Source of the DNA: a virus
IMG/VR virus record: IMGVR_UViG_3300017773_000021
Location: 1 to 46,345 of that record
DNA: 46,345 nucleotides
Strand: one strand, 5' to 3'
Shown: piece after piece, positions 1 to 46,345 of the stretch
Layout of the letters: every line of letters begins with the position of its first letter
Position numbering within the stretch: the first letter of the stretch is position 1
Notes under the pieces: generated by a model
Seen by the model: only the letters and a program-made list of their open reading frames with translations
What the model was told of the DNA's origin: nothing
The model's database searches: none
Translations under genes and position numbers: made by a program

Positions 1-371
1 ATATTTGAAGCTGGTAAACTTGTAGATAAATCTATAAAATCTTCTATGAGATTTTCTACATCAATAGCAAATTTAAAATCTTTTATACTGTTAGGTATTG
101 GAAAATCTATTTTAGGTAGATCACTACCGTATTGATAAATATAATCAGATTCATATATAACCATGTTTTCTCCCTCAACACCACCAGGTATTTCAATATC
201 TGTTGGATAGTACATTTTAATAGTTATTATTAAACCAGCTATAGATGGATCAATATTAAAGTTTCCCCAACCACCTAAGTTGTCTTCTGCAAAGTTTCCT
301 GTCTTATCTTCTATGACAAGAGTTCTACAATCATTTGTAGTATGTATATCAACGTTTATATCTAAAGGCAT
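1..371 (-). CDS. Hypothetical structural-module protein (3' end cut by window edge)
   Basis: An open frame starts at the ATG at 371-369 and runs leftward without a stop to the window edge, giving at least 123 codons, so only the N-terminal part is seen. The protein begins MPLDINVDIHTTND and is rich in beta-branched and aromatic residues, with a Gly-Gly-Trp-Gly stretch near residue 35 and no membrane segment. I do not recognise a family. It is the last gene seen in the leftward structural series, separated from its upstream neighbour by a strong terminator hairpin, so it probably has its own promoter or depends on read-through. A tail or appendage role is inference from position only. Confidence 0.6.
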   Translation of the reverse strand, partial: MPLDINVDIHTTNDCRTLVIEDKTGNFAEDNLGGWGNFNIDPSIAGLIITIKMYYPTDIEIPGGVEGENMVIYESDYIYQYGSDLPKIDFPIPNSIKDFKFAIDVENLIEDFIDLSTSLPASN

Positions 372-380
372 AAGTAGAAA

Positions 381-416
381 TTAAAAAAGGGCAGACAGAT
401 AAGCTGCCTGCCCTTT
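381..416 (-). terminator. Rho-independent terminator after the 405-aa structural gene
   Basis: A 9-bp stem pairs AAAGGGCAG at 386-394 with CTGCCCTTT at 408-416. Read leftward it is followed by a run of T (positions 388-383). It lies 24 bases past the stop of the gene at 440-1657 and just before the next leftward gene. Confidence 0.8.
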
Positions 417-439
417 AATTATATAATTATAAAAAGTGT

Positions 440-1657
440 TTAGAATATTGCACTAATATTAAGAGCTGTTTCTAAATCTGCGTGGTTACTAGTAGCCATT
501 TTAAGAGCAATAAGAAGTTGCCCTCGTCCAGCACCAGCACCAGCTACCGCGTATTTAGGTGCAGCAATATCGTAATCAATTACAACTACACCGTAAGTAT
601 CTGTAGCTACTGCATAGCTTGTAATTAAATTACTATTGTTAACAACACCGTGACGGTAAGGAGCTCCAGCAGAACCTAAACCAAACCATTCTAGTTCAGC
701 AATTTCTTTACCGTGTCCTGAACCATTGTGAGGAGTTCCAGCAGTTACATTAGCTACTGCAGTAGTGTCAACCCATCCATCCAAAGTAACTTCAAAGTTA
801 ATTTTTCTGAAAGGCATAAGGCCTAAAGACCAATACTGATCTAAACCTGTAATTTTAATACCTATGTTAGCACCAGCTGCTTGTGTTGCAGTAACAGTTT
901 TAGAATTAGCTTCTAATACTGTACCAGATGCTCCTTGCCAAGGCTGATCTAAAACTGCTGTATCATTAGTTGCATCTATCTCTGCAATTTTATAAAGAAC
1001 GCCGTCTAACAAGAAGTAATCTCCTACTGCTTCAGAGTTTACATTAATATCAGTTGCAGCACTAATGTGCTTACTACCATTAGTAACAGTAATAGCACCG
1101 TGAGTACCTGCTGTTCCAGCGTGAGAACATAATCTCTCAACTTTTACAGAAGCACGGTTTTTACCTGCATCTCTACCTGAGAATTTTTCATGCTTAGACA
1201 TAATCTGAGCAAAGTAATCTGCAATCTCAATTTGAGTTGCATTAGAATCAGATACATACTCAAAGAAGTGTAAATCTGACTGGTTAGCGAACATGTCTGC
1301 ATTATCTATAAAGTTAACACGAAGAGTGTAACGTTGAGCATTTTCAGCATCAATTGATCCTGCAGATCCGTTGTATCCAAAAACTACTGCATGCTCTTCT
1401 GGAGCTGCATAAGCTTTTTCTTTTACTGTCATTTTAGTAGGATCGATTAATGGAGAAAATCTAACACTTCCTTCAGCATCTTTTTGTCCTACTTTAAACA
1501 TTTTTGTACCATCTGTAGGTATTGCCCCACCAAAAGCAGCTCCTGTTTCGTCTACAACAAATAAAGATCCCGCAGTAGCACTACTTGCTGTGAAAGTTTT
1601 ATCGTAAGCTGCAGCAGCAAATACCTGCAGCGAATTATCGGTTTTATATGCACCCAT
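440..1657 (-). CDS. Putative virion structural protein (405 aa)
   Basis: The 405-residue protein is rich in Ala, Gly, Thr and Val, with no signal peptide or membrane segment and no enzyme motif. The composition and predicted beta character suit an abundant virion component. Residues 230-265 alternate hydrophobic and small residues, as in a beta domain. It is the fourth gene past the capsid gene and is followed by a strong terminator, as expected for a highly expressed structural gene. The codons look uniform with the neighbours. I cannot assign a family. A tail, ring or head-accessory role is inference from gene order; mass spectrometry of virions would settle it. Confidence 0.6.
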   Translation of the reverse strand: MGAYKTDNSLQVFAAAAYDKTFTASSATAGSLFVVDETGAAFGGAIPTDGTKMFKVGQKDAEGSVRFSPLIDPTKMTVKEKAYAAPEEHAVVFGYNGSAGSIDAENAQRYTLRVNFIDNADMFANQSDLHFFEYVSDSNATQIEIADYFAQIMSKHEKFSGRDAGKNRASVKVERLCSHAGTAGTHGAITVTNGSKHISAATDINVNSEAVGDYFLLDGVLYKIAEIDATNDTAVLDQPWQGASGTVLEANSKTVTATQAAGANIGIKITGLDQYWSLGLMPFRKINFEVTLDGWVDTTAVANVTAGTPHNGSGHGKEIAELEWFGLGSAGAPYRHGVVNNSNLITSYAVATDTYGVVVIDYDIAAPKYAVAGAGAGRGQLLIALKMATSNHADLETALNISAIF

Positions 1658-1686
1658 TTTTTTCTATTTTAAAAATTAATTAATTA

Positions 1687-2235
1687 TTATACAGTAGTAA
1701 CTACAGGTCCATCGAATGCAGTGGCAGTATTAGCTGCTCCTGATCCACGGCTTAATTCAGCCCATCCTATAATTGTACCGTCTTCATCTGCTGCATTTAT
1801 TAAATGTAAAGATTCTCCTACATTTGCAAATGCATAAGTATTACCCGCGCCTGCAACACTAGCTATAGTAAGAGTAGCGTCTCCGCCATCTTTTACCATA
1901 ATAATTGTTTTCATTGCGCCTGCTACAGTAGAGGCTGCTAAAGTTATAGCCGCTACTCCACCAGTAGTATCAACAAATGTAACTGGCACTGTAGTACTGC
2001 AAGCGCCTGCACCTGTTAAGGCTTCTGTACCTACTACTAAACCGCCAGTAGCTGTTGCAACACCTGCTACAGATACAGCGCTAGTAATAGCCTGAGCATT
2101 AGAGTCTGATAGACTCACATAGTCTCCCGCAAGATCATTAAAATCCTGTGCTCGAACGGGAGTATTGCCAACTAGCCCTGCTTTATTTTTAGAAGGGGCT
2201 ACATTAGCATTCGTTATTTTTGCTGTTCTTGCCAT
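1687..2235 (-). CDS. Small beta-rich virion protein, possible head decoration or fibre
   Basis: The 182-residue protein is dominated by Ala, Gly, Thr and Val. The N-terminal 35 residues are polar (MARTAKITNANVAPSKNK), followed by a long repetitive beta-like region without charged clusters. No enzyme motif, signal peptide or transmembrane helix is visible. Such low-complexity beta proteins next to capsid genes often decorate the head or form fibres, but here that is inference from composition and position. It lies between the 405-aa structural gene and the neck-like gene, with about 30 and 5 bases of spacing, so the three are probably cotranscribed. Confidence 0.55.
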   Translation of the reverse strand: MARTAKITNANVAPSKNKAGLVGNTPVRAQDFNDLAGDYVSLSDSNAQAITSAVSVAGVATATGGLVVGTEALTGAGACSTTVPVTFVDTTGGVAAITLAASTVAGAMKTIIMVKDGGDATLTIASVAGAGNTYAFANVGESLHLINAADEDGTIIGWAELSRGSGAANTATAFDGPVVTTV

Positions 2236-2240
2236 TTTAT

Positions 2241-2933
2241 TTATTCTATTTCGTTAAGTTCTATTTTACTTGATTGGTATCTTGGACTTTCTATATTTTC
2301 TAGAGCCTCTAAGACAGCCATCCTTACAATCTCTCTGTGTGTATGGTTTGCTAAATTGCACCCTACTTTATCTAAATAAGAGACAACTGTAGGATTTTTA
2401 ATGTACCTTAAATGATACTTATTTATAATTGAACCTTCTCCACAAATTAATTCAAATCTATTGTTAGAGTAATCCAATCTATAAACAGTATGCTTCTCAG
2501 GTTTATTAAAAGGGTCATCTATAATTTTATTATACCTATCATGAGTTATTGGTGTTACACTAACTCTTTTTGAAGATGGTATAGTAACTTGAGACCCTTC
2601 TAAACTAATCATTGCCTCTTCATTTATAGCATGTCTATAATGTTTAGGCAATTGTACAAATCTACCATTTACTTTATTAGATCCTGATAAATCTACACTG
2701 TCTGGATTTAAAGAGGCATGAACTATTAAATTACGTAAATCATCTCGACGTTTTTGATCTTCTTCAAAAGTTGTTCGTCTAGAGTTATTACCAAATGCAC
2801 GTTTAGATATAAATCTTTCAATAGCTGCATTTAAAAACACATCTATCTCACTAGACAAAAATGATGGGGCTCCACCAGAATCTGCCTTGTCAATTAATAT
2901 TATAAACTCTTTGTGCATTTCCTCTATGCTCAT
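2241..2933 (-). CDS. Neck/ring (head-to-tail adaptor) protein candidate
   Basis: The 230-residue protein begins with a helical segment, residues 3-50, that ends in SSEIDVFLNAAIERFISKR. This is the pattern seen in tail-stub and ring proteins of crAss-like and other Bacteroidetes phages, in which a small N-terminal helical domain is followed by a mixed beta domain and a C-terminal helix. The rest has Tyr/Asn-rich strands and a C-terminal helical segment with HREIVRMAVLEALEN. It directly follows the capsid-adjacent 285-aa gene, with one base between stop and start. A connector role is inferred from this resemblance and from gene order; no structure-level comparison could be made. Confidence 0.55.
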   Translation of the reverse strand: MSIEEMHKEFIILIDKADSGGAPSFLSSEIDVFLNAAIERFISKRAFGNNSRRTTFEEDQKRRDDLRNLIVHASLNPDSVDLSGSNKVNGRFVQLPKHYRHAINEEAMISLEGSQVTIPSSKRVSVTPITHDRYNKIIDDPFNKPEKHTVYRLDYSNNRFELICGEGSIINKYHLRYIKNPTVVSYLDKVGCNLANHTHREIVRMAVLEALENIESPRYQSSKIELNEIE

Positions 2934-2934
2934 A

Positions 2935-3792
2935 CTATTTACCTACAGACATTTTACCTTTTAAATCTAAATACACTTCCTGATTGTCAGGATTTTGTAA
3001 ATATTCAATCGTTTGCTCAAGTGTAAATCCTACTGTGTCTCCACCAGGAAGTTGATATTTAGTACCATTCTTTACAAGAACCCTAGACGATATACAATCA
3101 TCAATAAATGCTCTCATTTTAAATGTAGGATCTTCTACAGTAGTTAAGAAGTTCTGCGGATCATCTGTTACAATTTTATCCAGTTGTGACTCAACAAAGT
3201 CTACAGACGCATCGTCTCCAGCTCGTTTACCCATAACCTTAAGAACATCTTTCATTTCTGTAGTATTCATATTACTAAATACTTTGTAAGCTTTACGTTT
3301 AAGTTTAGATTTCTTATTTTCAACTTTAGCTTCTTGCTCTTCTGAAGTCATTACGTACTCGGCAAATGGAGAATCAAATCTTTCCATTTCAGAGTTTGCA
3401 ACTCTTTGATGAGCTTTTAAAACTAAAAATTTTAATTCATCTTCTGGGAACGAAAGATCTAAAATTGTACCTTCTTTAGGAACATCAATTCTAAACATTG
3501 TCCAATAATCTTTATTATATCTTGACAATGTTCCAGGAGACATATTCATTTTGTCTTCCAAACGTCTTTCGTCTTCCTCAGTTAAACCAGTGTTTAGCAC
3601 CCCACTACCTTTCATTGCTTGAACAGTTAAACGCTCAAAGCATTTAGAATAACGGATGGCCCCGTCGTGATCGTCGGGCAGCCATCCATTTTTCTTAATA
3701 GGTTTTAGTGTAACCTTATCTGGTGTAGTATTTATAACAACACTTTCTTCTACTGTAGGTGCGCTCGTTTTTGTTGCCGCTTTCTTTGCCAT
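2935..3792 (-). CDS. Capsid-adjacent structural-module protein (285 aa)
   Basis: The N-terminus is lysine/alanine rich (MAKKAATKTSAPTVEE) and looks disordered; the remaining part is charged and largely helical, with a lysine cluster at about residues 155-168 (KVENKKSKLKRKA). No catalytic motif or membrane segment is seen. It lies between the major capsid gene (28 bases upstream) and the neck-like gene. A gene of similar size next to the capsid gene is common in crAss-like genomes, and I recognise no specific function. Head assembly or head-tail joining is the contextual guess. The basic, disordered N-terminus could contact DNA or the capsid interior. Confidence 0.55.
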   Translation of the reverse strand: MAKKAATKTSAPTVEESVVINTTPDKVTLKPIKKNGWLPDDHDGAIRYSKCFERLTVQAMKGSGVLNTGLTEEDERRLEDKMNMSPGTLSRYNKDYWTMFRIDVPKEGTILDLSFPEDELKFLVLKAHQRVANSEMERFDSPFAEYVMTSEEQEAKVENKKSKLKRKAYKVFSNMNTTEMKDVLKVMGKRAGDDASVDFVESQLDKIVTDDPQNFLTTVEDPTFKMRAFIDDCISSRVLVKNGTKYQLPGGDTVGFTLEQTIEYLQNPDNQEVYLDLKGKMSVGK

Positions 3793-3820
3793 CTTCTTTC
3801 GTGTTTATATTAATTTATTA

Positions 3821-5263
3821 TTATACTGTTGTTGAGTAAATCAATTCAGCACAAGACATTGGGTTCTGAATAAGAACACCTTGTTGAGCTTGAGCAAATA
3901 ATTGATAACCATCTACTGCAGAAGCAGATCCTTTAGAGAACGAAGTGTTAGGACCAAGTGGAGAAGTAGAACCAGCTACGTGCCACATTAATTCTTTACG
4001 TCCTTTAGGATATACTCTACGAATATTCTTCTCACCGCCTGAAGTACCCATGTTAAGGATAGTGTAACGGTAAGACTCAGTGTACCCACCTTTTGGATGC
4101 GGAACACGGTTACGAACTTCGTTATCATACATTGGTAAGTGTACTAAAGTAAATCGGATACCTTGTGGTCCCATAAACTCTCTGTACTGTCCTTGGAATC
4201 CTAGATTTTGTCCAGCACCAGAAATTCGTTTAGAATCTAATGGTTGGAATCTAGCTGCGTGATTCTCAAGAGCTCTGTGGAATTGTACCATACCACGCTC
4301 ACCTGTAAACGCTACAAAGTGACGTTGATCTTCTGGAAGAATGTTAATTGATAAATTCAATAATACATCTTCTAAATAGTCAATTGTAAAGTCCGTATAG
4401 TGGAACTTGTACGATGGTGAAATTTGTTCACGAATACCAGCACCCTCAATAATTGGAGAACCAGAGTCACCAAATACATTGTAAGTACCATTCGCTTGCT
4501 TGTTAGATTTAGAAAAGAATAACATTCTTTCTTTCTCTTTCATCCACTGACACATAAACTCGTACTCTGCATATTGAGTCCAGATCTTAGTAGTCTTGTT
4601 AGACTTAGGATCCATCATTTCAATAACTAAAGGACGTTGGTGCATGTTACCAGGAATAGTGTAAGTCTTAGATAAGAAAGACATAGCATTACGCATTTTG
4701 AACGGAGAAGTATAGCTAGTTTCACCATAAGTTCTGTTCAAAGTTCTTTCTTGTGGAGAGTATTCTTTACTTGCTCTAGATCCTACACCTAATAATGAAG
4801 GCGCTACGAAGTCAGAAGCATCTGCAGCCATAAGCACACAAGGATAAATCCAGTTTGTACCATCTGCATAAGGCTCACGTTGTACTCGTACAGCAGTTTC
4901 ACCATCATCTAATACTAATTTGTCAGTAACTGCAAAGTATTTTTCTTCAAATGGAATTAAAATTTCAGCTCCATATTGTCCAGGAGTTCCAGACAAAGTG
5001 TTATCTGCAATAAAGATAGCCTTTTCGTCGTCTCCTTTTAGGAACCACTCAAAATCGTTGTCATCTGGAAGCTCTTGCTCCCCGCCACCGATTGATAAAA
5101 AATAATCAATACCTGCGTACTGATTCATACCAAAAACTCTACTAATGATGTTAGACACCAAAGTTGGTTCTTGTGCAAATACGCTTCCTAGGTGGTTCTC
5201 AGTTGTAAGACCAGACCAACTTTTAGGAGCATACATTTGTAATGAACTAATTGTGTTTGCCAT
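3821..5263 (-). CDS. Major capsid protein, crAss-like HK97-type
   Basis: At 480 residues this is close to the usual length of crAss-like major capsid proteins (about 490 to 500). The late motif pattern resembles that family: a segment FHYTDFTIDYLEDVLLNLSI near residue 295, and GIRFTLVHLPMYDN near residue 374, where the family has a beta strand leading to a conserved Tyr-Asp. The protein should build the icosahedral shell around the portal. No N-terminal cleavage site is obvious. It sits downstream of portal and scaffold-like genes, the order usual for tailed phages. Identification rests on motif pattern, length and order; a profile search would confirm it. Confidence 0.82.
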   Translation of the reverse strand: MANTISSLQMYAPKSWSGLTTENHLGSVFAQEPTLVSNIISRVFGMNQYAGIDYFLSIGGGEQELPDDNDFEWFLKGDDEKAIFIADNTLSGTPGQYGAEILIPFEEKYFAVTDKLVLDDGETAVRVQREPYADGTNWIYPCVLMAADASDFVAPSLLGVGSRASKEYSPQERTLNRTYGETSYTSPFKMRNAMSFLSKTYTIPGNMHQRPLVIEMMDPKSNKTTKIWTQYAEYEFMCQWMKEKERMLFFSKSNKQANGTYNVFGDSGSPIIEGAGIREQISPSYKFHYTDFTIDYLEDVLLNLSINILPEDQRHFVAFTGERGMVQFHRALENHAARFQPLDSKRISGAGQNLGFQGQYREFMGPQGIRFTLVHLPMYDNEVRNRVPHPKGGYTESYRYTILNMGTSGGEKNIRRVYPKGRKELMWHVAGSTSPLGPNTSFSKGSASAVDGYQLFAQAQQGVLIQNPMSCAELIYSTTV

Positions 5264-5313
5264 TGTTAATTAAATTAAATTATTACTTGTTGTTTATAAA
5301 TAAATAGCTCCTA

Positions 5314-6453
5314 TCATAGAGATTTTCTCATAGTGTCAAAATCAACATTATTAGAAGTACCTCTACTTGGTCTGGAACCAGTTTTTCTTGTACCTTTTAT
5401 TGCGTCTGCCAATTTACGAGTTGATTTCGTAGTTGACTGACGTTCAAACGCTGAAAAATCCCACTTTAGGACTGTTGCTAAATATGCTATTTTTAAATCA
5501 AACTCAGGATCTTTTTCTCTCATTCTCATGATTTCATTTTTTCCACTCTTGTCTAATTTAGTTATACCCTTATATAATTCAGTTTTATCTTTTGGGGATA
5601 ATTTGAATCCAGGTAAAATTTCTTCTTTTTTGCCGATATGATCATTTAGATCTTCTAGCCATTGTCTGTGTGCCTCAGCTTTTTGCTTTTGTTCTTGCTT
5701 TTGCTGCTCCACATAATTTTCTTTTTCTGCCGTTTGAATATCTTTCAAAGAGGCTAAAGCGTCTTGCGCTTCTTCTAAAAGAACTCCAGAATCCTCATAT
5801 CTCTCTATCTTCTTTTGTATTCTTTCTTGAGACCAACCTGATCTTGTAAGAAGATCTTTAACTAAAGCTTTTTGTAGACTTGCGTCTTTTTCAACATTTG
5901 CTTCATTTAGAGAATCATAAGTCTGTTCTTTGCTAGACATTTCTATAAGATTATTTAAAGGAACACCTTCTTCATAATTATCTAGTAAATATCTAATTTC
6001 TGGCGGCATAGCTTCTTTATATTCAGAAACTTTATCTGCCACTGATTTTTCTACTTGACTTAATAGCCAATCTTCAGAGCCTTCAAACTCGTCGTCTTTA
6101 AAATCTATAAGCCCAGCATCTCTTTGCATTGACGCAAAAACAAATAACGGGTCTTGTCCGTCTTCGTTTTCTTCTTTGCTTCCTTCTGTTGTATCGCTAA
6201 CAGGAGAGTCTTCTTCCACTTTCTCTTGCGGAATTTCTTCTTCTTGCTCTGCAGCAGCTTTAACTTCAGGTTCATCTTTTTCTTCTACTTTAGTAGGAAT
6301 CTCATCAACCTCTTGTATTTTTAACTCTGGGTTAAATATACCTGGGTCTTCTGTCTTTTCCTCCGTGGCTTTTTCCTCTGCCTTTGGTTCTGGAGTAATG
6401 TTATCCAAAACGCTCAAATCTAATCCATCTAACGGATTCTCACCTATTGCCAT
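5314..6453 (-). CDS. Acidic coiled-coil protein, scaffold candidate
   Basis: The 379-residue protein has a very acidic N-terminal 110 residues, full of Glu/Lys-Glu runs (KAEEKATEEKTEDPG) and probably disordered. A helical middle follows, with a Gln/Glu/Lys coiled coil near residues 240-265, and the C-terminus is basic with RKTGSRPSRGTSNN. Acidic helical proteins with a basic capsid-binding tail, encoded between portal and capsid genes, are typical scaffolds, and this matches in position, charge and layout. No protease motif is visible. A host-type promoter lies 25 bases upstream of its start. Scaffolding is inference; an internal core protein is the main alternative. Confidence 0.6.
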   Translation of the reverse strand: MAIGENPLDGLDLSVLDNITPEPKAEEKATEEKTEDPGIFNPELKIQEVDEIPTKVEEKDEPEVKAAAEQEEEIPQEKVEEDSPVSDTTEGSKEENEDGQDPLFVFASMQRDAGLIDFKDDEFEGSEDWLLSQVEKSVADKVSEYKEAMPPEIRYLLDNYEEGVPLNNLIEMSSKEQTYDSLNEANVEKDASLQKALVKDLLTRSGWSQERIQKKIERYEDSGVLLEEAQDALASLKDIQTAEKENYVEQQKQEQKQKAEAHRQWLEDLNDHIGKKEEILPGFKLSPKDKTELYKGITKLDKSGKNEIMRMREKDPEFDLKIAYLATVLKWDFSAFERQSTTKSTRKLADAIKGTRKTGSRPSRGTSNNVDFDTMRKSL

Positions 6454-6477
6454 AATTAAAATTTAGTTATCAGTCAA

Positions 6478-6508
6478 CAAAAATAAAAACTTAATACTTA
6501 TCTGCAAA
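6478..6508 (-). promoter_or_regulatory. Bacteroidetes-type promoter before scaffold and capsid genes
   Basis: Read leftward, TTTG (6508-6505) is followed by exactly 19 bases and then TATTTTTG (6485-6478). This is a full match to the Bacteroidetes consensus TTTG-N19-21-TAnnTTTG. It lies in the 125-base gap between the portal gene and the acidic scaffold-like gene and would give a short leader. It could supply extra capsid and scaffold transcript. Confidence 0.7.
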
Positions 6509-6578
6509 CTTAAAATACGTCTAGACACAATTAAAATAAGTAACCTATAGCTAAAATATAATTTTTAAAATTATACTT

Positions 6579-8993
6579 TTATTTAGAAGTTGGCTTTTTT
6601 CTTAGTTGTTCTTTTTTTATTTGTTCGTCTGCTTTATTTTTTCGTATGGTTTCTTGATGCTTTTGTCTATCTAGCTCAAGCTTTGCCATATCTATATTAT
6701 CTCTTACTTCATTATTATTAGAGTCATTGTCTATATTAGAATCTTGAGCTTTACCAGCTAAGTTCATTCTAGCTATCTCCAGTTTCGTGCGGTTGTCCTC
6801 ACTGTTGCGAGCATCTTCTCGATTCTCTTTTTCGAGGTCGAATTGCATTTGCACTTGTTTTTCTTGTTGCTGCATCTGCATTTGTTGTTGTTGCAGTTGC
6901 ATTTGCTGTTCTTGCATTTGTTGCTCTCTTGCTTGGGATTCTGCTTCAGAAGCTTTGATCTTATTTCTAATATCAGCAATTGAACTTGAGTTATAAATTT
7001 CGATAACATCAGATATAGTCATTTTATCATTTTGAAGTGCTGCTTGAGTTAAAGATTTTAAAGCTTCTAAAGCTTGTAGATCTTTAGATGCATTAGACAC
7101 AAACACTCCGTACTCAGAAGAAGTAAACTTATCACCCATTAAACTAAATGTTACAGTAGCTAAATCATCTGTTACATACTGAAACTTTTTAGTTTTACCA
7201 GAATAAACATCTTTTGCTACATCTAATAAAGTTTGTAACACTCTTACTTTTGTGCTGTTATGTACATCATACCATTTTTCTGTGATATGAGAAGATTGAG
7301 TTACAGCTCTTTCTGTAGTACCTACAAGTTCAGAAGATGATATTGCACCCATTCTTTGTGGAGTCACTCCTGATAATTGTTGTATTTTCTGTTCTGTAAA
7401 CTCTAATAATTGTATATGCTGTTGGATATAATTACCAGTTTCCATATCCATCACTTTATTTTGTGTAGATATATTACCTGCTAATTTACCAGTGGATTGC
7501 CCTTTTTTACCTTCGTTAAAAGAATCTACAAAGCCAAACTTCATTGACTGTGCATAATACATCCACTTTTCTATTTCCCATCCATCAGGAACTAGTGACA
7601 AATCTATAAGTGCAATTTTACCTTGGTTAGCTGCTATTGCTAGTTCTAGCCTGTACCATAAAGTTATGTACATATAAATCCAAGGAACTAATCTGTCCAT
7701 TAAAGATACAGACTGAGAATTGTTTGCATTATAAACTGTACCTACATATCCAGATTTACAAGAAGAAAGATTATCCATTCTTCTAAACTGTTGATTTTTT
7801 GGTCGAATATTTATATAAATATTTTCACCTAATTTTATTCCTTCCCAATACTCACTGATCCAAACCCATTCTAAAGACTCGCCTTTCTCCTCGTTAACTT
7901 TATATGTTTCGTTAACAATAGTTTCTTGGGGCATACCTAATTCATCTACGTAAGATAGCTTACCTATCTTTTTCATAGATTTCCAAATTACTTTTGTAAC
8001 CCGAATGTTACCATCTTGATCATAGTAATTAAATACATTACCCGTGTCTTGTCCTTCTCTGTTTTCTATAAATAACTTTTTCTCTGTAGGATAATTTAAT
8101 ATACTGTTACTTTGTACAGATCCTCTATTACCTTGTTCTTTTTCTAAATCATCTATTTGTTTAGGAGTAAGATCTTCGTAATAGTTATCAATAACAGTGT
8201 TTACAGACATCCATGTATCTTCTACAATAATATCTGCATCATCTACATAGTCCGAGTTATGTGGGAGTAAGCAATAAAATTCTAAAGGGTTAACTCTTTT
8301 TGCAGTTGGTTCTTGTGCTAATTGTTCTATGCAGTAAATTTCTTCTCCTGCAATTAAAGCATCTTCCCAACCTTTTTGAAACATAGTATCTAGATTAAGA
8401 TCTCTTTCTAAGTATTGCAAAACTTTATGAGCAGAAGATTCTGCCATGTCTTGGAAATCGTAATCAAAATATTTTTGCAGTCTTTTTAAATTTTCAGGAA
8501 TACTAGCCTCAATTTGTTGTTGCATTTCTGCAGCCTGCTGCTGGTTAGCAGGATCTCCCATTTGTTGAGCTGCTGCTTGTCTGTGCTGTTGAATAAGTCC
8601 TGAAAACATTTCAACAACAGACTTTTTCATCTGCTCTTCTTTTTCAGTGATAGTTCCTTCGTTTATAGCACGAACTACATAACTAAACTTACGTTTAGCT
8701 TCTTCACCAAAAAGCAAATTAAATATAGGGGAAACAACATCATAGTACTGAAGAGTGGCAGGTAATTCTGCTGCTCCTCCTAGTCCTAGGGGATCTGTTA
8801 CATACTCTAGATCTTTTTTATCAAACTTACCATTATACAAATCGTAGTTCCGCTTTTTCTTAAAGCGAGAACTACGTCGTGTATGATCGTATAGCCCGAC
8901 TAAACCTAGTCCAGATTCTATACACTCTTCCCCCCATTTCTGAGTTTTCTTCCGTCGACTCAGTTTTTGTCTGGGAAAATCTATGTAAGGCAT
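6579..8993 (-). CDS. Portal protein
   Basis: The 804-residue protein is in the size range of crAss-like portals. The body is helical and aromatic-rich, and residues 425-475 hold a stretch with the pattern seen in portal clip and stem regions (MDRLVPWIYMYITLWYRLEL). Residues 688-718 are an extreme Gln/Met tract with many QQQMQ units, continuing into a charged helical tail, like the barrel helices of long-C-terminus portals. Another Gln/Ala-rich stretch lies near residues 135-160. It is encoded between terminase and scaffold/capsid, the usual portal position. The role would be the dodecameric DNA channel at one vertex. Confidence 0.75.
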   Translation of the reverse strand: MPYIDFPRQKLSRRKKTQKWGEECIESGLGLVGLYDHTRRSSRFKKKRNYDLYNGKFDKKDLEYVTDPLGLGGAAELPATLQYYDVVSPIFNLLFGEEAKRKFSYVVRAINEGTITEKEEQMKKSVVEMFSGLIQQHRQAAAQQMGDPANQQQAAEMQQQIEASIPENLKRLQKYFDYDFQDMAESSAHKVLQYLERDLNLDTMFQKGWEDALIAGEEIYCIEQLAQEPTAKRVNPLEFYCLLPHNSDYVDDADIIVEDTWMSVNTVIDNYYEDLTPKQIDDLEKEQGNRGSVQSNSILNYPTEKKLFIENREGQDTGNVFNYYDQDGNIRVTKVIWKSMKKIGKLSYVDELGMPQETIVNETYKVNEEKGESLEWVWISEYWEGIKLGENIYINIRPKNQQFRRMDNLSSCKSGYVGTVYNANNSQSVSLMDRLVPWIYMYITLWYRLELAIAANQGKIALIDLSLVPDGWEIEKWMYYAQSMKFGFVDSFNEGKKGQSTGKLAGNISTQNKVMDMETGNYIQQHIQLLEFTEQKIQQLSGVTPQRMGAISSSELVGTTERAVTQSSHITEKWYDVHNSTKVRVLQTLLDVAKDVYSGKTKKFQYVTDDLATVTFSLMGDKFTSSEYGVFVSNASKDLQALEALKSLTQAALQNDKMTISDVIEIYNSSSIADIRNKIKASEAESQAREQQMQEQQMQLQQQQMQMQQQEKQVQMQFDLEKENREDARNSEDNRTKLEIARMNLAGKAQDSNIDNDSNNNEVRDNIDMAKLELDRQKHQETIRKNKADEQIKKEQLRKKPTSK

Positions 8994-9002
8994 AAATTAG
9001 TT

Positions 9003-9392
9003 TTAGTCTACCTCTAATAATAGAAATTCTACCATTGGAGTATTTGCTGAAGATTTAACTTGGATCTTTGTATTATCTGCGCTTGGGTAAAACATAAATT
9101 CACCTGGAGCTAATTGTGCAAATTGTGTATTTCCGTCATCTGCAAAAATAAGATCATCTGTTGCATCAAGATTTTTAGCATATACATATGCTTTTTTACC
9201 GCCACCTGTTGATCCTGCTAACGCGTTTACGTTAATATCATCATACGAAGTAGTAGTCTTCATTGTGGTTAAACCTTGTCGATTATCACCGTCTATTGTT
9301 AAAGTATCTGTTACAGTTTTTGATAAATTAATAGAATCAAATAAATCTGTACTAGAAATACTAAACGTTACTTTTAAGCTTGCGTTTGCCAT
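9003..9392 (-). CDS. Small beta-rich virion protein, paralogue A
   Basis: The 129-residue protein begins MANASLKVTFSISSTDLF and shares an overall plan with the genes at 9411-9830 and 34281-34739: an N-terminal VT.S.SS.DLF strand, a central acidic beta region, a turn LAPGEFMFYP near residue 95, and a C-terminal strand ending VEFLLLEVD. The Pro-Gly-Glu-Phe turn and hydrophobic C-terminal strand are shared with the 139-residue neighbour. There is no enzyme motif. The family looks like a small all-beta virion protein, possibly decoration or a spike component; this is inference. It lies 9 bases upstream of the portal gene. Confidence 0.65.
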   Translation of the reverse strand: MANASLKVTFSISSTDLFDSINLSKTVTDTLTIDGDNRQGLTTMKTTTSYDDINVNALAGSTGGGKKAYVYAKNLDATDDLIFADDGNTQFAQLAPGEFMFYPSADNTKIQVKSSANTPMVEFLLLEVD

Positions 9393-9410
9393 GTCTATAT
9401 TATTTTAAAA

Positions 9411-9830
9411 TTATGCTGCTTTTTCCATTAAGATATACTCAACTGTAGGATTACCTGCAGCTGGCTCTAAATCTATAGACTCGCAATTTGCTAGAGGAAT
9501 AAATAAAAATTCTCCAGGTCCTAAAACTGCAAACCAGTCATTTGCTGTAGAGTCGTCCGCAACGGCGGCGCCACCTGCACGCCTAGATACTTCTACGTAT
9601 TCTCCAGCAGTTACGCTTAAGTTACGCATAAAAAGATAAGATCTATCGTCTGTACCTTCTATTTCTTTTACATGTATACTATCTTCGGTACCATTACCTG
9701 TTAAGTACAGCTTTGCCACTACTTGTTGGTCTCCTGCAGGAGAGAGTGAGTCTGTCTCTGTAAAGCTCAAAGATTGCTTTGCAAATAAATCTGAGCTTGA
9801 AAGAGACAATGTTACATTTACTGTTGCCAT
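9411..9830 (-). CDS. Small beta-rich virion protein, paralogue B
   Basis: The 139-residue protein begins MATVNVTLSLSSSDLF, has a turn LGPGEFLFIP near residue 109, and ends with VEYILMEKAA. These features line up with paralogue A immediately downstream, which points to a tandem duplication that has since diverged. All visible segments look like beta strands, with no membrane segment or catalytic residues. It is the first gene after a well-formed host-type promoter at 9866-9896, so it probably leads the portal transcript. A virion decoration role is inference from composition, copy number and position. Confidence 0.65.
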   Translation of the reverse strand: MATVNVTLSLSSSDLFAKQSLSFTETDSLSPAGDQQVVAKLYLTGNGTEDSIHVKEIEGTDDRSYLFMRNLSVTAGEYVEVSRRAGGAAVADDSTANDWFAVLGPGEFLFIPLANCESIDLEPAAGNPTVEYILMEKAA

Positions 9831-9865
9831 ATTAATATTTTTTTTAAAATTCGCGAATTAAAGGA

Positions 9866-9896
9866 CAAAAATATAAATTTTAATTTATGTCGCAAA
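9866..9896 (-). promoter_or_regulatory. Bacteroidetes-type promoter before the portal operon
   Basis: Read leftward, TTTG (9896-9893), a 19-base spacer and TATTTTTG (9873-9866) match the Bacteroidetes promoter exactly. It sits in the 108-base AT-rich gap between the terminase stop and the paralogue B start. The same hexamer pair and the same spacing recur at 6478-6508. Confidence 0.75.
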
Positions 9897-9938
9897 TAAT
9901 AATCTGCCAAATTAGATTTTTACTTTTTTCGTTTATAG

Positions 9939-12056
9939 CTAAAAGCTTTTTTTATTTCTAGCAAATAAAGGCTTATTCCAAAAAGGCTGATCATATATTG
10001 TAGAAATTTTCTTTTCTTTTTCTACTGTTATCTTTTTTACTTCTTCTACATGATATACAACCATCATAAAGGCCATAACCCTGTCAAAGTTTCCTACATC
10101 ATTATAAGATATAAGCTCTTTTAGTAAGGCAATGCTACGTATTTTATGTAAATTTAGCAGCCCGTCTTTTTCGTAAGGCTCCAATAACCACATTTTAATA
10201 AGCTCTTCACCATATAGTTTTAAAGGCTTAGACATGTGCATACCTTTTTGTCTAGCTACTTTACTATGCTGTATTACATCTTTTATTATTTCTGGTTGAT
10301 CTGCTAAAAGATATGTTTCGTGTTTATGCTCTAAATATTGAAACAACCCTTTACGTTCATTCTCGTATAAACATTTAGCATTATAAAACTTAAGTAATCG
10401 TCTTACTTTTTCATAATACTGATTAGCAGTTTCTGGTCTTCCAGTATATTCTGCTACAATACGATTTGTAAGTTTATTAAGTACAAATGTAGATCCTAAA
10501 GAAGAGGTGGTAGATTCATCGTGATCATAAGGGTCAGTACCTGCAAGATACATGCCATAAGGAATATCGCCATCTTTATCTTCATAAGGCATTTCATGTA
10601 TAATCACGCATCCCGTTATGTCTTGATTACCTCTAATTGGAAAATCATATATAGGTTTTAGTTTAGCATTTGGCTTCCATTTAATTTTTTTACTATCGCT
10701 ATCTACATAGAGCTCTCCGATATAATCATGATTACGCTCTTTGTTGGAGGCTTCTAGTTCTGAAAGCCTAGTCAATAAATCTGCTACAGGAAATAAATTA
10801 CCTGTACGTGTAAGAAATACTTCAGATGGTACAAGCGGTCTGTTTTGCAGTTCTGCATCTAAAGCGCTTCTTGCATTTTTACCTTCCTTTAATTTTTCTC
10901 TAAATTTATCTAGATATTCTTTAGCAGGTTGTTCTTGCGTATTACCATTGTCATCTTTATATTGATTTAATCCTCTATAGGCAGGGACGAAGTAAGAAAT
11001 CTTTCCTTTATCTTCCCACTCATCATCAAACGAAATCATATCATAGACATCTGGATTGTAGAACATATCTCTTGCATCTACAGTACCTCCACCTTCCATA
11101 TCACCACCTGTACCTAAATACATACAGCTTCCAAACTTATATGCACCATTTTTCATACATTCTACAGAAGCTTCATGCGATGCCTTAAGATTACTAAACA
11201 TACCAATCTCTTCTAGTACCATTACAGCAGGACGCGTACCATTGGCAGCAAATGGATTATCTTTAAATGTTCTATGTTTAATTTTAGACTTAGAACCCAT
11301 AACTTTCCAGGTTCCACCAAGTTTTTTCTTGTACTCTGCTATAATTTCTTTACCAGAGTACCAGCTACCTCCATATTGTTTAGAAAAAGGAGAGGGAAAA
11401 AATTTATTTCCAATTTCTATGCCACCAGGCAAGTTATCTAATCCAAATTGTGTCTTTTTTAATATATCACCTGAATATTTAGCATCTCCTGCTCCTACAA
11501 CTATTTCTGTAGAAGGTGGGTTTTTTATAAGCTCAGGATCGTAGGCTTTCATGCCATCAAACACAAACTCATGCCCAGCAACCCCTCCTGCTACAGAATA
11601 TGATTTACCAAATCCACGGCTTCCCATCATCATAAAGTTTTTAGCTTCATTTTCCCACAATGGTCTACCTAAATTCTTTTTATGTGTTCTACGCATATAT
11701 TCTGCAGCAGGCACGTAATTATCTTTTCCTATAAACTCTCTATCGCAAGTAAATTCTTTATCATCTTCAAATCCTGAAAATCCACGAGCTTCCACCCAAT
11801 TGTAGAAAAACTCCCATTCAAGATCTCTAAGAAATGGTTTGCCTGGGGTTTTAGTTTTAGAATGTGCAGTTTTATTTAAAAGGATTGTCCAAAAGTTTAC
11901 ATAAAAATAAAGGTTACCTGGCATCCATACTCCGCCTACCCAGTAACCCTCAATACATCTTTTTTTCTCTTCCCTCCAAAATAGCAAGTATTCCTCACTA
12001 GCTGGGTGGAACTGAGGTATCTCTTCAAGTAAAAAAGCTGCTTTATTAATAATCAT
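9939..12056 (-). CDS. terL: Terminase large subunit (crAss-like)
   Basis: The 705-residue packaging motor has both expected modules. The ATPase has Walker A GSRGFGKS at residues 145-152 and a Walker B strand VMVLEE at about 278-283. The RNase H-like nuclease has the first acidic residue in AGTDPYD (Asp508), the second in LYENE (Glu565), and a third candidate in GNFDRV (Asp658). The N-terminal 140 residues carry a Trp/Tyr-rich region (GYWVGGVWMPGNLYFYVNF) that I associate with terminases of Bacteroidetes phages. It would cut concatemers and pump DNA through the portal. Its start overlaps the upstream gene's stop by four bases, suggesting translational coupling. Confidence 0.93.
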   Translation of the reverse strand: MIINKAAFLLEEIPQFHPASEEYLLFWREEKKRCIEGYWVGGVWMPGNLYFYVNFWTILLNKTAHSKTKTPGKPFLRDLEWEFFYNWVEARGFSGFEDDKEFTCDREFIGKDNYVPAAEYMRRTHKKNLGRPLWENEAKNFMMMGSRGFGKSYSVAGGVAGHEFVFDGMKAYDPELIKNPPSTEIVVGAGDAKYSGDILKKTQFGLDNLPGGIEIGNKFFPSPFSKQYGGSWYSGKEIIAEYKKKLGGTWKVMGSKSKIKHRTFKDNPFAANGTRPAVMVLEEIGMFSNLKASHEASVECMKNGAYKFGSCMYLGTGGDMEGGGTVDARDMFYNPDVYDMISFDDEWEDKGKISYFVPAYRGLNQYKDDNGNTQEQPAKEYLDKFREKLKEGKNARSALDAELQNRPLVPSEVFLTRTGNLFPVADLLTRLSELEASNKERNHDYIGELYVDSDSKKIKWKPNAKLKPIYDFPIRGNQDITGCVIIHEMPYEDKDGDIPYGMYLAGTDPYDHDESTTSSLGSTFVLNKLTNRIVAEYTGRPETANQYYEKVRRLLKFYNAKCLYENERKGLFQYLEHKHETYLLADQPEIIKDVIQHSKVARQKGMHMSKPLKLYGEELIKMWLLEPYEKDGLLNLHKIRSIALLKELISYNDVGNFDRVMAFMMVVYHVEEVKKITVEKEKKISTIYDQPFWNKPLFARNKKSF

Positions 12057-12574
12057 ATCAATCCTTTCTCGGACGCGGACTCTTCGGCCCCTCCTTTTGT
12101 AGAGCCTTCGTTAGTCTCTTTATCCACGAGTTTAAGAAGACGTTCATAATCCTCAAACAATTTAACATTTGTCTTAAGTAGTCCTTCGATAGTATCTGCA
12201 TTATCTTCATAAGTAAGTGTATCTAAGTACAACGTTTTTTCATCCATTTTTTTATTCCATACCATAAGCTGTCTTTTAGCAGGACTAACTAGTGATCTTT
12301 CATAATAGACCATTGCTTCTTTGTATTCTTCCCAATCAAACTTTTCATCTTTAAGATGATCTTTAGCAATTATATCTTTTCGAGTGGGGTAAGAAATATT
12401 AGAAAATTTAGAATCAGGGTCTACTAAAAGAGCAATAGCCCACATTATCTGTGAGCTTTTGCTTTTAGATTTGCTCTTATCTACTTTGTAGATAGAAGCA
12501 AACGGGAGGGGGACTTTAAGTTGCGGATGTAATTTCCAGAAATTTACATCTGTATCAAATCCTTCTAATATCAT
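12053..12574 (-). CDS. TerL-adjacent protein, small-terminase candidate
   Basis: The 173-residue protein has an N-terminal aromatic segment (FWKLHPQLKVPLPFA), a Lys/Ser tract near residues 30-40, then long charged helices including a likely coiled coil at residues 120-155, and a Gly/Glu/Ser tail. It overlaps the start of terL by four bases and the stop of the GroES-like gene by one base, so the three should be translated together. A small helical protein directly upstream of terL is the usual place for the small terminase subunit. No helix-turn-helix is clear, so this remains inference; a conserved morphogenesis factor is the alternative. Confidence 0.5.
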   Translation of the reverse strand: MILEGFDTDVNFWKLHPQLKVPLPFASIYKVDKSKSKSKSSQIMWAIALLVDPDSKFSNISYPTRKDIIAKDHLKDEKFDWEEYKEAMVYYERSLVSPAKRQLMVWNKKMDEKTLYLDTLTYEDNADTIEGLLKTNVKLFEDYERLLKLVDKETNEGSTKGGAEESASEKGLI

Positions 12575-12888
12575 TACACAGGTGCTATTTCAATATTAGG
12601 TTTTGTTTTTACAATACCTAGTACATCAAACATATTCATTTGAAAATACTCAACATCGTCTACCATAACCATAAATCCTTGGCCTTTTGGGACAACAGTA
12701 TCTCCAACTTTAACATTTTTAACATCTTGACTAACTGCCACTACTTTAGCATGCCCGTCTCTTTTATCTGCTTCTTCTTTTAACATAGACTCGGATTTAA
12801 TAATTCCGCTCTCTGTTTCCTTCGCCACATTTGGCATTTCCACAACAATGTGGTTTCCTAAAGGTTCATAATTAATCATAGTTACCAT
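12574..12888 (-). CDS. GroES-like co-chaperonin
   Basis: The 104-residue protein fits the Cpn10 fold and length (GroES 97, T4 gp31 111). It opens with NYEPLGNHIVVEM, matching the first strand of GroES (PLxDRVxV). A mobile-loop-like segment follows at residues 20-35 (KETESGIIKSESM), with the hydrophobic Gly-Ile-Ile in the place of GroES Gly-Ile-Val. Then come AKVVAVS and VKVGDTVVPKGQG, matching the conserved Val-x-x-Gly-Asp strand turn. It would cap host GroEL to fold phage proteins, as T4 gp31 does for the capsid protein. Its place in the terminase-capsid operon supports this. Confidence 0.75.
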   Translation of the reverse strand: MVTMINYEPLGNHIVVEMPNVAKETESGIIKSESMLKEEADKRDGHAKVVAVSQDVKNVKVGDTVVPKGQGFMVMVDDVEYFQMNMFDVLGIVKTKPNIEIAPV

Positions 12889-13106
12889 TTTTTAAGTGGG
12901 CAGTGTGATTGCATAGATCTTGTTTTTGCAATCAACGGACACCCGCATTTATTACACCTACTTTTAACATTGTGCTCGCAATCGGCGCATATACTAGCAC
13001 GAGCTTTTGCTATTTTTTCTACATTTTCATTTGGAAACACGACATTTTTCCATCCGTTAAAAATTTCAGATAGTTTTGCTGCCGCCCCCTTTTGTTCTTC
13101 TGCCAT
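12882..13106 (-). CDS. Small Cys-rich zinc-binding protein
   Basis: The 74-residue protein has an amphipathic N-terminal helix and a C-terminal Cys cluster: CADCEHN, then CNKCGCPL, then a His-Cys pair close to the end (SHCPLKKW). This pattern suits one or two zinc sites in a zinc-ribbon-like fold. The start at 13106 lies inside the upstream HU/IHF-like gene (41-base overlap), and its stop overlaps the GroES-like start. Similar small Cys-rich proteins are common in Bacteroidetes phages, with unknown function. Nucleic acid or protein binding is inference. Confidence 0.6.
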   Translation of the reverse strand: MAEEQKGAAAKLSEIFNGWKNVVFPNENVEKIAKARASICADCEHNVKSRCNKCGCPLIAKTRSMQSHCPLKKW

Positions 13107-13290
13107 TCTTGTAATATTTAAACCTATTCTTTTTTACAGTAAACATTCCTAAATGTTTAAGCCTTACTGACTCAAATTCTCCATTTTCAATTATTTCTTT
13201 TAGCAAACCAAACTGAGACTTAATTATTAGCTCTATTTTAAACTCGCTAAGTTTATACTTCTTAGATAAATGTTTTACTAGTTTGTCCAC
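13066..13290 (-). CDS. HU/IHF-like DNA-binding protein (short)
   Basis: At 74 residues it is slightly shorter than HU (about 90). The helical N-terminal part (VKHLSKKYKLSEFKIELII, then FGLLKEIIENGEF) is followed by VRLKHLGMFTVKKNR, which corresponds to the HU/IHF body strand with the conserved Gly-x-Phe. The DNA-binding arm is reduced to a basic tail ending KNGRRTKGGGSKTI. IHF-like subunits are a recurring part of crAss-like genomes. It may bend DNA for packaging or compact it. The gene overlaps both neighbours, by 13 bases upstream and 41 downstream. Confidence 0.6.
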   Translation of the reverse strand: MDKLVKHLSKKYKLSEFKIELIIKSQFGLLKEIIENGEFESVRLKHLGMFTVKKNRFKYYKNGRRTKGGGSKTI

Positions 13291-13625
13291 TGTATTTTAT
13301 ATGTTATTTCAATACCTGTATCTTTAACCCCTTCAAGGATTAAAGAATTTATCTTTTTATCTACAATCATTCTTTTTTTTCTAAGCATTGTAATATGATT
13401 GTTAAAAGAAGCTTCAGACATACCTATAGATTTTCTTACCATTTTACGAACTGGAGTAGAAAATAATAATTTATCTAAATTCTTGTTATCTTTATTTTTA
13501 TGCCAAATAGATAAAAAATTAGATAGCACCTCTATTTCTTTATCCTTTAGTTTTAACACAGGATTTAAGATTTGTAAGTACGCTTTTAAAGATTGCGGTA
13601 TGTCAGACTTAATTGGTATTATCAT
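13278..13625 (-). CDS. Winged-helix-like DNA-binding protein
   Basis: The 115-residue protein contains LKDKEIEVLSNFLSIWH near residue 26 and then RKSIGMSEASFNNHITMLRK near residues 69-88. The latter has the spacing of a helix-turn-helix recognition unit, followed by KKRMIVDKKINSLIL, a beta-hairpin wing pattern. It is encoded at the head of the structural operon, next to the HU/IHF-like gene, which suits a phage transcription regulator or a DNA-packaging factor. The choice between these is inference. The start gives a one-base-class overlap with none of its upstream genes (19-base gap). Confidence 0.5.
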   Translation of the reverse strand: MIIPIKSDIPQSLKAYLQILNPVLKLKDKEIEVLSNFLSIWHKNKDNKNLDKLLFSTPVRKMVRKSIGMSEASFNNHITMLRKKRMIVDKKINSLILEGVKDTGIEITYKIQWTN

Positions 13626-13643
13626 GCACCAAATATAATAAAA

Positions 13644-14417
13644 TTAATTATAATCCAACATGTCTATAATTTCTTTTCTATAATCTGCGCACTTTATAAG
13701 TTTATAAGTGTCATTCTTTTCGTTAAACCAAACTATAAAACAATCGTTTATTTTAAGATTGGTTTCGTACTCTATAATATATTTATATAAGGAAAGTTGT
13801 AAAGAGTATGTAGAAAATTCACACTCGTCTAGGTGAGATACAGGCCCAAGCATCTTTTTTTTGTACCTGCTTTTATAAGTCATTCTTTTGTTTGTCTTCC
13901 AATCAAATATAACCAGCCCTCCAAGAGTATTTGAATAGTAGAGCTGGTCAACCATACCGCATATCCCAAGATCGCGAGAACCAACGCACAACTCAGAGCG
14001 AATAGGTATAAGATTTTCTTTTGATTCTTCATAAAATTCTAAAAAGTAGGATTCGATTTTGTCATACGCTTTCATATCTATATCAAAGTCATATGTTACA
14101 TTAGTGAGTATCTTATTATTAATGTAGTTTTCTGCAAATGCGTGAAATTTACTACCTTTATTACATGCACGTAAACTAATCGAATCCCACTTATCTAGAA
14201 TGTCCTGCAGTTTTACATTCTCTTTTTCTGCAGAACGTGCTGCCCAAAAGTCTCTCTCAAAAGTTTCTTTAAATTGCCCAATGAATGTGGTTACGGATAT
14301 AGCTTCCTGCCCCCCGACAGTGTATGTGTGTCCTTTTTCCGTGAAAACCACATCATTGAACTTGTTTAATTCTGTATATAAAAACATAATATCAATCTTC
14401 TTCTCCTTCTCCTTCAT
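13644..14417 (-). CDS. PD-(D/E)XK nuclease, RecB/Cas4-like
   Basis: The protein of up to 257 residues carries the RecB-type nuclease signature: an upstream acidic helix, GSRDLGICGMVDQLYY with the Asp of motif II near residue 155, VIFDWKTNKR with Asp-x-Lys about 14 residues later, and a downstream QLSLYKYIIE, the Gln-x-x-x-Tyr of RecB-family motif III. Such nucleases process DNA ends; here it might act in recombination or packaging. Two starts are possible: Met at 14417, or Met at 14387, which lies 4 bases past the stop of the small upstream gene and has a GGAG-rich stretch before it. The shorter form has 247 residues. Confidence 0.75.
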   Translation of the reverse strand: MKEKEKKIDIMFLYTELNKFNDVVFTEKGHTYTVGGQEAISVTTFIGQFKETFERDFWAARSAEKENVKLQDILDKWDSISLRACNKGSKFHAFAENYINNKILTNVTYDFDIDMKAYDKIESYFLEFYEESKENLIPIRSELCVGSRDLGICGMVDQLYYSNTLGGLVIFDWKTNKRMTYKSRYKKKMLGPVSHLDECEFSTYSLQLSLYKYIIEYETNLKINDCFIVWFNEKNDTYKLIKCADYRKEIIDMLDYN

Positions 14418-14496
14418 ATACGTATTCTTCCTCTACAGTAGAATCCGTTATCCATGATTCCCATATTATCTTTGCTTGTTCTTTTGGATCTGTCAT
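14392..14496 (-). CDS. Small acidic peptide (34 aa), coupled to its neighbours
   Basis: This frame reads MTDPKEQAKIIWESWITDS and continues into an acidic tail of Glu, Gly and Tyr (34 residues in all). Its ATG overlaps the TGA of the preceding 28-residue frame as ATGA, and its stop lies near the second possible start of the nuclease. The chain of tight overlaps supports translation. No function is recognised. It could be a leader peptide whose translation controls the nuclease gene. Confidence 0.45.
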   Translation of the reverse strand: MTDPKEQAKIIWESWITDSTVEEEYVYEGEGEED

Positions 14497-14579
14497 ATCT
14501 CACACTTAATTATTAAAAGAAAAGTGGCCAAAAGAAAACCAAATTGAAACGCCACTAACTTTTCAATTGGGAGAGTCAT
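14493..14579 (-). CDS. Tiny membrane peptide (28 aa)
   Basis: This frame reads MTLPIEKLVAFQFGFLLATF and then LLIIKCEI, one predicted membrane helix of about 18 residues. The stop overlaps the next ATG (ATGA). The ATG lies in the loop of a hairpin (GAGAGT pairing with ACTCTC, 14571-14595). It follows a promoter-like site at 14670-14700. Translation is plausible but unproven, because the region is also able to fold as RNA. Confidence 0.35.
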   Translation of the reverse strand: MTLPIEKLVAFQFGFLLATFLLIIKCEI

Positions 14580-14669
14580 TGCTGGTTCAACTCTCAAACA
14601 TCAAACGAAGATACTTGTCTGTTCCAACAATCGTCTCTGATTGAAGTGCTAGTTCGGTAACCCAGTTGG

Positions 14670-14700
14670 CAAACGTACAAAAAATTTTTTATAAAAAAAA
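14670..14700 (-). promoter_or_regulatory. Possible Bacteroidetes-type promoter at the head of the leftward operon
   Basis: Read leftward, TACGTTTG (14677-14670) matches TAnnTTTG exactly. Nineteen bases upstream is TTTT rather than TTTG, so the distal box is 3 of 4. It lies directly after the terminator at 14693-14724 and before the small leader peptides and the nuclease. Confidence 0.45.
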
Positions 14701-14724
14701 GACCCCTCTAAAAAAAGAGGGGCC
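14693..14724 (-). terminator. Rho-independent terminator (leftward)
   Basis: The stem CCCCTCT (14703-14709) pairs with AGAGGGG (14716-14722) across a six-base A loop. Read leftward it is followed by eight T (14700-14693). It would stop any leftward transcript arriving from the early region and insulate the structural operon. Read rightward it has only a short T run. Confidence 0.75.
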
Positions 14725-14882
14725 TTTAACCAAACCAATTGAAAATTTATCAATCAAAACAGGAGCCAATATACAATTTTATTTTTAATAAAAAAATTTT
14801 GTGCAGAAATGAAAGAGTATACCACTTCAGGAAAACCGCCCACTGAAAATTGCGGTGGGAGAAACCCCCGTGCATAAATATT

Positions 14883-15182
14883 ATGGGAAATCAAGTTCGT
14901 ATTGCGGAAATAAAACCTACGAGCAAACCTGAATGGACAACAGTGGTATTTACTACTGATGTCGAAAGTGGTTCGCTTATGGGGATTATCGCAAGAGCAG
15001 ACTTTAAGGTGGCAACAGCTTATGAATGCGTGGCAACTACTATGGCGGAAACGCTTGAGGTGGGTCAAGTATTCGTAGGTTATACTATCCTTAAGGAGGA
15101 GTCTGATACGGCGTTCTATGAGGGACAAGCTAAGTTTTCAAAGACAGGCAAGTTCCATAGATCGCGCGTTATCAAGGCGTAA
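14883..15182 (+). CDS. Early hypothetical protein (99 aa)
   Basis: This is the first rightward gene. The start chosen is ATG at 14883 (MGNQVRIAEIKPTSKPEW), because the frame further upstream (ATG at 14850) reads through a potential hairpin/pseudoknot leader and looks unlike protein. The 99-residue product is mixed alpha/beta with a basic C-terminus (KFSKTGKFHRSRVIKA) and no recognised motif. The mean base composition is more G+C-rich than in later genes. Position at the head of the early block suggests a host-takeover role, which is inference only. Confidence 0.6.
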   Translation: MGNQVRIAEIKPTSKPEWTTVVFTTDVESGSLMGIIARADFKVATAYECVATTMAETLEVGQVFVGYTILKEESDTAFYEGQAKFSKTGKFHRSRVIKA

Positions 15183-15497
15183 GCTCGGGAACACAGGTGT
15201 GAAGTACAGTAGCACCTCGTTCTTTAAGACTATTAGTGCTAAAGTGCAATAACTTCGTGACATCAGTCGCGTGGCTGTTCACTTCAGCACATAATTAGTT
15301 GTTTCTCAAAGCTAAGATAAGTAAGTACATTATAAATTATAGCTAAATAGTGGAATTGATACAACCACGTTAACTAATAGTATCGCATGTATATTTATTT
15401 ACAGAGGCGTTCACCTTATTGCTTTGGTGATGTAAGTACCGTAAAAGGGATTAGCAATCCAAAACTAATTAGGAGAGCAGTAACATGCTCTCCTTTA
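15183..15497 (+). ncRNA. Candidate structured RNA or long 3' leader, untranslated
   Basis: About 310 bases without a credible coding frame. Pairings seen include TGAAGT (15200-15205) with ACTTCA (15281-15286), TAGCAC (15210-15215) with GTGCTA (15236-15241), TCACC (15411-15415) with GGTGA (15426-15430), and GGATT (15448-15452) with AATCC (15456-15460). It ends in a 9-bp terminator hairpin. The nested first two pairs suggest a multi-branched 5' domain. It could be a stable RNA or an untranslated tail; covariation would decide. Confidence 0.4.
15471..15497 (+). terminator. Terminator hairpin before the 90-aa early gene
   Basis: AGGAGAGCA (15471-15479) pairs perfectly with TGCTCTCCT (15486-15494), with a six-base loop and TTTAATT after it. 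A 9-bp perfect stem in AT-rich surroundings is unlikely by chance. The short T run makes termination moderately strong. Confidence 0.6.
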
Positions 15498-15534
15498 ATT
15501 AAATCAATAAAGTAATCAAAAAGTAATCAAGCCT

Positions 15535-15807
15535 ATGAACAAGGAAAATCAAGTACGTGAATTTGTTATCGATGAATTGTTAAGCATAGATGTTGACGCT
15601 AATAAACTTAGTGATGCATTAAATGTTGACCTCGATAAGATGAAGAAGAACGAAATGAATATCATGAAGGTGTTGTTAGATAAGACAACAGTGGAAGGTG
15701 GTGTTAGTAAAGCAGAGGTGTTTCGTGAGGTAATTTATAAGTGTAATCCACAGTCTATCATGGAGATATTCATGTTAGGTGCGATGACACATGATGCCTT
15801 AGAATGA
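15535..15807 (+). CDS. Early hypothetical protein (90 aa)
   Basis: The 90-residue protein is acidic and helical, opening MNKENQVREFVIDELLSI, with a Lys/Asp-rich middle and a hydrophobic C-terminal segment (SIMEIFMLGAMTHDALE). No known family is recognised. It stands alone between two terminator-like hairpins (15471-15497 and 15819-15862), so it may form its own transcription unit. Its short leader holds repeated AATCAA words, which also occur before the gene at 17368. The small size, isolation and acidic character suit an early host-interacting protein, which is inference. Confidence 0.6.
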   Translation: MNKENQVREFVIDELLSIDVDANKLSDALNVDLDKMKKNEMNIMKVLLDKTTVEGGVSKAEVFREVIYKCNPQSIMEIFMLGAMTHDALE

Positions 15808-15818
15808 GATAATATGGG

Positions 15819-15862
15819 AAGACGCTCCGACGATGGCAATAGCCTAGGAGTTAGTCTTTTTC
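15819..15862 (+). terminator. Three-segment terminator-like hairpin
   Basis: The segments pair in register: AAGAC (15819-15823) with GTCTT (15854-15858), CTCC (15825-15828) with GGAG (15847-15850), and GGC (15835-15837) with GCC (15842-15844) around an AATA loop. The 3' arm runs into TTTTTC. It lies just after the 90-aa gene. Confidence 0.6.
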
Positions 15863-15886
15863 ATTTACTCACTTAAACTAACTATC

Positions 15887-16060
15887 ATGAAACATAAAGA
15901 GTTCTTAAGCGTAAAACGAGCAATAGCACAATTCAAAAGAGATAATAAAATTAATCCATTCACCCTAAAACCTTTAGAGAGTTATGAAGATAACACACGA
16001 AGAGATCCATCAAGAGATCGTAAAAATGCTCCAAGAGAGCAAAGCAAAGCTAAGAGGTAG
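15887..16060 (+). CDS. Small basic protein (57 aa), overlapping the next gene
   Basis: The frame opens MKHKEFLSVKRAIAQFKRDN, a helical basic stretch, and ends in a very Arg/Lys-rich tail. Its last 77 bases overlap the gene at 15984-16376 in another frame, where the residues look more like a shadow. The first 34 residues look real. It may be a true small gene with a long overlap, or only a leader frame. Confidence 0.4.
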   Translation: MKHKEFLSVKRAIAQFKRDNKINPFTLKPLESYEDNTRRDPSRDRKNAPREQSKAKR

Positions 16061-16376
16061 AGTACCTCAATCAGTTAAAGATTTAACTGTACGCTTAAGA
16101 CAACCATCATGGTATAATACTCGTGGCGAGCGAGTTAAGAATCCATATTGGAAGAAAGCATACTCTCGTATAGCCAACAGTCGTAGACCTAAGAAGACTT
16201 TAGATTTACTTGACTTCAAAGAGCATATAAACAAGACTGTTGTAAAGCCACGTGAAGAGCGTGTACATCACAATAATAATAGTATATCTATCACATTGCC
16301 AGATGGCATGTCTGCTACAGATTTGATAGATCTTATAGCTATTATCAAGAAATCAGGGGCTAAGTGTAGCCTCTGA
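15984..16376 (+). CDS. Basic early protein (130 aa)
   Basis: The 130-residue protein is strongly basic. Residues 10-80 hold many Lys and Arg (KAKLRGRVPQSVKDL, then NPYWKKAYSRIANSRRPKK), consistent with nucleic acid binding. The C-terminal 35 residues form a strand and helix (SISITLPDGMSATDLIDLI) that resembles a ribbon-helix pattern, which would suit dimerisation. No family is recognised with confidence. It lies immediately before the long structured untranslated region, so an RNA-binding or autoregulatory role is a testable inference. No signal peptide or membrane segment is present. Confidence 0.6.
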   Translation: MKITHEEIHQEIVKMLQESKAKLRGRVPQSVKDLTVRLRQPSWYNTRGERVKNPYWKKAYSRIANSRRPKKTLDLLDFKEHINKTVVKPREERVHHNNNSISITLPDGMSATDLIDLIAIIKKSGAKCSL

Positions 16377-17197
16377 TTATAAACAGATGCGCAATGCGTA
16401 TAAAGTGTTTAACATTACACGTGAGTGACTGACGTAGTTGCTAAATGTAGTCTTATGGTCTGTTCATAAGCAAGTATTAAAAATATGGGGCGTGGCCCGA
16501 TAAGCACAGTAATGTGTAAAAGACTTACCAAGGGCATTCATTATTTCTTGGTAGGTTGCCAGCAATGGTCAATCTACGCAAGCAGAGTATCACACAGAAA
16601 CAGAGGGCTATCGCCTGAGTGAACGTGTGACGTTAGTTGCCAGCTCAACGTTGAGGGAGTAATCCCAATAAGAATAATCTGTAGAACAAGTTCAGAAATA
16701 GTCTGTCAGACTATGTATGGGTATTGTTCAGTAACATAGGTGTCCTTAAACTTAAGGATGTCTTGAATTATCGTGATTTGACAAATCATATGGGCTCGTG
16801 TTGTATTTACATCTCAAAAGGATGATAGCAACCTCCACTGCGCGCCCCCAAGAATTGGCAGTTAATTAAGCTAAACATAACTAAAAAAAAGCAGAAGACA
16901 GTGGACGATAGTACCGAAAGGTGACTAATACTACACACCTCGGTGAATGTAGTGCATTTTATACTCGCAAGGTATAGGTGTTCGCACAAGAAACATTTGT
17001 TTTAGGGTTCGCTACTCTATTATAGATTTATTATTGTGTGAGTAGGTATTATCGATAAGAGTGGTTAGCTATACTAACCGTCATTGATGTGATACACTTC
17101 AAAAGAGTGTGGATAACAGAGGGAAAGACCTTGGCGGGTTATAATCCTAATAAAGACACATCAATTAGTACTTGTAATCTCAGAGTACTATAAACTT

Positions 17198-17240
17198 GAA
17201 GCATATGGTATAAACATGAGTTCGATTCTCATGTGCTTCA
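17198..17240 (+). ncRNA. Minimal tRNA-like element: acceptor stem plus T-arm only
   Basis: GAAGCAT (17198-17204) pairs with GTGCTTC (17233-17239), a 7-bp acceptor-like stem with one G-T pair. ATGAG (17216-17220) pairs with CTCAT (17228-17232) around the loop TTCGATT, a perfect match to the tRNA T-loop consensus with flanking G and C. An 11-base linker containing GG replaces the D and anticodon arms. An unpaired A (17240) sits at the discriminator position, followed by CAA, not CCA. This is close to the minimal RNase P model substrate. It may be a processing signal or a tRNA remnant. Confidence 0.7.
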
Positions 17241-17262
17241 CAAGCGTTTTCCCATAATCGCT

Positions 17263-17324
17263 AAGAAAGAGTTTGCCTTACAATATATAGGTTGGCGAAA
17301 GCTGTGAAAGCTCTTTCTTTTATT
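17263..17324 (+). terminator. Terminator-like hairpin ending the structured region
   Basis: AAGAAAGAG (17263-17271) pairs with CTCTTTCTT (17311-17319), 9 bp, and TTTATT follows. The loop of 39 bases folds further, including GC-GAAA-GC (17295-17302) and GCC (17275-17277) with GGC (17294-17296) as alternatives. The gene at 17368 starts 44 bases beyond it. Confidence 0.55.
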
Positions 17325-17367
17325 CAAGTAATTTATTAATCAACAATCAATAATCAGTAGTTATCCT

Positions 17368-17871
17368 ATGGAGAACACAACAAACACAACAGCAGCTCCC
17401 GTAAAGGTTGAGCAAATTTTATCAACTCGTAACCCTGAAATCTTTCAGTTAATGTTGCGACAAGAAGTAGAAAAGCCTGCAGAGGCAAATCCACTTGGCT
17501 TCTTTCTAGAAGGTTATCCAGGTGTAGGTGACAGCGTTGAAAGACGTGTTGCGTATCAAACTGTGTCTAAGCAGTTTATTGAGAAGTATGACATCACAGA
17601 AGGCTGTGATTTTGCCATTGCAATTGGTAAACCATGTAAACTACTTGTAACCGAGACGTTTGAACAACGCACTTGGGAAGGTGGTGAGCAACAGCCAAAG
17701 GTAAATCCTTCTACAGGTGATATACTCACGCAAAATGGTAGCCCAATCTATCGTAATTGTAACATATCATTTGACGTAAATGCACAAGATGTATTTATTG
17801 CTCATGATAGAGCTACAACTGCAAGCGCTACAAAAGTAGCTGCTCAAATGGTAGATGATCTTAATTCATAG
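17368..17871 (+). CDS. Replication-block protein of unknown function (167 aa)
   Basis: The 167-residue protein has a Thr/Ala-rich N-terminus, a central mixed alpha/beta domain with two aromatic strands (GFFLEGYPGVGD, then CKLLVTETFEQRTW), and a polar C-terminus ending QMVDDLNS. The acidic C-terminal tip and a beta-rich core are loosely like single-stranded DNA-binding proteins, but a separate SSB-like gene lies at 27094. No motif is decisive. The first gene after the structured RNA, it opens a tight run of small genes that leads into polA. High expression is likely from its position. Confidence 0.55.
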   Translation: MENTTNTTAAPVKVEQILSTRNPEIFQLMLRQEVEKPAEANPLGFFLEGYPGVGDSVERRVAYQTVSKQFIEKYDITEGCDFAIAIGKPCKLLVTETFEQRTWEGGEQQPKVNPSTGDILTQNGSPIYRNCNISFDVNAQDVFIAHDRATTASATKVAAQMVDDLNS

Positions 17872-17876
17872 TAAAT

Positions 17877-18170
17877 ATGGATATGCCAGATCAAAAAGAT
17901 GTAAGAGTCGTTAGCATTGGCGACGACTCTTACTTCGTTACCATCTTTGATGATGGTATGGGCGCTGTGCTAGGCACATGCACTGTTTCAGGCAAACAGT
18001 TTGGTGTTTCTAACATTACATTAGAACAAGTTAAACTTATTTATGATGCTGACAATGATGCACAGCTTGCGCATTTACCATTTACGCAAGAAGAAATAAG
18101 ATTTGTTAAAACAGGTGTTACCAAAGAAGGTTACCAAAAATTATTCATGCATAACTCTTTAATAAACTAA
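17877..18170 (+). CDS. Hypothetical protein (97 aa)
   Basis: The 97-residue protein starts six bases after the previous stop; an alternative start is Met3 at 17883. The N-terminal half reads as a beta meander (VRVVSIGDDSYFVTIFDDG), followed by helices with acidic residues. A C-terminal KTGVTKEGYQKLF segment is basic. No family is recognised and no membrane segment is seen. It is probably cotranscribed with the gene at 17368 and the membrane protein at 18173. Its role is unknown; only the tight spacing suggests an early replication or takeover function. Confidence 0.55.
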   Translation: MDMPDQKDVRVVSIGDDSYFVTIFDDGMGAVLGTCTVSGKQFGVSNITLEQVKLIYDADNDAQLAHLPFTQEEIRFVKTGVTKEGYQKLFMHNSLIN

Positions 18171-18172
18171 CT

Positions 18173-18409
18173 ATGACAACAATAACTTTACTATTAGCAA
18201 TTCTAGCTATAATTACATCAGTATTTACATTATTAATGAATATGGCTACTAATCGAGAGATTGGTAAAGAATTAGTAAACATGCAAGAAGGTATAAGAGA
18301 GTGTGCTAATCGCACAACTCTCAATAAGCTAGATATTTCTACTATCGACAATAGAACTCAAGCTAAACCTAAAGCAAAGCGTGGTAGACCAAGAAAAGAT
18401 GGAAAGTAA
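18173..18409 (+). CDS. Single-pass membrane protein with AT-hook tail
   Basis: The 78-residue protein has a membrane helix at residues 3-24 (ITLLLAILAIITSVFTLLMN), a polar helical linker and a basic tail with AKRGRPRKDGK. Gly-Arg-Pro flanked by Arg/Lys is the core of an AT-hook, which binds the minor groove of AT-rich DNA. In this AT-rich phage that would let the protein tether phage DNA to the inner membrane near the replication proteins. That function is inference. The gene overlaps the start of the next one by 11 bases and lies four genes before polA in effect. Confidence 0.6.
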   Translation: MTTITLLLAILAIITSVFTLLMNMATNREIGKELVNMQEGIRECANRTTLNKLDISTIDNRTQAKPKAKRGRPRKDGK

Positions 18410-18719
18410 TAAAGAGTTTATAACTCGTATGACATTGTTTGTCAATGAGTTACCAGAAGAAAAGAGGCGTGATTACTTCACGCTTCTTTCTTTTCTTGAC
18501 TTTCAATTAACTATGCGAGATAACTTGTTTATTACAGAATTATTTGATAAACTTGACCTCCATTTACTAAATAAAATCGATTGGTATGGCAGAGCAAAAC
18601 TCAAACAAGAAATCAGAGAGGAACTTAGAAGTTTCTGTAAAGCAAGTACATATTCTTTCACGTTTCATGACAATAACGAAAAACAAATGCAACAAGTTAT
18701 GGGCAGTAAGAAAGATTGA
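18399..18719 (+). CDS. Hypothetical helical protein (106 aa)
   Basis: I chose the ATG at 18399 (MESNKEFITRMTLFVNEL) over the one at 18381, which would lie deeper inside the upstream gene. The product is 106 residues, almost entirely helical and charged, with FTLLSFLDFQLTMRD and YGRAKLKQEIREELR as amphipathic helices. No known motif is present. It ends 32 bases before polA, so it belongs to the polA transcript. It might be a small polymerase or helicase accessory factor, which is inference. Confidence 0.55.
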   Translation: MESNKEFITRMTLFVNELPEEKRRDYFTLLSFLDFQLTMRDNLFITELFDKLDLHLLNKIDWYGRAKLKQEIREELRSFCKASTYSFTFHDNNEKQMQQVMGSKKD

Positions 18720-18751
18720 TAGTATATTAAGAACCTTAAATAAAGATCTAA

Positions 18752-20620
18752 ATGATAAAGTTCGTAGGAAATCCAAAACTTCTTGACTGTTGTGATACTG
18801 CAACAATACAAGATGTGGTAGACTATTGTAATGATGCAGACTATCTTGCAGTAGACACAGAAACAACAGGCCTTAATCATATAGATGACAATATGATTAT
18901 GCTACAGATTGGTGATCATCTCACACAGTTTGTTATTGACACCAGATGTGTAGACATAGAACCATTGCGAGGTATACTAGAAGGATATACAGTTAAAATA
19001 CTACACAATGTTAAGTTTGATTATAAGTTCTTACGACAATATAATATAAGACTTAATAATGTGTGGGATACTATGCTAATTTCACAAGTTATACATTGTG
19101 GTAAAGAGATGTCACATAGTTTAAATAATGTTCTGCAAAGAGAACTAAATATAACTATAGACAAATCTACCAGATCTAACTTTATTAATAAAGGTAGTGA
19201 TGAGTTTACTGAATCTGAAATAGTATATGGTGCTAAAGACATAGAACAGCTTGTGCATCTATTTTATAATCAGTCAGATACGTGTGAAAGGTTAAATTTA
19301 CGTACTACAGCTATGTTGGAAAATAATGCTGCATTAGCATATGCAGATATTGAGTACAATGGCATTGGTTTAGATAAAGATAATTGGCTTAGGCTTGCTA
19401 AACAAGCAGCATATAAAGTTACAAGTATGTGTGATATACTTGACACATACATAGAATCTAATCCAAAACTTAATAAGTTTATAGATGACTATGTACAAGG
19501 TGATTTATTTATGGATGTATCACAGTTAAGAAAAGTAAATGTAAAATGGTCTTCACCAAAACAAGTACTTGATGTATTTAAATCGTATGGTCTTGATGTA
19601 GAAGATGTAAATGGTAAGAATTTACATATATACAGTAAAGATGATTTTGTTAAAACATACATTAAATACAAAGAGCAGGCCAAGTTGGCTACAAGTTATG
19701 GTGATAAGTTCCTTGAGAACGTAGATAGTGACGGTAGAATCCGTACAAGCTTCAAACAAATACTAAATACAGGTAGGGTTGCATCAGGTAAGCCTAACAT
19801 GCAACAGATACCTGCAGACAATGATTATCGTAACTGCTTTGTTAGTGGTGAAGATGATTATGTATTTGTATCAGGCGACTACAGCTCACAGGAGCTATGT
19901 ATTATAGCCACAGGGAGTAAAGATCCCGTGTGGATTAAGGCGCTAGAAGATGGAGAAGATCTTCATAGCGTGTGTGCAGATTTAGTTTATGGTAAAGAAT
20001 GGCAAAATGCAGCAGAGACTGACTGTGCTTATATGCAGTCAAAAGCTAAATGCAATTGCAGTAAACACAAGAAACTGCGCACAAATGTAAAGAGTATTAA
20101 CTTTGGTTTAGCCTATGGTATGGGCCCACATAAACTAGCTGACACATTGCTTATCAGTATCAAAGAAGCAGAAAGATTGATTGAGAAATACTTCACAGCA
20201 TTTCCTGCAATTAAAAACTTTCTTGAATCTCTTGGTAATTATGGTAAGCAAAATGGGCATATTAAAACATATGCACCATATCGTCGTATCAGATGGTTTG
20301 ACGCATGGGAAGGTAGTAGCACAGATAAAGCTATGATGGGTAAGATAGAACGTGCTAGCAAGAACACACCTATACAGGGTAGTGGTGCTGACATGTGTAA
20401 ATCTGCGCTTATTATGGTGCGTGATCATATTTATGAGAACGATTTACCTGTTAAACTAGTAATGACAGTTCACGATCAAATCGACACTATTGTACATGAG
20501 AGCTATGCTCACACATGGTGCAAAGAGTTGCGTGAGATTATGGAACGGTCAACACTAGATATTATACCATCAGGGCTACTAAAAGCAGAAACAGAAATAT
20601 CAACAGTATGGAAAAAGTAA
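18752..20620 (+). CDS. polA: DNA polymerase I (family A) with 3'-5' exonuclease
   Basis: The 622-residue replicative polymerase has a proofreading domain with AVDTETTG (Asp35, Glu37), HNVKFDYKFL for Exo II and YGAKDIEQL for Exo III. The polymerase domain shows motif A VSGDYSSQEL near residue 376, motif B RTNVKSINFGLAYG near 440-455, with the Arg, Lys and Tyr of the O-helix, and motif C VHDQID near 574. It lacks the 5' nuclease domain of bacterial Pol I, as usual in phages. It overlaps the downstream SF2 helicase by 13 bases. It should copy the phage genome with the DnaB-like helicase and primase-like protein encoded below. Confidence 0.95.
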   Translation: MIKFVGNPKLLDCCDTATIQDVVDYCNDADYLAVDTETTGLNHIDDNMIMLQIGDHLTQFVIDTRCVDIEPLRGILEGYTVKILHNVKFDYKFLRQYNIRLNNVWDTMLISQVIHCGKEMSHSLNNVLQRELNITIDKSTRSNFINKGSDEFTESEIVYGAKDIEQLVHLFYNQSDTCERLNLRTTAMLENNAALAYADIEYNGIGLDKDNWLRLAKQAAYKVTSMCDILDTYIESNPKLNKFIDDYVQGDLFMDVSQLRKVNVKWSSPKQVLDVFKSYGLDVEDVNGKNLHIYSKDDFVKTYIKYKEQAKLATSYGDKFLENVDSDGRIRTSFKQILNTGRVASGKPNMQQIPADNDYRNCFVSGEDDYVFVSGDYSSQELCIIATGSKDPVWIKALEDGEDLHSVCADLVYGKEWQNAAETDCAYMQSKAKCNCSKHKKLRTNVKSINFGLAYGMGPHKLADTLLISIKEAERLIEKYFTAFPAIKNFLESLGNYGKQNGHIKTYAPYRRIRWFDAWEGSSTDKAMMGKIERASKNTPIQGSGADMCKSALIMVRDHIYENDLPVKLVMTVHDQIDTIVHESYAHTWCKELREIMERSTLDIIPSGLLKAETEISTVWKK

Positions 20621-21786
20621 GTAGTAGAACAGAGAGACAACTTGAGATAGTTCAGAAGTTTGCTGACAATAAAGGTAGAGGCACATTACTAGCAGCTACA
20701 GGCTTTGGTAAAACATTTACAGCAATCATGGTTATACTACGATTGCTTAAATCTAGGCCAGATGGTAGTATAATAATAGTTGTGCCTACAATTAACCTTA
20801 AAAATCAGTGGAAGAAAGAACTGCGTAAAAATAAAGTAAATAAACACTGCACTGTAATTGTTATCAATACTGCATATAAAAGTAAACTTAAATGTGATTT
20901 ACTTATATGTGACGAGATACATGCATATGGTGCAGAGCAGTTTATTAAAGTATTTGATAAGATTACATATCAATATATCTTTGGCCTTACAGCTACAATA
21001 GAGCGTTCAGATGGTATGCATGAAGTATTACTAGAGTATGCACCTGTTATTGATGAAGTTCCTATTGAGGAGTGTCATGAGAATGGGTGGGTTAGTGATT
21101 ATCTTGTATATAATTTAGCTGTGCCTATGTATGATGACGAGCAAATTGCATATGATAAAGCAAACAAGAAGTTTAGATATGCCGCAGGTAGGCTAGGCTT
21201 TGGCGGTGCACAATCATTTAACAATGCTCGTAAGTATTTGCAGGACAGTAGTGCTGATCCTGGTTTACGTGCAGCTGCAGCTATATATTATAACTCTATG
21301 CGTGAGCGTGGTGATATATGTAAGAACTCTCAAGCTAAGATACCTGTTATTAAAGAACTGTTGGAAAAGTTTGATGACCGCAAAGCTTTGCTATTCAGTG
21401 CCTCAACTAAATTTGCAGATGAGGTGCAAGAAGAATTGGGTGATGTGTGTTTAAGCTTTCACAGTAAACGTACAAAGAAACAGCAGGTAGAGATACTCAA
21501 GAAGTTCAAGGACGGTAGGACAAAACAACGTGTGATAAGCTCAGTAAAGGCTTTGAATGCAGGTTTTGATGTACCTGATTGTTCTTTAGGTATTGTAGCT
21601 GCAGGTAATTCTAAGAAGCTAGATAACATACAGCGTACAGGCCGTATTATTCGTTATGTACCAGGTAAGACAGCAATTATTATTAATCTCTATGCGCCTA
21701 ACACGCAGGAAGTCTCGTGGCTTAACAAGCGACAAGAAGGACAGAATGTAGTGTGGGCTGAAAGCATAGATGAAATTACAGTGTAA
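20608..21786 (+). CDS. SF2 DNA helicase, UvsW/XPB-like
   Basis: The 392-residue protein has all core SF2 motifs: motif I AATGFGKT near residue 29, a DEIH box in LLICDEIHAYG near 101, motif III GLTATIERSDG near 128, motif V LNAGFDVPDC near 312 and motif VI QRTGRIIR near 340. The arrangement and size suit a UvsW-like or XPB-like translocase rather than a RecQ. Such phage enzymes unwind recombination intermediates and R-loops and assist replication restart. The gene overlaps polA's stop by 13 bases, suggesting coupled translation and stoichiometry. Confidence 0.88.
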   Translation: MEKVSSRTERQLEIVQKFADNKGRGTLLAATGFGKTFTAIMVILRLLKSRPDGSIIIVVPTINLKNQWKKELRKNKVNKHCTVIVINTAYKSKLKCDLLICDEIHAYGAEQFIKVFDKITYQYIFGLTATIERSDGMHEVLLEYAPVIDEVPIEECHENGWVSDYLVYNLAVPMYDDEQIAYDKANKKFRYAAGRLGFGGAQSFNNARKYLQDSSADPGLRAAAAIYYNSMRERGDICKNSQAKIPVIKELLEKFDDRKALLFSASTKFADEVQEELGDVCLSFHSKRTKKQQVEILKKFKDGRTKQRVISSVKALNAGFDVPDCSLGIVAAGNSKKLDNIQRTGRIIRYVPGKTAIIINLYAPNTQEVSWLNKRQEGQNVVWAESIDEITV

Positions 21787-22092
21787 ATTAGGCATGGGTG
21801 ATTAAGAGTTAAACCCTAATGATGACAGTTACTCTTTGTAAGACTTCAGAACAAAACCTGTCAGCCTATTTTATTACAGCCAGCGGTAATGTCTCAACAA
21901 TACCAATAAGACCACAGGCTGTATAACTCTCCATATTTTTTACTTATATTAATAAGTTTTTTGAATTTAATTTACAGGAGAGTTCAGTACGAGAGCAAGC
22001 TACGTGAACGCTGCAAAATTGTTTTGATTAGGGCAGGTCCATACAACATCTGCGTTATACACCTGCCCTGATCATTAACTAAACCATATATT
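21787..22092 (+). ncRNA. Untranslated structured region after the SF2 helicase
   Basis: About 300 bases without a coding frame. Pairings seen are TACAGCC (21875-21881) with GGCTGTA (21917-21923), AACTCTCC (21925-21932) with GGAGAGTT (21977-21984), inside it ACTTAT (21942-21947) with ATAAGT (21952-21957) followed by a run of T, and the long hairpin at 22026-22073. An 11-base word, CAGTACGAGAG (21985-21995 region), matches the sarcin-ricin loop of 23S rRNA. It may be a structured RNA or a regulatory leader for the small membrane gene. Confidence 0.4.
22026..22073 (+). other. Long perfect hairpin, 13 bp
   Basis: GATTAGGGCAGGT (22026-22038) pairs with ACCTGCCCTGATC (22061-22073), 13 bp with one G-T pair and a 22-base loop. 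No T run follows, so it is not a simple terminator. It ends 19 bases before the next start codon and could protect the RNA or regulate that gene. Confidence 0.6.
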
Positions 22093-22272
22093 ATGGAAGT
22101 ATTTTTAGGAGTAATATGTGTCATATTAATATATGTGACATGGGAAGTAATTAAACAAAAGAAAAAAGATAAAGAAAATGAGCGTAGAAGACAACAAAGA
22201 AAGACTGGATCGTCACGAAAGAGTTATAGAAAAACTAATAGAAAAAGTGGCAAGACTAGAAGTGGGAGCTAA
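22093..22272 (+). CDS. Small membrane protein with basic tail (59 aa)
   Basis: The frame reads MEVFLGVICVILIYVTWEVI, an N-terminal membrane helix, followed by a Lys/Arg/Gln/Ser-rich tail of about 38 residues. Its last 95 bases overlap the next frame (22178-22348). A membrane helix with a long basic tail could face DNA or the membrane surface. It lies just after a strong hairpin. No family is recognised. Confidence 0.5.
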   Translation: MEVFLGVICVILIYVTWEVIKQKKKDKENERRRQQRKTGSSRKSYRKTNRKSGKTRSGS

Positions 22273-22348
22273 CATACAAAACTTTATTAATGAAGTTAAT
22301 TCAGGAAGTAAAGAGAAAGACATTTCTGATACGCCCCTCGGGTCGTAG
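22178..22348 (+). CDS. Small coiled-coil protein (56 aa), nested overlap
   Basis: The frame opens MSVEDNKERLDRHERVIEKL and continues with heptad-like Ile/Leu/Val spacing to about residue 30, then a polar tail. The pattern is that of a short parallel coiled coil. It overlaps the membrane gene upstream by 95 bases and the radical SAM gene downstream by 59 bases. Both overlaps are long, so one of the frames may be a shadow, but this one has the more protein-like pattern. Confidence 0.5.
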   Translation: MSVEDNKERLDRHERVIEKLIEKVARLEVGANIQNFINEVNSGSKEKDISDTPLGS

Positions 22349-23150
22349 CACAGATTTTATATCTCCATCCTTTGGCTATGGCTGCTTATATAATTGCTCA
22401 TATTGTTATATGAAGCGCCATAAGCCTAAAGGGTTGAGTGTAGCAACAAATACAGGTGACATACTTACAGAAATAAACAACCATGCATACTTCACACCAG
22501 TGGAGAAACCCAATCAAACACATGCAGATTATACTACGTACGACATTAGTTGTAACGAAGACTTTGCATTGCATTACAAAATGCATGAGTGGGAAAGAAT
22601 CTTTGAATTCTTTAGAGATCATCCTATTGCAATGGGTAGTTTTGCTACTAAGTATGTTAATCCAAATTTAATTAACTTTGATCCGCAAGGTAAAATACGT
22701 ATTAGATTTAGTTTAATGCCACAGTATATGTCTACAATACATGAACCAGGTACATCTAAGATTATAGATAGAATTAAAGCTATCAATGCATTTATAGATG
22801 CAGGTTATGATGTGCATGTTAATTTTAGTCCTGTTATTGTAGAAGATAATTGGCTAGAAGATTACGAAGAACTGTTCACAATGCTTAACGATTATGTTGA
22901 GTATAAAGATCAGGTTAAAGCAGAAGTAATATTTTTAACACATAACGAAAAGAAACATGAAGAAAATTTGGTAAAACACCCTGAAACAGAAGTACACCTA
23001 TGGAATCCTGCAATACAGGAAGAGAAAGTCTCGCAATATGGTGGTACTAACATAAGGTATGCTAGACATCTAAAGCACTTGTACATAGATGCATTTAAAG
23101 CTTTACATGAAAAGATCATACCTTGGAACACAATAAGATATATATTTTAG
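22290..23150 (+). CDS. SPL-family radical SAM protein
   Basis: The 286-residue protein has the radical SAM cluster motif in GCLYNCSYCYMKRH, Cys32, Cys36 and Cys39 (CxxxCxxC), after a basic N-terminus. The downstream pattern, DAGYDVHVNFSPVIVEDNW with EDYEELF near residues 170-195, is that of the spore photoproduct lyase family rather than other radical SAM groups. At 286 residues it is shorter than bacterial SPL (about 340). Members of this family occur in crAss-like phages, where the substrate is not established; DNA lesion repair or base modification are the candidates. It lies between helicase and recombination genes, which supports a DNA role. Confidence 0.8.
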   Translation: MKLIQEVKRKTFLIRPSGRSTDFISPSFGYGCLYNCSYCYMKRHKPKGLSVATNTGDILTEINNHAYFTPVEKPNQTHADYTTYDISCNEDFALHYKMHEWERIFEFFRDHPIAMGSFATKYVNPNLINFDPQGKIRIRFSLMPQYMSTIHEPGTSKIIDRIKAINAFIDAGYDVHVNFSPVIVEDNWLEDYEELFTMLNDYVEYKDQVKAEVIFLTHNEKKHEENLVKHPETEVHLWNPAIQEEKVSQYGGTNIRYARHLKHLYIDAFKALHEKIIPWNTIRYIF

Positions 23151-23151
23151 T

Positions 23152-23364
23152 ATGAAAAAAGGATACCATGAGTACACTCCTGTAGTTAAAGAGGAGAAAG
23201 CAAAAAAGAAAGAGAAGGATACAACAGGATTAGTTACAAAAGATATATTCCAACTCCAGTTTGGATTTGATTATCCAAAAACACCACCAAAATATAGTTA
23301 CGTTAAAACAATTAAATACCCTAAAACCGACGGAAGTAATGGCAAAATTAGTAGATTTCGCTGA
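23152..23364 (+). CDS. Lysine-rich small protein (70 aa)
   Basis: The gene starts one base after the radical SAM stop. The 70-residue product is lysine-rich, with KEEKAKKKEKD near residue 14, and has aromatic Phe/Tyr-Pro segments (QLQFGFDYPKTPPKYSYV) and no membrane helix. It overlaps the next gene by 26 bases. It looks like a short nucleic-acid-binding or partner protein for the radical SAM enzyme, but this is inference; no family is recognised. Confidence 0.55.
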   Translation: MKKGYHEYTPVVKEEKAKKKEKDTTGLVTKDIFQLQFGFDYPKTPPKYSYVKTIKYPKTDGSNGKISRFR

Positions 23365-24085
23365 TCTAGGTCTTATTAAGACACCAGAGCGAACAGAGAC
23401 TTACGTACCAGTAAGTCACCAAGAATTAGTAACAAAGATTAAAGAAGCAGGTACAAAGCATTACAATACCTCACCTTTTGAGACAAAGCTAGAGGTAAAT
23501 CATAGAGGCCAACAAATGTTTGGTAGTATGATATTTCATGACGGCTCTCAGTTATCAGGTAGCGGTATGAATAGAAGTATTGGCTTTCGTAATTCTTATG
23601 ATAAGACATTACCTATAGGTGTATGTGGTGGGGCATCAGTATTTGTATGCTCTAACCTCATGTTTACAGGTGATATTATTAAGATGCGTAAACACACTCA
23701 GAATGTAGAAGAAGATTTAGATGTTCTTATACAAAAGTTGTTTGATGATGTAGATCGTCGTTATGATCAGTCTGTTGAAGCTAAGAAACTTCTAGAAGAG
23801 ATAGAATTTAGCGATACAGACGCAGGTAATTATTTAGGCCAATTATTCGTAAATCAAGGTGTTTTAAATGGCGCACAGCTAAACAAAGCAACTAAAGAAT
23901 GGTTTGAATCCCCTGTATTTACTGACCGTACAGCGTGGTCTGCATATAATGCATGCACAGAGGCACTCAAAGCTGCGCATCCTATGAATGCTTTGGAAAA
24001 GTATACCAAATTACATACATTTACAAAAGAATTTACGATAGACCCTTATCTTCATATGCTGAAAGAAGGGAACCTACCGTTCTAA
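23339..24085 (+). CDS. DUF932-like phage protein
   Basis: I place the start at ATG 23339 (MAKLVDFADLGLIKTP), preceded by GGAAG seven bases upstream; the upstream Met at 23261 would add 26 unlikely residues. The 248-residue product contains LSGSGMNRSIGFRNSYDKTLPIG and GASVFVCSNLMFTGD, the pattern of the DUF932 family, and a long helical charged segment near residues 120-165. The family is common in phages and plasmids and has no confirmed activity. Its place next to replication genes suggests DNA or replication control, which is inference. Confidence 0.65.
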   Translation: MAKLVDFADLGLIKTPERTETYVPVSHQELVTKIKEAGTKHYNTSPFETKLEVNHRGQQMFGSMIFHDGSQLSGSGMNRSIGFRNSYDKTLPIGVCGGASVFVCSNLMFTGDIIKMRKHTQNVEEDLDVLIQKLFDDVDRRYDQSVEAKKLLEEIEFSDTDAGNYLGQLFVNQGVLNGAQLNKATKEWFESPVFTDRTAWSAYNACTEALKAAHPMNALEKYTKLHTFTKEFTIDPYLHMLKEGNLPF

Positions 24086-24094
24086 TATAAATGT

Positions 24095-24322
24095 ATGAAG
24101 AAAAGTCCTTATAATGGAAAACACGTTGATCTTAATGAAATAAGACATTTATATAACGTGTTAAAATTTTATTATGATGACTTAGAAACTCTTAATATTG
24201 AAGCAGTTACAGATATAATGCGTATGGAATTTGGTTGCAAAGTCAACAAAAATGATGTATATTTATATCTTGTTACTGCACAATATTGGGATGATGACGG
24301 TAATTTATTATGTCATGAGTAA
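24095..24322 (+). CDS. Hypothetical protein (75 aa)
   Basis: The 75-residue protein is helical and rich in Tyr and Asp (NVLKFYYDDLETLNI, then YLYLVTAQYWDDDG). It has no catalytic or metal-binding motif and no membrane helix. It starts 9 bases after the DUF932-like gene and its stop lies within the next frame's start. It belongs to the run of small genes that precedes the DnaB-like helicase. The N-terminal half resembles a small helix-turn-helix arrangement only weakly. Confidence 0.5.
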   Translation: MKKSPYNGKHVDLNEIRHLYNVLKFYYDDLETLNIEAVTDIMRMEFGCKVNKNDVYLYLVTAQYWDDDGNLLCHE

Positions 24323-24491
24323 CTGTATAGAGTGCAATAAAGAATTAAGATGTTTATCAGATGATGTGCTGATGAATTTAAATGAAGAGGAACTAGATAA
24401 ATATTTAAACTGCGATGAAAGTGTCTTTAAACTTAACCAAGTTGAAGGGCAACAAACTGACTCCAAGCGAGTTTGTTTACATGTTAATTAA
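24315..24491 (+). CDS. Small Cys-containing protein (58 aa)
   Basis: The frame opens MSNCIECNKELRCLSDDVLM, where Cys-x-x-Cys and a third Cys suggest a metal site, and continues acidic. Its last 77 bases overlap the gene at 24415, where the residues look shadow-like. It starts inside the preceding stop (ATGAGTAA). Only the first half is convincing. Confidence 0.4.
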   Translation: MSNCIECNKELRCLSDDVLMNLNEEELDKYLNCDESVFKLNQVEGQQTDSKRVCLHVN

Positions 24492-24954
24492 AAGTGAAAG
24501 CGGTAAACAACTCGAGAAGTACCTAGAAATCCTACCTATAGACGAAAAGAAATTAGAGAAACGTGGCTTTGTGAAAATAATGCCCGATGACTCTCTTACG
24601 CTCCGTCAAAAAGCGTTGGATCTATTTAAAGTGCGTGGATGTGAGGATTGTTGGAATCAATTTGCATTGGCCTACCCACGCAAGGATCAAGGCCGTCCAC
24701 TACATAATGATATGAAGCGTAATAAGCTTAAATACATATCGTTGATAGAGCGTAACCCAGATTTGCATGAAACTATAATTAAAGCTGTTGAGGCTGAGAA
24801 AGAAGATAGAGTGCAAGCTAATTATACAAAAGAGTTTCGACCACGATGGAAGATGATGAGTAGTTATCTGAATCAAGAAGCTTGGACTATGTATGAAAAT
24901 TGTGAAATTACAAAACCTAAAACAGATAATAACTATGGAGAAGATTTAATATGA
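24415..24954 (+). CDS. Hypothetical protein upstream of the helicase, loader candidate
   Basis: The 179-residue protein opens MKVSLNLTKLKGNKLTPSEF and is mostly helical and charged. Residues 60-150 contain two Trp and several Lys/Arg clusters (PRKDQGRPLHNDMKRNKLK). It overlaps the DnaB-like gene start by four bases, giving translational coupling. Short genes directly upstream of phage replicative helicases often encode helicase loaders or primosome factors, so that is a contextual candidate. No AAA motif is present, so it is not a DnaC-like ATPase; a DnaT-like or gp59-like role would fit better. Confidence 0.5.
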   Translation: MKVSLNLTKLKGNKLTPSEFVYMLIKSESGKQLEKYLEILPIDEKKLEKRGFVKIMPDDSLTLRQKALDLFKVRGCEDCWNQFALAYPRKDQGRPLHNDMKRNKLKYISLIERNPDLHETIIKAVEAEKEDRVQANYTKEFRPRWKMMSSYLNQEAWTMYENCEITKPKTDNNYGEDLI

Positions 24955-25958
24955 GTGAAGAACACAAACCATTACCATGGCGACATATATCTAAAGCATC
25001 TAGTGCTGCATTGCGGTACATAGATGGTAGACGTAAAGGTGAAATTAAATCTTTATCCACACCGTGGAAGAAGTTTAATAATATATCTATGGGTGGTATA
25101 GAATGGCAGACTATCACAACTATTGCTGGTATGTCTGGTAGCGGTAAAACTGCAATACTCGGTCAGCTTGAGACAGGATTAAAAGATCTTAATCAAGAAG
25201 AAGATTTTGCAATGCTTTCATTTAATTTCGAGATGTTATCCTCACGGCTGATTGGTCGTAAACTTAGTAATAAAATGAATATTACTACACAGCAATTATA
25301 TAGTGCGTCGGACACTTTTAGTTTGAACGATAATTACTATATGAATGCAGTACAGGAAGCTCGTAAGTTAAATAAGTATGATATAAATTACGTAGATATA
25401 CCAGGTAGTGTCAAATCTCTAGAAGCTACAATACTAGCTTTTTCTAAAGAAAAAGACAAACCTGTTATAATTATGTTAGATCATACTCTACTTGTAAAAA
25501 AGGCAGGCGGTGCGCAAGACAGAGATCTGTTGTACGATTTAATGGCTATGTTTAATGGTCTTAAGAAAGTTATTAGAGTTGCATTTATTCTAATATCACA
25601 AATGAATCGTAACATAGAAGCGTCAGAGCGCATACAAAACCCTGATTTACATTACCCTAAGAAACAAGACATTTTTGGTGCAGATGCATGTTATATGTAC
25701 TCTGATATTGTTATTGTAACACACAGACCAGAGATGCTTGGTATTAGGGCATACGGCCCAAAGCGGTGGCCTACAGATAATGCTATATTTTGGCATTATC
25801 TAAAGGTACGTGAGGGTGAGCCTTGTATTGCTCTTATGGAGAATGACTTGGCACATAACCAAATATTAGATGCTAAACCACCAAGCTATTCGAGCAATGA
25901 AAGTGAAGAAGTACGAGAAGATGGTGTCAAAGATACTGTTACACAAAACCAAAGCTAG
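24951..25958 (+). CDS. DnaB-like replicative helicase, RecA-fold domain only
   Basis: The 335-residue protein has Walker A GMSGSGKT with Lys66, Walker B PVIIMLDH near residue 177, and an ILISQMNR strand near residue 214, all typical of the SF4/DnaB ATPase core. The N-terminal domain of bacterial DnaB (about 150 residues) is missing; only about 45 residues precede the core, as in some phage helicases. The C-terminal tail is Ser/Glu-rich. It would unwind the fork ahead of PolA, with the TOPRIM primase-like protein at 27648. Missing the N-terminal domain means loader or primase contacts must differ from those of host DnaB. Confidence 0.85.
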   Translation: MSEEHKPLPWRHISKASSAALRYIDGRRKGEIKSLSTPWKKFNNISMGGIEWQTITTIAGMSGSGKTAILGQLETGLKDLNQEEDFAMLSFNFEMLSSRLIGRKLSNKMNITTQQLYSASDTFSLNDNYYMNAVQEARKLNKYDINYVDIPGSVKSLEATILAFSKEKDKPVIIMLDHTLLVKKAGGAQDRDLLYDLMAMFNGLKKVIRVAFILISQMNRNIEASERIQNPDLHYPKKQDIFGADACYMYSDIVIVTHRPEMLGIRAYGPKRWPTDNAIFWHYLKVREGEPCIALMENDLAHNQILDAKPPSYSSNESEEVREDGVKDTVTQNQS

Positions 25959-26193
25959 AGATAGTGATTATGTTTTGTATGCATTTGTACTACTAGAACA
26001 AGGTGTTGATATTAACACACTAAACACTAAAGATTTTCTAAAAGGTTTAAATAACAAAACATACCCATCTTTTGAGGGTATAGGACGTTGTCGCCGTAAA
26101 TTACAAGAAAATCATCCAGAGTTTAGAGGCACTAAGTGGGCGGCAAGGCATGCTGAACAAGAAAAAGTAAAAACCGAAATCAATTTATTTTAA
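25897..26193 (+). CDS. HTH-like replication-block protein (98 aa)
   Basis: I place the start at ATG 25897 (MKVKKYEKMVSKILLHKTKA) rather than at 25870. The 98-residue product has a helical N-terminal part and SFEGIGRCRRKLQENHPEF near residue 60, a pattern common in phage proteins with a winged-helix fold, where the Arg-rich helix would contact DNA. It overlaps the helicase gene by 62 bases and precedes a small 66-residue gene. A DNA-binding role is inference from the basic helix and its place in the block. Confidence 0.5.
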   Translation: MKVKKYEKMVSKILLHKTKARDSDYVLYAFVLLEQGVDINTLNTKDFLKGLNNKTYPSFEGIGRCRRKLQENHPEFRGTKWAARHAEQEKVKTEINLF

Positions 26194-26195
26194 TC

Positions 26196-26396
26196 ATGGA
26201 AGAAGAAAAACCAATTATGTGGGGATGGGAACCAAAACCGCAACCAGAGACAGTTCGTAGCAAAGAACACCAAGAGTATCTTATTGCTACATGGAACGCA
26301 CATGTTCCTAAAGAAAAACAAGTTACAACCATACTTGAATTAATAGGAGCATTAAAAGCAGAATTAGAAGAAGGAATTAAAGAAAATCAAAACTAA
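26196..26396 (+). CDS. Small hypothetical protein (66 aa)
   Basis: The gene starts three bases after the previous stop and overlaps the ATPase start by one base (TAATG). The 66-residue product has a Trp/Pro-rich N-terminus (IMWGWEPKPQPETV) and a helical acidic C-terminus (ELIGALKAELEEGIKENQN). No motif is recognised. Tight coupling on both sides suggests it is translated, and perhaps made in proportion to the Sak4-like ATPase. No membrane segment is present. Confidence 0.5.
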   Translation: MEEEKPIMWGWEPKPQPETVRSKEHQEYLIATWNAHVPKEKQVTTILELIGALKAELEEGIKENQN

Positions 26397-27076
26397 TGGC
26401 ACAAGAAGTATTAATAGTTGGCGCAAGTGGTACAGGGAAATCCACTTCAATAGAAAATCTAAACCCTGAGTCTACATTTATTGTAAACGTAGCCCGTAAG
26501 GCTTTACCGTTTAAAGGTTGGAAGACTAAATATCCTATATTCAACAAAGAGAATCCTAATGGTAGGTTCTGTTCTACAGACGTACCAAGCGAGATACTTG
26601 GCTGTTTGAATTACATTAATGATAAACGTCCTGAAATCAAGACGATTATTGTTGATGATTATCAATACACAATGGCAAACGAGTATATGCGTAGAGCTAA
26701 CGAGACTGGTTTCAAAAAGTTTACTGAGATTGCTCAGAATGCTTGGTCAGTTATCAATGCTGTAAAAGCTATGCGTGACGATTTGCTTGTAGTATTTATG
26801 ATGCACTCAGAAGTTACATTTGACGCACACGGTAATAAAGTCACAAAGGCTAAAACTATCGGTAAAATGATGGACAACGTTGTAACTCTCGAGGGTATGT
26901 TTACTATTGTATTGTATACAGATGTCACAAAGGGTGAGAATGGTATGACATATTCGTTTATTACACAAAACGATGGTGCCAATACTGGTAAAACCCCGAA
27001 AGATATGTTTGGATCTGTTAAAATACCAAACGATTTAGTAATGGTAGCAGACGCTATCGAAGAGTATAATAATTAA
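26396..27076 (+). CDS. Sak4-like RecA-fold ATPase (AAA_24-type)
   Basis: The 226-residue protein begins with Walker A GASGTGKS (Lys15), has Walker B TIIVDDYQ near residue 86, and continues with an ATPase core of the size of the phage Sak4/AAA_24 nucleotide-binding family. Sak4 proteins are short RecA-like single-strand annealing or recombination proteins that usually lie next to an SSB gene, as here (27094). This neighbourhood supports recombination or replication repair. No full RecA DNA-binding loops are evident. Function is by family resemblance. Confidence 0.75.
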   Translation: MAQEVLIVGASGTGKSTSIENLNPESTFIVNVARKALPFKGWKTKYPIFNKENPNGRFCSTDVPSEILGCLNYINDKRPEIKTIIVDDYQYTMANEYMRRANETGFKKFTEIAQNAWSVINAVKAMRDDLLVVFMMHSEVTFDAHGNKVTKAKTIGKMMDNVVTLEGMFTIVLYTDVTKGENGMTYSFITQNDGANTGKTPKDMFGSVKIPNDLVMVADAIEEYNN

Positions 27077-27093
27077 TTTTAAAAGAGAGAAAA

Positions 27094-27648
27094 ATGTACG
27101 GAAGTAACGTAGAAAGTAACAGTACAGGTGGCGCAATGCCATCAGTAGGTATTCAAGAAAATTGTGAGCTTGTTAGCGTATCACTAAACATGGATAAAGG
27201 CGGGAGACTTGACTTTGAATTCAAGCAGTCTAATGGTGCAACAGTAAAACACGCAGAGTTTCCTGCAAACCCAGATTATGGTGATGTAGAGAAACAAGCT
27301 ACAGATGTATCTCGTCGTGTTAAACATATTGCCACTAAATTTATGCCTGAGTCTGAGTTTGTTATTGAGAGTGCTAGTTCATTTGCAGAGTATGCAAATA
27401 AAGTAACAGCTCTTATGGGACAAAAGTTTATAGGTAAGAAGTTTAGAATGCTATTTATTTACAGAGGTAAGTATGCGTCTTTGCCAAAGTATCCTAACTT
27501 TATCGAGTCTATGGATGTGCCTGCAGATAAAACTAATATTTATATCTCAGACTATAATAAGAAGAAACTTGTTAAACCTGAACCAGATGCAGCACCAGTT
27601 ACACCAGAGACAGTAATGGCCACGGGTGGCGCTGAAATGCCGTTCTAA
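27094..27648 (+). CDS. Single-stranded DNA-binding protein (SSB-like)
   Basis: The 184-residue protein has a beta-rich body with basic residues, then a Pro/Ala-rich flexible tail from about residue 160 and the C-terminal tip GGAEMPF. An acidic tip ending in Pro-Phe is the protein-recruiting signature of bacterial and phage SSBs. It follows the Sak4-like ATPase and its stop overlaps the primase-like start (TAATG). It should coat single-stranded DNA at the fork and recruit recombination proteins. The OB-fold core itself is too divergent to identify by eye. Confidence 0.65.
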   Translation: MYGSNVESNSTGGAMPSVGIQENCELVSVSLNMDKGGRLDFEFKQSNGATVKHAEFPANPDYGDVEKQATDVSRRVKHIATKFMPESEFVIESASSFAEYANKVTALMGQKFIGKKFRMLFIYRGKYASLPKYPNFIESMDVPADKTNIYISDYNKKKLVKPEPDAAPVTPETVMATGGAEMPF

Positions 27649-28721
27649 TGTATGGTAGTAGAGTAGTAGAATTAAGCGATGATGAAATTTTAAGCAGGAT
27701 AACCTGTGTAGACATCTTTGCATACTATATAGGTAAAGACTTTAGGTTGGGGAGAGCTATGTGCTCTCCTCTTCGTAAGGACAAATCACCTTCTTTTACT
27801 ATCTTTAAACATAACAGTGGTAAACACTTTTTCAAAGATTTTAGCACTGGTGATTCTGGTGATTGTTTTACATTTCTAACAAAAATGTATGGTCTTAAAA
27901 GGTTTGATACATATCGTCTTGTAGATAACGACTTTCAGTTGGGTATATCTACAAGATCTTTTACAGCGCCCACCAAAAAACATATTGGTGAGCATTTAAA
28001 AGAATATGAAAACGTTGAACCATCTTCTACTACAATACAAATTAAATCACGTCCTTGGAATAATAAAGAGGACAAAACTTTTTGGTCAAAATATGGAATA
28101 TGTTGTAACATTCTTAATCGATTTTACGTCAAACCCGCAGAACACGTGTGGGTTAATGATAGGCTCGTTGTTAGCGCTAATCGCTACAATCCTATATATA
28201 CGTATGATTTTGGACAAGGAAAAATGAAAGTATACCAACCGTATAGCAATTTTAAATGGCTTAGTAACACTAGCGCGTCGGACCTACAAGGTTTGAGCCA
28301 ACTGCCTAATAGCGGAGACACGCTAGTGATTACTAAATCTTTAAAAGATGTTATGTGTTTGAGTATATGGGATATACCTGCAATAGCTCCAGCGTCAGAG
28401 AGTTGTGTCATTCCTGCAGATGTTGTCAAAGATTTATATGACAGATTTGCACAAATATACATATTATATGACTTTGATCGCACTGGCGTGTCTTTTGCTA
28501 ATAGACATAGGAAACTATATGGATTTACACCGTTATTTTTTACCAACGGAAAATTTAATACCTTTGACTACAAAGCAAAAGATTTGTCGGACTTTATAGC
28601 TAATCGTAGCTTAAGGGATGCGGCAGAGTTAATAGAATATGTATGCCAAGAGGAATATTTATACCAGGGAACGTACCCTCGAGTAAAAATGGAAGAAGAT
28701 GGACGGGCAGATACTTTATAG
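27648..28721 (+). CDS. Primase-like TOPRIM protein with degenerate zinc finger
   Basis: The 357-residue protein matches DnaG-type phage primases in its N-terminal segment: AMCSPLRKDKSPSFTIF, FFKDFSTGDSGDCFTFL (Cys39, Cys73). The usual CHC2 ligands are incomplete: the Cys-x-x-His of the first pair is Cys-Ser-Pro-Leu, and one Cys is replaced. The TOPRIM part shows TLVITKSLKD near residue 225, where an acidic Glu is expected, and YILYDFDRTG near residue 262, the Asp-x-Asp. It has no C-terminal helicase domain. It could prime lagging strands, or it may be a primase relative that no longer binds zinc. Confidence 0.75.
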   Translation: MYGSRVVELSDDEILSRITCVDIFAYYIGKDFRLGRAMCSPLRKDKSPSFTIFKHNSGKHFFKDFSTGDSGDCFTFLTKMYGLKRFDTYRLVDNDFQLGISTRSFTAPTKKHIGEHLKEYENVEPSSTTIQIKSRPWNNKEDKTFWSKYGICCNILNRFYVKPAEHVWVNDRLVVSANRYNPIYTYDFGQGKMKVYQPYSNFKWLSNTSASDLQGLSQLPNSGDTLVITKSLKDVMCLSIWDIPAIAPASESCVIPADVVKDLYDRFAQIYILYDFDRTGVSFANRHRKLYGFTPLFFTNGKFNTFDYKAKDLSDFIANRSLRDAAELIEYVCQEEYLYQGTYPRVKMEEDGRADTL

Positions 28722-29029
28722 TGTCTAAACAAACTCAGCGCTATTACAAAAATAGTAAAAAGTACTGGGTAGAAAATAAGAAAGAGTTTCACAAGTTATT
28801 AAAAGGAAAAGATTCACAAAACAAAAAGCCGTATAGAATCTCGTTTAAGTTTGTAAGGAAAAGTAGACATAAGTTTGACTACATTAATCCTGCACAAACT
28901 ATACAAGATCAGATGGTAAAATTCGGGTGGATAACTGATGATAATGCTGATGAAATGCTTCCTATATTTTTAGAGTTTGAATACAATAAAGAGAGCCCAG
29001 GAGTTTATATTAACGTTTTAAAATCATAA
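28643..29029 (+). CDS. RusA-like Holliday junction resolvase
   Basis: The 128-residue protein has the RusA layout. The N-terminal IPGNVPSSKNGRRW resembles the RusA strand that carries the conserved Pro-Ser-Lys. Residues 74-105 contain KFDYIN, TIQDQM and ITDDNADEM, with Asp79, Asp89 and Asp99/Asp100 in positions that suit the catalytic acidic residues of RusA. The start lies inside the primase-like gene, a 79-base overlap, and is supported because the family N-terminus begins here. It would cut four-way junctions made during recombination and packaging. Confidence 0.8.
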   Translation: MPRGIFIPGNVPSSKNGRRWTGRYFIVSKQTQRYYKNSKKYWVENKKEFHKLLKGKDSQNKKPYRISFKFVRKSRHKFDYINPAQTIQDQMVKFGWITDDNADEMLPIFLEFEYNKESPGVYINVLKS

Positions 29030-29031
29030 TG

Positions 29032-29349
29032 ATGTCTAAACTTAAAATACAATATCCAAAAGAGTTTAAAGAGAAGTGCTTTAACAATCTTAGATTTTTT
29101 ATGGATATACGCTTACTGATGTCTGCATTAGACAGTGGGCGAGATAGCATTGTGCGCTATTATCTTGAGCAAGCTTTAGAAGATCCTGAATTGTATATAA
29201 ATGAAGAAATACAAGATGATGGGTCACGAAGAATTGCAAACGCAAGAATTCACGCACATAAAGTACGGCAGGAGCTGTACACAGAATACATGGAATTATT
29301 AACTAAAACAATAGATAAAGAAAATGTCGAGTCAAGATTATTACGCTAA
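29032..29349 (+). CDS. Hypothetical helical protein (105 aa)
   Basis: The start is the second of two adjacent Met codons (29032), which keeps the overlap with RusA's stop short. The 105-residue product is helical and basic-acidic mixed, with LRFFMDIRLLMSALDSGRDS and ANARIHAHKVRQELYTEYM. It overlaps the RecE-like gene by 26 bases. No motif is recognised. Being wedged between the RusA and exonuclease genes, it may be a small recombination accessory, which is inference. Confidence 0.5.
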   Translation: MSKLKIQYPKEFKEKCFNNLRFFMDIRLLMSALDSGRDSIVRYYLEQALEDPELYINEEIQDDGSRRIANARIHAHKVRQELYTEYMELLTKTIDKENVESRLLR

Positions 29350-30304
29350 AGCAGACATTTCAAATAGTGACTTGGGTTATTTAAAAATATCTCCAAGGCA
29401 ATTTGTAATGCGCAAACAGCAGGAAATGCAAACTAAGAGCGGAGCTATGCAGCTTGGTACTCTTATTCATAAATACACTTTAGAGCCAGATGAATTTATT
29501 ATGGCTGATATAGAACCTGTTGGAGGTAAAATGGGTGAGTATATTAAAGCTTATTTTGAATTAGAGAAAGTTGGTACACCAGAAGATAAAATTTCTGATA
29601 TGGCGTATCAAATGTCTGGCTATAAGCCATCTCACTCTAAGCCAGAAACTATTCTTAAAAGCTTTAAAAAGAAAGAAGAGAATGTAAAGTTCTATGAATT
29701 CTTAAAAGCTGCAGATGGTAAAATTGCTTTGAATCAAAAAGACAGGCAAATTATAGAAGGATGTAAAACATCTTTGGCTGCACATGTTGTATCAAATAAA
29801 TTATTATTTACAGAACCAGAAGGAAATGTAGAGACTTTTAACGAGAAAGAAATTTATTTTACACAACACGATGTAGAATGTAAGTCTAAACTAGACAGAA
29901 TTATTGTAGATCATGACAAGAAAACTGCAACAATTGTAGATCTTAAAACAACAAGTTCTCAGGTTTATGGAGAGTGTACACCACTCAAAAATAAAACTGG
30001 TATACTTATTAGAGATTGGCATGTTACAGGATTTATGTACTCATGCTTACAATATTCTTATTATAGACAACTAGCATTTTATATTAATGCAGTTAAAGCT
30101 GAATATCCAGATTATACTGTAGATTCTTTTATTGTAGCTGTTGACACTAAGGGCTCGTATGATGTTGCTGTTTATAAACTTCCAGTCGAATGGATAGAAG
30201 AAGGTAACAACGAAATACAATGCTTAATTACTGAATATAAGCACTACAAAGAGAGTAATAATTTTAACGTAAAACAAGGGTTTGAAGAAGCCGTAACTTA
30301 TTAA
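29324..30304 (+). CDS. RecE/YqaJ-like PD-(D/E)XK exonuclease
   Basis: The 326-residue protein begins with an HTH-like SSQDYYAKADISNSDLGYLK and AMQLGTLIHKYTLEP, the RecE/lambda-type lead-in. The nuclease core reads CKSKLDRIIVD near residues 186-196 and ATIVDLKTTSS near residues 203-213, giving Asp-(x)n-Asp-x-Lys, followed by YYRQLAFYINAV near 243, the Gln-x-x-x-Tyr helix. This suits an exonuclease that resects double-strand ends for the Sak4-like and SSB proteins encoded upstream. The set forms a recombination module. It is distinct from the RecB/Cas4-like nuclease at 13644. Confidence 0.82.
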   Translation: MSSQDYYAKADISNSDLGYLKISPRQFVMRKQQEMQTKSGAMQLGTLIHKYTLEPDEFIMADIEPVGGKMGEYIKAYFELEKVGTPEDKISDMAYQMSGYKPSHSKPETILKSFKKKEENVKFYEFLKAADGKIALNQKDRQIIEGCKTSLAAHVVSNKLLFTEPEGNVETFNEKEIYFTQHDVECKSKLDRIIVDHDKKTATIVDLKTTSSQVYGECTPLKNKTGILIRDWHVTGFMYSCLQYSYYRQLAFYINAVKAEYPDYTVDSFIVAVDTKGSYDVAVYKLPVEWIEEGNNEIQCLITEYKHYKESNNFNVKQGFEEAVTY

Positions 30305-30804
30305 TGAGTAAGACTATGAAGACGAAATCATATACATATATATTGCCTATGATGGCATATTTTATGGATATAAAAAAACGTAATCTAGTCAACACCTATG
30401 TAGGATCTAAAGCTCATCCAGAATTGGATAATCATATTTTCTTACTTTATAAGTTTCATGGCACTAAAGATTTTATATTATATGAAGAATACTTAGAAAA
30501 AAGATCTATATTTCATAGTAAATATGATCCTGATAAGAATCATGTAATGTTTGTGTTTAATGTTCCAGAGGATTATCAGAGTATTTACCGTCAATTTATT
30601 GAAGGTAAGTATTCTGAATTTCCCCAGGACTATAAAATACAAATCTTTAAGTTCCATAATATAACTGATGCAGCACACAAAGTTGCAAAAGTCTTATTCA
30701 AACATCCAGATCTCAGAGAGGAATTAGAAGATAGGATAGGTGTAGAAATACCTGAGGATATGGAGGTTTCTTCCGTACCAGATATGAATCTAGAAAAACA
30801 CTAA
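30304..30804 (+). CDS. Hypothetical protein (166 aa) between exonuclease and rIIA
   Basis: The 166-residue protein is rich in Tyr, Phe, Lys and His, with alternating beta segments (DNHIFLLYKFHGTKDFILY, then NHVMFVFNVPEDY) and a C-terminal acidic helix (LREELEDRIGVEIPEDM). It overlaps the exonuclease stop by one base. No membrane segment or catalytic motif is seen. It comes before the rIIA-like gene, which is preceded by five bases without ATG. The role is unknown. Confidence 0.55.
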   Translation: MSKTMKTKSYTYILPMMAYFMDIKKRNLVNTYVGSKAHPELDNHIFLLYKFHGTKDFILYEEYLEKRSIFHSKYDPDKNHVMFVFNVPEDYQSIYRQFIEGKYSEFPQDYKIQIFKFHNITDAAHKVAKVLFKHPDLREELEDRIGVEIPEDMEVSSVPDMNLEKH

Positions 30805-30808
30805 ACAA

Positions 30809-33214
30809 TTGAAATTACAACAACAGCACCATGTTGATGAAGTCATCGGGGTGCAAAAACAACACAAATTCAAAATTACGGACGGATCACAGGCTATCAT
30901 TATGGATAGCCTTATTAATTTATACTCGGACCCTATTGGTTCGATTGTCCGTGAGATAACTTCTAACTGTATTGATGCAAATCGTGAGCGAAACTTAAAG
31001 ATAGACGGTAAGATTCCTATGGAAACAGAGGATGATAAGTCTTTCTGGTCTAATCGTGAAACGGTTTGTATCGAATACATTACGAAGAACACCATCCTAG
31101 GCGTGGATGAGTGTATGATGTTCCACGATTATGGTTGTGGTCTATCTCAGAAGCGTGTGCAAGATGTATTTACTACATTCGGCGCATCTACTAAGAGAGA
31201 TAACAACTATGAGATCGGTGGATTTGGCCTTGGTGCAAAGTCACCTTTGGCATATGCAGATACCTTCTATGTATCTAGTAGACACAATGGTACTGAGACA
31301 TATTATATGATTTATCGTAACAACGATAACGTCCCACATATGGATCAGGTATATCAGGCAGCTACAGATCAGCAGAATGGTACTACTATTATTGTACCTA
31401 TCAAGAGAAGCTATGATGCTTCTGACTTTAGAGATGCTATTAGTAATCAGCTTGCATACTTTGACAATATTGTATTAAAGAATGTTGAAGAGGGTATAGG
31501 TAGAGTTCGTAACTATTATCACAAGAAAAGTGTGATAGAAGAGACAGATTCTTATGTTATCACTAATGATGGCGCTGATCCGTGTCTTCTTGTAGGTAGA
31601 GTTAGGTATCCTATTAACTGGGATATGCTTAAAGGAACAGATAAGTCTGACTACAATGCTAGTGTGGCTTTTAAGTTTCAGATTGGTGTGCTTGATCTTG
31701 TACCTTCTCGCGAAGAGATACGATACACTCCTAAAACTATTACACTTATTCAGACAGCTCTTAATAATGTAAAGAAGCAGTTTAAAGATGATCTATCAGC
31801 TAAGTACAGTGATCTTACAGACTATATTGAGTATTTACTTGCTATATCTAATATAGGTGGGGGAGGTTATCACTATTCATCTCTTGAAAGTAGTGATCCA
31901 TCAGCTGTAAAAGCTAGTATGGCAGCTCTGACAGCTTATGATGTACCTTACATGCCTAACCAGAATCTTACTCCTAGTAGAGGACATGGTTATGATAAAG
32001 CTTTTCATCAACTCTTTGATGGTATATCTGTGTATCATTGTAAGAAAACTAGTAACTCTGCTGCTATAGGCGGTGAGACTATATACAACAAAGAATTGTT
32101 TGATTGGTCTAGCTTTTTTACTGCTATGGAGCAAGTAGAACACATGTATTATGTTCAAGGTAACTTTAATAAACTTAAGAGTTATTCTATTATAAATGGT
32201 AGAGAAGAGCAATCTTTTATAGCATTTAAAACAGATGTACATAAGATAGGTGCTAAACTAGATTCTAAATCTAATAATCTCAGTGACTCTCGTAAAAGTT
32301 TTGTGAAGACAGCTACATTTAATACTGTATCTAGACTTCTTCACAAGTCTAAGTTTATGATGTCATATGAGGATGTAGAAGATGCAGAGATTGGTGAAAA
32401 TTTTGGTGATGTAGTTGATAATAAGACTCGTCGTAAGATAAACAAGATGGTGTTTGCTCGTGATGCTTATATTAAAATGACTGGTTATGAAACAGGGATT
32501 AAGTATTCTAATCATGAGTACAAGATTTCTGACCTGCAAGATAAACTTCAAGCAGAAAATCCTACTTTAAAAGCTGTAGTCTATGCTGAGACTAAAGATA
32601 TTAATGAACTTGATAAAGTTGCTATGATACTTAGCAGCAGTCAAGATTATATCTATAATCAGTATGGCGGTTACGATTATCACTTTGGGGATCATTATAA
32701 GGTTCTAAAAGTTGCTAAAAATGTAGCAAAAGATTTTAAAGATTTAGAAGGATTTATAACAGCACATGAATTTATGAAAAGCCCACAACACCTGCAGGTA
32801 TTTATTACTGCACAGCAAATCGGTAAGTATATACAAAGTTTTAAATTCTTATCTAACTATGATTCTTATAATGGACTATTGTATGGCCTCTATGAGACTC
32901 TTAGGAAATATCATGATAAAAACACTAACAGCTGTTGGCGTTGTGAAAGTGATATGAAACCTATAGTTGAAGAGATTATGAAACTAGATATACCAGACGA
33001 AGTTAGGTATAATATGAAGATGATAGATAAGCTAGAAGAAGTGGTAGAATACTCACAAGGTTTAGACCTTTTGAACCATGTAAACTTCGGTGTAAATGCT
33101 AGGAAATCCATAGAAGATTTCTTATCTTTAAAGGACAAACTACCTGACAATCAACAAATTAAATTAACATTAACAGCTAAAAATCAATTAGAAAATGAAC
33201 TACTTAGTAGCTAA
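30809..33214 (+). CDS. rIIA: rIIA-like protein with GHKL ATPase motifs
   Basis: The 801-residue protein shows the GHKL fold of the rIIA family. The N-box is IVREITSNCIDAN with Glu49, Asn53 and Asp56; the G1 box is FHDYGCGL near residue 106; the G2-like loop is GGFGLGAKS at residues 137-145. No in-frame ATG precedes Met32, and the family N-terminus begins before it, so the start is TTG at 30809. In T4, rIIA and rIIB act at the membrane against superinfection and exclusion systems. Here it overlaps rIIB by 20 bases, as a unit. It ends the replication block. Confidence 0.8.
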   Translation: MKLQQQHHVDEVIGVQKQHKFKITDGSQAIIMDSLINLYSDPIGSIVREITSNCIDANRERNLKIDGKIPMETEDDKSFWSNRETVCIEYITKNTILGVDECMMFHDYGCGLSQKRVQDVFTTFGASTKRDNNYEIGGFGLGAKSPLAYADTFYVSSRHNGTETYYMIYRNNDNVPHMDQVYQAATDQQNGTTIIVPIKRSYDASDFRDAISNQLAYFDNIVLKNVEEGIGRVRNYYHKKSVIEETDSYVITNDGADPCLLVGRVRYPINWDMLKGTDKSDYNASVAFKFQIGVLDLVPSREEIRYTPKTITLIQTALNNVKKQFKDDLSAKYSDLTDYIEYLLAISNIGGGGYHYSSLESSDPSAVKASMAALTAYDVPYMPNQNLTPSRGHGYDKAFHQLFDGISVYHCKKTSNSAAIGGETIYNKELFDWSSFFTAMEQVEHMYYVQGNFNKLKSYSIINGREEQSFIAFKTDVHKIGAKLDSKSNNLSDSRKSFVKTATFNTVSRLLHKSKFMMSYEDVEDAEIGENFGDVVDNKTRRKINKMVFARDAYIKMTGYETGIKYSNHEYKISDLQDKLQAENPTLKAVVYAETKDINELDKVAMILSSSQDYIYNQYGGYDYHFGDHYKVLKVAKNVAKDFKDLEGFITAHEFMKSPQHLQVFITAQQIGKYIQSFKFLSNYDSYNGLLYGLYETLRKYHDKNTNSCWRCESDMKPIVEEIMKLDIPDEVRYNMKMIDKLEEVVEYSQGLDLLNHVNFGVNARKSIEDFLSLKDKLPDNQQIKLTLTAKNQLENELLSS

Positions 33215-34214
33215 AGTAACACCTAGTGATGTTACAGTAATTATTGATGGAAAGCACAAGAGAATCCGAAAGGATTCTCCTGATGCTGAATTGGTTATTG
33301 CTCTCGTAAAGCAATACAATTGTAATAATATCATTGAAGAGAGACAAGATATTATTACAAAGATAGAAGAACTTTGCAATCCTGCAAAGAAAATACAATT
33401 TAATTCAGACGGTAGGTTTGAATTCGATGGTAATTCAGCTATGTATCTTAAAGGTACAAGCGACCCGATACCTGAGTTTCTTGCTAAAAAGCTTTTGGAA
33501 TATATTGACAAAGGTTTAAATGTAGAAGCATTAGTTAACTTCTGGAAGAACACTTTGCTTAACCCTGATAAAGGTGTTAGACAACAGCTGTTTGGTTTCC
33601 TAGAACATAATGGCCACCCTATCACTGATAAGGGATATTTCTTAGCTTATAAAGCTGTTGGCGTTAAACGTAAGTTTGATGTAGAAACAGGTGAAGAAGT
33701 TATAAGTATTCGTTACGACGAAGAAACAGGTGAACGTGTGGAGGAAACTCTTAATCATTCTATGACGTTTAAGCCATTTCATTCTGGCTCTCATGGGATG
33801 ACTATTAAGATGGGTGATCCTGTTACTATGCCAAGAGAAGAGTGTGACTCTGATCCTGATAGAACTTGTTCTGCAGGTTTACATGTAGGCTCTATGGAGT
33901 ATGTGCATGACTTTGGCCATGGAGACAGTGTAGTACTTGAAGTATTAGTTAGTCCTCGTAATGTTGTAGCAGTTCCTACTGACTATAATAATACAAAGAT
34001 GCGTACTTGTGAGTATTATCCTATTGCCATCACTAATGGAGAAAATGATACCATTTATTTAGAATCTGATTATGCAGCGTTTGACCATGCAACTATGGAA
34101 GATGACATTGTAAACTATGAAGAATCTAAGAGAAATGTAATCAAAGAAATAGAGGATGAATTAGCAGAGCGTAAAGCTATTGCTGATAATTTACTTAATA
34201 ATATACCAGTCTAG
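33195..34214 (+). CDS. rIIB: rIIB-like protein
   Basis: The 339-residue protein matches rIIB in its middle and C-terminal parts: FLEHNGHPITDKGYFLAYKAV near residues 135-155, then CDSDPDRTCSAGLHVGS near 217-233 and VAVPTDYNNTKMRTCEYYP near 260-280, the Cys/His-rich conserved region. The N-terminal 100 residues are less conserved and contain a Lys/Arg cluster. In T4 it pairs with rIIA. Here the pair is adjacent and overlapping (20 bases), the arrangement that gives translational coupling. The gene ends 41 bases before a bidirectional terminator. Confidence 0.82.
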   Translation: MNYLVAKVTPSDVTVIIDGKHKRIRKDSPDAELVIALVKQYNCNNIIEERQDIITKIEELCNPAKKIQFNSDGRFEFDGNSAMYLKGTSDPIPEFLAKKLLEYIDKGLNVEALVNFWKNTLLNPDKGVRQQLFGFLEHNGHPITDKGYFLAYKAVGVKRKFDVETGEEVISIRYDEETGERVEETLNHSMTFKPFHSGSHGMTIKMGDPVTMPREECDSDPDRTCSAGLHVGSMEYVHDFGHGDSVVLEVLVSPRNVVAVPTDYNNTKMRTCEYYPIAITNGENDTIYLESDYAAFDHATMEDDIVNYEESKRNVIKEIEDELAERKAIADNLLNNIPV

Positions 34215-34255
34215 CGTGTGTTGTTGATTACTTGTTGTTGTTAGCTAGGTTAGAT

Positions 34256-34276
34256 AGAGGGGCTTTACGCCCCTCT
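34256..34276. terminator. Bidirectional terminator between convergent blocks
   Basis: AGAGGGGC (34256-34263) pairs perfectly with GCCCCTCT (34269-34276) around a five-base loop. It is followed by TTCT rightward, and a TCT-rich stretch leftward. It separates the rIIB stop (34214) from the leftward virion protein whose stop is at 34281, so it serves both directions. Confidence 0.75.
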
Positions 34277-34280
34277 TCTA

Positions 34281-34739
34281 TTAAGCTTGACTTGCAATAA
34301 AGTATTCAACCTGCACTGCGGCTGTATCTGCTTTAACCTGTATCTCATCAATATTTCTAAAAGACACATCAGTACCAAATGCTAATCCAGATTCAGCATC
34401 CATTGCTGTTGCTCCTAGTATAAAATGATTTGCTCCTTCTGCACTACCTTCAGATTCTACTTTTACAAAATATTCTGTAGAATTATCTCTAATTCTTAAA
34501 GTAATATAATTAGTTGAATCTAAATTAGTGATACGTAAGTATTTTACACTATCATCTGCAAAAGTTCCTGCAGCATTGGCTGCTGCAAATTTAATAATGC
34601 TAACCCAAGATGTTGGAATATCCATTATTCTGTGATCCACCTCATCTACAGTCATAGTTTGTATATTTGTAGTACCTCTATCAGTGCTGCCGTCTCCTAG
34701 TGAAACAGCTTCAGTCAATGTTATTGTTAGTGTTGCCAT
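34281..34739 (-). CDS. Small beta-rich virion protein, paralogue C
   Basis: The 152-residue protein begins MATLTITLTEAVSLGDGS and ends VQVEYFIASQA. It shares with paralogues A and B (9003-9392, 9411-9830) the MAxxx-VT strand start, a central acidic beta region, a late hydrophobic strand with VEY and a similar length. It is encoded 25 kb away, in the giant-protein block, so this copy has separate expression. No enzyme motif or membrane helix is seen. The likely role is a virion surface or tail protein; this is inference from its family. Confidence 0.55.
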   Translation of the reverse strand: MATLTITLTEAVSLGDGSTDRGTTNIQTMTVDEVDHRIMDIPTSWVSIIKFAAANAAGTFADDSVKYLRITNLDSTNYITLRIRDNSTEYFVKVESEGSAEGANHFILGATAMDAESGLAFGTDVSFRNIDEIQVKADTAAVQVEYFIASQA

Positions 34740-34875
34740 TGTCTATAATTATAAAAATTTGTATTAATCCTAAAAAAATTTGTATTTCATAATAAGGTGC
34801 ATACTCTTCAGGTTGGAAGTGTCTTACTCCAAATAGTATGCCTTTTGCCCATTGTATCCCAAATGTAAACCTCAT
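34711..34875 (-). CDS. Small conserved-looking protein (54 aa)
   Basis: The frame reads MRFTFGIQWAKGILFGVRHF and then a hydrophobic stretch EIQIFLGLIQIFIIID and an Asn-rich tail. Its ATG overlaps the giant protein's stop codon (TAATG), and its own stop overlaps the start of paralogue C by 29 bases. The Gly-Ile-Leu-Phe-Gly-Val-Arg-His-Phe and Ile-Phe-Leu-Gly-Leu-Ile-Gln-Ile blocks look strongly conserved-like, and I recall similar short proteins in other Bacteroidetes phages. It may be membrane associated; the function is unknown. Confidence 0.55.
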   Translation of the reverse strand: MRFTFGIQWAKGILFGVRHFQPEEYAPYYEIQIFLGLIQIFIIIDNGNTNNNID

Positions 34876-37800
34876 TAGTCTTCGTCTTTAAAATATTCTT
34901 CTTCTATATAATCAGATAATCCATAAGATGTATCTAAATCTTTTTCTGTTATTATGGTCCATTTGTATATCTGGTTTGTTAAAGGGAATACTTTACCCCA
35001 TTTATACATTGGGTGATCTCCTCTATAATCATCTTTTAGTATATATCTTTGTGTACCATCAAATGCTCTTGTAACATCTGTTATTGTTTTAAGTGCAGGT
35101 GACGGGTCTTTGAATACACTAATAAATGTAGCAGGATTTCTATAGTAACTTAAATCTTGCTCTACTCTAAATAATATATTTAGTAGCGCTTTTAATGCTG
35201 GATCTGATAATGCTTCTTCATCATCAGTGTCATCTGCTAGACCTTTTAACATTAAACCTAAAGCCATTATAGTTATCTGAGCTTTCATAGCTGCAAATGT
35301 CTTTTTTAAGTTTATTGCATCTAGATTGTCTTCTACACCACTCATTATACTATCAGTGGATTGTCTAGTAACGCGTTTTAGTAATAACTTCATCATAATT
35401 TTAGATGAGTTAACTATTCCTACGTCAAATACACTATTATATCTACCTTTTGTGTATCTACCTAGCTGATCATTCCAGATTTTTTTACTATATCTCGTGT
35501 TAAACCCTTCAAAAGCCCATGTTCTAAAGATTGTAAATAATAAATTAAAGTCTTTACTTTTAACTTTAACTAAAGAGTTAGGATCATAGTTACCATGTAA
35601 TTTTTTATTCATCTCAATTGAAGCATCTCTAAACTTAGTATAAGAATTTCTTGTAGTTGCTTCTAAATTATTAAAGTCCCACTCTTTTTGGTAACCAAAC
35701 TCTTCTACATTCCATGTAGCATCTTTATTAAATGCTTCATATAAGTTACGTTTGTTACCCTGAAGGTCTACAACTGTTGTGTTTAACATCTTAGCTATAG
35801 CAGACATACCTTGCACTACGAATTCTGTAGATTGTTGTATATACATAGGAGATACTCTACCTAACATTTTAAATTTCTTTTCTCCTCTTGCAGCTGGAGA
35901 TCCATATGTTATCTCACGCATTTCAAACAGTAAGTTCATACGTTTCATAATAGCTGCTGCTTTCGATGAAGATGGGTTTACTGCAGAGGCCATTATTATT
36001 CTTAAAGCTTTACCTAGCTCTTTGCTTGTGTAATCTTCTTCACCTGCAGCATGTATAGATGATGCTAACATACCAAATCCAACGTTAGCAATACCAGCAG
36101 ATAAGTTCCAACCTAATCCTTTTAGTTGTGTAAAACTTACAAAGCCTCGTATTAGTTTATTAAAACTAAATGCTTTTATATTAAGTTCTTTAAACTCTTT
36201 CTCCAAAGCATCTGCAGCTGTATTAAATTGAGCCTTAGTAATTGTACCGTCGACTAACTTATCATTTAACTCATCATACTGTTTTTTCAATTCTTCCGCT
36301 CGTCTTTTTCTGCTTAGTATATCCTTACTAAAGTTACCTGGCATCTCTAGACTTGTTTTACTAACTTTTTCTCTAGATCTACCGTACATAATAGATTGTT
36401 GTGCGTAATCTAAAGCTTCTTGTATAACCTGTGGTCCAGATTTAATTGTAATGTTTTTATCAGATCCCCAACGTTTAAATTTCTTACCTCTAGAATCTAG
36501 ATAAGGTTTAGTTGCTTCTCTAACTGTACGCATTAATATGTCTACAAGCGGTTCTGCCTCTGATTTAAATTTATAATTCATAGACATACCTGCAAACATT
36601 ACCATAACACGCTCCATGTCAAAAGCCCTGTCTTCTACTGCTACATCTTCAGATCCTAAAAATCTTAACGGTACCTTAGATACAGGTACACCGCGCTCAT
36701 CTAATTCAGCTTTTAATCCTTCGTTTTCTCTGTTAAGTGTTAGAGTTTCATCTGCAAATAAAGCGCCGTACAACTTTGTATCTTTACCTAAGTAAGACAG
36801 TGCAGCTATAGCTCCTCTATTCATATACTCTTCTAACAGATCTTTTTGTATTGTAGGAAAGAAGTTTTCTGACATTTCATTTACTGCAACTTCAGGTAAG
36901 TAACTTTTGTATCTAGCCATACTGTCTGTCCAGAATAAATAAAAATCAGATAGTATATCATTATTTTCTATAATAGAAAACTCATTATTAAAGTACTCTG
37001 TCCTTTCAGGACGTGGGTATGCAATTGTGTACTTCCATCCTGCCGTACCATAACCAATGTTTATAGCTGTTGTGTTAAATCTTTGGTTTAGATACAACTC
37101 TGGATTATTTTTATCCACCCATCTTTTATGTATAGCTTCTGCAGTTTCTTGAAGAGTTAATCCTATTGCGGGCTGTATAACACCCTCAGATAAATCTGTT
37201 GCAACTTTTCTTCTGTGCGCTAGTTCTTCTAAGTTATATCTTGACAAACTATTTTCTGCTTGGCCTATTAAATCTTTTGCTACAGACTCACCAAATGTAT
37301 CATTTAGATATTGTATATATTCTTGTTTAGATTTTAACTCACCAGCTGTATGATCATTTTTTGTCCAAAAACGTATGTCAATTACTTCTTCCATACTATT
37401 TTTAGTGTCATATAACTTTTTAAAAGACTCAAATCTTTCTTGTCTTATTTGATCTACTGTTAATCTTGTAGACCCAATAATTCTTTCAAGTTCTTTTCTG
37501 TGCTCACTGTGTGCTTTACCTAAATCTTTGTAATAAGATTCATCAAACTTAGATGCAAAATAACCAGTTTTGTTTCCGTCTTTATCTTTTTGTAAGAATA
37601 TGTCTTCTGATATATTTAATTTTTTAAGCTCTGCACGTAAGTCTTTAAACTTCTTTTGTATATCTGTAACTTCATTTAGCGTGCTGTCTTCTGCATTTCT
37701 TGCCACTGTCTTTAGTGCGCCGTCTGCAGCTCTTGCTACAGGGTTTACAAATCCTGATGCATCTATAAAGTAACCTCTAAACCATCCTTCATCTTGCATA

Positions 37801-40800
37801 TCTAAGAATGCAGACATAGAGTCATCTGTTAATGGTTCACCACTTACTTTCTCTACATAATTTTTTACCCACTCTTTCATTTTAGCAGCCATAGTTAGCT
37901 CTACACTAGAGGCTATATTACCTATGTCTTCAAATGTTTTTCTTGTTGGGTTATTTTTATCCTTAGCTTGTTCTTCAGATAATAAATGTTTAGTGTTTTT
38001 AAAACTCCAAATATCTACCATTCTAGAGGCATCTGCCATTTCTTGTAGAGATAGCCTAGGCCTTTCTAAAATATTTTTAGCCCATTCTAATTGACGTAGT
38101 GCAACATCTTCTATTACATATGTATTATTACCTTCTTTTAGTTTTTCAATGTCATCTTTTAAAGAGTCTATTTGAGAATCAAGGTATATACGTTTTTCTA
38201 CAGAGGTAGCTAAAGTTTTTCTACGTTGTAGCGCTTTAATTCTACCGTTAATACTTTGCACTACTTCTGCTATTTCTCCGTGTGCATTTACAGGCATGTC
38301 AATAGTGTCTGATACTATAGAATAATCAGTTTGCCCTTTTTCTATTATCTCTTGTTCTACATCTTTTAAAAATGCCTGAACATCGTTATTGTATCTTTTT
38401 CTAAAAGCCTCTACTATTTCTTCTCTAGTTCCTCTTGACTCTAATTGTCTGTACCCAGCAAGTTCTCTTATAGCTAGCTCTACTACACTTTCAAATGTGT
38501 GTTGTGCTTGAGGTGTTTCTACAGTAGGAGCTGCATCTTGTGATGCTACTTGTGAATTTACTGCATTTTTAATACTAGATATAGGAGCTTCTCTATGGTG
38601 ACGTTCTATTGTCATTTCTACCTCATTCTCTGCTCTTGTTATAGCAGTGTACAACCATCTTGCAGGATCAAATATTACTTTTTCTCGTCCTGTATTTCTA
38701 TCTAGTATTACACCTGAGAATCCGTGGTCTACAAATACTTTATCCCATTGGGAACCTTGAGATTTATGTCCTGTAATACCATATCCATAGTAAGCCATTA
38801 TAACACTATCTTTAACTACCTTTTTTTCTGTTTTAGTTCTTTGGTCAAACGTTGTTTCTATAAAAGGCTCAAAGAATTGTAAATTTGCAGCAAGTTTTGC
38901 AGGGTCATTTATTTTAAATGCTCTACTAAACATACCAGTAGTAAATTGGCCATGATACATACTAGCTTCTTTACTATCAGGAAACAGTAATATAGTATTA
39001 CCTCTTTCATCTAAAACAGCTTGTACGGTTACAGGTTTAAAATATTGTCCTGTCCCATAGTATATAGTAGTTTTTTCAGGTCTTTGTGGGTGTTTAGTGT
39101 ATGTTTTACTTCTATCCTCACCTATAATTTCACCGTTAGCTACATCTTTTACTTCTTCTCCATGAGAATTTATTAAACCTCCTGTTCCTGTAGTACCATT
39201 AGCTACTACTATTAATACTTCACCATCTTCTATAACATCTGCATCTTTTCCATATAACACTTCTCTTGCTAATTTATTAGCTGTTATTCTTGCAGGATTA
39301 GAAGCTGCTAGCATTATAGTGTTTCTTCCTTCTTTTAAAGTAGTTAACCAGTTTCTATATGTTTCTTGTTTGTTTCTATTTATTTTAAAGTCAGAAACAG
39401 ATGTAGACGGTATTGTAATTTCTTTAGTATTACGCATATTAGTAGCTACAGTTAATACTGAACTATCTAAACTCTGACGTTTTACTTCTGTCATTTCTAT
39501 ATTATGAGAAAATTCTCTATCTGTAAAAATATTAGGATCTTTACCTACTGGAGGTAATTGGAATCCATCCCCTACATATATAGTTTTTAAACCTCTGTCT
39601 TGGAATTCATTTAAAGACTTCATCACATCTTCACTTAACATAGATGCTTCATCCATTATATGTATAGCATTTTCTAAGTTAAGATCTTCTAGTCTTTTTT
39701 CTGATAAAACAAACTTTCCTGACTCATCAGGTGTTCCGTATAAGAACTGATGGTTTGTAAGCAAATTAGTTTCTCGGCTTACAGGAGCTTTAACACTTTT
39801 TAGTTTTCTTTCTATTACTAAAACAGCTTTGTTTGTAGGAGCTGTTACGTAAATTGACTTACCTACACGCTCGGCGTATTTTATAATATTTTCTAGAATA
39901 GTTGTTTTACCTGTTCCTGCATACCCTGCTAATAACATTTCTTTAGAATCAGATTTTATAAAGTCAGCTGCTATTAACAGTGCTTTAGTTTGATCATCTG
40001 TGTATGTTATAGGATTTAATCTATCTTGTAATATAGAAGAATCTGAATTAGGGAATTCTTGCTCTATCTGTATTTCAGATTTAGATCTGTGTAACCATCT
40101 TTGGAATTTTTTTACATTCGCATCGTCTACTGTAGGTTCTGTAATTTCTATAGAAATACCTTTTTCTACAATAGCATAAGACGGGTCTTCAGCTCCAACT
40201 TCATAATCTACTCTAATAGGTAGTATCTCTAGGCTTTCTATTTGTATTTCAGGGCCTATTCTTTCAGCAAGAACTCTGTACATATTCAGCTGGTTAGTCC
40301 ATTTGTCTATGTACCATTCTTTACCTTTAGGTGTTACAACGTCTGTACCTCTTTCATACAATTTACTTGTACCGTTACGTACAGTTTTAACGTCTATAAT
40401 TTTTACCTGCTTATCTTTGTTTACAGCAATAATATCTGTTGTACCTGCTACACCTAAATCTGTGTTTCCTACAACAATTTCATCGGATATTATTTTGTAA
40501 CCATCTGCAATTAACTTGTCTCTTCGTTTAGCTATTTCATCTACTACCTTGTTATACACTTCAGGTACTTCAGGGTTTTGGTTAGCCATAACTTTTCTTA
40601 CAATCTCATCTGCTTTGTTACCTATATTTACTGCAGTATCTCTAAGTTTTGTATCACCAGTAAAAGTATCTTTTTTATAGAATTCAGACACTCGATTAGT
40701 TTCTACGTTAGGGTTAGTCATGTGATAATACTTTTCTATCTTTTGACCGTCTTCTGTAACTCTTCCAGTGTCTTTTTTCTGCCACTCAGAGCTGTGCTCT

Positions 40801-43800
40801 TGTAATATAGATTGTATAACTTGCTTACCTTGATCTTCTAGTTTACGTAGATTCTCTTGTTCTATTTTATTTTTAGCATCTTGCAGTTTATCTGTAGGAG
40901 TAGCTTGAGGCCCATTAACAATAACTTCTCCCGTAGGCATTCCGTTACTATCTAAAACCATTGTAGCGCCACCAATTATACTTGCCAACTCTCCTGTATC
41001 TTTTTCAGGTGTTCTAGACTCTGGTATCGGGTCTTGCACTGTTTCATCTTGTATCTGTAAGAACATTAACATTTCATTTATTCCTACATCTAAAGCGCTA
41101 CCTTCTTTTATATCAAATCCTAACTGCTTACCTAAAGCTAAGAAATATTTTTTTACTGTATTTTTTATCTTTTCAAATAAAGTGCTGTCTTTTTGGTAAG
41201 GTATGTTGTTTAAGAATTCTTGCAGGTGTTTGTTTTCTGCCATTCCTGCAACTAATTCTCTAACATTAGACAGGCCATATGCTATTCTTTTCTTTCTATT
41301 TTTTTCTCTTTCTGTTCTTGTTTTTTGGTACCTTTCAGAAGAATCAAACTCTCTTTTTGCTCTTTCTAATAAAGCTTCCATTGATCTTTTAAATCTTTTT
41401 GCTGCTGGTGATGTGTCTTCACCGCGTAAAGCAGGATTTGTAAAGTAATGTGTTGCTTCATGTAGCATTGTTTTTGCTACTCTAGTTGGAGTAGCTTGTA
41501 CTAAATCAAGAGAGCCTTGGTATATTTCTATTTTTTGAGTTGGGTTTGAGTAAGAACCTAGTATTATACCTTGTTCATTTCTTTTTATTTTATCTAGTAC
41601 CTCCACCCCTTTAAATGGTAAAGATTTGTATATACCTTTTGTTTTATATAATCTTGCAAGTTCAGATGCTCCTTGTTCTCCATCATTAATAATGGTATCC
41701 ATTAAAGCATCTAACTGATTATCATAATTATCTTTTCTATTATTATAATCTTCTATAGGATCCATAACATTTACACCAGGAGCATCTTCATATGCTTCCA
41801 TAGGCACTTCATGCCAAGGAACTCCTACAGGTGGAACACCATCTGGGATAGGATCTTTAACAGTTTTAATTACTTTGTTGTCTTCTAGATAAGAGAAAGT
41901 ATTACCTGTGTGGTCATACTCTGTACCAAACTTATCACCTTTTAAGTCTATACGCTTAAAATATATACCGTTATCCACGCTAGATTCTAAAGTAAACAAG
42001 TAGTATGTTTTACCTACTGGATAAGTTAAAAAGTTTTTATAATATGCTTTTCCTTCTGCTAAATACATAAAGTTTTCTAAAGCAGGTAAATCTTTAGCTT
42101 CATCTATATTAGGTAAAATTAACCCTGTAATAACTTTATTGTCTTCTTGAACAGTAACATGCTTACGTATCTTTTTATCTTTTATGTCTATTTCTGTAGC
42201 GTACCATGGACTATGTTGTATAACTTGAGTTAAGTAAGATATTACAGATGTAATCCCTTCTTCTCTAAACATATTGTCACTAAGCTGTTTAGTTAGTCCT
42301 AAGTTTTCTAAAGCTCCAAATGGAATCATGTTTAAATAAGATGATGCTTTTTGATTACCACCATTTAAATATGCAGCCATAAGTAAATTTTTAGCAAACT
42401 CTTGAGCTTCTGCATTACCTAAGAATAAAGCTGTAAAACCTCGTTGCATTGCTATATTGTCTATATTACTAGACCAGTCTATACCTACAGCAGCTTTACC
42501 TTTATTTTTATTTGTAGAATAGTAAGGTGTTAAGGCCATAACAAACTCATTTGTTTTACCCCAATCTTCTTTTTGTGCCTTACTAGTTTGCACTGCAATA
42601 TTATTGTCTTCTACAAATAATTTACGTCGTAGTTCATAAAGACTATTAGCTTCTTTTCTTTCTTTTATAAATACTTGCTCTAATGCGTAGCTCCAACCGT
42701 TAGATATAATACCATCATATAATGCACCTGATATATTTTCACTAACTTCTGTAGACCCTGTATTATTTATAAACGCTTCTTCTATGTCACGTATAAACTG
42801 TGTGTCTGTAGGATATACATTATTAAATAGTGTGAACCCACTTGTTAGATACTTTGCTAAGTTTGCGTACTCTGTATTTTCTAAACTTTTCAGTCCCGCA
42901 ATACCTGAGTTAAAAGTATTTACACCTTTAACAAAATCCATTTCGCCTACATTAAATACATCATTAAATCTTTTAATGTATGATTTAGCAGAAGCTATTG
43001 TAGATTGTAATCCACGCACACTAGGATCGTTAATAGCTTTTCTAGGTTTATTTAAAGTATCAGAAAAAGCCTCAAACTTTTTAAACTTTTTAAATATTGC
43101 TATCTGTTTTTGATAGTATTTAGCGTCTTTTTCTATTCCAGAGTTAGGCGCACCTATTATTAATTCTTCCTTTAACGCTTTAGATTGAAATAGCATTTCA
43201 AAGTTTTCATTTTTTTCGTTTGAATACTCTTCTACTATAGCTTCTACTTCATTAACATCCTCTAGTTTAGCTAGCTTTTGGTATTTTTCCATTATTACCT
43301 TTTCAGCTTCACTTTTACGTTCAAAAACATTCTTATCAGATAATCCTTGCACTATTTTATCTAACTCTCTAGTATATTCCCGCATAATTTCCTGCGGCAT
43401 CATATACCCTGATATTTCTATAGGTACACCACCCATATCCATAAATAAAGATGTAGGCAGAGTATCCATGGTAAAGTTTAGTTTACCTAGCGTAGGTTTA
43501 TTTGCATTATCTATGGCTGCATTTAGTTTTATATTTATTACATCTGACGACGTTCTAAAAAACTTTTTACCTTTTTTGTAGTATACACTTTTGTTTTCAC
43601 CTGACAAGTCACTAAACTTAAGTGGTTTATATTGTCCTTTCTTAGGCCCACTTTTATAAGTTTCTTCTGTAAACAACCCTAGTATTTCAAAGTTTTTTAC
43701 TGTTGTTTGATTACCAGATTTTTTAAGTGTAGCCAGATGTATGTTTTTACCTTCAAATATTGCATTTAGAGTGTTTGCTTGTGCGCCAGGACCAATTAAA

Positions 43801-46345
43801 ATCTGCCCTGCTCTTTGTGATATATTATCTCTAATCTGATCTATTCTACTTATAGCAGTTCTTGGACGAACATTTGCATTTAGTATTTTATCTACATCTT
43901 CTGCAATATTTTCTAAGGCAGGATCATCAATACCTTTTGACATTTTATCATAGGCATCTTTATTTGTAGTAATTACAGACCAGAATATATCACGCAACTC
44001 ATCTAAGAGCAACATTTCATCTGTAAATTTATTTGCATTTTTTACTCTATCTCTTCTATAAACACCTTTTATATTGTTATCTGTATCTTTAGTTACAATA
44101 TACTGTGCTATAATAGAGTTTAGGGTATCTACATCAAAATCACTACCCATTTGAGGTAGCATCTCATCAGGTACAATAGAAGTTATTTCCATATTCTTAG
44201 GTAAGAACCCTACTATCTCTAGTGGCATTTCTGACGCTAAGTTTTGATATGGTATACGATAGCCTATCATATGTCTTACATCTGCAGGTACAGTATTAGG
44301 ATTTAAGAAAAGTCTACCATTCTTTTCAAACAAGAATATATAATTTCCTGCTTTATCTTTGGCCATTATATCTAGCTCGTTTCCATCCTCGTCTTTGTAG
44401 AAAAACTTAACCATAACTTGGCCAGGTATAACTTCACCCTTTTTTTCATCCCATCTAGGCCCTTGTAATCCTTCAGCTTCGTTGAAACTTGTAGTTGTAA
44501 TTACTTGGTTACGCATAGAGCCTTCTACTTCAGACCATGCTGCTGTAGATTTAAATCCTGCAGAAGATGACTGTACATATGTAATACCTGGTATCTTTAC
44601 AGCAGCTATTTTATTTACAACACTCAACATAAGTCCTTCCAACATCCTTCTAGATTGTATAAAAGGTAATGGCACAAGCGTTCCTGAGCCATCTTTTTTA
44701 AGTTCTAAAGAGAATATGTCGTTTATATTCCAGTTTCTAGCTTTTGCCTCTTCTTTTAATGCTGATACAAGCTCGCTTAATTGTACTTCGCTTCCGTCAA
44801 CAGCTAATAATTCTCCGCCTTCTTCAGTTTGTATATTACCAAATCTTTTTAAAACTTTATCATGCTTTAATTTGTATATAAGACTTACAATTTCTTCTTT
44901 TCTTTTTCTTAGATCTTCTCCTAATATTTCTTTACCATCTATCTTAAACATTTTATCTAGCAATCCTGCAAACATTACTTTTGATTTTTGCGTAGATAAA
45001 GCGATAAGTTGCTGAAGCTTTACATTTTTTTCTTGCTGTATACCTAAACCATCTCTGTACAAAGTAAATATACCGTTGTCTTCTATATTAGACGTTAGCT
45101 GATCTACAGGTAGTATATCACCGTTAGCATCGTAAGCGTCTATAGTTTTATAAGGAGATAATTTATCTGATGTTTTGTGTCCTGCTCTAGCTACTCCAGT
45201 ATTTTCCATTGCTATACGTAAGTTGTCTAGTTGGAAATCACTAGTCATGTCAGGTAGAAGAGGTATAGACATTGATTTTCTATATACTCTAGATAATCTT
45301 CCTGTTTTAGGGTCAGGATGCATAAAGTCGTACTGTGGTTTTACAGGACGTAGCGCAAATGCCATTTCCTGCTCAGTAAGCTCGTAATAATTGTTTGTAT
45401 TACTTTTGTCTTTTATTGCATTATCTATTTTATTAGATATAGAATCGTAAACTTCTTTGTCTATTTGTCCAAAGAAATTTAACATGTCTATATGCTCTTG
45501 TACAGTTGTAAGCTCTAAGGCATCTGTACTTTCTATAGTTTTATTTGTAGGACTTCCGTAGGGGCTTCCTATACCAAATAATTTGTCATAGTATGCGTAA
45601 GATTTAGAATAACTTAACCTGTCGTTTAAAGTTATTGCTGTATACTCACGTTTTTTATAATTACCTTGTATTTTAGGTGCATCTGTACCTATCAAACGCT
45701 TTTGGTAATTTGATCTTGCTGATTGTATTTTATCAGCTACTGTAGCACCTTTACCGTTATATGCTTCTGCTATATCACCTCCAAATAAAATTTGCTGCTC
45801 TATATTAGATATTATATAATTTAGTTCTAGATCTCCAGCAGCCATGGCAGTTTTAGTCTCAGCATTTATATCTTTACCTAAAGAGGCCATGTAGGATTTA
45901 TCAAACTTATCTACAAGATTTAATTCTGTAAATTCTGCTACAGATTCATTTATAATACTTGTAGCAAATTCATTTATAGCTTTCCTTAATATAGGTTCTG
46001 CAGCTACAATATCTATCTTAGGAACACCATCTAGACTTTCTGATGGGTATACTGTATTTACCTCTTCTTCTGTAAAAGACTTTTCTAATTCGTGTTTATT
46101 TAAGAAAGGAAAGAAATGGAAGTACTGCGACCCTTCTCTATACTTCTTATCATCTTGTAAATATGTAGGATCAGAATCAAGCTTATTTTGTGTGTCATAA
46201 ATTCTTTTAACCTCACCAAGGGCATAACTGTATAGATAATCTTCTGCAGTTTTAAATATACCAACAACTTTATTGTCTTCTATTTTAATCTGGTCTTTAA
46301 AGTCTATTTTTTTATGCTCTATAAGCTCTGATATACCACGGTCAG
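34875..46345 (-). CDS. Giant multidomain virion RNA polymerase protein, 5' end off window
   Basis: The frame runs leftward from the right edge to TAA at 34875-34877 without a stop: at least 3,822 codons. The ATG at 45890 is internal, because 151 more open codons precede it. Counting from that Met: MIGYRIPYQNLASEMP near residue 545 and GSDFDVD at 582-588 fit the catalytic loop of crAss-like virion RNA polymerase. HEATH (1477-1481) is a zinc protease motif. Asp1819 and Asp1833-x-Lys1835 fit a PD-(D/E)XK nuclease. GYAGTGKT (1989-1996), DEAS (2080-2083), VGDGFQLPP, GITGHKSQG and YTAITRAE are SF1 helicase motifs. The C-terminal 1,200 residues are long helical, with hydrophobic stretches near residue 3200. 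It may be injected with the DNA. Confidence 0.85.
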   Translation of the reverse strand, partial: DRGISELIEHKKIDFKDQIKIEDNKVVGIFKTAEDYLYSYALGEVKRIYDTQNKLDSDPTYLQDDKKYREGSQYFHFFPFLNKHELEKSFTEEEVNTVYPSESLDGVPKIDIVAAEPILRKAINEFATSIINESVAEFTELNLVDKFDKSYMASLGKDINAETKTAMAAGDLELNYIISNIEQQILFGGDIAEAYNGKGATVADKIQSARSNYQKRLIGTDAPKIQGNYKKREYTAITLNDRLSYSKSYAYYDKLFGIGSPYGSPTNKTIESTDALELTTVQEHIDMLNFFGQIDKEVYDSISNKIDNAIKDKSNTNNYYELTEQEMAFALRPVKPQYDFMHPDPKTGRLSRVYRKSMSIPLLPDMTSDFQLDNLRIAMENTGVARAGHKTSDKLSPYKTIDAYDANGDILPVDQLTSNIEDNGIFTLYRDGLGIQQEKNVKLQQLIALSTQKSKVMFAGLLDKMFKIDGKEILGEDLRKRKEEIVSLIYKLKHDKVLKRFGNIQTEEGGELLAVDGSEVQLSELVSALKEEAKARNWNINDIFSLELKKDGSGTLVPLPFIQSRRMLEGLMLSVVNKIAAVKIPGITYVQSSSAGFKSTAAWSEVEGSMRNQVITTTSFNEAEGLQGPRWDEKKGEVIPGQVMVKFFYKDEDGNELDIMAKDKAGNYIFLFEKNGRLFLNPNTVPADVRHMIGYRIPYQNLASEMPLEIVGFLPKNMEITSIVPDEMLPQMGSDFDVDTLNSIIAQYIVTKDTDNNIKGVYRRDRVKNANKFTDEMLLLDELRDIFWSVITTNKDAYDKMSKGIDDPALENIAEDVDKILNANVRPRTAISRIDQIRDNISQRAGQILIGPGAQANTLNAIFEGKNIHLATLKKSGNQTTVKNFEILGLFTEETYKSGPKKGQYKPLKFSDLSGENKSVYYKKGKKFFRTSSDVINIKLNAAIDNANKPTLGKLNFTMDTLPTSLFMDMGGVPIEISGYMMPQEIMREYTRELDKIVQGLSDKNVFERKSEAEKVIMEKYQKLAKLEDVNEVEAIVEEYSNEKNENFEMLFQSKALKEELIIGAPNSGIEKDAKYYQKQIAIFKKFKKFEAFSDTLNKPRKAINDPSVRGLQSTIASAKSYIKRFNDVFNVGEMDFVKGVNTFNSGIAGLKSLENTEYANLAKYLTSGFTLFNNVYPTDTQFIRDIEEAFINNTGSTEVSENISGALYDGIISNGWSYALEQVFIKERKEANSLYELRRKLFVEDNNIAVQTSKAQKEDWGKTNEFVMALTPYYSTNKNKGKAAVGIDWSSNIDNIAMQRGFTALFLGNAEAQEFAKNLLMAAYLNGGNQKASSYLNMIPFGALENLGLTKQLSDNMFREEGITSVISYLTQVIQHSPWYATEIDIKDKKIRKHVTVQEDNKVITGLILPNIDEAKDLPALENFMYLAEGKAYYKNFLTYPVGKTYYLFTLESSVDNGIYFKRIDLKGDKFGTEYDHTGNTFSYLEDNKVIKTVKDPIPDGVPPVGVPWHEVPMEAYEDAPGVNVMDPIEDYNNRKDNYDNQLDALMDTIINDGEQGASELARLYKTKGIYKSLPFKGVEVLDKIKRNEQGIILGSYSNPTQKIEIYQGSLDLVQATPTRVAKTMLHEATHYFTNPALRGEDTSPAAKRFKRSMEALLERAKREFDSSERYQKTRTEREKNRKKRIAYGLSNVRELVAGMAENKHLQEFLNNIPYQKDSTLFEKIKNTVKKYFLALGKQLGFDIKEGSALDVGINEMLMFLQIQDETVQDPIPESRTPEKDTGELASIIGGATMVLDSNGMPTGEVIVNGPQATPTDKLQDAKNKIEQENLRKLEDQGKQVIQSILQEHSSEWQKKDTGRVTEDGQKIEKYYHMTNPNVETNRVSEFYKKDTFTGDTKLRDTAVNIGNKADEIVRKVMANQNPEVPEVYNKVVDEIAKRRDKLIADGYKIISDEIVVGNTDLGVAGTTDIIAVNKDKQVKIIDVKTVRNGTSKLYERGTDVVTPKGKEWYIDKWTNQLNMYRVLAERIGPEIQIESLEILPIRVDYEVGAEDPSYAIVEKGISIEITEPTVDDANVKKFQRWLHRSKSEIQIEQEFPNSDSSILQDRLNPITYTDDQTKALLIAADFIKSDSKEMLLAGYAGTGKTTILENIIKYAERVGKSIYVTAPTNKAVLVIERKLKSVKAPVSRETNLLTNHQFLYGTPDESGKFVLSEKRLEDLNLENAIHIMDEASMLSEDVMKSLNEFQDRGLKTIYVGDGFQLPPVGKDPNIFTDREFSHNIEMTEVKRQSLDSSVLTVATNMRNTKEITIPSTSVSDFKINRNKQETYRNWLTTLKEGRNTIMLAASNPARITANKLAREVLYGKDADVIEDGEVLIVVANGTTGTGGLINSHGEEVKDVANGEIIGEDRSKTYTKHPQRPEKTTIYYGTGQYFKPVTVQAVLDERGNTILLFPDSKEASMYHGQFTTGMFSRAFKINDPAKLAANLQFFEPFIETTFDQRTKTEKKVVKDSVIMAYYGYGITGHKSQGSQWDKVFVDHGFSGVILDRNTGREKVIFDPARWLYTAITRAENEVEMTIERHHREAPISSIKNAVNSQVASQDAAPTVETPQAQHTFESVVELAIRELAGYRQLESRGTREEIVEAFRKRYNNDVQAFLKDVEQEIIEKGQTDYSIVSDTIDMPVNAHGEIAEVVQSINGRIKALQRRKTLATSVEKRIYLDSQIDSLKDDIEKLKEGNNTYVIEDVALRQLEWAKNILERPRLSLQEMADASRMVDIWSFKNTKHLLSEEQAKDKNNPTRKTFEDIGNIASSVELTMAAKMKEWVKNYVEKVSGEPLTDDSMSAFLDMQDEGWFRGYFIDASGFVNPVARAADGALKTVARNAEDSTLNEVTDIQKKFKDLRAELKKLNISEDIFLQKDKDGNKTGYFASKFDESYYKDLGKAHSEHRKELERIIGSTRLTVDQIRQERFESFKKLYDTKNSMEEVIDIRFWTKNDHTAGELKSKQEYIQYLNDTFGESVAKDLIGQAENSLSRYNLEELAHRRKVATDLSEGVIQPAIGLTLQETAEAIHKRWVDKNNPELYLNQRFNTTAINIGYGTAGWKYTIAYPRPERTEYFNNEFSIIENNDILSDFYLFWTDSMARYKSYLPEVAVNEMSENFFPTIQKDLLEEYMNRGAIAALSYLGKDTKLYGALFADETLTLNRENEGLKAELDERGVPVSKVPLRFLGSEDVAVEDRAFDMERVMVMFAGMSMNYKFKSEAEPLVDILMRTVREATKPYLDSRGKKFKRWGSDKNITIKSGPQVIQEALDYAQQSIMYGRSREKVSKTSLEMPGNFSKDILSRKRRAEELKKQYDELNDKLVDGTITKAQFNTAADALEKEFKELNIKAFSFNKLIRGFVSFTQLKGLGWNLSAGIANVGFGMLASSIHAAGEEDYTSKELGKALRIIMASAVNPSSSKAAAIMKRMNLLFEMREITYGSPAARGEKKFKMLGRVSPMYIQQSTEFVVQGMSAIAKMLNTTVVDLQGNKRNLYEAFNKDATWNVEEFGYQKEWDFNNLEATTRNSYTKFRDASIEMNKKLHGNYDPNSLVKVKSKDFNLLFTIFRTWAFEGFNTRYSKKIWNDQLGRYTKGRYNSVFDVGIVNSSKIMMKLLLKRVTRQSTDSIMSGVEDNLDAINLKKTFAAMKAQITIMALGLMLKGLADDTDDEEALSDPALKALLNILFRVEQDLSYYRNPATFISVFKDPSPALKTITDVTRAFDGTQRYILKDDYRGDHPMYKWGKVFPLTNQIYKWTIITEKDLDTSYGLSDYIEEEYFKDED

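Follow-up and report, generated by a model that had tools for sequence, protein, structure and literature searches.

The locus analysed here raises the question of what a phage keeps in a block of DNA (positions 16377-17324) that carries no credible protein-coding frame. The block lies in a 46,345-base IMG/VR record (the whole stretch analysed, hereafter the window), whose genome is that of a crAss-like phage (a member or near relative of the Crassvirales), because of the affinity of its TerL (nearest to those of Cellulophaga phage phi14:2 and human-gut crAss-like phages) and the presence of crAss-type portal, capsid, polymerase and helicase genes. It is bordered upstream by a 130-aa gene (15984-16376, plus strand) and downstream by a 167-aa gene (17368-17871, plus strand), neither of which has a family match; homologues of the latter are found behind the tRNA-like element described below in relatives. 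An earlier note had read the block as a single large untranslated RNA, richer in G+C than its neighbours, bearing hairpins with GNRA loops (GUAA, GAAA and GCAA) and having the character of the giant RNAs GOLLD or ROOL, without committing itself to either. Its untranslated nature held (there is no credible frame between 16376 and 17368, the longest within 16377-17324 being a 60-aa minus-strand TTG frame), and the G+C enrichment is true but mild (38.5%, as compared to 34.5% in the window and 36-37% in the immediate neighbours). The GNRA hairpins were confirmed as well (GUAA at 16659-16662, GAAA near 16922, GCAA near 16964), the GUAA one being conserved in four GOLLD lineages. As to the remark that giant RNAs often lie near tRNA genes, ARAGORN found none in the window, and a tRNA-like element holds here the place taken by tRNA-Met in some loci. 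Elsewhere in the window we observed a phage protein (22290-23150, plus strand) matching the spore photoproduct lyase family (PF20903, E 9.7e-27), and a minus-strand frame of at least 3671 codons (34875-46343, open at the window end) in which Pfam matches only a PIF1/AAA helicase-like region.

An Rfam covariance search settled the identity of the block as GOLLD: model RF02032 was matched over its whole length (model positions 1-416) at 16791-17186 (plus strand, 214.2 bits, E 2.5e-59), which is 64 bits above the curated gathering score of 150. No other Rfam family passed its threshold in the block, and ROOL had no match up to E 5 in 16200-17500, so that the uncommitted claim held for GOLLD. The Rfam model describes only the 3' domain and leaves the 5' domain outside; by combining this match with a full-length alignment of eight sequences we delimited a GOLLD RNA of about 700 nt (16487-17186, plus strand), the 5' border of which is inferred, being set at the base where conservation in the alignment begins. 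The block thus very likely encodes a representative of the known GOLLD family and is composed of a leader (16377-16486), the GOLLD RNA itself, a tRNA-like element (17198-17243) and a hairpin (17263-17319); hence the claim of one RNA across 16377-17324 held only in part, its last portion being a separate element and hairpin. It is the Rfam match and covariation, and not folding energy, that separate this GOLLD from chance: minimum free energy density (-0.277 kcal/mol/nt, tile mean -0.221, sd 0.028) was dropped as evidence, the block having a z of about -2 and two other window tiles folding better.

The part that Rfam does not cover, a 304-nt 5' domain (16487-16790, plus strand), was resolved with RNAalifold from the window and seven homologues. 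Homology among these eight sequences begins at 16487, compensatory double changes occur in 41 of the 74 consensus pairs of the 5' domain, and the consensus energy of the whole GOLLD RNA is dominated by the covariation term. The alignment thus supports a structured, less conserved 5' domain. A motif comparison across GOLLD loci furthermore revealed a hairpin of the form UUGA-4bp-GNRA-4bp-AAUARG (16651-16672, plus strand, loop GUAA) in 15 of 16 loci tested, spanning four lineages and six different stem sequences, about 135-210 nt upstream of the Rfam start. Two outcomes would have refuted the earlier reading, namely a lack of covariation among homologues and a conserved coding frame; covariation was found and no such frame exists, and both favour it. 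One of its claims failed, namely that a GC pair between 16487-16492 and 16843-16848 closes a domain of about 360 bases. The two sites are complementary (GGGGCG/CGCCCC), but the pairing is not conserved: L037, L041 and L042 keep GGGGCUUGGCCC at the 5' site without a matching 3' partner, and the consensus pairs this site inside the 5' domain instead.

Relatives of the window were collected by a DNA-polymerase search (32 records, 26 of them tested for GOLLD). Three of the 26 carry GOLLD at the same locus (a fourth, L190, was added later by pattern search), which shows that close relatives have gained and lost the RNA at one locus. Four further contigs (L037, L041, L042 and L184, hereafter group B) show 53-55% identity to the window GOLLD RNA, and the eight aligned sequences were drawn from all these loci; blastn retrieved no relative of it among the finished phages of INPHARED, and GOLLD was found neither in phi14:2 nor in cr6_1. 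The sister loci held no other Rfam family except for a tRNA in L014 (13513-13649), where the match is stretched over 137 nt (33.4 bits, no ARAGORN call) and is possibly a tRNA with an insertion.

In the cryo-EM structure of GOLLD env-38, fourteen molecules form a cage in which the 5' domains make up the cap and the 3' domains the ring, and the self-kissing loop L21a alternates between GC and CG (PMC12286853). By counting along the model with the numbering of that study (and not from a structure), we place L21a, which provides bridge B8 between the half-shells, at the loop UUCGCUA (17008-17014, plus strand). At its presumed core the window, L005 and L011 have CG, while L003 (AGCU) and group B (including L037, L041 and L184, GGCC) have GC. 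These self-complementary dinucleotides may agree with a conserved self-contact, a possibility that rests on the numbering. Expression that rises towards lysis is a further criterion of the family. By analogy with env-38, the window GOLLD would, late in infection, build a hollow cage together with 13 further copies, its assembly and expression both being inferred.

Eleven nucleotides after the 3' end of GOLLD (17186) begins a 46-nt element (17198-17243, plus strand), identified by covariance models and covariation, with the sequence GAAGCAU-AUGGUAUAAAC-AUGAG-UUCGAUU-CUCAU-GUGCUUC-A-CAA. It folds into an acceptor stem of 7 bp (17198-17204/17233-17239), a stemless 11-nt D-loop that retains GG (17205-17215, AUGGUAUAAAC), a T stem of 5 bp (17216-17220/17228-17232) and a canonical T loop UUCGAUU (17221-17227), followed by a discriminator A (17240) and CAA. 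It has neither an anticodon arm nor a D stem, only 11 nt separating acceptor and T stem; it is missed by ARAGORN, has no Rfam tRNA match up to E 5, and is no tmRNA, being 46 nt in all and devoid of an mRNA-like domain with a tag frame. A covariance model built from 14 relatives, with the window copy left out (R1), recovered the window element at 46.1 bits (E 7e-8) and had a single hit in each of two 94-96 kb contigs; a second model (R2) scored it at 59.9 bits, and a strict scan hit the window once and 60 shuffled windows not at all. Within the clade 94.3% of alignment cells are paired (32-53% in slid controls), with 24 double-change cells as compared to 6.5 in shuffled alignments (0/500). Nearly all relatives have the element at this locus, 5' of the same downstream gene and regardless of whether GOLLD is there; where GOLLD is present the gap between the two is 11-12 nt (window, L003, L005, L190) or 88 nt (L011), and some clade copies have 19-68 nt between acceptor and T-arm, which fold into a third arm, much as in the tRNA-like portion of tmRNA. 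Between the element and the next gene, folds and sequences support a 12-bp hairpin (17263-17319, plus strand), both stem arms of which co-change in L011 (AACAGAACAGU/ACUGUUCUGUU). Two other stretches were observed upstream of clade elements. A recurring one of about 55 nt (CTAGAAAGGnCGTGATATTCGnCGTAATCCTAAGCA..., in L002, L012, L018 and L019) possibly represents another small structured RNA, because a short stem in it changes on both sides between contigs; a hairpin-forming one (AATAAGTACAACTTAGTGAAAGCCGTGCAA ... GTTGTACTTATT) is shared by L005 (3440-3512), L006 and L008 immediately 5' of the element.

The pattern AUGGUNNAA-N6-GUUCGAUUC, run over all viral contigs, returned 83 stretches, and the full 46-nt fold was found in about 30 contigs outside the window clade, with unrelated stem sequences (e.g. 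GGUCAGC/GCUGACC, GCGCGGG/CCCGCGC, UCCUAUC/GGUAGGA) and with AUGGU and the T-loop invariant. Among 23 representatives 95.7% of cells are paired (41-53% when slid) and 124 are double changes (33 when shuffled, 0/500); the paired percentage is inflated by the choice of sequences with pairing stems, whereas the variety of pair types seen at each stem position is not affected. We consider it very likely that the tRNA-like element constitutes a real, conserved RNA class, and likely that this class is undescribed, none having been found in the open-access full text searched (a report in a subscription journal or preprint is not excluded). Its position is far from random: outside the clade 20 of 33 elements start between -3 and +14 nt of a stop codon (random expectation 4.6%), and eight begin exactly one base into it (-1; expectation 0.26%), as judged with open frames of at least 60 codons and with the reservation that several copies are related, which lowers the number of independent cases. 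Same-strand series occur, with four copies each in G061 (in tandem, in a non-coding stretch), G072 and G041, and at least four in G078. In L202 (which has an HK97-type capsid gene) an element lies 35 nt past the major capsid gene, ahead of that for the head-tail adaptor, and in L279 one fills the gap from UAA to AUG; stop-codon or serial elements were also observed in phages unrelated to the window, namely L191, L193, L202, L205, L215, L217, L230, L241, L256, L258, L274-L278 and others. An origin as a host element is ruled against by the single match (E<1e-5) among 247 Bacteroidota genomes, and the mini-tmRNA pattern gave nine matches in bacterial genomes, none folding as a tRNA-like domain. 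GOLLD was present in only one of 24 phages tested that have the element, which is therefore no component of GOLLD. Longer forms, or a full tmRNA, occur in some phages, and the 46-nt form was identified only outside cultured phages.

Other GOLLDs have borders of their own: a tRNA-Met follows 7-16 nt behind GOLLD in L084, L089 and L100, and L067 and L107 have an intrinsic terminator at that place. In group B an 83-nt tmRNA-like tRNA domain without an mRNA-like part, with a G3-U70 pair in its acceptor, lies upstream (5') of GOLLD (L037:5274-5356; L041:1188-1270; L042:7716-7798, minus; L184:6714-6796, minus), and in L184 the ACUA end of this domain is immediately followed by GOLLD; across 2.9 million viral contigs the pattern of this domain occurs only in these four, all of which have GOLLD. 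Phage phi14:2 (of Cellulophaga baltica) has, at the place comparable to that of the element, only a full tmRNA, which lies unannotated in a non-coding gap (L187:1532-2001, KC821624 4031-4500; ARAGORN tag GSSVQKLAMVA; Rfam 46.0 bits, slightly below the cut-off of 47). A stretch of nearly 700 nt ahead of this tmRNA (L187 ~406-1090, KC821624 ~2905-3589), from which RefSeq removed small annotated ORFs, has no Rfam match and is perhaps another large RNA. The tmRNAs annotated by RefSeq in the uncultured crAss-like phages cr130_1 and cr131_1 (L272:1149-1539 and L273:809-1172; NC_055901 and NC_055902) are ARAGORN calls of the permuted type; that of cr130_1 may be a misannotation, because a mini tRNA-like element forms the end of the call and a degenerate tRNA falls inside it. 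A history of reduction from tmRNA to mini element is plausible, and no more than a possibility with no phylogeny behind it.

Membership in GOLLD, both structures, and their conservation, position and distribution are demonstrated; the cage, the cleavage and its consequences are inferred. We favour, at a probability of roughly 0.6, a reading in which GOLLD is made within a longer transcript and the element is a mark for RNase P and RNase Z. According to it, GOLLD (16487-17186) would be produced within a longer plus-strand phage transcript (co-transcription being inferred from position only), and the element would have lost the decoding parts of a tRNA and kept those that RNase P reads (a 12-bp acceptor/T-stem stack and the elbow formed by the GG of the D-loop and the T-loop). 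A cut by host RNase P at the 5' side of the element would trim GOLLD back to the 3' end of that RNA, and a second cut, by RNase Z or a nuclease like it, would release the downstream mRNA at the 3' side; the element may be one of a general class of such marks that separate the cistrons of phage operons. A processing mark is favoured because the element retains this stack and elbow, and because the corresponding cleavages are known: RNase P measures the T-stem/acceptor stack (PMC4919913), its substrates include tmRNA precursors, phage C4 RNA and polycistronic mRNAs (PMC11143913), and RNAs flanked by artificial t-elements are released by RNase P and tRNase Z (PMC7521656). No Bacteroidota-type promoter was found within 900 nt upstream of the window GOLLD, unlike in stand-alone GOLLDs, which is only weak support because the phage may use its own RNA polymerase. 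Against a processing role stand the eight elements that overlap a stop codon by one base (where an exact 5' cut removes the last base of the stop), the 3' end NCUA or NCAA in place of NCCA (which may weaken RNase P), and the presence of the element at the clade locus with or without GOLLD, so that their adjacency may be historical. We hold this role, taken by itself and in the absence of RNA-seq or cleavage data, to be as readily wrong as right. On the bolder reading that many kinds of phages carry undescribed 46-nt tRNA-like RNAs (lacking the D stem and the anticodon arm, and flanking GOLLD-like large RNAs or lying intergenically at stop codons) that cut transcripts via host tRNA-processing enzymes, we would at present lean slightly to the negative.

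Because the one-base stop overlap argues against simple punctuation at those sites, two rivals are retained, both of them unlikely. The first holds that the uncut element acts in translation, as a tRNA mimic that binds or slows the ribosome and couples termination to re-initiation; for it speak the 8/33 elements at -1 of a stop codon (null 0.26%) and the filling of the UAA-AUG space in L279, and against it the position of the window element (behind a non-coding RNA, and separated from the next start by 128 nt that include a hairpin), the four tandem copies of G061 in a non-coding stretch, and the lack of an anticodon arm to reach the decoding site. The second casts the element as a decoy or effector RNA which, once mature, would mimic a tRNA without its anticodon and titrate out tRNA-handling enzymes or anti-phage nucleases; it is supported by the retention of acceptor, T-arm and elbow (the parts that general tRNA enzymes read) and by acceptor sequences that vary freely between phages, but the near-universal intergenic stop-codon position and the one copy per 94-96 kb genome look like a cis element, and without an anticodon it is no bait for anticodon nucleases. 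Very unlikely is a functionless decayed tRNA or an attachment-site fragment left by integration: the full tmRNA of phi14:2 and the tmRNA-like domains beside GOLLD in L037, L041, L042 and L184 suggest a line of reduction, but this rival is already contradicted by both stems covarying across dozens of sequences around an invariant AUGGU and T-loop, and attachment fragments retain only the 3' part. That the large RNA merely resembles GOLLD, as its diverged 5' domain outside the Rfam model might suggest, is all but excluded by a full-length match 64 bits over the curated cut-off, by conserved core motifs and by a 5'-domain motif common to four GOLLD lineages.

With the GOLLD match a known family gains a crAss-like lineage; of greater importance is the tRNA-like element, which is backed by covariation in many unrelated contigs and either overlooked by common tools or called in part a tmRNA. 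Read as a processing mark, it offers a testable answer to how phages, including those bearing GOLLD, define the ends of their RNAs. It might also explain why GOLLD has long been noted to lie close to tRNA genes, since a tRNA may serve as a processing border.

In comparison with known systems, the large RNA shares with GOLLD (RF02032) a full-length 3' domain, a less conserved 5' domain, a phage-encoded origin and a length of ~700-800 nt (PMC12286853), together with a tRNA-like neighbour and a self-complementary dinucleotide at the presumed L21a loop; the phage location expected of the family applies and the element at 17198 stands in for the tRNA often found nearby, whereas the window belongs to a Crassvirales clade and its border is a mini element in place of tRNA-Met or a terminator. 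The element itself has the acceptor stem, T-arm, T-loop and D-loop GG of a tRNA, but lacks the D stem, the anticodon arm and any ARAGORN or Rfam call. It resembles the tRNA-like domain of tmRNA (RF00023) in its 7-bp acceptor, stemless D-loop and T-arm (longer members of the window clade adding a P2-like arm between them), and differs in having no mRNA-like domain and tag and, throughout the window clade, no G3-U70 pair, which L037-type elements keep. With t-elements (of plant mitochondria, and engineered in Haloferax) it shares a tRNA-like fold, set by inference within a longer transcript between units with ends of their own (PMC8392254, PMC7521656); fold and covariation are present and co-transcription is taken from position only, but it occurs in phage operons, without D stem and anticodon arm, and its processing is merely inferred. 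Finally, like the C4 antisense RNA of P1/P7, M3 RNA and T4 gene 32 mRNA, all of them substrates of host RNase P from phages or operons (PMC11143913), it would present a viral transcript to a host enzyme, but where those are single cases it is a repeated, conserved element with a full T-arm.
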